From: Basidiobolus meristosporus CBS 931.73 | Taxonomy: Eukaryota; Basidiobolomycota; Basidiobolomycetes; Basidiobolales; Basidiobolaceae | NCBI GenBank assembly: GCA_002104905.1 | Contig: MCFE01000093.1 | Location: 111,282 to 175,281 of the forward strand | Length of the DNA: 64,000 nucleotides | Direction of reading: 5' to 3' | In this document: positions 1 through 64,000 of the stretch, in pieces | Layout: each line of letters begins with the position of its first letter | Numbering within the stretch: position 1 is the stretch's first letter | Position numbers and translations under genes: made by a program | The notes under the pieces: generated by a model | The model's input: the letters and a program-made list of their open reading frames with translations, nothing else | Told to the model about the DNA's origin: nothing | Database searches by the model: none

Positions 1-259
1 ATATGTATACAACTTCATATTGCTTATTTATTTTATACATTGGTTCGTCTAATGAGAAATGGAAGTTCGGAAATTTACAGTTATTTAAGCAAAGGTTCTT
101 GCACTGCGCATCAGAAAGTAGGATGGAATATGTACATTTGTGATCCAATGAAATCATTGACAAGTCTGCCAACTCGCCAGCCCCTACTGCAGCGGTGGTG
201 CTTAGAATAGCCGACGTGGAACATCCAGTGTTGGAATGTCCGATATCAAGTGGTGGTGT
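1..259. other. Left edge, no gene recognised
   Basis: I see no coding exon here. Two imperfect direct repeats of about 30 bp, each containing GGTGGTG(C/T)TTAGAAT followed by CCGACGT, lie near 193-225 and 250-285, at the 3' end of the membrane-protein gene on the minus strand. Confidence 0.4.
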
Positions 260-966
260 TTAGAATGCCCGACGTCGAATGTCAACCCAAATAAATATAG
301 TGGCCATGGCCCATAATGCCAACTGCGTCATAGCTAGGTCAAACGATCTCCTGAAAGTACAGTACAACTCTGCACCATGGTTGTTGAATAGCCAGCCAGA
401 GTACGAGGAGTATTGATGTCTCCGGTGTTTAGCATGATCCAGTTCATGGTAATCGCACACCACGTTAGAAACAACGCCAAGTGAATGACCAGATGGAGCA
501 CCTTGCGGCTTCGTTTCTTGATAACATGGTGAACTAGTGGAGAGCCTTCACTTGCTTCAGGATCCACCGCAGCACCAGCAGAATTGGCTGCACCAGTAGG
601 ATGGCAATGGCTCATGCGCCCACGCACCCAGCTGAGGATGTACAGAAAGGTAACAATCCATGAAATGATTCCACAAGCTATGGTAAGCGTTGTGAATTCA
701 CTGGAGCTGCAGGTGCGCGTAAACTGAACAAAAAAGTCAAGTAAGAGACTTGTCACAACCAATATGGCTAGTCGGATAAGAAGCAAGGGCCATCGGTGGG
801 TCCAGCTGCGTTTACGATCTAATTCAGGTGATATATGCTCTGGCGAAACAAATGACACATATCTGGGTCGCTTTGGACGATGAGGGAGCGACACAAGGCG
901 GGGTTTTTCACTTACGTTACTTGTAGAGGAGTGCGATGACAAGAATGTAGAAGAAGAGTCCATCAT
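260..966 (-). CDS. Four-helix membrane protein (unknown family)
   Basis: I do not recognise a named family. The first ATG is at 966, with a second at 963. A Ser-rich, basic cytosolic N-terminus of about 65 residues is followed by three hydrophobic helices, roughly residues 65-90, 92-120 and 160-185. That frame stops at 334. A fourth helix (DLAMTQLALWAMATIFIWV) lies just downstream in another frame, which ends at 260. The two frames overlap at about 335-400, so either a short intron or a frameshift joins them. I could not find a good GT-AG pair with the correct phase. With the fourth helix, the topology would resemble small MARVEL-like fungal membrane proteins, which is inference only. The three-helix ORF is solid and the C-terminus is uncertain. 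Confidence 0.5.
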
Positions 967-2237
967 GCTAACTCTGCTCAAAGCGGTTGGATGTAGAAGA
1001 ATTTAGGAATGAACTATGGATAGCTATTAGTGACAAATGTACATGCATGTAACAATGTATATGAAAGGAGTTTAACAAAGAGAATATTCAACAGGGAAAT
1101 GATTAATTTTAAGAGAACAGCGGTCACAAGGAGTGGATGAACAGGAAAGAGGAAGAGCCGAAGAGGACTGTTGCATTGAACCACCGGATGTGGCCGGGGA
1201 ATTTATACCCAGAGCCTCATTACGGAACATTAAAGTAATGGATATTTATTGGCTGCATCCTCGCTAACTTTATTATGTAAGTTGAATCACAAGACAGCAG
1301 CAATGTTTTTGAACAAGGCTCACGTGTGGCTTTCTCTCTAGCAAGGCGGTTTGATAGCCAATTACCAGATTAGTGGAGGCATGACCCACTGCGTAATGAT
1401 CTGGTTATTACCGGCTTATTATGGATTTTTATTATTTCCATGCACTCGACCAACACTGGCAATATATTGTGTGACATAGGTCTTGTTGCTGACTTTCCGT
1501 ATTCATCCTCCTGGTGTCACATTTACTAATGAGCCATCAAAAGAATCGTTCGCTGTATTGCATGCAAGCAAATCGTGAACAAGGAATGGCACAGACACCA
1601 TATATACGACCATATATACGACCATATATACGACCATATATACGCCGTATCCAGAGCCGCCCTTGATTTGATTGAAGTGGTAATCATATGATAACATCAG
1701 AACGAATTGGAAATCTGACCATGTTCACCCTCGAATTTCCTAGCATTCCAGGCAGCAACTCCGTTTACTAGCATTCCAGCCTCTCATCCACCTACTCGTC
1801 TCCACTTAGATCTTCCCTTTGTTGCTCAACTATGTCCAGGAAATCTCGTCTTGAGAAGCCTGCAGGTTTGCTATCGCCACCCAAAGCCTTTGATTCCTCC
1901 AAGTATCATCCAGCATTTGCGGTGGCATTGGCCCCAATCCGATGCCAGCATGCACAATGTCGTTCAACTGATCCAGCCGTACGGTCGCCCATATGGGACG
2001 GGTATTGCCAGTTCTCAAGCAACCGAAATAAATTATAACTTTTGTAAACTACCGCCGTTTGCACTAGGTGTTCACTGTGGGTTATGAGTCGGCTTTGATG
2101 TATCATAAATTAGATGTATTATAACTCGAGTGTATGGGTGAAATCATGACGTGTATATGCAGCTGTTGATACATTTGGTCTCAGTAAATACAAAATCCTG
2201 CATTTCCATATTTTTACCCTTTGAACCACTCCATCTC
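967..2237. other. Divergent intergenic region
   Basis: This spans the start of the minus-strand membrane-protein gene and the start of the plus-strand Smr gene. It contains one short tandem repeat (1597-1644). Short open frames at 1830-2106 occur on both strands, show no recognisable domain, and look like chance ORFs. I see no RNA gene. Confidence 0.4.
1597..1644. repeat. 12-bp minisatellite, four perfect units
   Basis: ACCATATATACG is repeated four times without mismatch, in the promoter side of the Smr gene. No coding role is apparent. Confidence 0.9.
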
Positions 2238-2759
2238 ATGGGAAACTTGCTTTCTTCCCAAAGGTCGCCGGAAGAGGACGTTGAGCGCTATCGCAAAGAG
2301 GCCGATAGGTATGCTAAGCTGCGGAATGAGTGCTTTTCGAAATCCCAAGCGCTATACAGAAGCGGGGATAAAAAGGGGGCTAAGGAGGAATCGGAAAAAG
2401 GAAAAGAATACGGTAAAAAGATGGAAGCGGCCAACCAGCAGGCGGCCGAGGTTATGTTCCAGATGAAGAATAGCTCTTTGCCGCAGGACAAACTAGATCT
2501 ACACGGACTTTATGTTAAGGAAGCCTTAGCAAAAGTGGAAGAGCGGGTGAAACGATGCAAGCGTGAAAAACATCATGATAGCCTAACTATCATAGTAGGG
2601 CTGGGAAACCATTCCACCGATGGAGTCCAAAAACTAAGGCCTGCGGTGGAAGCCTGGTTAAAACAGCAAAATCTCAACTACACCGTTGACCAGCCTAACC
2701 GAGGATGCTTGTTGGTTGACCTTAAGAGCAACCAAAAGTCAAGCTGCATTATTTGCTGA
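2238..2759 (+). CDS. Smr-domain protein with putative lipid anchors at both ends
   Basis: This intronless gene encodes 173 aa from the ATG at 2238. An N-terminal charged helix (RYRKEADRYAKLRNECFSKS) matches the DUF1771 helix that usually precedes Smr domains. The Smr core shows LDLHGLYVKEA and IIVGLGNHSTDG, corresponding to the usual LDLHG and GxGxHS signatures. Smr proteins bind or cut nucleic acid, for example in translation-linked mRNA quality control. The ends are odd. The start MGNLLSS fits an N-myristoylation signal (Gly2, Ser6), and the last four residues CIIC fit a CaaX prenylation box. If both are used, the protein would be membrane-tethered. The family call is secure; the lipidation is inference. 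The longer upstream frame lacks a better ATG context and would hide the MG start. Confidence 0.85.
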   Translation: MGNLLSSQRSPEEDVERYRKEADRYAKLRNECFSKSQALYRSGDKKGAKEESEKGKEYGKKMEAANQQAAEVMFQMKNSSLPQDKLDLHGLYVKEALAKVEERVKRCKREKHHDSLTIIVGLGNHSTDGVQKLRPAVEAWLKQQNLNYTVDQPNRGCLLVDLKSNQKSSCIIC

Positions 2760-3203
2760 ATGATTGATCCATGAGAAAAATAGATGAGCGCTGACCAACA
2801 GCCATAGATTACTTATTCACTCAAATAACTCATTTCGATATAAAGATAATCCAAAGCATTGCTGGAGACTTGCGCTTAATCAAGATGTAGCTAACTGTAT
2901 CTAGAGAATTAGACCAAATTACTCACGTGGGTCACGCTTCCAAGTTCCGAAGTTCCGATAGGCCCATGCCGGCAATGAAGCAAGATGAATGGATATATCA
3001 TCAATTCCCTCAACAGTATCGGCTGTCCAGTAGACAGTTAAGGAAACTCCTTGATATTGGTGCATGTTGATCGGTGGAAGCGGAGGTAGTAATAATAAGG
3101 GACCTCATCCCTAGATCAAATCCGGTTGATAGTCGGTATTAGTTCCTATTGGAGTGTCCCATACGTGATGAGGCAAAGAACCTTAATTCCTAGCTTTGAG
3201 TAT

Positions 3204-3212
3204 CTATATAAG
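3204..3212 (+). promoter_or_regulatory. TATA box of thioesterase gene
   Basis: CTATATAAG lies about 32 bp before the ATG at 3243. This favours that ATG over the in-frame ATG at 3168, which would sit upstream of the TATA box. The same TATATAAG form occurs before the snoRNA host gene. Confidence 0.5.
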
Positions 3213-3242
3213 AAGGGCACTGGAGGATATACACCGTACATC

Positions 3243-3803
3243 ATGGTAGCCAGTCAAGTAGAACACGGAGTTGACAACAGCAAGAACACTTCATTGCTGA
3301 AGAACCGAGAGTCTTTGGACTTGATTAGAGTACTACGGACCGATGCCGAATATAGCGAAGAAGAGCTCGTTCCTGCAGAGGCTCCAGAAACCTTTAGACA
3401 CACAGATGCCTTGGTTTGGCATACACTTCGCGGCGAAGGGAAAATCGACTTGGATCCTCTGATATTTCGCTCCACTGACGGTCAAAAGGTAGTCATGATT
3501 GTGCACCTCGGGCCCAAACTATGTGGCCATAAAGGTATTATTCATGGCGGTATGATTGCTTCATTATTGGATGAAGCCTTGGGTAGAACTATCATTCCGA
3601 ATCTGCCTGGAAGCATCGGATTCACTGCGAATTTCTCCATCAACTACCGACGCCCTACCTTTGCCGATAACTTCGTCGTGGTCAGAACAGAAGTGACCAA
3701 GATTGAGGGAAGAAAAGGATTCGTTAAGGGCCAGATAGAAGATGTGCAAGGCAACATCTTGGCGGATTCGGAGGCACTGTTCATCGCTCCCAAAACCAGC
3801 TAA
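3243..3803 (+). CDS. Hotdog-fold acyl-CoA thioesterase (4HBT/THEM4-like)
   Basis: This single-exon gene encodes 186 aa. The C-terminal two thirds is a hotdog thioesterase domain. The signature HGGMIASLLDEALGR contains the catalytic-region HGG and Asp/Glu of the 4HBT family, followed by the strand region FSINYRRPTFADN. Such enzymes hydrolyse acyl-CoA thioesters. Fungal members near THEM4/THEM5 are often mitochondrial, but I see no clear targeting peptide from this start. An in-frame ATG at 3168 would add 25 residues. I prefer 3243 because a TATA box lies between the two ATGs. The substrate cannot be read from sequence. Confidence 0.8.
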   Translation: MVASQVEHGVDNSKNTSLLKNRESLDLIRVLRTDAEYSEEELVPAEAPETFRHTDALVWHTLRGEGKIDLDPLIFRSTDGQKVVMIVHLGPKLCGHKGIIHGGMIASLLDEALGRTIIPNLPGSIGFTANFSINYRRPTFADNFVVVRTEVTKIEGRKGFVKGQIEDVQGNILADSEALFIAPKTS

Positions 3804-3862
3804 TCTTTTTGTTCATGCCATCTAGCATCTCGTGTAAATTTCAACCCTTTGAATAATCTACA

Positions 3863-3894
3863 AATAAATCCCGAATAAATCCCGAATAAATCCC
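3863..3894. repeat. Triplicated AATAAATCCCG motif
   Basis: An 11-bp unit containing AATAAA occurs three times head to tail just after the thioesterase stop codon. It offers three polyadenylation-signal-like hexamers. Confidence 0.7.
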
Positions 3895-3976
3895 ATTTCT
3901 GCAACCTACCTTTATTTGACCAATCCAGTGAAATAATTCCCTTTTTTTCAACTAGGGTCCCCTACAATTTAGTGTT

Positions 3977-3984
3977 TATATAAG
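3977..3984 (+). promoter_or_regulatory. TATA box of snoRNA host gene
   Basis: TATATAAG lies about 65 bp upstream of the first intron donor of the non-coding host transcript. This supports transcription on the plus strand starting near 4005-4015. Confidence 0.5.
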
Positions 3985-4082
3985 AAGTGACAATCCCCTA
4001 TATTCATACCTTACCTTTTATCAGTCATGGGCCGATTCTAATATGTAAGTAACCCATCCTACAGATGCTTATTTTTTTCACA

Positions 4083-4157
4083 ATGATGATTTGTCCAGTC
4101 TCGTTCGTATGAACCAATTCTGTGATTATTACATACAAAACATGCATCACCATCTGA
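4083..4157 (+). ncRNA. Box C/D snoRNA copy 1, dual 18S guide (SNORD33/snR55 + SNORD30-like)
   Basis: Box C ATGATGA is at 4083-4089 and box D CTGA at 4154-4157. The D-guide CATGCATCACCA pairs with the conserved 18S segment UGGUGGUGCAUG (one U-G wobble). The box D+5 rule picks the U methylated by SNORD33 (human U1326) and snR55 (yeast U1269). The internal guide GTCTCGTTCGT, before a D'-like ATGA, pairs with 18S ACGAACGAGAC, and D'+5 gives the A targeted by human SNORD30 (A1383). The C'-like box is GTGATTA. This copy has one extra A (ACAAAACATG) relative to the others. rRNA sequences and site numbers are from memory. Confidence 0.85.
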
Positions 4158-4294
4158 GCCTTCTTACCAGTGACTAGAATATTTTCTTTCAGCACAACCG
4201 CTAATTTTCTCTTTTTATTCTAGTTGGTATCGGCTGCATAGTAACAATGATAAGGTAATTATTTTTTCTTTACTCAAAGTTTTGCAACTTCCAC

Positions 4295-4368
4295 ATGATG
4301 ATTTGTCCAGTCTCGTTCGTATGAACCAATTCTGTGATTATTACATACAAACATGCATCACCATCTGA
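4295..4368 (+). ncRNA. Box C/D snoRNA copy 2 (same dual guide)
   Basis: Box C is at 4295-4301 and box D at 4365-4368, in intron 2 of the host gene. It matches copy 1 except for one A deletion before the D-guide. Both 18S guides are unchanged. I see no strong terminal stem in the flanks. Confidence 0.85.
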
Positions 4369-4530
4369 CATTCCCATTTCCTTCTGGAATAATTGTGTAT
4401 TAAGACCACTAGCTAATCCATCTCTTTAGATTGTAGATCTCAAGTGATATCGTTCGTAACCATCCACGAATCGTATATATGCATATATGGTATGTATTCT
4501 TCTCTATCGCAGCAGTGTTAGTCCAATTAC

Positions 4531-4604
4531 ATGATGATTTGTCCAGTCTCGTTCGTATGAACCAATTCTATGATTATTACATACAAACATGCATCACCAT
4601 CTGA
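4531..4604 (+). ncRNA. Box C/D snoRNA copy 3 (same dual guide)
   Basis: Box C is at 4531-4537 and box D at 4601-4604, in intron 3. It differs from copy 2 by one G-to-A change that turns the C'-like box from GTGATTA to ATGATTA. This keeps the purine expected at the first position. Both guides are identical to the other copies. Confidence 0.85.
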
Positions 4605-4907
4605 CACCTTTCACTTGCTTGCTTTCTGATGACTTCTCCAAGTACAAAACTAATACTTACTTACAGGTTGCCGAACAATGGTGTGATAAAATTTTGTAAA
4701 TAAACATGTAAATAAGCAAAACTTGAACTTGATTTAAAATTATTTGTTTGGCAGTGGAATGTTTATTATGATTGGCAGGGGTGATTCAATTGGATGAAAC
4801 TGACATGCCCGTCGAGTGGCATTGCAAGTAGTATTTGTTACTGAGTATCTCTGTCCAGTGTCCTGGCACACCTTCCTTGGAGCAACGAACTAGAAGTTTA
4901 TTACTAC

Positions 4908-6695
4908 ATGGAGTTTACAGATTTCTTTAAATTGTCAGGATTTTGTAAATATTCTCCGGATGGTGAATTCATTGCTGCTATCTTCGAAAAGCGCTTAGTT
5001 ATCCGGAGCATTCATACGCTGAAGATCACCCGTATGCACCATCTGGATAAGCCCATTAATGTGCTTGAGTGGTCCAATGATTCAAGATTGATTATGTGCG
5101 CCTCGTATAAACACGGAACGGTAGACATCTTTGATGTTGATGATAGAGACTGGCACGGGCAGATCAGCGAGGGTGATGCTGGTTTGACTTCAGCAAGATG
5201 GACTTTCGACGGTAGACATGTCATGACTGTGAGTGAATTTCAGGTAGGACAAAGAGAAACTTCAGGTAAAAGCCGTAAAGAGCTCATTCGAAACTTTCTT
5301 AGATGAGGTTGACCATTTGGTCATTGACGGGTGACTCACACATGTCCATTCAGTACCCCAAGTTCTCGGATAGAGGTAAACTCGTCCACCAGCTATTCTT
5401 CGCGTCTCCTATTAATGTCGGGCTATTCTTAGGGGTGGCGTTTCAAAAAGATGGCCGCTACGTGGCTATCGTAGAAAAGCGCGATAGCAAAGATATTATC
5501 AGCATATACGATTGCAGTTCTTGGGCAGTTTGTAAGGTTGGATTAGGATGCCACTTTGACTCTAGATTCAATTGATCTCACCGTTTCCAAAAGCGCATTC
5601 AGCCAGAAACGATCGACCTGGAGAATCTCGAGTGGTCGCCCAACGGCCATTACTTGGCTGTCTGGGACACGCCTTTGAATGTTGGTAATTTCAGCTCCAA
5701 TCCTTCCGATCGTTACTAGTCACTAACAGGCCCAACAAAGTACAAATTACTGATCTACACTGCCGACGGAGTGCTGCAGCGATCGTACTCAGCTTATGAC
5801 CATGCCTTGGGCATAAAATCTGTTCAATGGTCGCCCTCGAGCCAGTTTCTAGCCATCGGAAGCTATGACCAGCAGGTAAGTGTTTACGACAAGAACTCCA
5901 TTTAACGAGAGGCTAACGAGACAGGGCTCAGGTGCGCTTTTTGAATCACTATACGTGGAGTCCACTGATAGAATTTACATGCGATGACCTACCGAACGAT
6001 CCCTCAATGGTAAAGTTTACCCTGGTAAGCACGCCCAACTTATGCCTAACGGTGACTAATCCTCCGTAGCCTATCTATTGCCAAAACTTTGTGGAGGAAT
6101 CCAAAGGAAACGTTACAATTCATTGTAAGTAAATGAATCAAGCATGTTCCGCCCGACACCCCGGCTAACCCTCAGTATAGACGCTCCTGTTTACCCTCCA
6201 GCAATGATTCCCGCTGTCAAGCCAGAGGCCGGAAAACCATCACCTAAATTGGGGGTTGGCATGATCAAATTCAATCCTCATGGCCGTTTGGTAGCCGTCA
6301 TCAATGGTAGCCATCAATGCGCTCAATCATGAGATCTCTGTTCTTACAACCAACTTTACCATTTAGAATGTATTCCTACTTGCTTATGGCTGATGGACAT
6401 CCCCAACGTACGCCAGATTTGCGCCATCCAGCAGGCATACCCCATACGAGCCGTTCAGTGGAATCCCATCAATCCGGAGCAGGTGGCTTTCGTTTGTGGT
6501 GGAAATCACATCTATTTGTGGACCGAAAAAACTGGCTGTGAATCTTTCGAAGTCACCGCTGATAACTTTGAGGCTGTTGGCTTAGAATGGAGCCCAGATG
6601 GACACTCTTTGGTCATTAAAGGCAAGGAGCTCTTTTGTGTTGCATTTCCTGTTCACAAAACCAGGGCCAATCCTTCAACGAATAATGGCTTGTAG
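4908..6695 (+). CDS. WRAP73: WRAP73/WDR8 WD40 protein
   Basis: Nine exons, 4908-5243, 5303-5375, 5433-5536, 5594-5684, 5730-5875, 5932-6024, 6070-6124, 6181-6306 and 6367-6695, join in frame to 450 aa. Human WRAP73 has 460. Matching signatures include [61 protein letters not shown] and VRFLNHYTW. The family forms a beta-propeller that works with SSX2IP/Msd1-type partners and minus-end kinesin to anchor microtubules at centrosomes or spindle pole bodies. Intron 2 is in frame (57 nt) and would be read as coding by a simple ORF search. Intron 3 uses a weaker GTTGGA donor, chosen because it restores the conserved frame. Confidence 0.92.
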
Positions 6696-7046
6696 ATTAC
6701 TGTATGTATGATTGGTATTTTGTACACGCAGTTAGTTTGTGTGTACGCCTAAATATTTACATCAACCTGCTCACTTAGATCTTAGTCTATGACCAAAACT
6801 TTTAGCAGTAGATTCTTGAAATAGTTTCCACCAAAGTTTTTCCACAATTGGTATATGATTTCCTGCATCTTCAGTTGGTATTTTGATCAATCAATTCCAT
6901 CAACAATAGACAATTAAATGACGACTGAATCGGCGTGCACATTCACCCAAATCGACCATGCAAAAAAATCCTTCCATTTCCTAGATAGCCTCTTGGGCCA
7001 AACTTGCTTTTCGCAAGCGTACTATATATTTGTATAAATCTTCCCC
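6696..7046. other. Intergenic
   Basis: This spacer lies between WRAP73 and NXT1. It is AT-rich with a TATAAAT at 7033-7039 close to the NXT1 start. No gene or RNA is recognised. Confidence 0.4.
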
Positions 7047-7794
7047 ATGTCTTCATCGGTAAGTTGGGTTATAAGAGTCTTTTTCAGTAGCCGAGAGTTT
7101 TGGACATAGATTGATTGTACTACATCAATTGATTTGCTTTGATTGTTACGAACCGTCCTAATTGACATGGCCCTCTAGGATATCAAAGCGCTTGTAGATG
7201 TATCAGCTAAAGGCGCTGAGCAATTCGTAGATCTGTATTATAAACTATATGATGATCAAAGACACGTAGGTACCTCTGGTCTCTTTCGCGAACTTCGTGA
7301 TTGTTGAGACAATTCCGCTCTCGATAAAACATCGACTAATCACCTCCCGGGCCTCAAGCTACTAGGAAAATTTTATCGGGATAATTCTGCTATTGTGTGG
7401 AATGGTTCGTATCAGCATAATTCAATGGAATCGATGTGGGATTTGGCATTAACGTAGCGACCATCCATTAGGAAATGCATACTCCGGAATTACCCCCTTC
7501 GCGGATTTCTATCAAAAGCTGCCCTCTACTGTTCATGATATACAGGCTTTTGATTGCCACCCCTTACCTTGTAAGTATAACTGTTTGACTTCAGTAGTGA
7601 TATCACGCTCTAACCGCGCCTTAGTTACTGGACCTGCCGATGGCCCATTTAGTATCCTGGTGAATGTCACCGGGTCCGTGAAATATGGAAAAGAGATTGT
7701 CGCGCGTCTGTTTTCGCAGAATTTCGTGTTGACACCAGATCCTGCTAAGCTCGGTAACTTCTACGTTGGCAGTGACTGTTTCCGCTTCGTCTGA
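7047..7794 (+). CDS. NXT1: NTF2-related export factor NXT1/p15
   Basis: Five exons, 7047-7058, 7179-7265, 7359-7404, 7472-7570 and 7625-7794, give 137 aa against 140 in human NXT1. The first coding exon is only four codons. Conserved stretches are GAEQFVDLYYKLYD, AIVWNGNAYSG, FYQKLPSTVHDIQ, TGSVKYG and FSQNFVLTPDP...VGSDCFRF. The family folds like NTF2 and pairs with the NXF1/TAP mRNA export receptor. Dikaryan yeasts use the divergent Mtr2 instead, so a clear p15 is another sign of an early-diverging fungus. Confidence 0.93.
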
Positions 7795-8823
7795 ATCATA
7801 GAGCTATAACATAGCACCCAGTAGAAATGTAAACCATATCAAGAGCCTCACGACCTTCAGATAATTCATTAAAGACCGAGATGACTTAAATAAATCGCGA
7901 CGATTAGAAGTCCCAAAAGATGGTTTCAGCTGAAGCTTCTAATTCCTTTTTTTGTAAACTTGTATCAGCATATAGCATTCACACATTGTATCAATTTCCT
8001 TTTATACTGCGACGTGTGCTGTCAAGGGAAGATACTTTTATTGCGCTGAAGTTGTGTCTTCCATCAATACAAAGTTCAAGCAGCTCCTACAAAGGGAATC
8101 CGATGAATATTCGGCAATAAAGGGAATCATCATGGCTTAAATTCACCAAGACGTATGCTGCAGTATTTCAAAAAAGAACCTATTTCAATTTTTACTTTGG
8201 ATAGTTATCATTTCTTGCTTTTTTAGGCCCACATTGATAAAATAGATAAATTTTCACCTTTTAATATCTCGTTTTTTCAGGGAGAGTCAACAGTTGTACT
8301 CAACCGTGAAAAGATTTAGGGAAGACAAGTGGAAAGATACAGCCAAAGTGGCGTTGATCATCTACAGCATATACTAAGGTACTGTTGTCGACCATCAACC
8401 CAGTTAGATCTAGTATTGCACTTGGGAGATGGTGTTCATCTATGGGACTGATTGCTTATGCTATTCACTGTCATAGGGATATATCAAGAAGCACTCCCCT
8501 TCGCATCGTTTGTACTATACCGGAGCATCGACCAAGAAGCTAGAACTAGTAAGCACACACCGTAGCCAATTTATCAACTACAGTTCAGGAGGCTGACTTT
8601 TGCTGTAAAAGATACGGACATAATCTTTTCGGAGGAAGCTTCTTTGCATTTTCTGACACGTGCCGACATTATCCTTATTACGCACTTATATCTCATAAAA
8701 ACGACCAGCGTACGTGGATATCTCTTCCAGTAACTTCCATACTTCAAAAAGCTCACCTATTCCACGTGATTTAAAAGCTTCGTGGATATTGTCAACCTCA
8801 TATTCCAATTGAAAGACCAGAAT
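7795..8823. other. Long intergenic region
   Basis: About 1 kb lies between NXT1 and the CHD gene. It contains scattered short ORFs (for example 7920-8120 plus and 8574-8756 minus) with no domain and poor composition. I found no tRNA or snoRNA signature. It probably holds the CHD promoter. Confidence 0.4.
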
Positions 8824-11800
8824 ATGGAGAGTCAGGTTGCGAATATGGTCGGAGAAGATGTCACTCTAGACAACAAAACTGATAGAATGGAAACCGAAGT
8901 GCCCTCCGAGGTAGCAAATCCATCCAGTGCATCATTGCATCAAAACGGAGATCAACAAGCCAACAAAATATCCGAAGATATATTTGATGCGCCTTCGCCA
9001 TTGTCTGAACATGAAATCTCTTTCAATGGCAAATCGGAAAACGAGGAAAGCGACGCCAGTACAAGCAGCGACAGCGAGAGCGATAGTGGTTTTGTAGCAA
9101 TGAAGCAGCCTCGTATTAAAGCATTCCCATTGAGATCCGAGGCTTCGATTTCATCTGCGTCAGGAAACCCTTTTGCCAGGTAGATACCAAAAGGCCACTT
9201 ATTAAGACACAGCGTGAGTCTGAAATACCATTTTTCGTTAGTCAAGAGGAGATCGATGCCGCCCTAGAGATGGAAGTATCAGATATGGTTAGTGTTACGA
9301 GCACCAGTCCTCGTGTGGAAAAACTCTCAGCCGTCTGTGATTATGCCAGTTTGCTTACTTCACAATCTTAAACTGAACAGGGTCCTTCCGAAGCATCGGA
9401 TGCTGAATCAGAGAGCGATCTCTCAGATTTGTATAGTGATGACGATGGGTCTTCGAAGAACAAAAGCAAACACAGAAAAACGAAGCTTGGCCCTAAAGTC
9501 AAGTATAAACCAAACTGGGCCGTTCCATATGATCCAGTAGTGATCCCAATGGGCGAAAGGGTAAACCACTCTCTCCTGATCACATTAATATCATTACTTA
9601 TCGGTTGAGGGCTTTAGACGGTCGAGAAATTGCTTGCTCATAGACACAGCGCTCAAGATCCATCCAAGGAAGAACTGCTGGTCAAATATAAGGTAATCTA
9701 GGTCATACTGTCCAGTGAAAAAACACGCTAACTCTAGGATTATAGAACATGAGCTATTTCCATGCTGAATGGGTTCCCAGAGAACGAGTTGAACAAGAGC
9801 ATCTAGGCAAGAATCGGATCAAGAGATTCTTAGATAAACAAGGCTGGGATACTCAATGGGGCGAGGATCAGGCCTTCAACCCATCTTTCTTGAAGATTGA
9901 TCGAATCATCGATGAAGGAGAATTATCGATGGAAAACACCGATGAGGAGAGTATTTATTTTTTGGTGAAGTGGTGTGGATCTCCCTATGACCAGTCCACC
10001 TGGGAAAAAAAGGAAGATGTGATGAAGATGGACCCGCAAAAAATCGAAGAGTTCCACCAGCGCCGGGTGCTTTCTGAGTCTAGACCCGAGAAGCCAACAC
10101 CACGTCCTACGAAGAGTAGATTCGACAAGTTGAAGGAGTCTCCGTTATTTAAGCATGGCAACCAGCTTAGACCCTATCAATTGGAAGGACTCAACTGGCT
10201 GCTGTTTTGTTGGTTCAATCAACAATCATGTATAATGGCCGATGAGATGGGTCTTGGGAAGACCGTGCAGTCAGTATCTTTTCTCTACGAAGTGTTCCGG
10301 ACTTATAACGTACAAGGTCCCTTCTTAGTGGTAGCCCCATTGTCCACAATTCCTCATTGGGAGCGAGAATTTAAGGGCTGGACAGAAATGAATACCATTG
10401 TATTTCATGGAAGTGTGACCTCACGTAACCTTATTGTCGACTCGGAATTCTACTACAAGGATGCAAATGGCGAGATTGTGCCCAATTTCTACAAGTTTGA
10501 CGTCGTTATTACCACCTACGAGATGATCACCGCTGGATCGGTTCAGCTGCAGCCGATCAAATGGCGAGTAACTGTATTCGATGAGGCGCACCGACTGAAA
10601 AACAAGACCTCGAAAGTGTTAGAAATGCTGAAAACGTACCACCTGGAGCATAGATTATTACTTACTGGGACTCCGCTTCAGAACTCCATGCATGAGCTTT
10701 TTAGCTTGCTTAATTTCTTACAGCCGGACCGTTTCTACGATGAAAAGGCATTCCTGGATAATTACGGCTCGTTGAAAACATCCAGTGAGGTCGATAAGGT
10801 CCAGAAGCTACTTAAACCTCTGATGCTGCGCAGATTCAAAGAGGATGTGGAAAGTAGCATTCCCATGAAGGAAGAGACGGTCATCGAGGTTGAACTAACC
10901 AGCGTACAGAAGAAGTGGTATAGAGCGATCCTTGAGAAGAACTTCACATGGCTGAAAAAGGGATCCAAGGGAAACTCCTATGCGGGACCCTCTCTGATAA
11001 ACGTCATGATGGAGTTGAGAAAATGCTGTATGCATCCTTATTTGATCCAAGGGGCAGAGGAGCGAATCCTAGAGGAGCTCAAAGTCACCACAAGCGAGGA
11101 TCATTTGAAATACATGATCGAAGCATCTGGTAAATTGGTGCTTGTGGACAAGCTGCTTAAAAAACTGAAAGATGGCGGTCACAAAGTGTTAATTTTCTCT
11201 CAGATGACTCGCTGCCTGGATATTTTGGCCGATTATCTTCGTGCTCGAAACTACGGATATGAGAGAATCGATGGTTCGATTCGTGGTGAAATGCGTCAGG
11301 CCGCTATTGATCGGTTCTCCACGACACCCGATTCATTCGTCTTCTTGCTATGTACTCGTGCCGGTGGTGTAGGCATCAATTTAACTGCTGCCGACACATG
11401 TGTCATTTACGATAGTGACTGGAATCCACAGAATGACCTTCAGGCGCAGGCGCGCTGCCACAGAATTGGTCAAACCAAGCCGGTACAAATCTACCGTTTG
11501 ATCACACGTAATACTTACGAGAAAGAGATGTTCGACAGGGCTGGATTTAAACTTGGACTGGATAAAGCGGTTCTACAAAAGATGGATGCCACCTCAGCTA
11601 TGCAAGAGGGTGACGACGCTGATATATCGAATGCATCTTCTTCCCTGAGTAAGAAGGAGGTAGAGGAACTGTTAAAGAAAGGCGCATATGGGGCTTTGTT
11701 GAGTGACGATCATGATAGCGCCAAGTTTTGCGAGGAAGATATCGACCAAATCCTCCAGCGACGTACCACTGTCATCAAGCACGAGGCGAATGAAAAAGGA

Positions 11801-14104
11801 TCGGTATTCTCTAAGGCTACCTTTAGTGTGGGGAATTCGGATGATGTTGACATTGATGACCCTGATTTCTGGGACAAGCTAGCCAAGAAAGCGAACATGG
11901 ATGTTGAGGAAGAGGAGCTGGATAACCCTTTGATCATTCATGAGCCAAGGCTTCGTCGCCAGGTGAAGCGGTTTGGAACCCGCGATCAGAAGAACTCCGA
12001 CATTTCTGAGCCGAATTCGGATTTTGAAGAGCCTGACGACACGAACTCTAGAAGAAAATCCACGGACGGTCCTCGCATATGGAGCCTTGCGGAAAAGATC
12101 AAGCTTGAGCGTAAGCTGATGGTTCATGGCTACGGTAGATGGGAGCAAATGCTGGAGCAATTCCCTCGCCGCAGTGAAAAGGATCTACGCGCAGTCACTC
12201 GCTCTATGATACAGCATGTTCTCAAAAGCGTGGAGAGAACATCGGAGGAAGACGTGCGATTGATTGAAGATATCAATTCCCTCTTGCAAAATGATCCGAT
12301 CCCTGGAAGTCCCGAGAACAACGAAGAGGAAAAACCCAATGGCGACGTCGAGAATGACGACGATGGAGACGAGCTCAAGCCCTATCCTGGAGCCACAAAG
12401 AAACAGATTGCTGAGTTCAAATCCTTCATGATCGAAGCCCCGCAGGAGTATTTTGACCATATCGACAAAAAAGGAAGAAACCTTTTACTTCGTATCCAGA
12501 TGCTCTATACAATTCGAGATAAGATCGTCCAGAAGGATGTTCAGGAGAGTAAAGACGTCAAAATCCCCAAGGTCACCGGGGCTTTGCCTGTCGATTGGTG
12601 GGGAGTCGAAGAAGACCGAGATTTGCTCATAGGCATTTGTAAATATGGTTATCAGCAGTACAGAGAGCTCCGGCAAGATCCGGAGTTGTGTTTCTATGGA
12701 AGGAAATATATCGATAAAGATGAAGGAAATGACCCCGAACAGAACGGTGCATCGGAGCAGACGAATGGTCATGATTCGAACAAGGAAATGGGAGACGCAG
12801 ACAAGCAAGCTGGAGAGAACATGCCGGCCCTTATGTGGCCATCTCGTGCTGATCTTGGTGTGAGGTTACGTCGCATTATTGCCGCGTTTCATAGAGAGCA
12901 ACTGGCCGAGCAACGTAAAAGTCGAAGCTCCGAAAAGGAGAAGGAGAAGAAGCAGCAGCTTATTGAGAAGATGAAGCGGAAGGAGGAGCTCCAGGTGGAG
13001 AAAATGCGAGCCAAGCAGGAGGAGGCGGCGCTTCGCTGGAGTAAGAAGGATATGGCCGACTTCTATCGAACGCTGGCGTCATTTGGGGTTGAAAACCTGC
13101 CGGACGGAACCCGCACCTGGGAGAAATTCCGGGAGCTATCCACTCTCTATAACAAGCCAGACTCTTTGCTGGATGCTCAATATGCTCACATGATCAAGAC
13201 CGCGGAGGCGGTGATTGATAGCGATGGCGCTGGTGTAGCAAGCACTGGTGAGCATGAAGGAGTTGTGCTCACTATGGAAAGGTCTAAGCGACTCTTGAAG
13301 CGTGTGGATGTGCTAGGGACTGTTCGTGAGCGTGTCTTGAGCGCCCCTGATTTAGAGCATCACTTGTCATATGCTCGACCCACCCCAGGCCTTCCAGAAT
13401 GGTGGGATCCTAAAACACACGACAAACCATTTTTGATAGCAATGGCAAAATATGGTCTTAACCAAGGCGATCTAATCCTGGCCGATCCAGAATTACCGTT
13501 CGGCAAGAAGGATGACATGAGTGCTTCAGAAACCGAGGAAGCGAACACCGAACTCAAAGGCCGTACCAATGGAACGTGGCTGAAGGAGTCGGTAGTTTTG
13601 CGCAGACTTGATCATCTGATCGACCTGGTACTTAATTCCCACGCGCACACCAAGAGTAGAGGCTCGAAGGCAGCCGTGAGATCTTCATCGGCTGCATCCA
13701 CTCCGACGGACTATTCGGTGGCCAAGAAATCAGGGCTCAAGATCACCTTGAAGCTGAACAGATCTAGTTACGATAGTGACTCGGATGACAGCGCGGAAGA
13801 CACAGATGAGATGCTCAAACAGGCCACCAATAAGATCTCGAACAAGATAAAAAGCATCGAGGAACGTCGAAAGCGGAAATCCAGGCCAACCTCGTCAACC
13901 TCAAAGCATCGTTCCAGTCAGTACAGTAGTGATGATTCCCTGAGCGAAATCTCGGATATCGACTCGTTTTCCGAATCCGACCAGGAAATCAGGTCCACCA
14001 AATCCTCAAGCAAGTCTCACAAGAGACAGAAGCTCCACTATAAAGACATCGTGAAAAGCAAGAAGCACGGGAAGAAGGACAAGAAAAAGGGAAAACACCG
14101 CTGA
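8824..14104 (+). CDS. CHD6-9/Kismet-type chromodomain helicase remodeller
   Basis: Exons 8824-9093, 9180-9287, 9381-9560, 9618-9692 and 9746-14104 join to about 1663 aa. The protein has an acidic Ser-rich N-terminus, a divergent first chromodomain (exons 4-5), and a second chromodomain (YFLVKWCGSPYDQSTWE). The SNF2 ATPase shows Walker A DEMGLGKT and Walker B DEAHR, and the helicase C-terminus shows GGVGINLTAADTC and QAQARCHRIGQ. Downstream segments are KEVEELLKKGAYGAL, KFCEEDIDQIL and DDPDFWDKLAKKA, then a SANT/SLIDE-like part and a Lys-rich tail. The FCEEDIDQIL segment and the NMSYFHAEWV linker are features of CHD subfamily III (CHD7/8), not of CHD1 or CHD3. The first intron (9094-9179) is chosen by phase. 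Role: ATP-driven nucleosome sliding. Confidence 0.92.
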
Positions 14105-14618
14105 GACTCTCCCGAGCATAGCCAAACCTATCCACCACTCACCGTATCCTGAATCTCCCCCCCTTCCCACTGACCTATAGGTGGTATTCCGATCACTTTA
14201 CTTTAGTTCATATCTTTGTTAATATTCCCAACTTCGTAATTATTAAATCCCTCTGCTGCTGAAATCCAGAGATGCTGTATGTCTCTTCGTGCAAGATATA
14301 AACGGACATCGGCTGCACATGCTCTTTAGGTAGATTTGGCTTTACTATTGAAACTCTGTTGAGCAGCTCATACTGGTCAAGCTGTGATACACACTTCTAG
14401 CTACGGCTATATCAGTGGAGGACCGGCTGAGAGAAAAGAGTAGTCTACATACACGCACACACACATATATTATAATTGTATAGTATCTCCGATTTGTTGG
14501 ACCCTCGTGACGGGTTTGGAGTACGATTAATGAGAAGGGGCGATTTTTCCAAGAGAGCAATGGTCTTGTTGTGGTGACAGATGGCAGTAACGATATTAAG
14601 CTACCGGTGTTTGGCCCT
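14105..14618. other. Convergent 3' region
   Basis: This lies between the CHD stop and the stop of the minus-strand Pns1-like gene. It contains a short CA-rich stretch (ACACGCACACACACATATAT near 14452). No gene is recognised. Confidence 0.4.
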
Positions 14619-17027
14619 CTAGCTACTTACAAAGGCCTCTTTGGCAGGTGGATAGTGGCACCTGTTGGAGTCGAGATCAACTGCATAACAGAGGAATGTT
14701 GCGTCCGCGCTAGGCATTGTGGTTGGTCAATAACAATAAATCTCTAGGAAGACGGATTGTGGAGGGTACTCACATGTTGATCATTATGTACGAGAAGAAC
14801 TGGAGCAGGAAAAACGGTATCAGGAACCCTACCAAGCCGCTGATGTAGCCATTGGGTGACTCCAGGTTGAATGTGGCGAAATTGAAGCACAGAAAGCCGG
14901 AGAAAAACGACACACTCCCGGTTCCCATCAACAGCAGAAGACGCAACAGAAATCCTATGAATGGCACCGAGGGCATGGATCAGTATCAGCCGTACACTAC
15001 ACAATTCCTGCAACAGTACCATTTACTAGGTTGTGCGTCAAGGATCTTCGCATTATCTGCGTCGTCATACGTGCTGAGGAGCAGAACCCTTCCCCAGTGA
15101 GTCCGACGAATGAGATGGTATAGCGGTTGAAGATATCCAGAATCCCAACCAAGAAGTTCAGCAGGCTGGTGCACGCCACAAGAAACGCATTGCGCGAATC
15201 TTTGGTCAACTAAAGAAACATCCGGTCAAGGTTGCGCCGGGAAATATATAAATCAAATATACTGACGTTTTTCAAAAAGCCACAGATGTATGTGAACAAA
15301 CGTGCGGATGACATGACTAGGCCACCAAGGCAAATTGAGCCCAGGGAAGTGGTGAGCGATCTTTTCAATGACTTGTATGTAGAGTTCACCTTTTGGGCGG
15401 CCCCAAACTCGTGTCTATATCAGGGTGGTTATGGTGTGCATGAATCGGAAGCTACACTCTGCTGGAATTACCTATGGAAGTACCATTGAGAAACAACACC
15501 TGCTACGGTAGCCCTGTAATCCAAGAAACGGTTAACCATGTGGAATATTCGACTGGGTATATGTACTAATTTGCCAACCTATGTACTCCGTTGAACACTG
15601 CTGTGGTCCAGAAAAACACGAACACGAAGAATGTGGTTAGCTGTTGTGCTGGTGATTCAACAGCAACTATACATAACGATGTTAGGATTCCGAAATGACA
15701 AACATCCTGGAATAGCAATACCATCGTTTCCGTATCTGTCCGAATGCTTCACAAGGAACACTCGACTGAAGAAAATCAGCCAGATAGCGCAGAAGAAAAT
15801 GTACGACCCCAATAGAAGCACTGATATCGAAATGATCTCCGGGTTGTTAGCAAGCACATCGAAGGAAAGCTAAAATCGGGGTTCAGCTCCACTAATATCG
15901 GCACTGGCTACAGCATATCCTTTGGAATACCTGGATTATGTTGATATTTGCATTGATCTCTTTCCGCTTTCTCAGAACAAAGACGCTATGTAACAAACTC
16001 AACGATAGCGGGACCAAGGAAAATATAGACAAACTGAAGATCCTGATTATTTTCCGCTCCGCCCATCTCATGTTGTCTACCTCTCTTACCTGCCAGGCCC
16101 GAATCCATATCGTGACGAATCAAAGGTAAGGGCCTCGGACAACGCCCATACAAACAAAACGATCCCGAGTATTGGCGTGGAGATCAAAGCGAACCATACT
16201 AGATGCTGGAGCAAATGTTAGCGTCGGTCTAGATCTAAATGATGTTGGCGATTATCATTTAACCTTTGTATAGCGCCTTAATGCATGAAACCAGGCAAAT
16301 CCCATGAAGATTGAGCAAATGATAATCAAAGTCAAAACCCCTAAAAATATTGCGTGAGTTCAAGTAGCTAACTGAGGAACTCACGAAACCTACCAAATGT
16401 ATTCTTCAATGTGGCATATATGCTTTTTTTTAGGAGGTCGCCTAGGTAGCGGGACTAAAGGGATAATTCAGTATCGGTTGAGGATTGAGTCATATCAGGT
16501 GTACGCACACTTGTGGAGAAAACCAATATCATCCCCGTGACAGTAAAGGCCAATATGGTCAAACAATATAGACCCGCGAAAAAGGTGTCTTTATATTTTT
16601 TTCGCACCGCCAACATATCTGGCTCTACATTAACCTGGTTTGAGGGTTTGAGTACATGTTCTTCCGGAGTTGAAAAAGGCGCTTACCTGCGACTCAACCT
16701 GCGGAAGTAATTCTTCTTCGGTTGTGTTTGATAAAATGGAATTCTGAATAGTTGGTGGAACAGTCTCCAGGTAAATGTTGGAGGCAAGCTGAATTTGGAA
16801 ACTGGGTCAAATGCAAAGAACAACCATTGACGATAGAGAAGGTGTCACGCTACCATGTTGAGTGGATTCGAAGTGAAAAATCGGGAGGGTAGCTGATGAG
16901 ATGGTGCATCAGCATCGTGTTCTGATATCGATAGATGGAAGGACGGCGGAGGAGTCGTTTCGAGTTCGGAGGTGGATTCCGAATCGGAGTCCGACAGGAT
17001 TGAAGTTCCAATAAATGGTTTGTCCAT
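14619..17027 (-). CDS. Pns1/CTL (SLC44) choline-transporter-like protein
   Basis: This is a multi-exon gene of roughly a dozen short exons. E1 is 16854-17027 and E2 16687-16788, E3 starts at 16634, and the last exon ends at 14619. The cytosolic Ser/Asp-rich N-terminus is followed by a first helix (GLYCLTILAFTVTGMILVF) and many further helices. The diagnostic CTL region reads ATVAGVVSQWYF, SLGSICLGGLVMS, then FNRYTISFVGLTGEGFCSSA, and the C-terminus has DATFLCYAVDLDSN. These match the CTL/Pns1 domain at the plasma membrane. Choline transport is established for animal SLC44; yeast Pns1 is not a proven choline carrier, so the substrate is open. Exon edges in the middle are only approximate. Confidence 0.85.
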
Positions 17028-17786
17028 AGATCACCAAAATGTATTCGCACGGAGGGATTTTAACGAGGTTTTGCAACTAGACTACAAAGGGAACTTTTAG
17101 CAAGTGAAAGTCTATCGGAAAAGAATGAAACTAAATAACTAGCAGATACACGACACTTTTGAATGTGACTGTAAAATGGACTGCATTACACATAAATCAA
17201 TCCAATCACAGATTATTCAAATATACACCAGGATGAGGAACACTTAGTCAAGTTGTTGAGGAATCCCAACAAGTGATCATTGGCCTTGGTGGATCATATG
17301 ATTGCGCAGTAATAATTCCTCCAGGTTCTTCCCAACTCAATTCCAACACTTGATAGGTGATTGACATTGAATTATAAGCATGCATGCCATCACTGCCTGC
17401 ATTGTTTGACGGGTGTATAAATGTAGCCAAGAGCCAATAAATTCGATGGCGGAGGGGAGTGAGGATCCCATATGTCAGCATAGCCATCTCAACCGCACTT
17501 GCATAACAAGCCAGAGATCACGCCTATATAAACCTCATTCCTCTATTACTCTGTTGCAAATGGATGATTTTTTGATTGATGATTGCATAAACGGTACCAA
17601 CTCTGGTTGATCCAAAATGATTGATCGATATATGCTTAGTGTGGAGCCATAGGTTAGACAGCCACCAAAGCCTTACAGGTGCTACTTTCTTGTTCAAGAA
17701 AGAGCTCTTTGACATTGTCGTGATTTATCCTTTTCCGCGATTCCCACCTATCACATAAACAACGTAATCACTATACTTCGCTTTTT
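17028..17786. other. Divergent promoter region
   Basis: This is shared by the Pns1-like gene (minus) and VPS54 (plus). Small ORFs here on both strands lack any domain. No RNA gene is seen. Confidence 0.4.
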
Positions 17787-20700
17787 ATGGCATCTCCTAA
17801 CTCACAGGGCAAATCTGACAGCTCAGCAAGTGGCCCCGATTCTACAGATAATGTCTCAATAGTTAGTACTACCTCGCGTCATAAAACTCCCAGCTCTCGT
17901 CTATCTTCACTGACCGATGCTGTGCCCATTGAAAAACGTTGGACAACAAAAGAAATCGGAAAGAATGCCATCTCGGGAGTTCTGAACGACCCTAATCGTG
18001 GTGGTAACACTGTACCAAAACTGCATAAGAATGACCTACCAATCGTGCCTCACGCAGCCATCAAGAAAATCAAGACCTCTGATTTCGATGAGTACATCAA
18101 GAAGATCTCATCCGTGTTCGAAAACTACGAAGCAAATCAAAACGTGGGCGTTTCTTTATTTTCCGACGAGTTCAAAGGAATCGATTCTACGTTTGAGGAG
18201 GGCTCGGAGACCTCAACAGATGAAGCCCAAGAGGGAAGGAATGGTACTGCCGATCCAATCATTTTGGAAGGAATACCTGAAATATTTTTTAGTCCAGATT
18301 TCAGTCTGGAAAATCCAGAAACCTTTGAAAGTGTTTGTAACGGAGTCAGCATGTTTGAGGGGAATGATCGCGAAGCCATAGTAGAGCAAAGCACCGTGTT
18401 GCAAGAAAAGCTGTCCCAGTACTTGGACACGGTCGAAGTTCGCTTGACCAAGGAGATCTCAAGACGTTCACCAGCTTTCTTTGCGGCGGTTTCTAATCTG
18501 CAGGAAATTCATGGCGAAACTCAGTACTGCGTCTCGAAGATTCACACGTTAAGAGATAAGATGTCGAAACTTTCTGATCGACAGTCCAAGAAGGGGCTTG
18601 ATGTTATACGCTTACAAAGGCGTAGAACCAACTTGAATTTGCTTTTCCAAAGCGTGAAAATGATTGCCGAGGTCAAGACAACACAGCCCATGATACAAGT
18701 ACTACTTGGTCAAAGCGATTTCATCGGTGCGCTTGACCTTATTGCAGAGGCTAATCGAGCTTTGAATGGAACCCACAATACTCATCATGGAGAAAGCAAG
18801 GATGAATTTTCCGACACGAATGTAAATATTGCGGACTCCAAACTGGATATTCCCAGCGTTGAAGTTCAAGATGCAGACGATTCAGGTGACCAGCGGATTG
18901 TTCGCAAAAATATTAAGAAAGTGCAGAAGGCAGTTGACATTAGGGGAGTAAGAGCATTGGTACATTTCAACGGCCAGCTGGCTGAAATGTTCAACGTTAT
19001 CACCAAAATGCTTCAGAGCGAGTTCGTTAGAGTCGTAATAGAGGAATTTAAGCAGCCAATCCCGGAGCCAAGCATCGACGAAATTAAATCTGTTCTCCTG
19101 TCTTCACCCACCGAAGGAATACTGCAAAATACAAACACTCTATCCACATTCACTTCTTCATTATCAATCACAACAGAGAAAGAATCCTTGAAAGGCGTGC
19201 TAGCACCGCTTCTCTTAGGTCTGTTGAAAACTGGACAAATATCTCCAGCTCTGAGTGCATACAAAGAAGCTTTGTCGAAGGAATTGGACAACACCATCAA
19301 AGAGGTAAGTTCGGTAGTCACGAGTAAATTTATCTGGAGATATTCAATGTTGATGGTTTCTTTCTAGCAACTCCCAGAAAACCTTAAGGCTGTAATCAGA
19401 GTGGATTTCCTCAAAGATCAAGAGAAGAACATCAGGTACGCCAAGACCATACCTCATGAGAATTCTGCATTATTCACCGAGCAAAATATATACAGCGAAG
19501 ATTTTGGAAAGCAGCTACGCTCCATGACTTTCGATGCATTCTTTAGTCTTCTGCTCTCTATGTTCTCTGTTCTTCTTCATCACATTCGAAAAGCCGCTGC
19601 GATCCATGATTTGCTAGCGGAGGTGGTAAATGAGGCGCTCAATCATGGCGTTGAGATAGACATTGGGGAATTCCACGCTCTAATGGATATTAACGACGAC
19701 AAGCCAAAAGCTATTACTCCACAATACAACAATAGAAGCAACAACGCAGAGTCACTTAATTACTTGGGCATCACCATGGAGAAGCGCTCGCATTCTCTCC
19801 CACCTCTTTCCGAAGAGCCAGAAACTCCATTTTTCAAAATGACCAACGAGTCTGCCGAAATTTTGCATGGACTGTTGGATACGATCCATTTACGCTGCTC
19901 AAAGCTCATCTCCTTACGCAATGAGCAAAATGCACAGCTAAACCCTATTCATTTCTATCGCTTATGCTCAACCATGTGGTCATTTATCCTGGAAGAAGAA
20001 TTCTTCTGTCAGAAGCTTTGTTTTGGTCTCCGTGGAACTCTTACGTCCCTTGTAATTACTTTTTCCGCAATGGCTCAGCTCAAGCTAGTACTAATCTATG
20101 CAATCGTTAGGCTAAATCTTTCCTAACACGGTTCCACATGGAAAGAACGAAGCAGCTTGCATTACTCATCGAAAGTGAGCAATGGATTCAAGCCGAAGTC
20201 CCGGTCGAGTTTCAACAGATTGTAGATGACATAATAGCTGCCTCCCATGAGTCACGAGCATTCAAATCCGGCCCAAACAAAACCGAGCAATCCGATCCAC
20301 CGGCTGAACGCGACCCTTCGGACGGTGTCCAATCCGTTAACGAGTCAGCATCACCCGTTGACGAAACAGCAAGACGTTCTCAGAGTATCGATCTTGATCG
20401 AGCTTCGATGCTTTCATCGGGTAGCAATGCAACGTCTAGTCATCGTCAATTAGAAGTGGATGGCCAGGAGTATTTTGTGGTCGGGTGTGCACTAATGCTG
20501 TTGAAGATGCTGGAGGATTATTTGCAGTGCTTATCGAATATCCCTGTCTTGACAACGGATGTATTTCATCGTATTCTCGAGTTGCTTAAGGTATTTGCAA
20601 CATGTCTTCTCGAATGAAACATGCCTGTTCTAATCTCCACCCCAGTTATTCAATTCTAGAACCTGTCAGGTCATCTTGGGCGCTGGGGCTATGAAATCTG

Positions 20701-21622
20701 CCGGGTTAAAGAACATCACCGCCAAGCATCTGGGTACAGAGAATTACTCTTGGAAATCCTTCTCAGTATGTATGGTTGACTTACTTACCATGACCTCTTA
20801 CAGCTTTGGCATCACAAACCCTCGGGGTTGTAATTGCTATTATACCGTTTGTTCAGAACTGTGTTCGTGTTAACATGTCCACGAAACATGCGTTGCTCTT
20901 GACAGAGTTCGATCGCGTACTTAGGGTAATCAAGTGTTCCTAGCTATGAGTTGCGATTTTTGACATCAACCCTCTAATCGTGTGGCTACATGTAGGATTT
21001 CAAGGAGCACCAAAGTGAATTGCACGAAAAACTTATTACCATCATGAAGGAAAGAGCCGCCGTCCATTGCCGCTCTCTTAAGGTGTGAAACAGTGTTGAG
21101 TGAATATTGTACGATGCGCACTAAAATCACATATCATAGACTATCAAATGGGACACACCCGCAGAAGCCGACGCTCAAGAGAAGCCCAATCGCTATATGG
21201 AAATTATTGTCAAAGAAACAACGACATTGCACAAAGTACTCAGCAAATATCTGCCTAGCGAAACTATCATGGTAACTTTATCGTCATCAACTTTGCGTTC
21301 TAGCAGTGTCAAATGAGATAACCTGATATTTCTAGTTCGTAATGTCCCGAGTCACTACTATGTATGAATCACGGCTTCAGGAAACGATAGAAGAGCTAGA
21401 TATTACTACCGAGATTGGCAAAGAAAGGTAAAGTAGCTATCAATAGCTGGCCTTGCAATCAGTTTGATGTATTGACCGATTTTCAGACTGATGGTAGATG
21501 TAAACTACTTCAGCGAAAAGCTCTTCTCTCTTGAGGGGGTTGAGCCTGCTCACTCCAAACTAGTTGAATCTCTTAAGCAACTTGAGCTAAAATCCCCTAG
21601 AAAATCTCTCAGTCTAAGCTAA
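17787..21622 (+). CDS. VPS54: VPS54, GARP tethering complex subunit
   Basis: Exons 17787-19304, 19368-20051, 20111-20590, 20646-20733, about 20805-20926 and several short ones lead to the TAA at 21620. Conserved signatures are IPEIFFSPDFSLENPETF, LSQYLDTVEVRL, MIQVLLGQSDFIGALDLI, FLTRFHMERTKQLALLIES, YFVVGCALMLLKMLEDY and NSRTCQVILGAGAMKSAGLK, followed by the VPS54 C-terminal domain. With VPS51, VPS52 and VPS53 it tethers endosome-derived vesicles at the trans-Golgi. The N-terminal 80 residues are low-complexity and Ser-rich. Two other membrane-traffic genes occur in the window (Gyp7-like and Pns1-like), without obvious linkage. Confidence 0.92.
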
Positions 21623-21856
21623 TTCTCGGCGCCATGAAGGCAGATCTTCCCAGGAACAGAAGACGTGAAATTGAAATGCATCACTGAACGCCAAATAAAT
21701 CACTTTTCCAATGCGCTCTTATTCAAGATTCCCCGGTGTCTAGAATCAATAAAATACGAATCTCCATAGTAATGGGACGAATTTACTGAGTCTTCACAAA
21801 ACAACATACTACATGACCATGTGTGGATCAAAATTAGGGATACAATATAAAATATT

Positions 21857-24335
21857 CTATTTCTTCGAACGCTTGCTCGGTGGCATCTTTTTGGTGAGAT
21901 TTCGGAAGTTCTGTTCGCTCTGGAAGGCGTTTTTCTCCGAGAACACTTGCACTTTCTTGGCCTTGACCTTCTTGACTTTGCCTCGATCATACTCAGCATC
22001 ATAGCTAGAGGGCCGCTTATGCTTGGATTTGAACTCGCTGAGGACATCGTCTCGGGCACTCTGGATATCGCTCGTGTCGTCCCAGGATAGCACTACAAAT
22101 ACGCAACTGTCAGTTCCGTGAAATACTAAACTCATGATTGCTACAAGCCCATTACCTTGGCGATCGAACTGTGAGTTGCCTTGGAGTTCAGTCAATGCCT
22201 TGGGCTCACGAGCAGCTTCTTTCTCAATGACAATATCAAGCTTGCTTCGTTTGCTATCGACGTTCTCATCCCAATTGATAACCGGACCCTCACTGACAAC
22301 TCTGGGCTTTCTCACTACCTCAGCAGTAACATCACCATCATCGGTTGCGCTATTCTTTACACTCTCTAGTTGAACCTTCAGAGAAGTGGCCTCGTCAGGC
22401 TTCTCGGTACTAACTGCGGGAGCCCTCTGTGAGGAGGGGGCGGATTTCACTGGAAGCTCGATCTCCGTAAGAGAAGGAAGTTTAGCATCCACCGCCTTTT
22501 GTGTCTTAGGCTTAGCTACGGTCTCCTGTGCTTTGGGTTGATTGGGAATCTTCTTGCGATCCTTAAGTTTCTTCTTGAACGTCTGTCGACTAATGACTTC
22601 GCCCACCTCATCATTAATTTGAGTCGATGTAGAAGCAATAGGAACATCTGGCTTGGTGATGTCACTGCGCTTCTGCTTAGCAGCAGTCGGATGAACTTGT
22701 GATTTCTGTGGCTTGGTTGATGATTGAACATAGAAGAGCATATAGGCCTTTTCTTTCAGCACGTTCTCCTGGCTGACTTGCCTTACCTTGAATAGAGGTT
22801 TAGTGGCTGACCACAGTACTGACCAAAAGAAAAGAACCCCACCTTATCATCATCAATAGAGTACCAAGAGCCTGACGGGGTTTTAACCATGATGTAGTAA
22901 TGGCCTGTGGTGCAGGAGCCACCGGTATGGACAATAACTGCGTAAAGCTTGTACAATGGGATAGGGTCCTGCCAACGAGAGGATATGTTAGAAAGAACAC
23001 TGGATATGAGGGGCTGGCTGTAAGGCTGCACTCACGCTATTGTTTGACACATATGGATTGATGTCGAGTGTTTCAGGATACGACATAGGTTTAGCCAACT
23101 TTGAGGCCGTGGATGAAGCAAAGAGAAACCTCTTCAACTGAATGGTAAGTACGACTGGCGCTTCATAAACCGTCATTTTCTTCGCGGCAGGGGATAGCTT
23201 GTCGCATCTAGTAATCGCTGTTAACCGCTGGCTAGGGACTGCCTGAGCGTTCTAACCTCCTTACCTGTCACAGAAATATGAGTTGTCACCACTCAACTCC
23301 TGTGATTTGGTGAACATCTCCAGTGCCTTTTCCAAAGACTTGCAGCTTTTGACCTCTAAACTCAGATCCAAGAAAGGATCAAAAGTGTTCACTTCGGTAT
23401 CACAGGTGGAGCAGTTGATCTGGCTTCTAAAGTAGCCGCCGAAGACTTGGTGGATCAGAGTGGTTTCCTTGATTCTTTCATCCATTTTGCTAAGCAAACC
23501 AGATGGTCAGTCCATGCATGCGATCGGATGTCAAGCAACTCAGCCTACCTATCAAAACCGTTCAAACAGTTTCGCTGCATAACATCGATCAAGTGTCGGA
23601 TGAATTCGTGCGCGTCCTCCTGACGACCGATACGGAAGTGCTTGACGATGGCTAGATGTTTGGGTTAATCTTGTTTCCAAGCCGGATCCACAGATAGACG
23701 CAAATCTCTACCTCGTAGGTGCCCAACTAGCTTCTTGGGCGATATCGCTTGATTCTCGTCGGTCTGCTTGCTGGACGAGAAACTGCGATTTGTTAATTGC
23801 TCTAGCTCACATAGAGCGCAGAAATCCATGATTTTGCCTAGTGGATACCATTAGTTTTCGCCCAGCTTAGGAAGCAGTGTATATATAGGTACTCACAAGA
23901 AGAACTATGCTCATTCTTAAGCAAGTAGTTTGTTAAAGGTGGCGTGTAAATTAGCGCTTGTAACGCAACATTCATATAACACGTATTCCCCAGATTGTTG
24001 AAGCCTGGCCCAACAGGGAGGATATTTTCCCATTGGGTCGATATTTTGTCTTTTCTAAACAGGATCTGTGTAGGTCGACGAAAACCGTATGTGTCGACGA
24101 AATCTCCGGTCGCCATTGATCCCTTAGTATAATCGGCGACGGCCTCACGAATCTCTTGAATGCCCTTCGAGGACTGAGTGGCCCAGTGAGTATCCTCATT
24201 GATGGGCCGATACTTTCGCTTCAAAGCCTCCATTTTAAGATCGGGCTTTGTCGATTCCTTGAACACCACCCGCCTCTGCAACAAGGTGAAACCGGCCTTT
24301 TGTGTTAGGGCCTGGTCAACAACAGTGTCCGCCAT
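21857..24335 (-). CDS. USP36/USP42-like ubiquitin-specific protease
   Basis: About eight exons run from the ATG at 24335: 23897-24335, 23712-23837, 23549-23651, and further exons to the TAG at 21857. The Cys box is GFNNLGNTCYMNVALQAL, followed by GRQEDAHEFIRHLIDVMQ, the zinc-finger cysteines INCSTCDTE, VVLTIQLKRF, and the His box GGSCTTGHYYIMV. The catalytic Cys, His and the SWYSIDDDK Asp region are all present. A Lys-rich tail ends with DRGKVKKVKAKK, very like the nucleolar C-terminus of USP36 (Ubp10/Ubp16 in yeasts). It therefore probably removes ubiquitin from nucleolar or ribosome-biogenesis substrates. An in-frame-like intron near 22095-22160 splits the tail. Confidence 0.9.
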
Positions 24336-24834
24336 AATTGATAGCTACCGAACTCTAGGTGAAGAAGCTAGGTTTTCCTACTTCTATTCAGTAGTCAATT
24401 CTGGTAGTATGATATCGACATATACCGAATCGAGGACTGTCAAATCAATTTTTTTTCTTGCTGAGTGATTTTTCGTTCTCCACTAACATGGTGGGCAATG
24501 GTGATCGCATAACTAGCATGGAATCTCTCGTTTAGATCCATTGGTTTTATCGCCTCCTGCATATGTGCTTGGATCGATCCCTTTGGATATGTTATAAGGA
24601 GCATCTAGATATGTTTATAACGATCAACACACGACTCTACCAGTTTGGAATATGGGCAGGCAAGACCATTGCGCTATAATTGGCCATCATTGTCTTGAGG
24701 TTGAATGATTGCTTTCTAAAACGTGACAGGTGTGGATACAATCAATAGAATAATTATACCCGATCCAGCAACATTGATTTATTCTTCATCCACCTTCCGT
24801 CTCTTTACCACACTTTCGTCCACTGTAACTGGTC
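24336..24834. other. Divergent promoter region
   Basis: This lies between the USP start (minus) and the F-box start (plus). No gene or repeat is seen. Confidence 0.4.
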
Positions 24835-26497
24835 ATGAGCGCAACACCCTTGCCTTCTGATGTGTTACAACAGATATTCGAGTTGTTCGTTCTGGAGGAA
24901 GACTTCCCCACCCTGCACTCCTGTACATTAGTCTGTCGTAGCTGGCACTCTTTGGCAAACCGCATACTTTGGAGAAAACCCATTGTTGAGAAGCGTGGTG
25001 AATGTTCTCCAGCGTTGCAAAAACTGATTTTATCAAGTCCAATTCGTATGTGTAACTCACCTCCCAAACAGAGTGACTTTCCCTAGAGATTGCCTCTCGC
25101 CCAGCATTAACCTTTACTTGCCAATATTTGTAATAGATGCGTGCTGGATCCAAGAATGGAATTCACGGAACATATCACCGGCCATTCTGCTACACCTAAA
25201 CAACCTAAGGGTTTTGTCGGAGATCCCCGCCAGAAACCTAGCGCCATTGGTAGACAGAGGCACCCAAACAAGCCTGAGGCATATCAGAAAGCTCAATTCA
25301 AGAGGAAGTGAGCTCGACTTACTCATCAACATTCTCAAGCTTTGTCCTCACCTTGAGCACGTTGTACTTCGTATATTCGCCATTGACAGCCACACAGACG
25401 TGAGCTGTTTCGAGCAGCTTTGCCCGATGTATCACCTTAAACAGCTCACGATAGAGTTTGAGGATTTTGATACTGGAGGGTTTGGGGCGACGTTCATTCA
25501 ATCGGTGACTCGGCTGACGCCAAACCTGAAGTACCTTGGCCTGAAGACTGGTACATTTATCGGGCATACGCTGCTGGGGGTTTCGGAGTGCTGTGCACGT
25601 CTAGAGAGTCTGAGCTTGGAGTATTGGAACGATCCTGTTGCTGAAACCATGTCGCTTTTCGTCCAAGAGCTATCCAATGGGTTAGGCTCGCGCCTACGTC
25701 ATTTCTCGGTCATCCAAAGGGGTGGATTCATTTCCCCAGCTGTATACCAAGGCGTCTGGCCCTTGATGTCTTCCCTTCAATCGCTACATCTGTGGGGGGT
25801 CGGGCTAAATGAAGAGTCATTCCGAGCGCTGACAAAGTCGTCGCAATTTCTGTCCCGCTTGACATTCTACCGATCCCCCTCTTCAGACGGCCTGGACGGC
25901 TCGAACTTGGTTAGCCACTCCGTATGGGGACAGCTGTTCAGCGTGTGCGCCTCTAATCTGGTTGAATTGAATCTGCTCGCGTTTCGACCCTTCCCCTCAT
26001 CCGTATCCCAAGTGATTAGCGAGGAATGCGTGAATCTCAAGAGCCTGAGCATCACGAGCGAGAGCGCGGAGTTCGTCTGCCCCATCCTCCGTGCCTGTGG
26101 GCCACAGCTTACTAGTCTGGAGTTAATGGGCTGCAAATTAGGCATCGAAACGTTGAATACAGTTTTTCGGCACTGCCATACTTTGACCAAGCTGGTATTC
26201 ATGCATCCAGAAATTGGTGGCACCCGTCCATTAGTGCAGCAACAAAATGTCCAAGAATTCCTGCAACAGGTGGGGCCCAAGCTCCGATCATTCATCTTGA
26301 GCGGCACATCGATATCTAGTGTCGTACTCGAGGAGATCCGCACCCATTGCATTAGGCTAAACCACCTAGACCTAACCCAAGTGGTCTCGATTGACGAGAA
26401 ATCTGCCGTGGCGCATTTCAAAGCATCTCTGATGCATTTGAAGTGGATCAAAATCAACGGCACTGGAACACACTCCAATCAAAAGCCACCCTCCTGA
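24835..26497 (+). CDS. F-box and leucine-rich-repeat protein
   Basis: Exon 1 (24835-25045) and exon 2 (25137-26497) join in phase to 523 aa. Residues 5-45 form an F-box (LPSDVLQQIFELF, then LVCRSWHSLANRILWR). The remainder carries leucine-rich repeats such as LKYLGLKTG, LESLSLEYW, LQSLHLWGVG, LVELNLLAF and LTSLELMGCKL. Such proteins are substrate adaptors of SCF ubiquitin ligases, binding Skp1 through the F-box and substrate through the LRRs. No orthologue with a known target is recognised. Confidence 0.88.
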
Positions 26498-26711
26498 AGG
26501 TCGGCTTCATTTCTTGTGAATAACTGGTCATGTAAACTAATTGTATAAATAAATGATAATGATGCTATTTCCCCCTCACAGAACTCGATATTTTTGTTCG
26601 ATCTCGTGGGCACTGGCGACCATTGCTCCCCTTCGGCCATCGCAGATAATCTAAGATGATTCTCAAGCGGCCATCATCTAATGAGATGAGCCCCCGGTGG
26701 AAATCGTTCTC

Positions 26712-27807
26712 ATGTTTTCCGAACTTACCGCCCAGAGGCTTTACTCTACCGTGAGTAAAACATCTCCCAGGTCCTATGTGGCTTATAAGTACTTGGGCCG
26801 GGTCCCATACCCAGCTGCTTTGGAATTGCAGCACCACTTGGTGAGAAAGCGCATCAAGTCTCGGGAGCTTGGCGACTTGGAGCCTGAGGATCCCGATATC
26901 TTGTTGATAGTCGAACATGACCCAGTTTACACTACAGGACGTCGCTTCGTAGGAAAGACCGGGGAAGGGGAGAAGGAAAGACTGCAAGCCTTGGGTGCAA
27001 GTTATCATGAGGTATATACCGATGTCGTATCTCACACCGCGAATCAGTTTAGCAAATAAGACCAACACTTTCTATGCAGACGCTTCGTGGAGGCCAAACT
27101 ACTTTTCACGGCCCGGGGCAGCTAGTTGGCTATCCCATAATGAACCTGAAGCGACAAGAGGTACAAGCATGGAATTATTGAGAGAACTCCTCCCCCCGCC
27201 GAGTTGATTTTGACTTGCCTCACCCAGATGAAATGTCCGCGATTACGTAACGGCCATAGAGAACACCGTTATCAACACCTGTTCCCAGCTTAACCTGAAG
27301 GTGAGTACTACGCAAGATACTGGGGTTTGGGTTGGCGACGACAAGATCTGCGCCATTGGTAAAGAATATTTCCAGTTTTAGCGTGGGTTCCTTTATTTCC
27401 CCATTTTTGAAACGTGACTTTGGGAACTCTAGGGGTTCAGGTTCAGCGGTATATCTCTAGCCATGGGTTTGCTTTGAATTGCAGCACGGATTTGTCTTGG
27501 TTCAACCACATCGTCCCCTGCGGTCTCCATGACAAAGGCGTGACCACGTTAACCAAGGAACTGCTCAAGCGTCCGGAGATGCAAGGTATGGCATTTCAAC
27601 CATGATCGATTGCTAGACACCCACACTTAAATGATTGATTGTACAGAGATCATATCCAAGCATGAGATCACCGTCAGTGATACAATTCCGTACCTGTTGA
27701 GGGCGTTTGGAACCGTTTTCGAACGTGACCCATTACCATTATCCCAAACGCACTCGCATCTATCCCAAGAGATCGACGATTTTATCCAGACATCAAGTGG
27801 GCAATAG
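26712..27807 (+). CDS. LIPT2: Octanoyl-[acyl carrier protein]:protein transferase (LipB)
   Basis: This enzyme moves octanoate from mitochondrial ACP to lipoyl domains, the first step of lipoate synthesis. The N-terminus ([20 protein letters not shown]) looks like a mitochondrial targeting peptide. Conserved parts are [45 protein letters not shown] with the catalytic Lys, [15 protein letters not shown], and VPCGL with the catalytic Cys. Exons are 26712-27011, 27080-27160, about 27236-27358, about 27433-27585 and about 27647-27807. The junction between exons 2 and 3 is a problem: the acceptor at 27227 puts the conserved VRDYVTAIE segment out of frame or behind a TGA, so a non-canonical splice, small assembly error or mutation must be present. 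Confidence 0.88.
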
Positions 27808-28266
27808 GACTCTTCCCAAAATAAATCATCGCATTCTCATCTCGTAGTTGTTTCTTGCGCGCTATTTTTTTCACGTCAAACTCGATAATTCCCCTACACT
27901 TCGTGGCCAATCATTCCTGGATGGCCCTTGTTTTTCTCCAGCGACAGCTTGAAACCAGAGGCCAATCATCTTGCCCAGCTGGGATAGACTGAATAGTTCT
28001 GTTGTGGTTTAAATATTGCCACTGCTACCAATCAATTCGAGGATCGGACATAAAGCCGTCTTTGAGTAAACATTCCCTAGAGTTTGTATGCATCCAACAT
28101 AATATTGGCTATTTTTCAGTTGCCCTTTTTTTACTCCTCAAGTGGTACTGCTGAACACACCAACAACCCACGCTCCCTCCGACCCATCCGGTAAGGCAGC
28201 TGCAACCTCTCTTTTGAAGCATATCACCTGCTCACTCGGAACAACAGCCGAAACCAAGACCAATCC
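27808..28266. other. Intergenic
   Basis: This is the promoter region of the WD40 gene, with T-rich tracts near 28120-28135. Nothing else is recognised. Confidence 0.4.
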
Positions 28267-30627
28267 ATGGACGACATTTCCCCCAAGAAATCCTCCCGCA
28301 AGAGAAAAGTCTCCTCTTATGCGGAGCTCTCCGACAACTCTGTGGATTCGGATTATTTAGAGGAATGTTACAACTCTCGTAGACGAACCACCAGAAAGTC
28401 CGTCACCACTCGTGCCGCTAAGAAGACCACCAAAAAAGCGGAGCCAGAAAAAGCGAAAACCCCTCGAAAGAAGGCGGCCACCGTCAAGGCAGAAGAAGCC
28501 AAGCCTAAACGGACCAGAGCAACCAAGGCGAAGGCCGATTCCAGCGGTAATTCTCCATCAAAGAGCTTTCTTCGACCCATCGCCTAAACCCATCTATTTA
28601 GAAGCTGAAAATGCGAAGAGCACAAAAGTGAAGAAGGTGCGTTTCTTACTTCTACCACAGCCAGGTTTTCTTGTGTGTTAATGTCTTTTTTTGGGGGGTA
28701 AGGCCAAGGGCAAGATAGAGAAAAAGGAAAACATGGACACGAAGGTGAGGACCATTTGACACCTTCCCTTTCTTGACGCTTGACTGAGCTGTTCTTCGGA
28801 ATAGGAGAGCCGCTTGCCGCAATATGATCCAGAGTATGTCAAGAAATTGGCTACTGGGTATCCAGATAACTACTTCGTCAGCCACGCCGACGCTGGTCTA
28901 GGGATGATCCAATACATCAACGAAGAGCATCCTCTCAAATTGGTAGACGTAGACATGAGAGATCAAGGTAATACAAATGTTAGATGAGCTTTCTCCTGAC
29001 CGCAGCATTGAAGAGATTTTCTTTCCCAAGGTCCCATCGTTGGTATGTCCTTGTCCCCCGATGGCTCCATGTTGGCCACATTCTGTCATCTCGGAGACAT
29101 CAAGATTTGGGATCTAGATACCTATACCATGATCCAGAAGCTCAGGGATAACAAAGTACTTCAGCCAGTAGTCGATGGGATGTATTACCGTATCAATAAC
29201 CATTTCCCCTTTCAAAGGAGCCCAACATAGATGAATTCTACGTTGGACGGTTCGTCCCGAACCAACTGTTAATAGCAGGAGGAAAGCTCAAAGACCGCAC
29301 CAGGTGGTCTGATGTCGACGAAGACAACCATATTCTCCCTTGCCCGTTGAAGGTAGGCCAGCGTTATGTTCGACGCAACTTGCGACTCCAGCTCTAACCC
29401 CGTACGAATGCTAGATTTTCGATGTAGTATCCGGAGATGTGGTTTCCAAATTGGAAGGCCACACGGAGGAAATCCTTTGCATCAAGCTTGTGCAGTTCAA
29501 GGGGGCGAACTATATCATCAGCACCAGTCAGGATGGATACATTATCAAATGGCAGATGGGCGCCGATTGGAAGTATGTAGAAATCACTGTTTCCACTGGT
29601 TCTCCACGCGTATCTTAACCGCGGAATTTCCAGGACTCTGATAGAGATGACCAGAATGGAAGATGGCATCACCTGTATGGCTTTCACCATCTCGTTCGTC
29701 CCCAACACCGGCAACAAATATTTCGTCAGCGCCTGCGACGACACGTTACGCCTATACGACTTTGAGAATGCTCAAGTACAGTGGGATTGTGTGCATTCTA
29801 GTACGATTGGATCTCGCTGACCTCCTATCTCCATTTAGCTGGTGAAAACGTTTGAGAATATGTATTCCTCGTACTGCGATTGTGGAAAGTTTATACGCTG
29901 TCTTGACTTACCCGAGCCTGAGGAAGAGGAGGATGCGGCACCCTTCGCCTATTTCATCTCTAGGGGCGTTGAATTGCTTGATGCCGAAAACAACACAATT
30001 GGTACAAGACCTATTGATTGAACAACTCTTCTTCACCTACTTACTGGACTACACGACAGCGTCACGACCAAACACCTGTACACTTCACAAACTGATCTAC
30101 CCCACGGTTGCCGGCGGGGAATTCCAGATGGAAGAGGTCCGGAAGTTCCAACACAACGAGTAAGTGGAGCGACGAGATGAAACAACCCCGACAAGTTACT
30201 GAGCGTTCTACTTCGATAGGTATCTCTCGAATTCTTGGTTGATCAAAATCACCTCCAACGGCCGTTACCTTATGGCGCCTACACTTAACGGCCAGGTCTA
30301 CGTGTTTTCCTTGGCCACGGGACAAACCACTGCAGTTCTGAGAGACCATGAAGGTAGCTTCATCACTTCAATTGTTGGTATAATGCACTCCTGTCTTACA
30401 CCGAACCTACAGAGCTCGAAGTACGAGATGTCCTGTTCCATCCCACACGCAACCTCTTCTTCACCACATCAGACGGTAAGGACCCATACAAACCACTCCA
30501 CCACCCCTCGCTGTGGGATACCAACACTAAACCGAATTCGGGGTTTCTCGCTGTAGATGGATGTATCAAAGTGTATACCTCTGCTGAACATACGCAACCA
30601 CCCGGTCCGCCCGAAATAGATCATTGA
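28267..30627 (+). CDS. Fungal WD40-repeat protein with basic histone-like N-terminus
   Basis: This is a multi-exon gene (E1 28267-28546, E2 28602-28636, and many short exons to the TGA at 30625). The first 100 residues are Lys/Ala/Pro-rich (for example KSVTTRAAKKTTKKAEPEKA), resembling histone H1 tails and suggesting a chromatin or nucleolar location. The rest is a WD40 propeller: GMSLSPDGSMLATFCHLGDI, HTEEILCIKLVQFKG, YIISTSQDGYIIKW, YFVSACDDTLRLYDFE and RDVLFHPTRNLFFTTSDDG. The segment FYVGRFVPNQLLIAGGKLKD is typical of an uncharacterised family I associate with early-diverging fungi. I cannot assign a function. The codon after each WD blade is usually at an intron, which is common in propeller genes. 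Confidence 0.75.
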
Positions 30628-30950
30628 AACTGCCAAGCAAGAACTGTATTTATTTAATTGATTCTTTCCACCACCAATCGACTGGGCAACTTGAACTCCA
30701 CCCACATGCACCATGGCCGAGGACCATCATGAATGGATCCGAGGAGCGCGGGTGCTTGCTAAACCGGCCCGAGCCAAGCACACAAGGATCATGTAACATT
30801 TCTAAGAATAAATTTTTTAATGTTCGAAAGTCCCCACCCATTTGCATCGACCACCAACGGACTGCTCTCGGTTTGGAGCCTTTATGTACATGGAAACAAA
30901 TCTACTAAGGACAATTGGGTCGCACGGGCGCAAGAGATCCGACGATCGAG

Positions 30951-31715
30951 TCACGTAGGTGTGGGTGCGTCTGGGTTCTTCAATCTGGGGAGCACCGGGA
31001 TGACCGTGTTGTTGTTTTTCGACATCCTTCCCACAAAGGTGCTGGGGAAAGCGGCCTGTGCTTGAGACAACTCCACTTTGATCCCTTGGGCGAGCTGGTA
31101 TTCTTCGTTGTGTCTCCGTAGGATCTGTTGGAAAGGTGGTCGTGATTAGTATGGAATGCTGAGGGTGGGGAGCAAACTAGCGTGGAACTAACGTCGCGGT
31201 GTGATTTTATCTGGGAATCTTGGGACACGGTGGGTGGGCCAAAAGGCAAACGCCCGGTCTGAGCCACGTTCGTATCCGGTCTGTAGAGGAAAGGTCGTCA
31301 GAGGGGGTAAATTGGGATAGATCCGGGAAGAAGTGACTTACTTGGGCTGGAACATGGCCAACGCATTCGTGTTAATCGGACCGTTGCCTCTGCCAAGTGG
31401 CGGCCGCCCGTTCCCATGATCAAAGCCCCAACTGTTTGCGCCAGGACCTGTGGGTGCAGAAGGGTGTTCAGACGGTGGCCGCATATCTGCTGCTGGGGCT
31501 ATAGGAGGTGGTCGATTCAAGGGTCGAAAATCCGCTGCTGGCCCAGTGGGTGGCGGATCGTGCGGGCGGTACTCTGGCCTGGGCCGAAAACCGTCTGGAC
31601 GAGGGCGAAATTGGCCCCGTCCTCTGGCGTTATCGGCGCGAGGCCTGTACTGACCCCTTCCCCCTCTTCCACGGGGCGGTCTTGAGTTTCGCGGTGCTCC
31701 ATGCTCTGGTCTCAT
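30951..31715 (-). CDS. RGG/Pro-rich low-complexity protein with conserved-looking tail
   Basis: Three exons: about 31342-31715, about 31199-31281, and about 30951-31131. The first exon encodes an Arg/Gly/Pro-rich stretch (RGRGGRGQYRPRADNARGRG), typical of RNA-binding proteins methylated on arginine. The last exon encodes a less repetitive helix, HNEEYQLAQGIKVELSQAQA, and ends in PTPT. Phases join correctly. I do not recognise the family; an mRNP or snoRNP accessory role is a guess from composition. An additional 5' exon beyond 31715 is possible. Confidence 0.55.
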
Positions 31716-32096
31716 GGCCGGTGTGTTGTACCGCAAGCTTGAGAGCTACGGAGCAGATATACTACAGGAAAAACTGGGAGATCACGTGGGCGCCCAATGA
31801 ACCTAATATTTATGGGAATTGGAGATAGAATCGAGTTGCAGAGGAATATTCAACCACAGAGCAGGAGTAGACTCGTCTAAACCACATCAACGGTCGGTTA
31901 CACACAGTGCTAAGCACGAGAGTATATATGCGCATCATAGGGTTAGGGGCCGCGGTCCAAACTCCATGGTATGGTTGATCGATTTCATGGGCCAATTAAA
32001 AGAGGGGATTTCGAAGAGATCTCATTAAAACTAATAGTACCATGGGATTGAGGGGTCTTCCTCTTCGTTCCTTATCGGATTGTTTGTCGTAGCAAG
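31716..32096. other. Divergent promoter region
   Basis: This lies between the RGG gene (minus) and eL42 (plus). No other gene is seen. Confidence 0.4.
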
Positions 32097-32621
32097 ATGG
32101 TGAGTTGAAAGCAACATTGAATATGAATCCTTTGTCCATCTGAGGCATCCATTGTGTAGAGAACAAGTGGATTTCCATGTAGTGTGTATTGAGCGCGTAT
32201 GAACACCCGGATTAACCTCCCTCTTTTCAAGGTCAACATTCCCAAAACCAGAAACACTTACTGCAAGGGCAAGGCCTGCAGAAAGCACACCCCTCACAAG
32301 GTCACCCAATACAAGACCGGTAAGGCTTCTCTCTTCGCCCAAGGTAAACGTCGTTACGACCGTAAACAATCCGGTTATGGTGGTCAAACCAAGCCCGTCT
32401 TCCACAAGAAGGCCAAGACCACCAAGAAGGTTGTTCTTCGTTTGGAATGCACTGCCTGCAAGTACAAGATGCAACTCTCCTTGAAGCGTTGCAAGCACTT
32501 CGAGCTCGGTGGTGACAAGAAGACCAAGGTCAGTATACGGCCCATCCGGCTGCTGGCCAGCCCCAACAACCCACTAATCCATTTCTGCGACCATTGCACA
32601 GGGTGCCGCTCTTGTTTTCTA
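32097..32621 (+). CDS. RPL42: 60S ribosomal protein eL42 (L36a/L44)
   Basis: Exon 1 holds only the start codon (32097-32099). Exon 2 (32232-32528) holds 99 codons, and exon 3 (32601-32621) encodes GAALVF and the stop, giving 106 aa, the standard length. The sequence [20 protein letters not shown] and the CxxC pairs (ECTACKYK) mark the zinc ribbon. Splitting the gene right after the ATG is common in fungal ribosomal protein genes and often links translation to splicing. The residue equivalent to yeast position 56 is Pro ([10 protein letters not shown]), the form associated with cycloheximide sensitivity. Codon use is strongly biased, as expected for high expression. Confidence 0.97.
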
Positions 32622-32819
32622 AGTCAGATATCCCATTACCAAATCATAATAAAATCCTTCGATCCATGGTTTTTAAACTCATCCTTTCGCTCATATGATT
32701 ACGAACCCACGCGTACCTTTAGTTGGCTTTATGAAACGACAATTGAACCGAACTCATCAGGAAATACAATAAAATATGACAAGAAATTCTATCCTAAAAT
32801 AACGAACATGGAAAGCAAA

Positions 32820-34152
32820 TTATATCTCGGGCCGGTTGATGGTTTCCACGAGGGACTTCATCAATTCCAACTGTGTGGTGAACACGCGCTGCATCTCCTG
32901 CTCCCTGGCCTTGGCGCGCTCCTCACGTCGTTGGATCCTCTCGGCACGCTCTTTCAGCTTGGCCTCATGTCGTTGTTGGCGAATCTGCAGGTCTTCCTCG
33001 CGCTCCTTGGCACGCTTCTCATCACGCTGGACAAGATATGTGACGAGCTCGTAAAGCTGATCAACCATCTTGCGCTTCTTCATGGGCTGGGTCGTAACGG
33101 AATCATGGTCACGTTCGTCCTCGTCGATCACCGAGTCATCCCCCAATGTGAGTGCCCCGTTGGGAGTACGCATGATGTTGAAGGGGTTGGGCGAAGATGA
33201 CTTGTGTTCGGGCATATCGATGTGAGTGAAGTTGCCGGAGACCAATTTCTTGAGGTCTTGATAATAGTCGAAGCTTTCTATGGCCTCGGGATCCTCCACA
33301 TCGTCCACAATACACGCCTACATAGTGGCACAGTCTTAGAACCGACCCACCCAAAAGTGCGAATGTGCATGCACATACCTTATATTTGGCCATCAAGACA
33401 CGAACCCGGCTTTTGCATTGGGCGGCGTTGCGATCGAAGCCGGCTGCTTGGAGCTCCTCAGCAATTCGGTCCCACACGGTCGAGTTGCGCTTGTACTTCT
33501 TCAGCTCGTTGTAGTATTTCTCCCAGAGTCTAAGGAGCAGCTTGGTTTCCGAGTGCTGCCAGTTTTCGGAGCGTTCGCGTTTCGACGACGCGGACAGCTC
33601 CCTCTCCTTGTTCACCTTGTCCATGTAGGACGGGGTGGAGGCCTCGTGGGTTGGGCTGTTTTCCTCGATGGTGGACGCTGGGGTTAGTGAATAATCCATC
33701 TTTTGGATGGACTCAGCTTGGGCGACAGTCTGAATGACCTCGTTGCTCTCTTGCTGTTGGATAGCCTCGTTTTGGAGAGCGTGCATCTCCGCATGCAGCT
33801 GGTGTGTTTCCTCGTCCATGGCCTCAAGATTCGCGAAATCCTCCACCTGCTCCAGCGATTGCACCACTTGCTCCTGCGTGGACTCTGTGTCACGGATGAC
33901 TTGCTCCGCCACGCTCTCCTCTCCTTCAGGGACAAAAGAGGTCTGGAGTGGTTTCAAAGACTCCTCGGTGACTTCACACAGAGTCATCTCATCATTAGGG
34001 AATTCCGAAGCGATGTTAAGCTCAGGGAGTGGATCGGTGACGGTGGGGCCGACCGCGGTCTGCAATTCCTCAGTGGGGTGTGGTTGTTCGTGGGCTTCTA
34101 GAGCGGGATTAGTCTCGGGCACTGAAGTGATACTGCCGTTGAGTGCAGACAT
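32820..34152 (-). CDS. Myb/SANT-like (trihelix) DNA-binding protein
   Basis: Exon 1 (33379-34152) and exon 2 (32820-33317) join in phase to 423 aa. A Glu/Gln-rich acidic N-terminus of about 190 residues precedes a Myb/SANT-like domain, [20 protein letters not shown], then [20 protein letters not shown] and [14 protein letters not shown]. This is the three-helix pattern of the trihelix/MADF-like DNA-binding families. The C-terminus is a long charged coiled coil with many Arg and Glu residues, suited to dimerisation. It is probably a transcription regulator; no target is known. Confidence 0.85.
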
Positions 34153-34541
34153 GTTTATTTTGAAAGCTTTCTTGGATAACTTTGTGCTAAAAGTGTTGAG
34201 AATAGCTTAAACTCTTTGAATACCCCCTCGCATCTTTCAAGGAGAGTTCTTCAAAATCTATTCATAGTTCCCTCGTGACCAATCAAGCAAGGGGGTTGCC
34301 GCGCATGAAAAAAAATCACCATCACCAGTGAAATTTTTGAATGGATTTTTTTCGATGGGATAGGCCCCAACTATTGGCATAAACAATGGAGTTATGCAAG
34401 CCTTTAGACAAGCAAGGTTAAAAATATGGTTATCTCTTGGGTAGGGTGATATTAATAGCATCGCGTTATATTCATGTGGTGTGGGTAGGAAATAACTTTG
34501 GCATTCATGGTATAAGCATACAAGTTGGTAGTGTGGTGGGA

Positions 34542-35165
34542 CTATGATTCAGCCTGCTGGCGGCGTCTCCTTTCCATCTGAAGCTCCTTCCTCAAATTCA
34601 TGTTCTCCTCCTCTATGTCCCTTAGCCTCTCCTTAAGCATTGCTCGCTGCTCCTCCAGCTGGCGAACGTTGTTTTCATTATTCAGCTCGACCGAGATTGC
34701 CACCGCATCTATAACCCGCAAAACTCGCCAGAACCGGAACAAAATCAACAAGGATGCGACCTCTCGTTGCCGCCCCTTGAGCGTAAGCTCCAATATGAAA
34801 GAGGCTACTACGATTATCGCATCCAGTAAATGCAACCAGCCATGTCTACCGGTTATGTAGTAGAAAGGACCGAACACCATCAGCTTCAACAAGTTTTCTA
34901 CTATGAAGATGGCGAGGATCACGAGCGACAAATGAGACAACACGTTGATGATGGCAAGCTCCTCAAGCTGCTCTTTTTCTAACAAGGTGATGCTTATCTC
35001 CACCAGGACGATGCATAGATCAACAAATACCAAGAACAATACCAACAAGTGGGCGCGCTTGCTCTCAAGGCTTTCACCCAGTCTTTCGCGTAGTTTTTTC
35101 TTTGTGTGCTGATTGTTGTTGGGCGCTTCCAAGGGAAATACGCCGTACTGCGAACTGCGGTTCAT
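34542..35165 (-). CDS. HVCN1: Voltage-gated proton channel Hv1
   Basis: This single-exon gene encodes 207 aa. Four helices form a lone voltage-sensor domain. S1 carries the selectivity Asp in LFLVFVDLCIVLVEI (human Asp112). S2 has VENLLKLMVF, and S3 has LLDAIIVVASFILEL. S4 is LILFRFWRVLRVID, with the three Arg spaced every third residue and the conserved Trp. A C-terminal heptad-rich coiled coil (ENNVRQLEEQRAMLKERLRD) matches the dimerisation helix of animal Hv1. There is no pore domain. Its role is proton export on depolarisation, controlling cytosolic pH. Confidence 0.93.
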   Translation of the reverse strand: MNRSSQYGVFPLEAPNNNQHTKKKLRERLGESLESKRAHLLVLFLVFVDLCIVLVEISITLLEKEQLEELAIINVLSHLSLVILAIFIVENLLKLMVFGPFYYITGRHGWLHLLDAIIVVASFILELTLKGRQREVASLLILFRFWRVLRVIDAVAISVELNNENNVRQLEEQRAMLKERLRDIEEENMNLRKELQMERRRRQQAES

Positions 35166-35478
35166 GTTGTGTTGGTAAGCGTCACAAATAGCTTCGAAGC
35201 AGTCACTCGGAAACGAGGAGATAACATTGGATCAACCAGCTCCTATTCGCAATCTATTTAGATTACATCGGCAGCATGGATTGAATCAGCCAAGTCCAGT
35301 GGGTGGAATCGCACCGTTCCAACATCCATTATCGGCCCAATCACCAGAGGTGCTGAACGATCTTTTTTTTAGGATTTTTTTTTGAGTCGTTTTTTTTTCC
35401 AGCATGTGGGTTTATTAGCAGCGGCGGTTTCGCGTTTAAACGTTCTTCAACTAATTGCTTGCCAACCAAGAATCAGTC

Positions 35479-35859
35479 ATGTCTGCTCCCAACCCCAAGG
35501 CCTTCCCTCTTTCTGATGCTACCCTTAGCAACACCATCCTTGACCTTGTTCAACAAGCTTCCCACTACAAGCAATTGAAGAAGGGTGCTAACGAAGCCAC
35601 CAAGACCTTGAACCGTGGTATCTCCGAATTCATCGTCATGGCCGCTGATACCGAGCCCATCGAGATTCTTCTCCACCTTCCTCTCCTCTGCGAGGACAAG
35701 AACGTCCCCTACGTCTTCGTTCCTTCCAAGGTTGCCCTCGGCCGTGCCTGCGGTGTTTCCAGACCTGTTGTCGCCGCCTCCGTCACCACCAACGAAGGTT
35801 CCGACTTGAAGCCCCAAATCCAAACCCTCAAGCTCCAAATCGAGAAGCTCCTCATCTAA
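35479..35859 (+). CDS. SNU13: SNU13/15.5K (NHP2L1), K-turn binding protein
   Basis: This is a 126-aa single exon. It contains the L7Ae-family signature [20 protein letters not shown] and [13 protein letters not shown], then [10 protein letters not shown]. The protein binds the K-turn of U4 snRNA and the C/D motif of box C/D snoRNAs. It is therefore the likely core protein for the intronic snoRNAs at 4.1-4.6 kb. The ATG at 35479 is preferred; the upstream in-frame extension starts at a non-ATG codon. Codon use is biased, as in eL42. Long T-tracts (35371-35400) precede the gene and may be a promoter element. Confidence 0.96.
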
Positions 35860-36294
35860 TTTCCCTTCACGATCCATAGAAAATCCAACTTGCCGAAGTA
35901 ACACCCTTATAATAATTAAGGTGCTGAGGCCTCAACATATATCTGTGGTTAAATGATGCACTGCAACATAGAAGTTTTCTTTCTTTTCCCCATGTTAACC
36001 TTCGGCTATTCAATCTTCACCATTGTATAGTTGCCAGTGTATAGAATAAAGAGAAATCCAATGAAATCCTTTTCTGATCGTTTATTGTTGTTTTTCGCCG
36101 CCTGAGTGGAACTCAGGTTCGTGTGTAATGTGTATGTCCTGTACAACGCTTGATTAATCCTAAACAGTGAGAAGCACACAGATATTCTATACCATAAATA
36201 TATGTATACGCGAAAATAACATTGAGATGGAATAAAAATGGTTCGGCCCCGCTACTTACTCCACATGGCCTGCTGGTCAATTGCGCCGCTCTGC
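35860..36294. other. Convergent 3' region
   Basis: This lies between the SNU13 stop and the SET-protein stop. AATAAA occurs near 36046. No other gene is seen. Confidence 0.4.
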
Positions 36295-37779
36295 CTAGGG
36301 CTCGGAATCAGGCTCGGACTGTGAGATATCGGGGGTGGAGTCCTTCTTCCAGTTTCCGCGGTCAACCTCGGAGCCGTAGTACGCGAACAGCTCCTCGCCA
36401 ACCTCGACGTCCCGTGTGGTCATGCATATGATTTGGTTGACGATGTATCCTTCCAAGAAAGCAACGTTACCGCGTCGGACGTCCTCGTTCATAAAATGGT
36501 ATGGACACCAAATGGGCCCCTCCGGGTCCGTGAACGGCATCCCCTTCTCGTCGGTTGCGTCGAGGACTGTGCGGCGATACATGATTGAGTAGTGGGACGC
36601 AAGCCCAACCCCATCTTTCAATGAGTCGAACTCGTCCTCGGTCATTGGAACTCCAAAGTAAAAGCCTAGTGGCGTCCAGGCCGGAATGAAGCGCTTTGCC
36701 CATAGCCCACGCCCTGCATTTGGAATGGACGACTCTTTTACTTCTATAATCTCATCCAGTCTAGTGGGGCAGCTTAGCCTCACCCTAGGCTTCTCAGGTT
36801 TGCTATCAGTCGTTTCTGTCAAGGTTTCTTCCGACTTTACGATTACCTCGGATTTGGTCGTCTCGCTAGATACCAGGGCTGTGGAGGCTTCGACCTGAAC
36901 TTCATTGGTGGTGATGGTTTTGACCTCTGTGTGCTCTAGGGTCGTTCTCTCATTGGGTTCTTGGATCTGCAGGTTTTCGCTGGTAGTATCTTCGGTCTTG
37001 GGAGCCTCGGGAGCAGCCCCTTCGGCCACGACGTTCTCCTCAGTAGGATTCTCCGTTTTGGGAACATCTTCGATTTCGGGATCCTCTTCTCTGGGTTTTT
37101 GTTTTTCTTGTGCAGATTCCTCGTGCCTTTTTCCGAAGCAGACGGGCCAGTCGTGTTTGATCAGCTTGTCCATCCATTTGTTGTATTCTGCGCGGGCACT
37201 TTCGAAATTCCCTGGCTCGTAGGCCAAACGGAAATGGGTGGATTTCGCCCCCTCCGGCTTGAAGGGAATAAAATATTTGTCCCCGTTGGTTGTAAGACAA
37301 GCGCTAGCACTGTTCATCGGGGTCTGTTTTGACGTTAGACGAAGGGAATAGGTAAAAGATCGTTAGACTACACATACCTTGCCGGTAAAAACTCTTGGTA
37401 AGTTACGCTCCTCTGATATCTTCTTGTCCAAGGCCACGGCAGCCTTGATCAGCTCCGTTCTTGATGCTTCTCTCTTTGGATGCTGACGCAGAGCCAGAAA
37501 CATTATATACATTTGAGTGTGCCAACGCGGTTTATTCAGCTTCTTGCGCTTAGTACGCCCATTTGCACGGGAGTTACTACGCTTACGAGAGGAGTCAGGG
37601 GTTTTATTATGCTCTGTAGTGCGAGAAGCTTTAGGGGTTTTAAGTATATCATCATCGGATTCCTGGTCCGAATTTGGAGATTGCTCATCGTAATGGTTTT
37701 TGCTATCTTCGTCCGAAGATAAATCAGCCTCTAACTTTGTCGATTTATCGTGAGGGCGGTATGAAGCACAAGCAGCCAT
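36295..37779 (-). CDS. SET-domain protein with HARE-like N-terminal region
   Basis: Exon 1 (37378-37779) and exon 2 (36295-37323) join to 476 aa. Across the splice site the segment HTQMYIMFLALRQ ... FTGKTPMNSASACL ... GDKYFIPF resembles a HARE/ASX winged-helix DNA-binding domain; this is a tentative call. A Glu/Thr-rich linker follows. The C-terminus is a SET domain, with SIPNAGRGLWAKRFIPAWTP, then FMNEDVRRGNVAFLEGYIVN and VGEELFAYYG. The usual NHSC motif is replaced, as in PRDM-type SET domains, so catalytic activity is uncertain. It is probably a chromatin regulator or lysine methyltransferase. Confidence 0.8.
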
Positions 37780-38842
37780 TGAAATGTAGTTTGTGGAAGA
37801 AGAAACGGGCACTTGCAAAGGAAAAACAAAACAATGGTCCAATTTTAGTTAGCCAAATGAAAGGATTGGGCGAAGAGTGGTTTGGAGTAAAGAAACAAAA
37901 TCAATGCAGACGTATCAGGTTGGTTGTTGCGATAGGTTAGGAAGGCAAAGTGCGAAAAAGCGAGAAATTCCCTTGCTACGATAGAGAAGTAAACAAGTGC
38001 ACGGAAAAATGTGCAGGATGCTGATGCTGATGCTGGTGCAAGCTCACCAGTTTTGTGTGGAAGATTTTGGAAATGATTGATTTGATGAAACCCTGATGTA
38101 AACAATTTCATCCAGAGGTCTTCAGCGACAGCAACTTGCCATTTCCTCTACCGTGAAAAAAATCCTTGGTTCGAGGTGCCGCAATGCATGTAGTGTATTC
38201 CGGAACGAAATAGCAATCTTAATTAAAGTTGGCATAATCTAACGCCCATGTGGAGCCGAAGGTTTTTGGTCTTGGCATGGCTTTCGTATTGTTGTTATCA
38301 ACTTGGCCCTGCGAAATCAACGAATGGCCATACCCTGTCTAATACCAATCCGACGTCCTGGGTTCCTAACTGAGAACCAGTAAATGTTTTACCCTTTGCC
38401 AAGATCCCCAATTCGAACATGGAATATTCCATATTTTCCCGGAATCCAACTCGAACAATACTACAACCAGATGATCCGGAATGGTGGTGAACATGTTTCT
38501 TCTTTTGGTGATTTATTCAGAAGAAAAGATTGCTTGATATTAAGGTTGGATGGTCATGAAATGATGCTTAGTGGATGTTCGTACAGCAGTTGTCAACATC
38601 CACCCATGAAAATCACGCTGTACATTCTTTCTATACATACAAGTAGGCGGCAGTGGCAAGGGTTGAGTGTGTGGATGTGACGGACCAAAATCGATGGACA
38701 GGGATGCGGGTAGGACTAAAAGAGCAAAATGCCCGCAGCTCAATATGGAATCAAAATGAAAAGAATGTGAAGAATAAGTTATTAAAGGAAATAGGTTGAT
38801 GTAATATTCTAGGTGGGTCGATTCTGATGGTATCCCTTTTCT
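37780..38842. other. Long intergenic region
   Basis: About 1 kb lies between the SET gene start and the stop of the next minus-strand gene. It contains a short TGATGC tandem (around 38018-38036). Small ORFs here have no domain. No tRNA is recognised. Confidence 0.4.
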
Positions 38843-39319
38843 TCAGTAGAGCGCCTCCTTGAGCACAACCAAAAACATGGCCAGGCCACAATACTTGGCG
38901 CTGGTGAACATCATGCTCTGTGTTTGTTTGGTGGGCAGAAAGCTGCTGAGCCAGTTGGCCAATTGCTGGTTGCCCTGTGGAGCATTCATACGCTTCGTAT
39001 GATAGTAATCCAAGGACTCGGAGGCCTCTCGTTCCTTCAACAGACGGAGCTGGATAAGCGCTTGGTCGATGGAATGAGTATGGATGCTTCTGAATGGATT
39101 GGCCTTGGGAGCATATGCAACGGTTTCGTAGGAGGTGGAGTTGTCGAGTAAGACTTGGAGGTTGGTTTTCTCGGAATATTTGGCACCAGCACCGCTGACC
39201 AGCATATAGCTTTCGTTAGGCATGTAACACGAGGAAAGAATTAGAAGTGGCAGTAGCGCCAAGCATAATAAGGGTAGGTAGGTGTGAGGATCAGAGCTGA
39301 TATAGTGTTTGGCGGCCAT
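38843..39319 (-). CDS. Small protein with hydrophobic helices at both ends
   Basis: The ORF from the ATG at 39319 encodes 158 aa. It has a strong hydrophobic helix near the start (YLPLLCLALLPLLILSSCY), a hydrophilic middle with DYYHTKRMNAPQ, and a second weaker helix at the C-terminus (YCGLAMFLVVLKEALY). It could be a two-pass membrane protein or a secreted one. No family is recognised. A perfect 50-bp tandem duplication lies immediately upstream. Upstream exons cannot be ruled out. Confidence 0.5.
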   Translation of the reverse strand: MAAKHYISSDPHTYLPLLCLALLPLLILSSCYMPNESYMLVSGAGAKYSEKTNLQVLLDNSTSYETVAYAPKANPFRSIHTHSIDQALIQLRLLKEREASESLDYYHTKRMNAPQGNQQLANWLSSFLPTKQTQSMMFTSAKYCGLAMFLVVLKEALY

Positions 39320-39320
39320 C

Positions 39321-39420
39321 GTTGCGTAGAGCGTGGTAGAGAGTGACACGGAGTTCTATGGTCAGGTTGAGTTGCGTAGAGCGTGGTAGAGAGTGACACG
39401 GAGTTCTATGGTCAGGTTGA
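39321..39420. repeat. Perfect 50-bp tandem duplication
   Basis: Positions 39321-39370 and 39371-39420 are identical over 50 bp. The duplication begins one base from the start codon of the 158-aa ORF, so it duplicates that gene's 5' untranslated or core promoter region. The lack of any mismatch points to a recent event or an assembly artefact. Confidence 0.95.
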
Positions 39421-40790
39421 TTCCAAAAGCTGGAACGGATTTTGAGTGGGAGTCTACGTGGAGTAAAAGGAGGCTCTAAAACTGCACATGCGAACTAAGA
39501 ACTGGATGAAACCTTCGTAGTTCAGTAATATATATTGTTGAGGGACCCCTTCGTCCCCAAAATCGCCGGATATTTAAGGTAAACATCACCGATTTCCCAT
39601 AGTTTACCAACTGGTAATAATACTGAATGTAACTGATATCATCCAAATATGGCCTCACATGTAACAAGAATGCGCCAATGGTCAGCGAGGATGAAGGCAA
39701 TGCCAGATATATAGCGATTGTTTATATCAATGGCGGTGTGAATGGGCATGCCTTCGGTACATACGCATCTGCATCCAATGCGAAATCGAGCTCCAGGTAG
39801 CCAATGAGAGAGGATCCAAGCTAGACTAATATAGAACTTGGAGAAAAAATGCCTGCCAATGATGCTCTCCGTTATTGTTATCTTGTAATGATACGATCTT
39901 TTCACAGGAATGTAACGATCCTCGGGATACAAATTATTCTTGAGCAACATTTGTTTGCATCTCGTTCATGCAGCAGCTGCCTGGGTTAATTATGTTCCAA
40001 ACGTTCGCTTCCTCATCATCGAAGCTACTTGCCCTTGGTGCTTATTGCCGACTACCGAGACTCTCACATGCTAGACGGTGAAGAGCAGAACATATAAACA
40101 AATCCATACCACCAACGAGCGAGTGGCATATCGACAGGCCCATGCCCTGTTATTACAAGGTAGCAAGGTAGCAATATGCCTAGACGATCCTTGTCCATCA
40201 CATGTTGGCATTTCTTAATCTAGCGAGCCCCAAGTTAGCATTTCCTTAAACCTTACTGTAGCCCAGGTGGGCTGGGCTTCGCTTCGCTTGTATCATCTGA
40301 AATGTATTCACAGTCAGATTGTTCCGGAGCAGAGGAATCCGTCCGGAGTATATCACTCTACCCAATTCCGAAACGAGAGGATATTTCATTGCTGGATCCA
40401 AATGAATTTATGTAACAGATCACCTCGCCAGACAGGTTCGGTACTGCTCTCAGGCTGTTTGATTCCTTTGTTTTGAGTCCTTTAAGAGTTGTGTTTGTAG
40501 TATATCTAAGTCTATTACCCACTTATTTGGGCGTCACAAATGAATTTCCTAGCGATAAAAGCTAGTTGAGGATCCAATCTGAATTAGGCCACTTCAGTCT
40601 CGGCAGATTTCTATTGAACCGTCATCATTTAACGATCGTTTAACGATCTTTTTAGGGAGCTACTGCTGGTGCCATTTTTCATTCGGTTATTTTATCGCTT
40701 TTCCTTGGCTACTTTCCTCCAGTTGCTTGTTGTTAGTATTGTTGATATTTAGAGACCACTACTCTTCACTATACACCCCACCTTTACCAC
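39421..40790. other. Long intergenic region
   Basis: About 1.4 kb with no convincing exon on either strand. ORFs at 39476-39950 (minus) and 40267-40476 (plus) lack domains. There is a small local duplication, CAAGGTAGCAAGGTAGCAAT near 40160, and AACGATCGTTTAACGATCTT near 40632. I found no tRNA. Confidence 0.4.
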
Positions 40791-42140
40791 ATGAACACCA
40801 GCAGACTCAACGAATTGCTCGAGGACCACAACAAGCCTATTGTAGAGTCCCCTCCGCCATACTCGACTGTGATCGGTGACCGAAAAGCTGGACTTGAAAG
40901 GCTTGAATCCCTTTCTACAAATGTGGCTTCTCCGAGAAAAAGCCAGCCAGGAACTCCAGTCAAGGAAAACCAAATGCTAGATAAGGTGAGTCCCACATTC
41001 TCTTTGAACTGCCCACTGCTTTGTTACTGAACCCGGTGCTCTTTCTTATTGAAACTAGATGGTTCATTTAGAAAGCTTATGTTCTTCTATGCAAACCATG
41101 CTAGAGTTTCAAACTTTTGCGTACAAAGATGTGAAAACCCATCTATCAGAGTAATTACCCCTTCTTTTGAAATCTCTTCCGCCAAGTCGTGTAACAAACA
41201 CCTCCTTCACCTGTAGAATTAGCAAATCCATCAATCGCAGGGAGATAAACGAGCCGACTTCTCCTGATACGCCAACGCCTAGAGCCACTCAAAAATTAAG
41301 TGAACTGGTATTGCCAAGGTTGACCATATGAGTTCGATATGTCAGTTGTTAATCCCTTCTACAAAGCTGTTGGAAGATCCACCCCTTTTGAAAGCGGGTG
41401 AAGTTGAAGGCGACAAGGCTTCGCCAACGGAGTCTCTCGACGAAGATGCGGGCTACGATCGTGTATGCAATATGCTTGACCATCTACTCAATGATGCTAA
41501 GGCTGCTATCAATACCGAATCTCCACTAGATATCAGCTATTCGGAAGATCTGGACGAAGAGCTGACATCGTCCGCCTCCCTTATCACCCCGGTCCGCTCT
41601 GAGTTAAGAGAAAAGAAGGAAAAAGAGCAGATGGAAGTGGCGCCCAAAACCCCCTATTTCGAGCCACCGCTACCCACGGGGTCAATCAAAAAGAACACCA
41701 CGGAATTGAGATTTTGGTGCCAAGTAGTAAAAGATGGGGAGGAGCAGGAGCCGTATCAGATCCAGCGCAAATTGGTGTTGCCTAATATAACTCCTCGCAA
41801 GAAGAGCTCTACCCGATCTTTGGATAGCGCCAGTGGGCAGATCAGTTGCGCCGAGCCAGCTGGCATCTATGATCAAAGCAAAACAGTCATGTCAATGATT
41901 TACTGGACTCTGCTATTTACACTGGGGGCATTGCTACTGGATAGGTACCTCATAGAGCTTGCCAGCGCCCAGGTTGCCAATGCTATGGAGTACATCTCGC
42001 CTGATCGGCAGGTGGAGTTCATGGAGCTTTCCGAGTCTGAAGATGAGGACCAAGACGCCCGTGAAATCGAATATACAATGGGGGACACTGACAACGAAAC
42101 CCCTCTGCGCCGCCGCCGTGTCCGCCGCTATTCGATGTAG
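40791..42140 (+). CDS. Unknown protein with one C-terminal membrane helix
   Basis: Exons 40791-40985, 41059-41150, 41217-41307 and 41367-42140 join in phase to 383 aa. The N-terminal half is Ser/Pro-rich with repeated SPRKSQPGTP- and TPTPRA-type motifs that look like proline-directed phosphorylation sites. One hydrophobic helix, MIYWTLLFTLGALLLDRYLI, lies about 80 residues from the end. It is followed by an acidic stretch (ELSESEDEDQDARE) and a basic end (RRRRVRRYSM). This suggests a single-pass ER or nuclear-envelope protein. I do not recognise the family. Confidence 0.65.
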
Positions 42141-42585
42141 AATTGCCACTCGGTGGCTGCTCCAGCCCTCTTTCGATCGATGCATCGTAGCCACCATATC
42201 ACCTTATTTGATCACGTATTCCTTGTTAGCTCTTCTACGTCACCCAACCACCCACCAAATTTTCTTTTTTGTACAATATTCAGTTTTGCAAGCTCCATGC
42301 TTCCCAATATTTTAATACATATGCTTTTATGACTTATATCTCCGATATTCATTGCCCTGTGCATCTCCATGTATTAAGTGTAACAAATTCCCAACCATAC
42401 CGATCAATCGATCACATAACCGATCGATCAATCATCGATAGAGCATGGAGGTTGCGCAGCCGTACATTGAGTGTCGAGTTTCTTGCACCGACTGCCAGCA
42501 TCAGCCAGATTTCCTACGCGGGGCCCAGTAGGTAGTTCCAACAACACCTTCCAGCCCTCCTTTCCTGCATTAACCAAGAGGAAGC
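42141..42585. other. Intergenic
   Basis: AT-rich spacer with several CGATCGAT-like motifs (around 42400-42440). No gene is seen. Confidence 0.4.
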
Positions 42586-43253
42586 ATGTCGCCTAATCCC
42601 TCGAAAACCATCTTGAATAGAAGATATTTCTATTTTGAGCACCATCTGAAGGATACTCCTTACTTTTCTATGGAGGAAATGAAATTACGGGAGCCAAATT
42701 TGTATTTTGAACTCGTCGACCGTTTTCGTACAGAGACAGAGAAAAGCGCCCCCTTTGCCTCTAGTATGTCATTGGTTGATCGGATGTATCATAATATCGA
42801 TGAGCTACGTTTTCAGCAAGCTCTTGATAATTCTCTTGACGAGAACGAAGAGGAGGAGGAGAGAGGAGGAGAGAGGAGGAGGAGAGGGAGAGGGAGAGGA
42901 GAAGGGGGAGAGCCTGGACCCAACCGAACGTGAAGATCTGATCAGCGAGTTTAAAGATCTTATGAAATACAAGTTTCTGTCGGGCGATGATGTAGGTTCA
43001 AACTCGATTGAATATTCTCTAGGGAAAAGTCTAACCCATCCTTAGAAGCACTTTGATTACTCAAAGGTAGACACCAACGAGGTAAGTTTCAAGTTTATTA
43101 CGTTGACTTCGAACGACTTGGTAGTAATGTCGTTTACCCTAGGAATACGACGATCTCCACCAGGTTGGTGAAGATTTGGAAGCGGAATATTTTGATTCAG
43201 AGGAGCCAAACGAGATCAACATAGAGAACGAAACACACGAGTATGATTACTAA
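42586..43253 (+). CDS. CCDC97-like protein with a frame break in a purine tract
   Basis: The N-terminal frame (42586 on) reads RRYFYFEHHLKDTPYFSMEE and REPNLYFELVDRF. The C-terminal part reads EDLISEFKDLMKYKFLSGDD, HFDYSKVDTNEEYDDLHQ and EAEYFDSEEP. Together these match CCDC97 (DUF2052), a poorly known, spliceosome-associated conserved protein. Exons end at 42991, then 43046-43081 and 43143-43253. The two parts are in different frames, and the switch must occur inside the GAGGA-rich tract at 42843-42911, which has no GT and so no canonical intron. A one- or two-base length error or mutation in the microsatellite is the likely cause. Confidence 0.8.
42843..42911. repeat. GAGGAGA-type purine microsatellite
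   Basis: About 69 bp of nearly pure A/G lies inside the CCDC97-like coding region. It encodes Glu in one frame and Arg/Gly in the others, and it coincides with the frame break. Confidence 0.9.
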
Positions 43254-43378
43254 GAAAGCCCTTGACTTGTAAATAATTTCTAGTTTTCCTTCTCAACAAC
43301 GGGCCCATAAAATTCCTTCTCAACAGCGGGGCCTACGTGAATTATATACAACCATGGTATTCTCGAATAAACACAGAC

Positions 43379-43669
43379 TTAGAGAGGCTCTTTATCTCGA
43401 TGCTTACTGAGAAGCCTGGCACGCTCGTCATAAATATGTCGTTCTCGGGCCGACATCAGGGTCCAGGCAGTTTTCAAGCTCCGGAGAAGTTCAGGCAGTG
43501 CTTCCTGCGGATGCTCGAATCTTTTTTCACGCAGAAACAGGCCAAACCCAGGGTCATCTGCAATACTTGGGCATTCATCCCCGCTCTCGTCCTCGTTCTC
43601 GCCCTCATCCCCATCCACCGAGCCTACATAGGATGACTCGGACGAAATATCACTTTCTTCGGCAGTCAT
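43379..43669 (-). CDS. Small acidic HMG-box-like protein
   Basis: This is a 96-aa single exon. The first 40 residues are Glu/Asp/Ser-rich. The rest reads PGFGLFLREKRFEHPQEALP, then LLRSLKTAWTLMSARERHIY and DERARLLSKHRD. It fits the HMG-box pattern, with an initial Phe, Trp in helix 2, and MSxxERxxYxExA. HMG-box proteins bend DNA or bind nucleosomes. It is short and might have lost an N-terminal exon. The opposite strand has an ORF over the same bases with no domain. Confidence 0.6.
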   Translation of the reverse strand: MTAEESDISSESSYVGSVDGDEGENEDESGDECPSIADDPGFGLFLREKRFEHPQEALPELLRSLKTAWTLMSARERHIYDERARLLSKHRDKEPL

Positions 43670-44136
43670 CACAATGCTAAATGCTCACCACCTAACCCAA
43701 GCTCGCCTTAAATATCCCAAATGAGAAGCTCGCCTTAAATATCATAATCAGAGCCCCATTTGATCAGTCCGCATGTACGGCCCACTCAATATGCAAAATT
43801 ATCCGATGATTATATCGGTGTAGCTCATTAATGATTATATCGGTGGTGATGTGTAGCTCATTAATGTAAGCCTTATCTAATAATCTACTTAAAGTGTACT
43901 CACTCTGCAACTTAAAGCTGAAACCGGAAAATCATTAAAACTAACGGCTTAGTGCCTCAAGTCACAATATATCAATAATCCGGCACCACCCACTGCAGTC
44001 CACTACTTTCTCTATTTTGCAACCCCCTACTTTTCCTTTCCACCCGCCACTTCCTCGTCGAACCTGTTGCTTACTCCACAGGTTGCCGTAACCCCAAGCT
44101 AATTCACCGGCAGAGTGATGTAAAGGAACAAAATAA
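43670..44136. repeat. Divergent promoter with short direct repeats
   Basis: AAGCTCGCCTTAAATATC occurs at 43699-43716 and 43726-43743. ATGATTATATCGGTG and GTGTAGCTCATTAATG each occur twice within 43806-43866. The repeats lie between the HMG-like gene (minus) and the multispan gene (plus). They could be paired regulatory sites or slippage products. Confidence 0.6.
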
Positions 44137-45682
44137 ATGCACTACACTCAGAACTCTATCGAAGAACTTGAAAATGACTTCATGCCCAGATGGGACGACA
44201 TGCTCACCTTTCGCCAGACTAGCGTTCCCACCACCCGAAACCGCACGATCTCCATCACTTCGGATGGTGGCTACGACGAGGCCAGTGCTCTTTTGGCCAT
44301 CAACACGGCTGGCGACCAACAGAACTTCTATCGAAGGTTGGCGGAGTGGACGAACTCCATGTGGAGACGATTCCTCATACTGACCATATTCCCAGTCGTC
44401 ATAGTAAGTAGCTCCTTTCGCGGTGGCGCTCGAGTTGTTGCTAACAGCCCCTCCTGTGATATAGACGCTTCTATGGTGCGCAGTCCCCCTACCGGTGGTG
44501 AAGAACGACTCTGGAACTGACGAGGGAAGCGAGATGAACTTCTGGTTCTTCCTGTTGTTCTACTACGGCTTTTACAACGCGATCGCCCTGATATTCATCA
44601 CCCAGATATTCATACTGTACTCGCTCAACTGGTGGCCTCGCTCCATGGGCGGGGTCCTCTCCTACATCGTCTCGTGGCTGTTTTCCATCGGGGTCGGAAC
44701 CCTGATCTACTACTTCACCGGGTTGGAGCAGTATCGGATGACCTGGGTGCTGCTCACCTTCTTCACCATGGCGTTCCCAATGGTGGTCGCGCTGTTCTTG
44801 TTACGCTCGCAGCAGCGGAACCGATACCGCAAATCGCTGACCATGGCACAGAAGACGTTCCTCCACGAGATCGACTCACGAATGCCCTCCTCTTATCGAC
44901 GGTATTTGTGGTTCTGCGTCACCCTGATGATCACGCTCCTTGGGTTCATCTTGGGTGAGGCATACGCCCACATATTCACCGAGACTCATCCGCAGTCCTG
45001 GGTGGCTGGCGTAGTGTACGTGTACTCCTGGGTCATCACGGTCTACACCCTGGACTGGATTACCGAGTATATCGTAGAGACCAGGATCCGCTCCTGGGCG
45101 CTGTGTTACATCTTCCGGCTCTACTTCTACATGATCTACTTCATCTTCTACCGCAACCTGTTTGCGCGCCTGAGACACATGGACCAGTTCATCCTGGTCC
45201 AGCTGGCCTCGGCGGTGTGGGTGGTGGTGAACTATCCATTCCGGATGTCCCGCTTCTTCCACCGAATCCTGGTGCGTTTCTGCGGGATGGAGCGGAGCTA
45301 CGAGGAGTACATCAAGAACATCGGGAGGGCGTTCTTCATCCGCAACATCGCGGAGAACGTGACGATGATGGCCTTTCTCGGATGGGTGATCATCCTCAAC
45401 TTCGGCCCGAACGCCAAGCTCTATCCCTACCTGAAGTTCAAGGAGGACGAGACGTACAACCTGGACATCACCCTGTGGGCCAGCACCATCGTCTGGGGCT
45501 GCGAGATCATCTCATCCTACTTCACCCGGCTCAGCTTCAAAAAGATCTACAAGCACAGCATTACCCGGGAGGCCGCCCAGGACTTCCTAAGGTACCCGGA
45601 GATCGTGGTGGTGATGGTGCTCGTGATCATCCACGTGTTGCAGGACATGCTTCTTGCGCTGCTAGAGTTGAGGTTTGCTTGA
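44137..45682 (+). CDS. Multispan membrane protein, GC-rich codon use
   Basis: Exon 1 (44137-44403) and exon 2 (44465-45682) join to 494 aa. The N-terminus of about 75 residues is soluble. About ten hydrophobic helices follow, for example WFFLLFYYGFYNAIALIFI, WVLLTFFTMAFPMVVALFLL and YLWFCVTLMITLLGFILGEA, with aromatic-rich loops such as YIFRLYFYMIYFIFYRNLF. I do not recognise the family; a transporter or lipid-handling role is a guess. From about 44560 the codons end almost always in G or C, unlike the neighbouring genes and unlike the high-expression bias of eL42 or SNU13. This composition also creates long meaningless ORFs in other frames (45103-45729 plus, 44876-45262 minus). Confidence 0.8.
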
Positions 45683-46153
45683 GCACCGAGGGTCCCAGCG
45701 GTGAGATGTCTTCTACATTTTCCATGTAATATTCTTTTAAAGCAGAGTTTGTCAGTCCGTGCGGCATTTTTGTGAACATGTTTCCGTCTACTTCTACTTG
45801 GGCCCATCCCGCTGAGGTGTTGAACCACCCATCCCTTGTAATGTTGTCCCTTTTCTATGTAAACCAACCAAGCCTCGCATAAATTTAATTCGTGTCTAAA
45901 TATCTCCAATAAATACTAGGACGTTACGGGGATGCATTGGATTCTTGTTTATTTCATGGCTGGTGGAAAGAAATGTGGACTGGATAGGAAACGGAGGTGA
46001 TTTAGGTGTGTGTGTGTGTGTGGGGAGGGGGTCGAGTTGGTGAGGATGGATGGCTGATTGTTCGACATCTCATCTACTCCCAGCATGCGTTTGTCTGGAT
46101 AAGAGCAGCTGGAGTAGTCGCGAAAATCGTCCACCAATCTTCCTTGACTCGAC
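45683..46153. other. Convergent 3' region with GT microsatellite
   Basis: This lies between the multispan gene and the stop of calcineurin A. It contains a (GT)8 run at 46006-46022. No gene is seen. Confidence 0.4.
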
Positions 46154-48494
<2,341 letters not shown>

Positions 48495-48797
48495 TTTAGC
48501 AAGAGTTGATAACCAAGTGAAAGCGGTAGCTCCAGATAACAGTGATGACTAAATATGCTCGATGTACCACGAAATTACCATAGTGTGATCCACCTCATGG
48601 ATCCCACCCAGTTACACCAAAATCATCCTCATAAATAATAGTGATTCAATGCGCTCATTGATCGTAGCCAAACCCTCCACTTATTTGCCAGGCCATTTGG
48701 CACAGCACTCGATTGGTTGGATACAATTAGTTAGCATTGTATGTGTTTATTTAAGGATGTATAACAAGTCCATCCGAGGTAAAGGAACAAATTGCAT
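48495..48797. other. Intergenic
   Basis: Spacer between the calcineurin start (minus) and the stop of the TRIC gene. Nothing is recognised. Confidence 0.4.
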
Positions 48798-49746
48798 TTA
48801 TTGGGCTTTCTTCGCCTTCTTTTGGGTCTTGGGGGCTGCTGGTGCAGATGCAAAGAATTTGCGATAGAGCATGGTACCAAGAAGCATTGACCAGCATACG
48901 GTCTTGGCCTCATGGATGGTTAGTTGAGGAATCCATGATTCATCCAGACCAATCAGTACCAGGTATTTGGCCCATTCAGCTGGAGATGTGGTCAACACAT
49001 AGACTGATGCAACACTGAAGCACAGCTTGATATCGAATCCGGGGTTTGTGAAGACGGTGGGAGTGCGGAAGGCCCAGTTGCGTTGCGTTAGTTGAAAGGC
49101 GTCGCTGAATATGCCTCCACCGCAGCCCGAGAGAGTACCACAGATGAGCATTCCGACATACGAATTTGAGACGTTGCTGAGTCCATTCAAGCGTACGGCC
49201 TCTACGCCCATATTGGTTATAGCGAAGGTGCGGGAGACACAGTCACCAGCATTAAGTACGAGTTCGGTGATGGGACCAAGGAGAGTCAAGAGACGATAGA
49301 CTATATCGAAAGGACTCTTGAAGATGGCCATATAGATCAGGCTAAAAGACAACATACATGAGGCTCAGATAACCAAAGTTTAAAAATAGAAAGATACTTA
49401 CGTATAGAGAGGAAGCATCGTGTTTGAAGCTAACCAGCCCGGAGGGATAGCCAGAAGAATGGCTGGACACAAAAGTATTAGTCAAATTTATATGGAGGGA
49501 TAGCTCCACAGCTATTTTATTACCGGAAGTGGTTGTTCCTCCAAACGACAAGGTATAGAAAGTAAACAACGCTTGGAACCAAGGGATTTGCTCCTCTTTG
49601 GGTAAACTCTTTCTCAAGTCGTAAGCAACTCTGGCAGCGTGCAAGGTGGCCACTATTGGAACCGGAAAGTAAGGGCCCCATTCGATAGCAGGAAACCCTA
49701 CGAAGTTCGTAGAAACTTGGGTGAATAAGGAGGTAGTGTCGTTCAT
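48798..49746 (-). CDS. TRIC-type trimeric intracellular cation channel
   Basis: Three exons run from the ATG at 49746 to the TAA at 48798. Joined, they read GGTTTS then AILLAIPPGWLASNTMLPLY, a diagnostic TRIC stretch, followed by MAIFKSPFDIVYRLLTLLGP, then SGCGGGIFSDAFQLTQ and IKLCFSVASVYVLTT. Seven helices are expected. The C-terminus is Lys-rich (KTQKKAKKAQ), resembling an ER-retrieval signal. TRIC channels sit in ER membranes and supply K+ counter-current for calcium release. The next gene is calcineurin A, a calcium effector; the adjacency may be chance. Confidence 0.87.
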
Positions 49747-50148
49747 TGCGCTAGTAACCTGCTACTGAGGAGCAATAAGAGTGGTCTCTACTCCTTTTAA
49801 ATAATGATACCAAGGATCATCCCTGAATCAAAATGTTGAATCGGATTTCAATTGAACACCATCAACTGATCAATCTTGGTTACTATGACACAATCGCCAC
49901 TCGTATGCATTTTGCATACCTTTGAAATATAGTTAATCCGAGTACTATTCCAAAATGCTCATCTGGGATCTAAAATGCGCAGTCCAGGCGAGTGCCAAGA
50001 TATCTCAGGTTTCACGTGCGTTTGACTGGTCTCAATATACCGCCATTTATGGCTATGGTGGCAACTACACTAAGCTTTATATTCAACCTTTGGTGTACCT
50101 GCCAAAGACCATTTATTTATTCCCGTGTGGGATTCTAGCGCTCCAAAT
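49747..50148. other. Divergent promoter region
   Basis: This lies between the TRIC start and the Gyp7-like start. The ORF at 49955-50176 is a chance frame that overlaps the true start. Confidence 0.4.
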
Positions 50149-53100
50149 ATGTCACATCCAAATCCCAATGATGTAGATTGGGATGTCCTCCAACTCTCAG
50201 AAGTCCCGGTGAGTTGTCTTGTGGGGAGATTCCGCGAATTACACATTTATCGAGTTCGTTTTCAAGGACGACATGAAGGATATACTTAGAACAGGTCTTC
50301 TCTTCTGCAAAACCAATGTTCAAGTGTACAGGTCCGGCTCTCCTGATGATAAGATAAAAGGGTACCTATGCATCGTAGAAGAGGTAGGTATTTATTCCCT
50401 GGCAATTTATAGTCAATTGTCTGACATGATATTACTAGGAAACTGGAGTGTACGCTTTACTCTGGATACCTGAACGTCTCATTCCCACCAAGCACCAAGA
50501 AATATACAAAATGGTAGAGAACAACCCTCAGATCAAGGTGCTTGGGATTGAGGGAAAAACCATCATAAAACGTATGTTGTTTACATTGGCCAAGACAATT
50601 GGGAATCAGCTAAAGTTCATTTCTTATAGCTGAAATATATGTACCTTCACCGAAGCTCTATGCAGATGATTCTAACACAGTATTTGATGCTTTCTACTGG
50701 ATCAATCTTCGAGAGATAGATTCGATCCTCTCTCAGCCGCCTTCGGTAACGGAATGGCATGGGTCCATTATCATCTTGTTGAGAAGTGGGGAACCACTAC
50801 CCCCACTGTGGTTTCACAATGACCAAGCAAATGTACAGCTGTGGGGTGGTGATGAATTCTTAGCTTGGTTATGTCAAATTGGAAATTTAACCGAGTAAGC
50901 TCATAACTTCTCTCCAAGAAATCCTATCCAGGCTAAAATCAACCAATGCTAGGTCAAAAACCGAACCGAATCTGTTCTATCTGAACAAGCAAAGCGAACA
51001 AGAAAGCAGAGCTCCTCTAAATGGAGAGCAGACTGAATCTAAAAACAGTAGTCCGCGACCAACCGCTGCACAGATTTTTAACGAAGGGTTCAATCGCGGC
51101 CTTGGTCTTTTCGACCCAAATAATAGAGACTCATTAGTGAATGTTAGTTCTAACATACAAGCACTTCTTGCTGTTGCATCTCTCACACCCTCGAATTTCA
51201 AACAGGCAGCCCAAGAGCTAAAATGGTCAGTGCTCGAGAAGTTCTCAAAGGTTACCCAGTTTACCAAGCATTCAGCAGGTTTGGACTCATTCATTTATTT
51301 GTCGACTATACTTGAAAGCATGGTTTATAACATCTGCAATGTAGCGCAAATCCTTGAACATCCGCTTGGACGTCCTTTAGTACCTTTCTTACCACCCGAG
51401 TTTGTTGAAGTTGTCGAAGCATCGCCAGCTGCTCAAGATGTCATGCAAGAATATGAAGTGGCAAAGCTCTATCTCGCCAAATGGGCCAATGGAGTTGTTC
51501 AAAAAGCCAAAAGACACCGGAGACAGGAGCCTGATGTGGAATACCACGTTGACGAAGACTTTTTAGAGGAGACCGATCTGGGGACATTTGAGGTGTTGAG
51601 TGTATGTATTACATCCATCAACATCCGTATTGCCTATTTCTCGGCTTATCGAGTCTGTAACATTAGGATTTCTCATATGATTCTAAGGAATCCTTGAGAA
51701 CCTCGCCTATTACTTCCGAACTGTGGTATATCTATTTCGAGGGATCAGCCGGAGAGAGTTCGGAGGGTCGTCTACTCATGCGAGAGGAGGACATCAAGAG
51801 CTCTGTATTTGCTGGGGTATGGCTATTCCCAAACGTTACGCCCAAATGTTACGAGCACCCTGATTTCAATGGGAAACCTTTTAACAAACACTTTCATATT
51901 ATCAAGGGCGTTGAGAACAAGATTAGGCCCATTGTGTGGAAGTACCTGCTGGGTGTGTATCCTTGGGATTCCACCGAAGCGCAGCGAAAGGAAATCCGAG
52001 AGCGAAACAAGTAAGAAGCTGGATACGCTGTATTGGCCGAGTGTAATGGCGCTAACGTCGTGTTCACCGGTGTAGGACAGAGTATGAGCGACTCAAAGGG
52101 CTATGGTTTGGTCAAAAGGAGTTGGAGGAGGACACCTCATTTCGGGATCAAAAGCATCAAATTGGTAGATGTATATTGAACTGCAGCCCATGGAATCGCA
52201 TTAACTTCTGTTGTACGAGCAGAAAAAGACGTCCTCAGAACGGATAGAACCAATCCATTGTTCTTGGAGGAAGAGGTGTCGAACGAGGGAGGGTTGGATG
52301 CTTTATCAGCAACTGGACTTCCAGGAACAAACTCGAATTTAGAGATGCTGAAGCATATTTTGATCACCTATAATTTCTACAACAGAGACCTAGGTTTGTG
52401 TTGTTATCTTTCGAAAGCTGATGCTTCAGTCATGTTAATCAAAGGCATCCCAATTAGGCTACGTCCAGGGAATGAGTGACTTGCTTGCGCCCTTGTTTGT
52501 TGTGATGCAAGATGAGGTCGAAACATTCTGGTGCTTTGTAAACTTCATGGAGCGAATGGTAGGAGCGGCGTGCAGTTTGTTTATCATTCAACTTGAGGCT
52601 GACCAGATACTTTCTTGTCGTGCAGAAAGTGAATTTCTACACCGACCAGAGTGGCATGAATAGACAGCTTCGTACGCTTGAGGCATTGATTCGTTTCATG
52701 GATCCACCGATGTCCCGGCATTTGGAACAAACAGACTCGTCCAACCTCTTCTTTTGCTTCCGTTGGCTGCTTATCTGGTTCAAGCGAGAGTTTGAATATG
52801 AAAACGTCATGAGATTATGGGAGGTCCTTTGGACTGACCACATCTCCAAAGATTTCCATTTGTTCATTGCCCTTGCGATCATCAATCAAAATCGCAGAGT
52901 GATCTTGGAAGAGCTAACAGCCTTCGACGAGATTCTCAAGGTAACTTATGATTGTTGCAGCTGTGAAAAGCCAATGCTAACCCTGGCCTCTTATACCCTT
53001 ACCCTTCTGATCGTCCGTAGTGGGCCAATGACCAGTCGATGCATATTGATCTTGAGACAACCCTCTGCCGCGCTGAGGTACTCTATAGGCATTTCTGCCA

Positions 53101-53217
53101 GCGCGTCGAGGCTGCAGATCGTGTAGCCTCCCAATCATCCACTGACACTAGTATACGTGATCCCGTTCCCTTGGCACTACGCGAAATCATCAAGAAATCC
53201 AAGCCTCATCACGATTA
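50149..53217 (+). CDS. Gyp7/TBC1D15-type RabGAP
   Basis: This gene starts at the ATG at 50149 (exon 1 50149-50208, exon 2 from 50267), has many further exons, and stops at 53215-53217. An N-terminal DUF3548-like part carries LLFCKTNVQVY, VYALLWIPERL and WHGSIIILLRSGEPLPPLWF. The TBC domain carries IRPIVWKYLLGVYPWD, the Arg finger in EKDVLRTDRT and the Gln finger in GYVQGMSDLLAPLF. It continues with FFCFRWLLIWFKREF and YENVMRLWEVLWTDH. Both catalytic fingers are intact. The family switches off Rab7/Ypt7-type GTPases at late endosomes, vacuoles and mitochondrial contact sites. Confidence 0.92.
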
Positions 53218-53297
53218 AACTCCACCCCCACCATTTGAGCGAATAAATTCAAGTAATCTGCAGTTTACTCTGTACAATACATTGAGGGGGGAATTGT

Positions 53298-54694
53298 TTA
53301 GTGTCTGGAAAGGGTCTTTATGTCGTCCATAATCTTCAAAATCCTCTCTTGGATGGCTTGGTAATTCTTGAGCACACGCTGGAACTCTTCGCCTAGCAGG
53401 GAGTACTGCTGTAGCTGGGCTTCCCCTTGTTTGATAGATTTGTGGACGGCCGTAGAGGCGTCAGTTAGGTTTTGGCTAAACAAAGGATGTTAGCAAGATG
53501 AGAGCACGCCGAAAGAACCAGTAGATGCGTACCGAATGTTAACCAGACACTTGTAGATTTTCGGGTTGTAGATTTCTGCCTCGGTCTCGGCTTGTAATAG
53601 CCTGGCCACCAGTTAGTAAATGTACGAAAGGTTCGAACAGCAGCGAGAACTCACCTGATTCTATCCCCAATGTGATCCCAGTTCAGTTCCAACCAGTCGT
53701 CGGTAGCCACTTGCTTAGTAACCCCGTCACGAAGCTTGTAGTTTTCAAGAAGCCCCCATAATGGCGGGATGCATGAGCGCAGGATCTAGTGAGGACGGTT
53801 AGCGGCGTGGTGCTATAATATGATCGGGAAACACCTTTTTACCATTTGATAAGTTTCTAGGTAATTCAGGTATCTAATGTCCTTTTGATGTACATTGATC
53901 GAGAGCTCTTCTAGCTCGGATTTCTGCTTCGTGATATCTTGTAGTAGCAGTTCGTTGTTTTCTACGAGGTGAATATAGGGTTGAGTATTTTTTGGGGGTA
54001 GAGCGTGTTCGTTTCAGTACCCACCAGAGTTGAAAGTGGTGACTTCGTCGAGTTTTCGTTGCAGACGTTGCTTGATAGCCGGGACTATATTCTCTCGAAC
54101 ACTCTATGTCAAATAGGTATTAGGCCAGGATTCATTTTACCAAGTTAGGTAGATATTTTCGAACCTCTCTGTCCAACTCTTTCAGCGAGGTTGTCAAACC
54201 GTTGCCGCTTGGGCCTAAAAGAGAGCAGTTTTCCGGAAACGTCTCCAAAATGTACCGATGCCCCTCAGATTCGTGAAAGGCATTTCTCACTGCCTGGTGG
54301 ACCTGGAGGGAGAACTTGTCTCAGTCTATTGTTTCATAAGGTCGAGTTGATGAGAAAGCTTACTTGTGTTGGCAAGGCCTCGTCGGGGTCCTGCAACAAT
54401 TGAACCAACTCCTGGTATATTGCCAGAGATTCAAAGTAGCTCTTCTTACATTTAGTTAGCTGCTCCTGATAGGTTTTTAGTTTGGCGAAGAGAGAGGCGA
54501 TTTGGTGTGAAGGGTTTCGTTACCACTGATGGGACTGAGTTTAGTTCTCTACTTGCTCCACTCGGGGTCAGATAATTATTTTCCAAGTCCTCCAACAAAT
54601 TCGCAAACCCTGGGTTGTCCTCAAGGAGTTGTGAAGGTACCAAAGTGTGAGGGATTTCCTTGTATGCTACAAGGTTGCTAGTCGATGTTTTCAT
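53298..54694 (-). CDS. HAUS4: HAUS4 augmin complex subunit
   Basis: Seven or so exons run from the ATG at 54694 to the stop at 53298. The N-terminal LLEDNPGFANLLEDLE matches the NPxFxxLL motif of HAUS4. The C-terminal coiled coil reads LQQYSLLGEEFQRVLKNY and parallels human HAUS4 (YEVLGEEFDRLVKEY). The middle is helical with many Leu, Glu and Gln residues. Augmin recruits gamma-tubulin to existing microtubules so that new ones branch off. It is absent from the yeasts. The first intron is best placed with donor GTAACG near 54520 and acceptor near 54463. Internal exon edges are approximate. Confidence 0.82.
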
Positions 54695-55307
54695 GCCAAA
54701 GCTTTGGGAATAGAAGGGGCAAAAACTGTCAGTAAATAAGCTTGTTTTGTTGTTCGGTCTAAATAAATCAACCAAATAGTTGTTTATGTTAGGTGCAGAT
54801 TGTTATGAATTCAGATCATTAGTGCCACCAGGAATTTTTGTGTTCGGTAAGCCATACACTTGATTTATTGCCTAATATTAACAACATTCGGCAAAGCCAG
54901 GTAGGAACATTCAATTCGATATGATATGCATGAGCATATTTAGGTATATATTCCTTTACAATCAACGTTAGGAATAATGATGCTCATAAATGTAGATATT
55001 TACCAACTAACAAGGGACATAATTCCTTTAGATGATGATCAGCATCCAGGGTAACAAGAAATAAGTGTATATCATCTTAATGTCATTTCAAAAAAGCCTT
55101 TGACTGGAAAAAATAGGAGTTGTATGGAGCACCATTGCAGCATACACACCTGTTTGCTCTTTCGAGTACTGCTTGATATACTGACTGCCGAGTAAGAGCA
55201 CTCATATCTGGGTTGGCCAATGTGCTAGTTTTTCGAGATATACAGTTACTATTTATTTTCTATAAAGTCGTTTGAAATATCTTGATAGTGAGTAGACCAG
55301 AAGATCC
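54695..55307. other. Transition to subtelomeric DNA
   Basis: This AT-rich spacer between HAUS4 and the thioesterase fragment has no recognisable exon. It marks the end of the conserved gene core. Confidence 0.4.
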
Positions 55308-56237
55308 TCACTGTACACCATGCTCCCTTGTTAAAATCCCTGCCTTGAGGTACTTCTGGAAATATGGAACATAGTGATGGTTCATCAGCGTGTAGTGCGC
55401 ACCAGGCACACCAATGTAGCTGTTGGCCTGTCGGGTGAAGCCATCCCACTTCATGAGCATTCCATCCAGCCAGTCCTCCTTCTTCCCAGCCAGTGGAATG
55501 GCATAGAGCACCGAGACTTGTGCAACAGTCCCGCTGGGTTCGTAGCTGCGACCGCACTTCAGCAGGGACTCGGCGATATCCACCTACTTTTCAAGCTGTG
55601 TGCGGTCGATCTCGAGCTCTTTGATCCGATCAGGCGAGGCCTTGGACCAGATATGATTGATCTGCTCCTCACGAGGCAACGTGTGAAGATATGGGGAGAC
55701 TCGAGTCGCCTCCTCCTTCGTGATGAGGTCCAAGAAGTAGGACAGATTCAGGAAGCCCCCGGTCCAGTCTAGCTCGAGCATCCTAGGCTTGATGTGGGGA
55801 GGGATGTTGACCAGACCGACGAAAGCCATCTTCTCCCCCTGAGCCTCAAGTCGTTTGGCAATCTCGAATGCTACCACCCCGCCGTACGAGTACCCGGCCA
55901 CCGCTTGCGGTCCTTTAGGCTGGGTTTTGCGGATGGCTGCGGTGTATATATCGGCCATCTCCTCCATGGACTCGAAGTACGGATTGTTGTCGAAACCTCG
56001 AGCTCGCAGTGCATAGAATGGTCGTTCATTTGCAAAGTATTTGGCCAGGTTGACAAAGATGAGCACCTCTCCAACCCCAGGGTGGACAAAGAAGATTGGC
56101 ACGCCAGACCCGGTGACCTGCAATGGGACAACTGGGTTATAGCCATGGACGACTCCCTTGTTCAGTATGGAGGTGTCCAAGTGCTCCGCAAGCTGCCGAA
56201 TAGTGGGGTACTGCATGATTCTGATCACCAACCAGTT
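55308..56237 (-). pseudogene. Truncated NRPS/PKS-like carrier-thioesterase fragment
   Basis: From an acceptor at 56238 the frame begins with the last helix of an acyl/peptidyl carrier domain (MQYPTIRQLAEHLDTS). It then runs through a type I thioesterase: PIFFVHPGVGEVLIF, AGYSYGGVVAFEIAKRLE with the catalytic Ser, and GAHYTLM with the catalytic His. An in-frame TAG at 55584-55586 splits it between these two residues. Upstream, only CAAG of the preceding exon remains (56294-56297) before a TTAGGGGGG junction with a LINE, so the adenylation or ketosynthase part is gone. It is a relic of a secondary-metabolite or AMP-ligase-type multidomain enzyme. Confidence 0.8.
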
Positions 56238-56297
56238 CTACATCAAGGCAAAATGTTTGGCATCCACTGACATTACTCACAACGCTCACTCACCTTG

Positions 56298-56773
56298 TTA
56301 GGGGGGAGACAGTCACCAACAGGCGAAGTCCTTATTTCAGTTGAAACAAAGAAGCCAGCGCTACTGTTGTAGCTTTGATACAAGAGTGTGTAGCTGAGGG
56401 GAATTTGTAGGTAAGTGAAGAAGAAGAGATGATAGTTCTTCAGTGCTCAAGACACTGTTGAGTGGGAAGGGGGGTAGCAAGAGAGGTAAGAATGATTTGT
56501 GAACAACATTGATAAGGGGAATGTGATAAGGATTGATACTCATCATAAAGGGAGTGTGCTGCTTCAGATATTGCTGCCAAAGGTCTGTCAAGTACTTCAG
56601 GTAGGCCAGCTTGGGTTTTTCTGACTGCAGAACATAATGAGCAAACTTCTTGACTTCAGGATCTCCAAGTATTGTTCTCCAGCAGGATCCAGGTGTAGTG
56701 TGGTGTGTTCTCTTCCAGGCCTTGATCAGTGGGTTGTTGCAGTGGTGAAGTCTGATCTTATAGGGCAAAAGGG
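56298..56773 (-). mobile_element. LINE copy 1, 3' fragment
   Basis: It starts with TTAGGGGGG then AGACAGTCACC, the 3' end of a LINE lying on the minus strand. It contains the C-terminal part of the RT ORF (56361-56768, ending HTLVSKLQQ). Compared with copies 2 and 3 it lacks about 29 bp, deleted between two GAAGTCT repeats near 56750. It ends at its truncated 5' side in AGGGCAAAAGGG. Confidence 0.9.
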
Positions 56774-57541
56774 TTTAGGGGGGGGGAGACAGTCACCAAC
56801 AGGTGAAATCTTTATTTCAGTTGAAACAAAGAAGCCAGCGCTACTGTTGTAGCTTTGATACAAGAGTGTGTAGCTGAGGGGAATTTGTAGGTAAGTTAAT
56901 AAGAGGTGATGATAGTTCTTCAGTGCTCAAGACACTGTTCAGAGGGAGGGGGGGTAGCAAGAGAGGTAAGAATGACTTGTGAACAACATTAATGAGGGGA
57001 ATGTGATAGGGATTGATATTCATCATAAAGGGAGTGTGCTGCTGCAGATATTGCTGCCAAAGGTCTGTCAAGTACTTCAGGTAGGCCAGCTTGGGTTTAT
57101 CTGACTGCAGAATAAATTGAGCAAACTTCTTGACTTCAGGATCCCCAAGTATAGTTCTCCAGCAGGAGCCAGGTGTAGTGTGGTGTGTTCTCTTCCAGGC
57201 CTTGATCAGTGGGTTGTTGCAGTGATGAAGTCTGAGATATTATCTAGTTCTGAGGTAGAGAAGTCTAATCTTATAGGGCATAAACCCAAAAGCACCAAGA
57301 ATAGCATGTCTGTAGGGGCATTCAGGCAAATGAGGCACCAAGGAGGTAATGCACCATACTGCAAACTTGTCAAGCTTAGTGCAGTCTCTAGAAGTAAGAC
57401 AGAGAAGTGGTAAGCCAAATTCCAGGACAGGGAAGACAAACTGCTTGAGTAGAAGGAAGCAGCTGGAAGCTGAAGTTGTAGGAGGAGTAACAGCCAATAG
57501 CTTGTGGAGTGCCTGCCTTGCCAGGATAATTCTCTTCTTCA
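56774..57541 (-). mobile_element. LINE copy 2, 3' fragment
   Basis: This is the same family, head to tail with copy 1. The junction reads GGGTTTAGGGGGGGGG then AGACAGTCACC. It covers the 3' part of the RT ORF in broken frames (56841-57071 and 57240-57542) and is truncated at CTCTTCTTC (57540), where AT-rich DNA begins. The undamaged copy 3 continues with GGTGTGCTCCAGAG at this point. Confidence 0.9.
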
Positions 57542-57666
57542 AGAGTTGTTTTAAGATAACAAAAAGTTTTCATCAAGAGTTGTTCTAAAATAACAAAAAG
57601 TTTTCATCAAGAATTGTTCTAAGATAACAAAAAGTTTTCATCAAGAATTGTTCTAAGATAACAAAA
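57538..57666. repeat. 34-bp tandem repeat at LINE/AT-island junction
   Basis: About 3.8 units of CATCAAGAnTTGTTCTAA followed by nATAACAAAAAGTTTT occupy 57538-57666, with units starting at 57571, 57605 and 57639. The repeat begins exactly where LINE copy 2 ends. Confidence 0.85.
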
Positions 57667-57826
57667 ATCAGATCAGCATTTATTTTATAAAAGAATATTT
57701 TTTCATCAAAGAGAAAACTTATTTATATTTTTTAGCTTTGTCTAAAATCAAATGTGATACCAAAAATCCCAATTGCATTTTCCACGGTTTTTTATCCTAT
57801 ATTTTTTTTCCATTTTTATATATTGG

Positions 57827-58159
57827 TTATACTTTTTCTAAATTTTTTGGGTTTTCTAAAAATATACCAACAAACTCTTTTAATTCATCATCAGACAAGT
57901 GTTTTATATATTTAACCTTATAACGATTGGTGTCTTGTTCAAAAATTTTACGTTTTTGTTTATATTCTATAGCGTTTAAATCCGGTTCAAACTTTTTGGA
58001 TTTTTGTTCAACTTGTTGTTTATATTCTTTTGGATAACTACACTGCTCAGACAAATATTTCTTCACATAAAAATTAAGATGTTTTACATAATCAGAGCTT
58101 ACCAAAGTAGTTTCTTCGCAACATGATATATTAATTGTTGTAAAAATTTGTATTTCCAC
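57827..58159 (-). pseudogene. AT-rich ORF remnant, 110 codons
   Basis: The frame is open between stops but has no ATG. It is Lys/Tyr/Glu-rich (YKQQVEQKSKKFEPDLNA) and ends in LENPKNLEKV. No family is recognised. The absence of a start suggests a decayed or 5'-broken gene. Confidence 0.4.
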
Positions 58160-58405
58160 CTAAATATTCACCTAACTTAGTCACTTAGATCATCACCTTC
58201 AAATCCTAGAGAATACTGACTAAATTCCTTGTCGGGATTTACTTGGAATATTTTCACCAAAATGCCAGGTACCCAGAATATGAAGATTCTCAAAGTTGTC
58301 CAAACAGCCCCAAACTTTGCACACATGCTCTTGGGACCTTCCTTAACCTATTCTACGTGTTTGTAATGCCAAGACCAGGTAAAAGTATAAATACTACTTT
58401 TACAT

Positions 58406-59071
58406 TCAATAAATCATAAAGTGAAAACCACATAATCTACTTGTTCTCCCAATCACTTCCAATATCTCCAAGACTCTTACAACATTAATATCCCAATTAA
58501 TATTATTTAATATAGATAAATCACAGTTGTTTGAGCAGAAATATCTATCGGTGTGCATACCAAATATAAGTAGTAAATTAATTGCAGCTAATATAAAACC
58601 AAATGTAAGAGTTAATTCATCGGATCTATTAGGTTTATCAACATATAATATATACGTTATTGCTATTATGATTAATATTGCATATTTAGATTCCCCATCA
58701 TACCAACTTGGATCCAACAAAATTTGTATACTTTTTCTGTGTCTAATTTTATGGTTAATTGTCCAACGTATTGCATTTATTAAAATAAAAAATAGACAAA
58801 GGTCTAAGTATGCAATACCAAAAACTTTGACATTAGAATTGTAAAATAGTTCCAAACATTGTATTATCATACATCTAATAGAAAATACAATATATATACG
58901 TCTTAGTTTGGGTATCAAAGAAAATGGATTTATCATTGAATAAAAAAAAGTAGTGTAAAAACAACCAATATAAACGTTATTGTTGATATATATGTAGTTA
59001 TACGTTAAATGTAACTTTTGATGCGCATTTATCAAAAACAACTTTAAATATTTGAGTTGACAATAAAACAT
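58406..59071 (-). CDS. AT-rich island membrane protein
   Basis: This ORF encodes 221 aa from the ATG at 59071. At least four hydrophobic segments are visible, among them AYLDLCLFFILINAI, YAILIIIAITYILYV and FGFILAAINLLLIFGM. Codons are very AT-rich, with Ile, Asn and Tyr abundant. No family is recognised. It has no introns and lies in the same orientation as its neighbours. Confidence 0.5.
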   Translation of the reverse strand: MFYCQLKYLKLFLINAHQKLHLTYNYIYINNNVYIGCFYTTFFYSMINPFSLIPKLRRIYIVFSIRCMIIQCLELFYNSNVKVFGIAYLDLCLFFILINAIRWTINHKIRHRKSIQILLDPSWYDGESKYAILIIIAITYILYVDKPNRSDELTLTFGFILAAINLLLIFGMHTDRYFCSNNCDLSILNNINWDINVVRVLEILEVIGRTSRLCGFHFMIY

Positions 59072-59559
59072 TTTTGTTGTTTTGAAACTTTTTAAAAATA
59101 AGCTTAGAACAACATGTATTACATAAATGGAACTTTGGAATTAAAAACAAGTAGCAACTGCATTTTTTGTTATCTAGAAAACTTTTTGGAAAAATAATTT
59201 TTAAACCATGGTTCTTGTTGTTTGGGGAATTTTTGGTTTAAACATTTTTCAAGCTAAAAAAAAAATATTTTTCAAGCTTAAAGAGTAAATGTTTGTAAAA
59301 CAGATATGCCATAGCTATTGTAGTAACTATAGGACAAACATTGAGCATTGAAAAGTATTTTGCAAGCATAATATTTTTACCGTTCAATAGTTACAAAATA
59401 ATTATGAAATTTTTACAACTAAACTGTTAAATAAAAAAACTCACAAATGTTTCCCCCAAAAAATACGCATAATACCGCAACATTAAAATGTCCAAATTTG
59501 GCAGGGAACGCCCTACAAAAATTTTATTTTATTGGGAATGATATCCACAAAGTTAACCG
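59072..59559. other. AT-rich non-coding stretch
   Basis: About 490 bp of very AT-rich sequence with homopolymer A and T runs and two AAGCTTAAAGAG/CAAGCTAAAA-like short repeats. No ORF of note. Confidence 0.4.
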
Positions 59560-59934
59560 TTATTTACCAAAATAATAGTTTTTTATTGCATTCCATGAGT
59601 ATGGGATTATATTATTTTTTATCAGCAATATTGCCCCAACTGATGTATTATATATATCTACAATATCCGTTACAACTTTATCCAAATGGGCCATGGTTGC
59701 TGATTTAGAATCCATATCATCATAGAATACATTTTTGCCTACTGTTGAACCATCACTAGAGCCACATGTTTCTTCTAGTGTTGATGCATATGCAGGTAAA
59801 ACTATTTCTTCTACAATTGGTTCATGGGTCACATAAATTTTTTCTACAGTCGTTGATTCAACAATAGGATAAGTTTCTTTTGCAAGTTGCGACCCATATA
59901 TTCCTGCTATTGGTGTGCTATATGTTAATACCAT
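59560..59934 (-). CDS. AT-rich island protein, 124 aa
   Basis: From the ATG at 59934 the protein is Thr/Val/Glu-rich and acidic (YPIVESTTVEKIYVTHEPIV), with a C-terminal hydrophobic stretch GAILLIKNNIIPYSW. It begins 18 bp after the stop of the next ORF. No family is recognised. Confidence 0.45.
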   Translation of the reverse strand: MVLTYSTPIAGIYGSQLAKETYPIVESTTVEKIYVTHEPIVEEIVLPAYASTLEETCGSSDGSTVGKNVFYDDMDSKSATMAHLDKVVTDIVDIYNTSVGAILLIKNNIIPYSWNAIKNYYFGK

Positions 59935-59952
59935 TTTCCCAAATATCAAATC

Positions 59953-60306
59953 TTAGGCGACAGAAATATTTTTTTCTGGGTTTTGGTTTTGAAGTGTTGA
60001 AACTATTTCTCCAAGTTTAAGATGGTGGGGAAGAGAAATGGGTTTTTTTAAAGTTGGTTTGTCTGATGAGGATATAGTTTCAGCGCTATTATCAGACAAA
60101 TTAACTTTATGTACATTGTTGTTTTCATCATCCAAAGTAGTTTTTTCTTGCAAAGGTTGATTTAGGATATTAATATAAGATTGCAAATTATTTAATAGGG
60201 ATATTCCAGATTGTAGAATAGATGTACATGCATCATTTGAAATATGATATCCGCAATAGTTTGAATTTGGTTTAGCTTTACGGCCACATTCAAGACCTTT
60301 ATTCAT
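59953..60306 (-). CDS. AT-rich island protein with Cys/His motif, probably 5'-truncated
   Basis: The ORF of 117 aa starts with MNKGLECGRKAKPNSNYCGYH. The spacing C-x10-C-x2-H, with KG before the first Cys, resembles the small zinc-binding motif repeated in many nucleocytoplasmic large DNA virus proteins (Cys...KGxxC...YCxxH). In those, another Cys lies just upstream. Here that part would lie beyond 60306, where the LINE junction TTAGGGGGGG begins. The gene may therefore have been broken by the event that added LINE copy 3, and its ATG may be fortuitous. Confidence 0.45.
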   Translation of the reverse strand: MNKGLECGRKAKPNSNYCGYHISNDACTSILQSGISLLNNLQSYINILNQPLQEKTTLDDENNNVHKVNLSDNSAETISSSDKPTLKKPISLPHHLKLGEIVSTLQNQNPEKNISVA

Positions 60307-62783
60307 TAGGGGGGGAGACAGTCACCAACAGGTGAAATCTTTATTTCAGTTGAAACAAAGAAGCCAGCGCTACTGTTGTAGCTTTGATACAAGAGTGTGT
60401 AGCTGAGGGGAATTTGTAGGTAAGTTAATAAGAAGTGATGATAGTTCTTCAGTGCTCAAGACACTGTTCAGTGGGAAGGGGGGTAGCAAGAGAGGTAAGA
60501 ATGACTTGTGAACAACATTAATGAGGGGAATGTGATAGGGATTGATATTCATCATAAAGGGAGTGTGCTGCTGCAGATATTGCTGCCAAAGGTCTGTCAA
60601 GTACTTCAGGTAGGCCAGCTTGGGTTTTTCTGACTGCAGAATATAGTGTGCAAACTTCTTGACTTCAGGATCTCCAAGTATAGTTCTCCAGCAGGAGCCA
60701 GGTGTTGTGTGGTGTGTTCTCTTCCAGGCCTTAATCAGTGGGTTGTTGCAGTTGTGAAGTCTGAGGTATAATCTGGTTCTAAGGTAGAGAAGTCTGATCT
60801 TATAGGGCATAAACCCAAAAGCACCAAGAATAGCATGTCTGTAGGGGCATTCAGGCAAATGAGGCACCAAGGAGGTAATGCACCATACTGCAAACTTGTC
60901 AAGCTTAGTGCAGTCTCTAGAAGTAAGAGAGAGAAGTGGTAAGCCAAATTCCAGGACAGGGAAGACAAACTGCTTGAGTAGAAGGAGGCAGCTGGGAGCT
61001 GAAGTTGTAGGACGAGTAACAGCCAGTAGCTTGTGGAGTGCCTGTCTTGCCAGGATAATTCTCTTCTTCAGGTGTGCTCCAGAGTCTAGTCCAGTAGGAA
61101 GGAAAGGAAAGCCAAGATATGTAGCAGAAACCAGAGCAGGTAGAGTGGAGTTCTCCAAGTTGATGGGAGAGCCCAAAGGTACTGTCTTTGCAATGGAAAG
61201 CTGGAGATTATTCTTCTGCAGATACTGGTGGATGGTCTGGGAGTCTTGCTGCACATTGGAGGAGGTTATTCTGATGTCATCAGCAAAGAGAGTAACCAGG
61301 CAGTCAGCTGAGAGTCTTGGGAAATCATTCAGGAAGATGGCAAACAGTATAGGACCAAGCACAGAGCCTTGAACCACTCCATTAGGAACTGAGAACACAG
61401 CTGATTGCTCACTTGGGTGCAGAATTCTTGCTTGTGGATCTAGAAACAGAGACCTGACAAGGAGGGTAAGAGAGGTACTGGAGAAGCATTGCAACTTGGG
61501 CCAAAGCAGATTTCTGTCAACTGAATCAAAGGCCTTAGTAATATCAAACAGAACAGAGGGATACTTGCACTGGAGAGAGTGATCTTGGCTAAGTATGACT
61601 GAATATTCCAAGGAGAGGCCAGGAACAAAGCCAAACTATGCAGGATGAAACTTGAGGGAGTCAGAGTAGAGCTCCTGAGCAAGCAGAAGCTCAAACACCT
61701 TTCTGCAGGTGGGCAGCAGAGATATTGGCCTGTAGGAGCTAGGATCCAGGTGCTTTCCTTTACCCATGTACAGTGGCAGAACATTTGCAAAGGACCATTC
61801 CTCAGGAGTAGAAAGCTGAGCTGAGCATTGCTGAAACAGTGGAAGCAGAAGTGCAGACATGGCCTTGGTACTAGTCTTCAGAAGCTCATAGGAGATTGTG
61901 TCCACACCTGGAGCAGTAGAGTTGGGAAGCCTCTTCAGCACATTATGGATTCTCCTTTGATCAAGTGCAAGTGGGATGGGCAGAGTCTTGAAGTCAGGAT
62001 GAAAGCCAGGAGTTGAGTACTGCTTTGTAGAGAAGAAGATGTTAGCCAGTTGTTCTGTTGAAGGTAACTTCCTGGAAGAAGGCCTCATTGCCCTGTAGAG
62101 TCTTGATACTGTTCTTGTTATAGAGTTGGAAGATTGCAGAGGCAAAGAACTCATAATATGATCCCAGAGCTGAGTATGCAGAGTGTGGTGAATTGCCTTG
62201 GAGTGGTGTATTGCTGTCAGGAGGAGTTTCTCTGTTTTTGGGTTAGGGAAACTCAGGTAGCTTTGTTGCAGGGCTGAAACAATGGATTCCCATTTTCTTG
62301 AGGTAACAGCAGTAGACTTGCATGGCAGTGAGAGGGAGGCAGACACCAGAATCAGATGCTTCACAAAGAGCTAGGCATAGTTGAGATCATCTGGCAGAGA
62401 AAGTAGCAAACTGGCAAGCTTCAAGTAGTTCCCAAAGTCTTTCTTCTGATTCTTGGTAGCTTTGTGGGTGAGCACAGTAAGTTTTGGCAGCTTCTTCTTC
62501 ACAACTGGTTGCATAGAAAGGGACCAGGCTGGGTGGTCAGAGGCTCTCAAGGATCCTAGCTCAGCTCCAGAGAATTGCTTAACTTCATTCACAAAGTAGA
62601 GGGCAGCAGCAGAAGGGCAGATCCAGTCAACACATCTTTTCTCAGATTGAGCACCTAGTGCTAGCAGGTGGCTTTCTCTCAGGAAGTTCAGTAGGAATGT
62701 AGACCTTGGCTTCATTCTTGCAGTCAGAGTAGTCTTGTTCTCAGGATGGGGAATGTTGAGATCTCCAAGCAAGATAATAGGTG
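60307..62783 (-). mobile_element. LINE copy 3 with endonuclease-RT ORF2, 5'-truncated
   Basis: This minus-strand non-LTR retrotransposon has its 3' end at 60307 (TTAGGGGGGGAGACAGTCACC). One reading frame from 62781 to 60370 is interrupted by two in-frame TAG codons (62371 and 61636). It encodes the end of an APE-type endonuclease (IILLGDLNIP, VDWICPS, ASDHPAWS). A reverse transcriptase follows (APGVDTISYELLK, YRPISLLPTCRKVFELLL, FDITKAFDSVDR, NGVVQGSVLGPILFAIFLND and the active site LFADDIR) and then a C-terminal domain ending SKLQQ. The 5' part, including ORF1 and most of the endonuclease, is missing. The cut end joins four TTAGGG units directly. Confidence 0.93.
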
Positions 62784-62808
62784 TTAGGGTTAGGGTTAGG
62801 GTTAGGGG
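62784..62808. repeat. Interstitial telomeric repeat between two LINEs
   Basis: Four perfect TTAGGG units plus one G separate the truncated 5' end of LINE copy 3 from the 3' end of the next element (AGGGAAAGTCACC). In the LINE frame the complement is read as TLTLTLTP. Confidence 0.95.
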
Positions 62809-63764
62809 AGGGAAAGTCACCAAGGTAGGTGAAATCTTTATTTGATTTCAGACAAGTCTAACTACAAATAAAGAAGCCAGCTGGGAATAGAAGATTCCCA
62901 AAGTAAACACTAAGTTGAATATGAATAAATCTAAGCTAAAGTTAAGGCAGTATCCCAAAGTACACTGGAGTTCAGGTTCATGGGGGAGTGAAGTAGATAA
63001 GCTTGAGAGATATAATAATCTTTAAGGAAGTGGGTAACAGCAGGTGAGGGGGAGTTTTTGATAAGTGAAGTAAATCTTGAGAGCAGAGATTCCTCTAATG
63101 AGAAGGTCTTGTAAACTGGAGAATCAGGAAACTCTTTAAAGGCATGATCAGTAGGTTCCCAGTAAAACTGGTCAGAGACATTTTGAGAGAATTCTTTAGC
63201 AATACTTTTGTCAAGTACTACCTCCAGAGTGTGATGGTTGATAAATCTCATGTTAACAATCTTGGATAAGTTGTAACCTTGTTGCTTGAGATACATCCTA
63301 TGCTCAGATATAGGAATAAACTCCACATTGGCAAAGTAGCAGACAGCCCAGTCAGTAGCAGGAGGTAGATCAGAAGTGGCAGGAAACTTTCTTTTGGTCT
63401 TTGGAGGAGCAGCAAGATTTCTTGAGGAAGCAGGAGCAGGATTTTTTACAGCTTCAGAGTAGGAAGAGTGAGCAGGAGCAGATGACTCTTGGGGAGTCAT
63501 GTTGACAGGAACAGTTGGCACAGGGACAATAGATTCTTGCAGAACAGAAAAGGCAGAAAACAGCTTTTGAACTTGCTTCTTGAGTAAAGCATTTTCAGCT
63601 TCAACAAGTGCAAGCCTTTCCTCAAGGAAGGAAATCTGAAGGGAATGGAGTGAAGGCATCAGAAATAAGAAGAAGAGGGTAAGATGGGGTGGGTGGGAGG
63701 GAAAATTAGCAGGGAGAAGAGAAGGAAGGAGCAAAAATTCCAGAAGTCAGAATTTATAGATGGG
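62809..63764 (-). mobile_element. ORF1-only LINE-like element at the telomere
   Basis: Its 3' end (GGGAAAGTCACCAAGGTAGG, then TGAAATCTTTATTTGATTTC) is clearly related to that of the other LINEs but is not the same family. It contains one ORF (62931-63659 from the ATG, open to 63734), an ORF1-like protein. The protein has a coiled coil (EERLALVEAENALLKKQVQK), a Pro/Ser-rich linker, and a conserved-looking domain (YLKQQGYNLSKIVNMRFINH). No endonuclease or RT follows: the stop is only about 120 bp from the 3' end. The 5' end meets the terminal telomere. It is either a non-autonomous family or an internally deleted LINE. Confidence 0.8.
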
Positions 63765-64000
63765 TTAGGGTTAGGGTTAGGGTTAGGGTTAGGGTTAGGG
63801 TTAGGGTTAGGGTTAGGGTTAGGGTTAGGGTTAGGGTTAGGGTTAGGGTTAGGGTTAGGGTTAGGGTTAGGGTTAGGGTTAGGGTTAGGGTTAGGGTTAG
63901 GGTTAGGGTTAGGGTTAGGGTTAGGGTTAGGGTTAGGGTTAGGGTTAGGGTTAGGGTTAGGGTTAGGGTTAGGGTTAGGGTTAGGGTTAGGGTTAGGGTT
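63765..64000. repeat. Terminal telomere, TTAGGG x about 39
   Basis: Perfect TTAGGG repeats run to the end of the window, G-rich strand 5'->3' outward, as expected for the right end of a chromosome. This fixes the orientation: everything to the left is subtelomeric. Confidence 0.98.

Follow-up and report, generated by a model that had tools for sequence, protein, structure and literature searches.

A genome-wide LINE-type array at the chromosome ends of Basidiobolus meristosporus and its possible origin by end-primed addition

Layout of the terminal array

The window, a 64,000-nucleotide stretch of Basidiobolus meristosporus DNA, is the terminal part of a 175,281-bp contig and ends in an array of four element copies, all on the minus strand. 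Copy 1 (56298..56770) has its 3' end TTAGGGGGG at 56298 and retains ~450 bp of the 3' part of a LINE, family A; it is strongly truncated at the 5' end and is 94.9% identical to A 1-452. It forms a 480-bp tandem with copy 2 (56784..57541; 96.3% identical to A 1-758), which is truncated 5' at A position 758, and the junction of the two was read from the sequence as GGGTTTAGGGGGGGGG (56771..56786). The array is then interrupted by a mostly AT-rich block of ~2.8 kb (57542..60305; GC 28.6-28.9% over 58001-60000) that opens with a 34-bp tandem (57535-57667), contains a solo LTR at 58136-58484 flanked on each side by TTAAT, joins copy 2 proximally without TTAGGG and ends distally at TTAGGGGGGG. Half of this block was found again at C312. 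Copy 3 (60306..62785) extends from the TTAGGGGGGG junction through a 3' UTR and a reverse transcriptase (RT) domain (PF00078, 4.2e-17) into a partial APE-like endonuclease, where it is truncated 5' at A position 2473; it has two in-frame stops and is divided into adjacent frames at 60370-61635, 61636-62370 and 62371-62847.

Copies 3 and 4 are separated by (TTAGGG)4 on the plus strand (62784..62807), and three bases, GTT, fit the tract and copy 3 alike. Copy 4 (W4, 62802..63763) is a ~1-kb element with the 3' end common to the set. Its frame of 271 aa (62931-63746) is a homologue of the family A ORF1 (36% over 163 aa, 4e-21); no Pfam match was obtained for the frame and no RT was found in copy 4 within the window. 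More W4 copies were seen at other junctions. The terminal telomere, (TTAGGG)n on the plus strand (63764..64000; TRF, 39.8 copies), reaches the end of the contig. An Rfam scan over the array gave no match, and TTAGGGTTAGGG gave 41 matches compared to 0 expected by chance.

The initial annotation had proposed a head-to-tail array of four LINE-type copies, and it placed the junctions correctly to within one base (actual starts 56298, 56774, 60306 and 62802). The single orientation of the copies was confirmed, as was the claim that TTAGGG directly borders the 5' ends of the last two elements: copy 3 meets (TTAGGG)4 at ~62785, and copy 4 meets the terminal array at 63763. Copies 1-3 belong to one LINE family, however, copy 4 being an RT-less relative with an ORF1 homologue, and the head-to-tail order is broken by the ~2.8 kb of other DNA.

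Element families and their common 3' end

The elements are probably LINEs of the APE type, an assignment made at that level from their predicted proteins. The full ORF2 RT matched PF00078 at 2.6e-25, and its best solved match was LINE-1 ORF2p (5.9e-13). The endonuclease region matched PF14529 at E=0.00035, but the 20.9 bits fall under the cut-off of 27.4, and family B gave no endonuclease match in the Pfam search. In an alignment of the region, GDxN and D171 were invariant and SDH was retained in the A/B relatives; at the position that is Glu in the rest of the alignment, A, B, P0001 and P0003 have Asp. In endonucleases of the APE type these residues (GDxN, D171, SDH and Glu) are catalytic. 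Neither A nor B has in its ORF2 the restriction-enzyme-like motif CX2CX6HX3C ... RHD, a looser form of it or any RHD/RHN, and no such Pfam match was found.

A single 3' end is common to LINE A, LINE B, copy 4 and a SINE-like element of ~530 bp. It consists of AATAAA, a small hairpin and a C-run, which with the junction reads CCCCCC(UAA) on the element strand; poly(A) was not seen at the junctions read. About 50 bp of the 3' end, including the hairpin, is common to the LINE and the SINE-like element. Counted from the TTAGGG junction, the head of the SINE-like element has TAGCCTTGTGG at 15 and GGTTCAAATCC at 58, which may correspond to the pol III A and B box consensus; ARAGORN found no tRNA in this head and Rfam gave no match. 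Its 5' end is followed by exactly one TTAGGG in 15/21 cases. The family A elements appear to have been active recently, since 40 long copies (of 791 BLAST candidates, 40 scored) are 99-100% identical to copy 3.

Junctions, orientation and telomere tracts across the genome

About 950 family A 3' ends were found, 855 forward and 93 reverse. We read 125 junctions at loci fetched for family A matches or telomere ends, with family B and the SINE-like element entering mainly as neighbours; stretches fetched later, such as that of the C428 copy described below, lie outside the 125. TTA precedes the G-run in 105 of them and in 88 of the 108 distinct upstream contexts. Exact six-G ends genome-wide are preceded by TTA in 263/314 cases compared to ~1 in 64 by chance, which rules out random matches and extends the TTAGGG-type 3' junctions proposed for the window to the whole genome. 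At least three exact telomere units precede only 6/314 six-G ends. The TTA may derive from the chromosome, from telomerase or from the element RNA.

The raw strand ratio of 855:93 was discarded as evidence: it mostly mirrors how the contigs are oriented, because telomere arrays likewise lie 108:3. Copies were judged instead by where they lie relative to the ends of a contig. Among the matches listed on contigs longer than 30 kb, all 76 plus-strand junctions, on 32 contigs, were no more than 18.2 kb from the right end. Of the five minus-strand junctions on such contigs, those on C1257 and C80 were no farther than 2.9 kb from the left end and three were on C726. Minus-strand copies were located at most 2.3 kb from the left end on C291, C361, C433 and C448 (124-161 kb), and the right end of C291 also bears plus-strand copies. 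The first 100 listed places included nine reverse ones, five on contigs longer than 100 kb (C80, C291, C361, C433 and C448) and the others on C142 (16 kb), C284, C397 and C423. Minus-strand copies also occur on C27 and C217, contigs of 14-20 kb that are too short to orient, and reverse telomere arrays were seen at C35:17741 and C595:4444. There were two exceptions: C726 has minus-strand copies 57-61 kb from its left end, opposite a plus-strand copy, and on C428 one copy lies 29 kb in from the right end, with the join ...CTCA/GGGGGG, lacking TTA. A control LTR from the array of the window gave 23 plus and 16 minus places among 39 rows (best 40 of 4031 candidates scored), some of them well away from the ends of C846 and C713; contig extents were known for few rows.

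Bar these two exceptions, the copies among the matches listed are restricted to chromosome ends and to one orientation. The proposal that 3' ends face the centromere held for the large contigs checked but not for C726, and TTA stands at 105/125 junctions but not at the C428 copy. No internal population of LINEs on both strands came up among the first 100 places for each pattern and the 40 of 791 BLAST candidates scored, and rare internal copies may exist. On their distal side the copies border telomere repeat or another element, which leaves no empty site against which to compare them for target-site duplications.

The telomere tracts at the 3' ends are short. On the centromeric side, 118/125 junctions have 0-2 units and 111/125 have 1-2, while the 20 terminal telomeres read measure 156-252 bp, or about 26-42 TTAGGG repeats. 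The distal-most junction found has 1-7 units on 11/11 fully covered telomere-ended contigs (P ~1e-7 under uniform insertion along the telomere), which rules out uniform insertion along the full telomere; these junctions were located by exact motif, by which a degenerate, more distal element could escape, and the gapped contigs C22 and C62 were excluded. The capping of truncated elements by telomere arrays was borne out, as a family element adjoins 14/20 telomeres, in the same orientation in 14/14. The host is probably telomerase-positive, judging from a TERT RBD present as two pieces (1.6e-8 and 9.7e-7; 0/14 control genomes).

The four element types adjoin each other in many combinations with varied truncation points. 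In 72/125 junctions the neighbour matched one of five single reference copies, and 51 of these rows were truncated; at least 3 bases were shared with TTAGGG in 21/51, against a null of 6.2%, and the mean number of shared bases was reached in 0/20,000 resamples. Two of the 51 (6 and 10 shared bases) were due to a tract-holding reference, and their exclusion gives 19/49. A version with many references (29/61) was set aside as inflated, the longest match having been chosen. In 7/51 truncated neighbours only G was added past a native TAG, TTA, GG or AGGG end; an eroded telomere, the primer suggested in the initial annotation, is not a requirement. Telomerase may have added GGG before priming at these seven joins, which have no added TTA.

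End priming, its alternatives and related systems

The array at chromosome ends is a confirmed, genome-wide observation. To explain it, we propose that RNA from a telomere-restricted set (LINE A, LINE B, the ~1-kb ORF1-only element and the ~530-bp SINE-like element, all with a single 3' end) would be reverse transcribed straight from the 3'-OH of the chromosome end, the G-strand. The RNA would end in CCCCCCUAA, and the priming end would bear 0-2 TTAGGG units, or just 2-4 TTAGGG-matching bases if it were broken and non-telomeric. The cDNA would frequently stop early; its free end would then be capped by telomerase (about 26-42 TTAGGG repeats) or take the next element, and repeated rounds in that order would build a head-to-tail array. 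As a whole, we consider such end-primed addition of telomere-restricted retroelements in a telomerase-positive fungus a somewhat probable explanation. It draws on the junction sequences, the orientation where checked, the short tracts, the microhomology, the shared 3' ends, the capping and the TERT domain. The block-copy 2 join without TTAGGG and the exceptions on C726 and C428 count against it. The idea of a dated stack holds in part: the array is no pure clock, because the AT-rich block with its solo LTR lies inside it, and truncation, healing or recombination can act too.

The retained APE-like region (GDxN, D, SDH) also counts against end priming, since with it the elements could insert as TRAS1 does, by nicking the G-strand inside TTAGGG; insertions near the telomere base alone would survive, and long interstitial tracts would break and heal. 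Conservation of the region extends over A, B and those relatives that cover it, inward-facing 3' ends imply G-strand priming, and the short tracts could be survivors, as in Magnaporthe, where long interstitial tracts of MoTeR arrays are described as fragile and prone to break and stable ones as having at most (TTAGGG)2 (PMC7367193). We nevertheless find this account unlikely, as the distal-most junctions, expected to be the youngest, are at 1-7 units already in 11/11 contigs, no complete nickable repeat is left in 7/51 truncated neighbours, and Asp replaces the usual Glu in A, B, P0001 and P0003. A variant compatible with end priming, in which broken ends are first healed by telomerase with one or two TTAGGG and then prime RNA ending in the C-run only, is possible, if on the doubtful side. 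The TERT domain and the terminal arrays that top truncated elements agree with it, and de novo telomere addition by 1-4 nt seeds is reported for 19/24 events (PMC7367193); yet it needs stubs of 1-2 units in 111/125 junctions though terminal arrays have 26-42, and the TAG/GGGGG joins without added TTA are explained no less well by pairing through CUA of the RNA.

Spread chiefly by break-induced replication or telomere-telomere recombination among existing arrays, rather than by new additions, seems to us quite improbable. MoTeR arrays are reported to expand in this way (PMC7367193), and some contexts do repeat, half of the interrupting block recurring at C312, but the 125 junctions present 108 distinct upstream contexts and four element types in many pairings with different truncation points. 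Returning to end priming, an extended form of it, which we regard as speculative and rather unlikely, is that element RNAs ending in (C)n-UAA(CCC) are a portable telomerase-like template. Once they had annealed over 1-4 bases with a broken 3' end of any kind, the LINE machinery would write one TTAGGG plus a retroelement, so that the LINEs and their SINE-like partner would heal ends alongside telomerase as a second system, every copy leaving a telomerase seed. This form predicts the SINE-like 5' ends followed by one TTAGGG (15/21) and the TAG/GGGGG joins without added TTA.

Several known systems have related features. Drosophila HeT-A, TART and TAHRE are added to chromosome ends in head-to-tail arrays with their 3' ends centromere-ward; Bombyx TRAS and SART have an APE-type endonuclease; and MoTeR of Magnaporthe has an RT-less companion, as here. 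At dysfunctional telomeres, endonuclease-independent L1 reverse transcription is primed from the telomeric 3' end (mentioned in PMC4700185), but that is a side-reaction in repair-deficient cells, whereas in Basidiobolus such priming would be a regular habit. Athena and Coprina are endonuclease-deficient Penelope-like elements found on telomere ends with short telomere-repeat junctions; the Basidiobolus elements appear to differ in an RT whose best solved match is L1 ORF2p and in the APE-like region before it. UnaL2-type LINE/SINE pairs have common 3' tails, and the Basidiobolus pair differs in being telomere-associated. No telomeric SINE was seen among the literature titles listed, 15 of 33.

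HeT-A, TART and TAHRE are described as retrotransposing into chromosome ends in a host without telomerase and telomere repeats (PMC7265360), in contrast to Basidiobolus with its TERT domain and TTAGGG arrays of 156-252 bp. We do not claim sequence membership in HeT-A/TART; the best reading is that the element set resembles HeT-A in action, yet forms a lineage of its own that has kept an APE-like endonuclease region. TRAS and SART are akin to the Basidiobolus elements in their two ORFs, their telomere-repeat specificity and a host with telomere repeats; they insert into the repeats, SART needing at least 3 and having poly(A), and full-length copies are reported at telomeres (PMC7265360, PMC4700185). 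The short tracts, truncated copies and C-run/UAA 3' end of Basidiobolus are unlike these, and TRAS/SART membership was rejected on the 0-2 centromeric units in 118/125 junctions and the C-run in place of poly(A). MoTeR and FoTeR (Fusarium) share with the present elements a fungal host with telomere repeats, chromosome-end arrays, TTAGGG/TAACCC 3' junctions and many truncated copies, but are described as carrying a restriction-enzyme-like endonuclease (PMC12857005, PMC7367193), the motif of which is absent in Basidiobolus, where an APE-like region is present. FoTeR 3' tracts are given as typically 3-7 repeats (PMC12857005), unlike the 0-2 units seen here, and a SINE-like partner is a further difference.

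If end priming is true, Basidiobolus would combine telomerase with the regular lengthening of its chromosome ends by an APE-type LINE, an RT-less relative and a SINE-like element. Its genome, which offers about 950 family A 3' ends to read, would by itself allow a test of whether LINEs can use a chromosome end as primer in the manner of telomerase, and of how a system like that of Drosophila could emerge in a host that still has telomerase. The arrays also offer a way to order the break-and-heal events of subtelomeres.

Elements of the terminal array

The window corresponds to bases 111282-175281 of contig C1235 (175,281 bp, from an 89-Mb assembly of 1311 contigs), whose right end is (TTAGGG)39.8. 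Copies 1, 2 and 3 of the array (56298-56770, 56784-57541 and 60306-62785, minus strand) are 94.9%, 96.3% and 99.0% identical, respectively, to a single family A LINE copy on C191, which carries a 523-aa ORF1 and a 911-aa ORF2. Family A ORF2 matched PF00078 (2.6e-25) and gave weak APE-endonuclease matches; human L1 ORF2p was its top solved relative, and five database proteins showed 48-80% identity. The same arrays contain a second LINE, family B, with a 949-aa ORF2 47% identical to that of family A. Copy 4 (62802-63763), of the element type W4, lacks a reverse transcriptase, and its sole long frame, without a Pfam match, shows homology with the C-terminal part of ORF1 (36%, 163 aa, 4e-21). An element of ~530 bp, also in these arrays, carries at its 5' end motifs that resemble the consensus A and B boxes; neither ARAGORN nor Rfam recognised a tRNA in it, and we call it SINE-like because of its size, its boxes and the 3' end that it shares with the other elements. 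No earlier report of these elements was found among the open-access papers listed, judged by title and abstract opening.

That common 3' end, ATAAAGATTTCACC-loop-GGTGAC on the element strand, occurs in family A (copies 2 and 3), copy 4, family B and the SINE-like element. After GGTGAC, family A terminates in TGTCTCCCCCC and the other three in TTTCC(C)TCCCC. Folding of six single copies predicted a hairpin in each, with five or six pairs around the loop; it was longer in family A. In the full-length family A copy, (TTAGGG)2 lies within the apparent 5' UTR at C191:160380-160391. Beyond this tract is a sequence, ending in GACTAATTTAAAGAGG, that was found again ahead of other junctions; family A therefore probably has its true 5' end ~180 bp farther out.

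In the APE-like endonuclease region, the A/B clade shares the GDxN, D and SDH positions with the other aligned proteins, but has Asp (IDV) where those have Glu, mostly as ET; two proteins, P0004 and P0005, do not extend over the Asp/Glu site. The Glu is taken to be a catalytic residue, and the A/B region is a putative endonuclease. ORF2 of both families lacks the restriction-enzyme-like endonuclease motif found in MoTeR/FoTeR.

Position and sequence of the junctions

We collected 125 junctions from the fetched loci (86 family A, 24 SINE-like and 15 family B), and TTA preceded the G-run in 105 of them, or in 88 of their 108 distinct 20-nt contexts. The G-run was 4-12 long in family A (6 or 7 in 64/86) and 4 in 13/15 family B junctions. 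The tracts held no TAG unit in 7 junctions, one in 78, two in 33, three in 3, four in 1, five in 1 and seven in 2. Over the whole genome, family A 3' ends numbered 855 forward and 93 reverse when as many as two mismatches were allowed, and among the 314 3' ends with exactly six G, 263 were preceded by TTA and 6 had at least three exact units. The 3' tracts of FoTeR typically hold 3-7 units (PMC12857005), and SART1 requires at least three repeats and has poly(A) (PMC7265360). No poly(A) was seen at the junctions listed for the elements described here.

On contigs longer than 30 kb, all 76 plus-strand junctions read (one on C726) were at most 18.2 kb from the right end, with a median distance of 4.2 kb. 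Of the five minus-strand junctions, three were on C726 and the other two no more than 2.9 kb from the left end. C291, C361, C433 and C448 (124-161 kb) had minus-strand copies no farther than 2.3 kb from the left end, C291 also having plus-strand copies at its right end, and C428 had one plus-strand copy 29 kb from the end. The minus-strand copies of C726, 57-61 kb from the left end, stand 3' to 3' against a plus-strand copy; C726:54000-62000 holds two facing family A arrays beside what resembles, by eye, a copia-type element. The facing arrays may represent an inversion, a fusion or an assembly chimera.

Priming, insertion and the order of the array

The proximal neighbour could be assigned, by match to one of five reference copies, at 72 of the 125 junctions: 51 neighbours were truncated and 21, all but one SINE-like (20), ended at or near the reference 5' end. 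Truncated neighbours had a mean of 1.94 bases in common with the TTAGGG tract (null 0.76), at least three in 21/51 (null 6.2%), and in 7/51 only G had been added after a native TAG, TTA, GG or AGGG end. Where a SINE-like 5' end lay no more than 70 bases from the junction, 15 of 21 junctions had exactly one TTAGGG-type unit. The data from both kinds of junction indicate that a stretch of telomere repeats is not required for the inferred element priming. Telomere healing in Magnaporthe uses the same 1-4 nt seeds (19/24 events; PMC7367193), and so microhomology alone does not distinguish telomerase from element RNA.

Uniform insertion along a full telomere was rejected: a nick anywhere in a 26-42-unit telomere would mostly leave a long centromeric tract, whereas the tracts found were short. 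The distal-most junctions, which should be the youngest, had 1-7 units on 11/11 fully read telomere-ended contigs (P ~1e-7 under uniform insertion). The short tracts may be a survivor effect, since long interstitial tracts break in Magnaporthe, stable ones being (TTAGGG)2 or shorter (PMC7367193).

The initial annotation proposed a dated stack of end-healing events, and the order of copies 1 and 2, the interrupting block, copies 3 and 4 and the telomere fits outward growth. The AT-rich block (57542-60305), between copies 2 and 3, departs from that proposal: it meets copy 2 without TTAGGG, contains a solo LTR and recurs in half on C312 (59164-60290 at C312:9770-10896, 97%), and end capture or recombination therefore also shaped the array. 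A 34-bp tandem repeat (3.9 copies, 57535-57667) lies at the join with copy 2. The solo LTR (TGTTGTAA...TTACAACA, 58136-58484) has TTAAT on either side, and its many genome copies lie on both strands (23 plus and 16 minus among the 39 matches listed). One frame in the block has a CGRKAKPNSNYCGYH stretch resembling, by eye, the short zinc motifs found in large DNA viruses. Directly beneath the array, 55249-56237 contains thioesterase-like frames (by eye) that may be the terminal part of an NRPS/PKS gene.

Telomere arrays and telomerase

We read 20 telomere arrays spanning 156-252 bp, counted from the first four perfect units. The 19 forward arrays reach the end of the stretch read, which is the contig end or at most 20 bases short of it, and the single reverse array begins at the left contig end. 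A family element lay within 40 bases upstream in 14/20 (7 A, 3 W4, 3 SINE-like and 1 B), oriented as in the window in 14/14; the other flanks were the LTR seen in the interrupting block (1/20) or had no match (5/20). By eye, two unmatched flanks, L089 and L100, resemble a degenerate SINE-like end and a copy-4 5' region. Genome-wide, 111 starts of arrays of at least five TTAGGG repeats (those preceded by G excluded) were counted, 108 of them forward, in the assembly of 1311 contigs; these may represent many chromosome ends or variant tips, together with an odd bias in contig orientation. Two reverse-strand arrays, at C35:17741 and C595:4444, lie at a distance from the left contig end and are possible interstitial telomeres.

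A Telomerase_RBD match was found on C880 as two pieces together (1.6e-8 and 9.7e-7), the second with one stop that is perhaps an intron. This match and the terminal TTAGGG arrays suggest that the element system adds to telomerase without replacing it.
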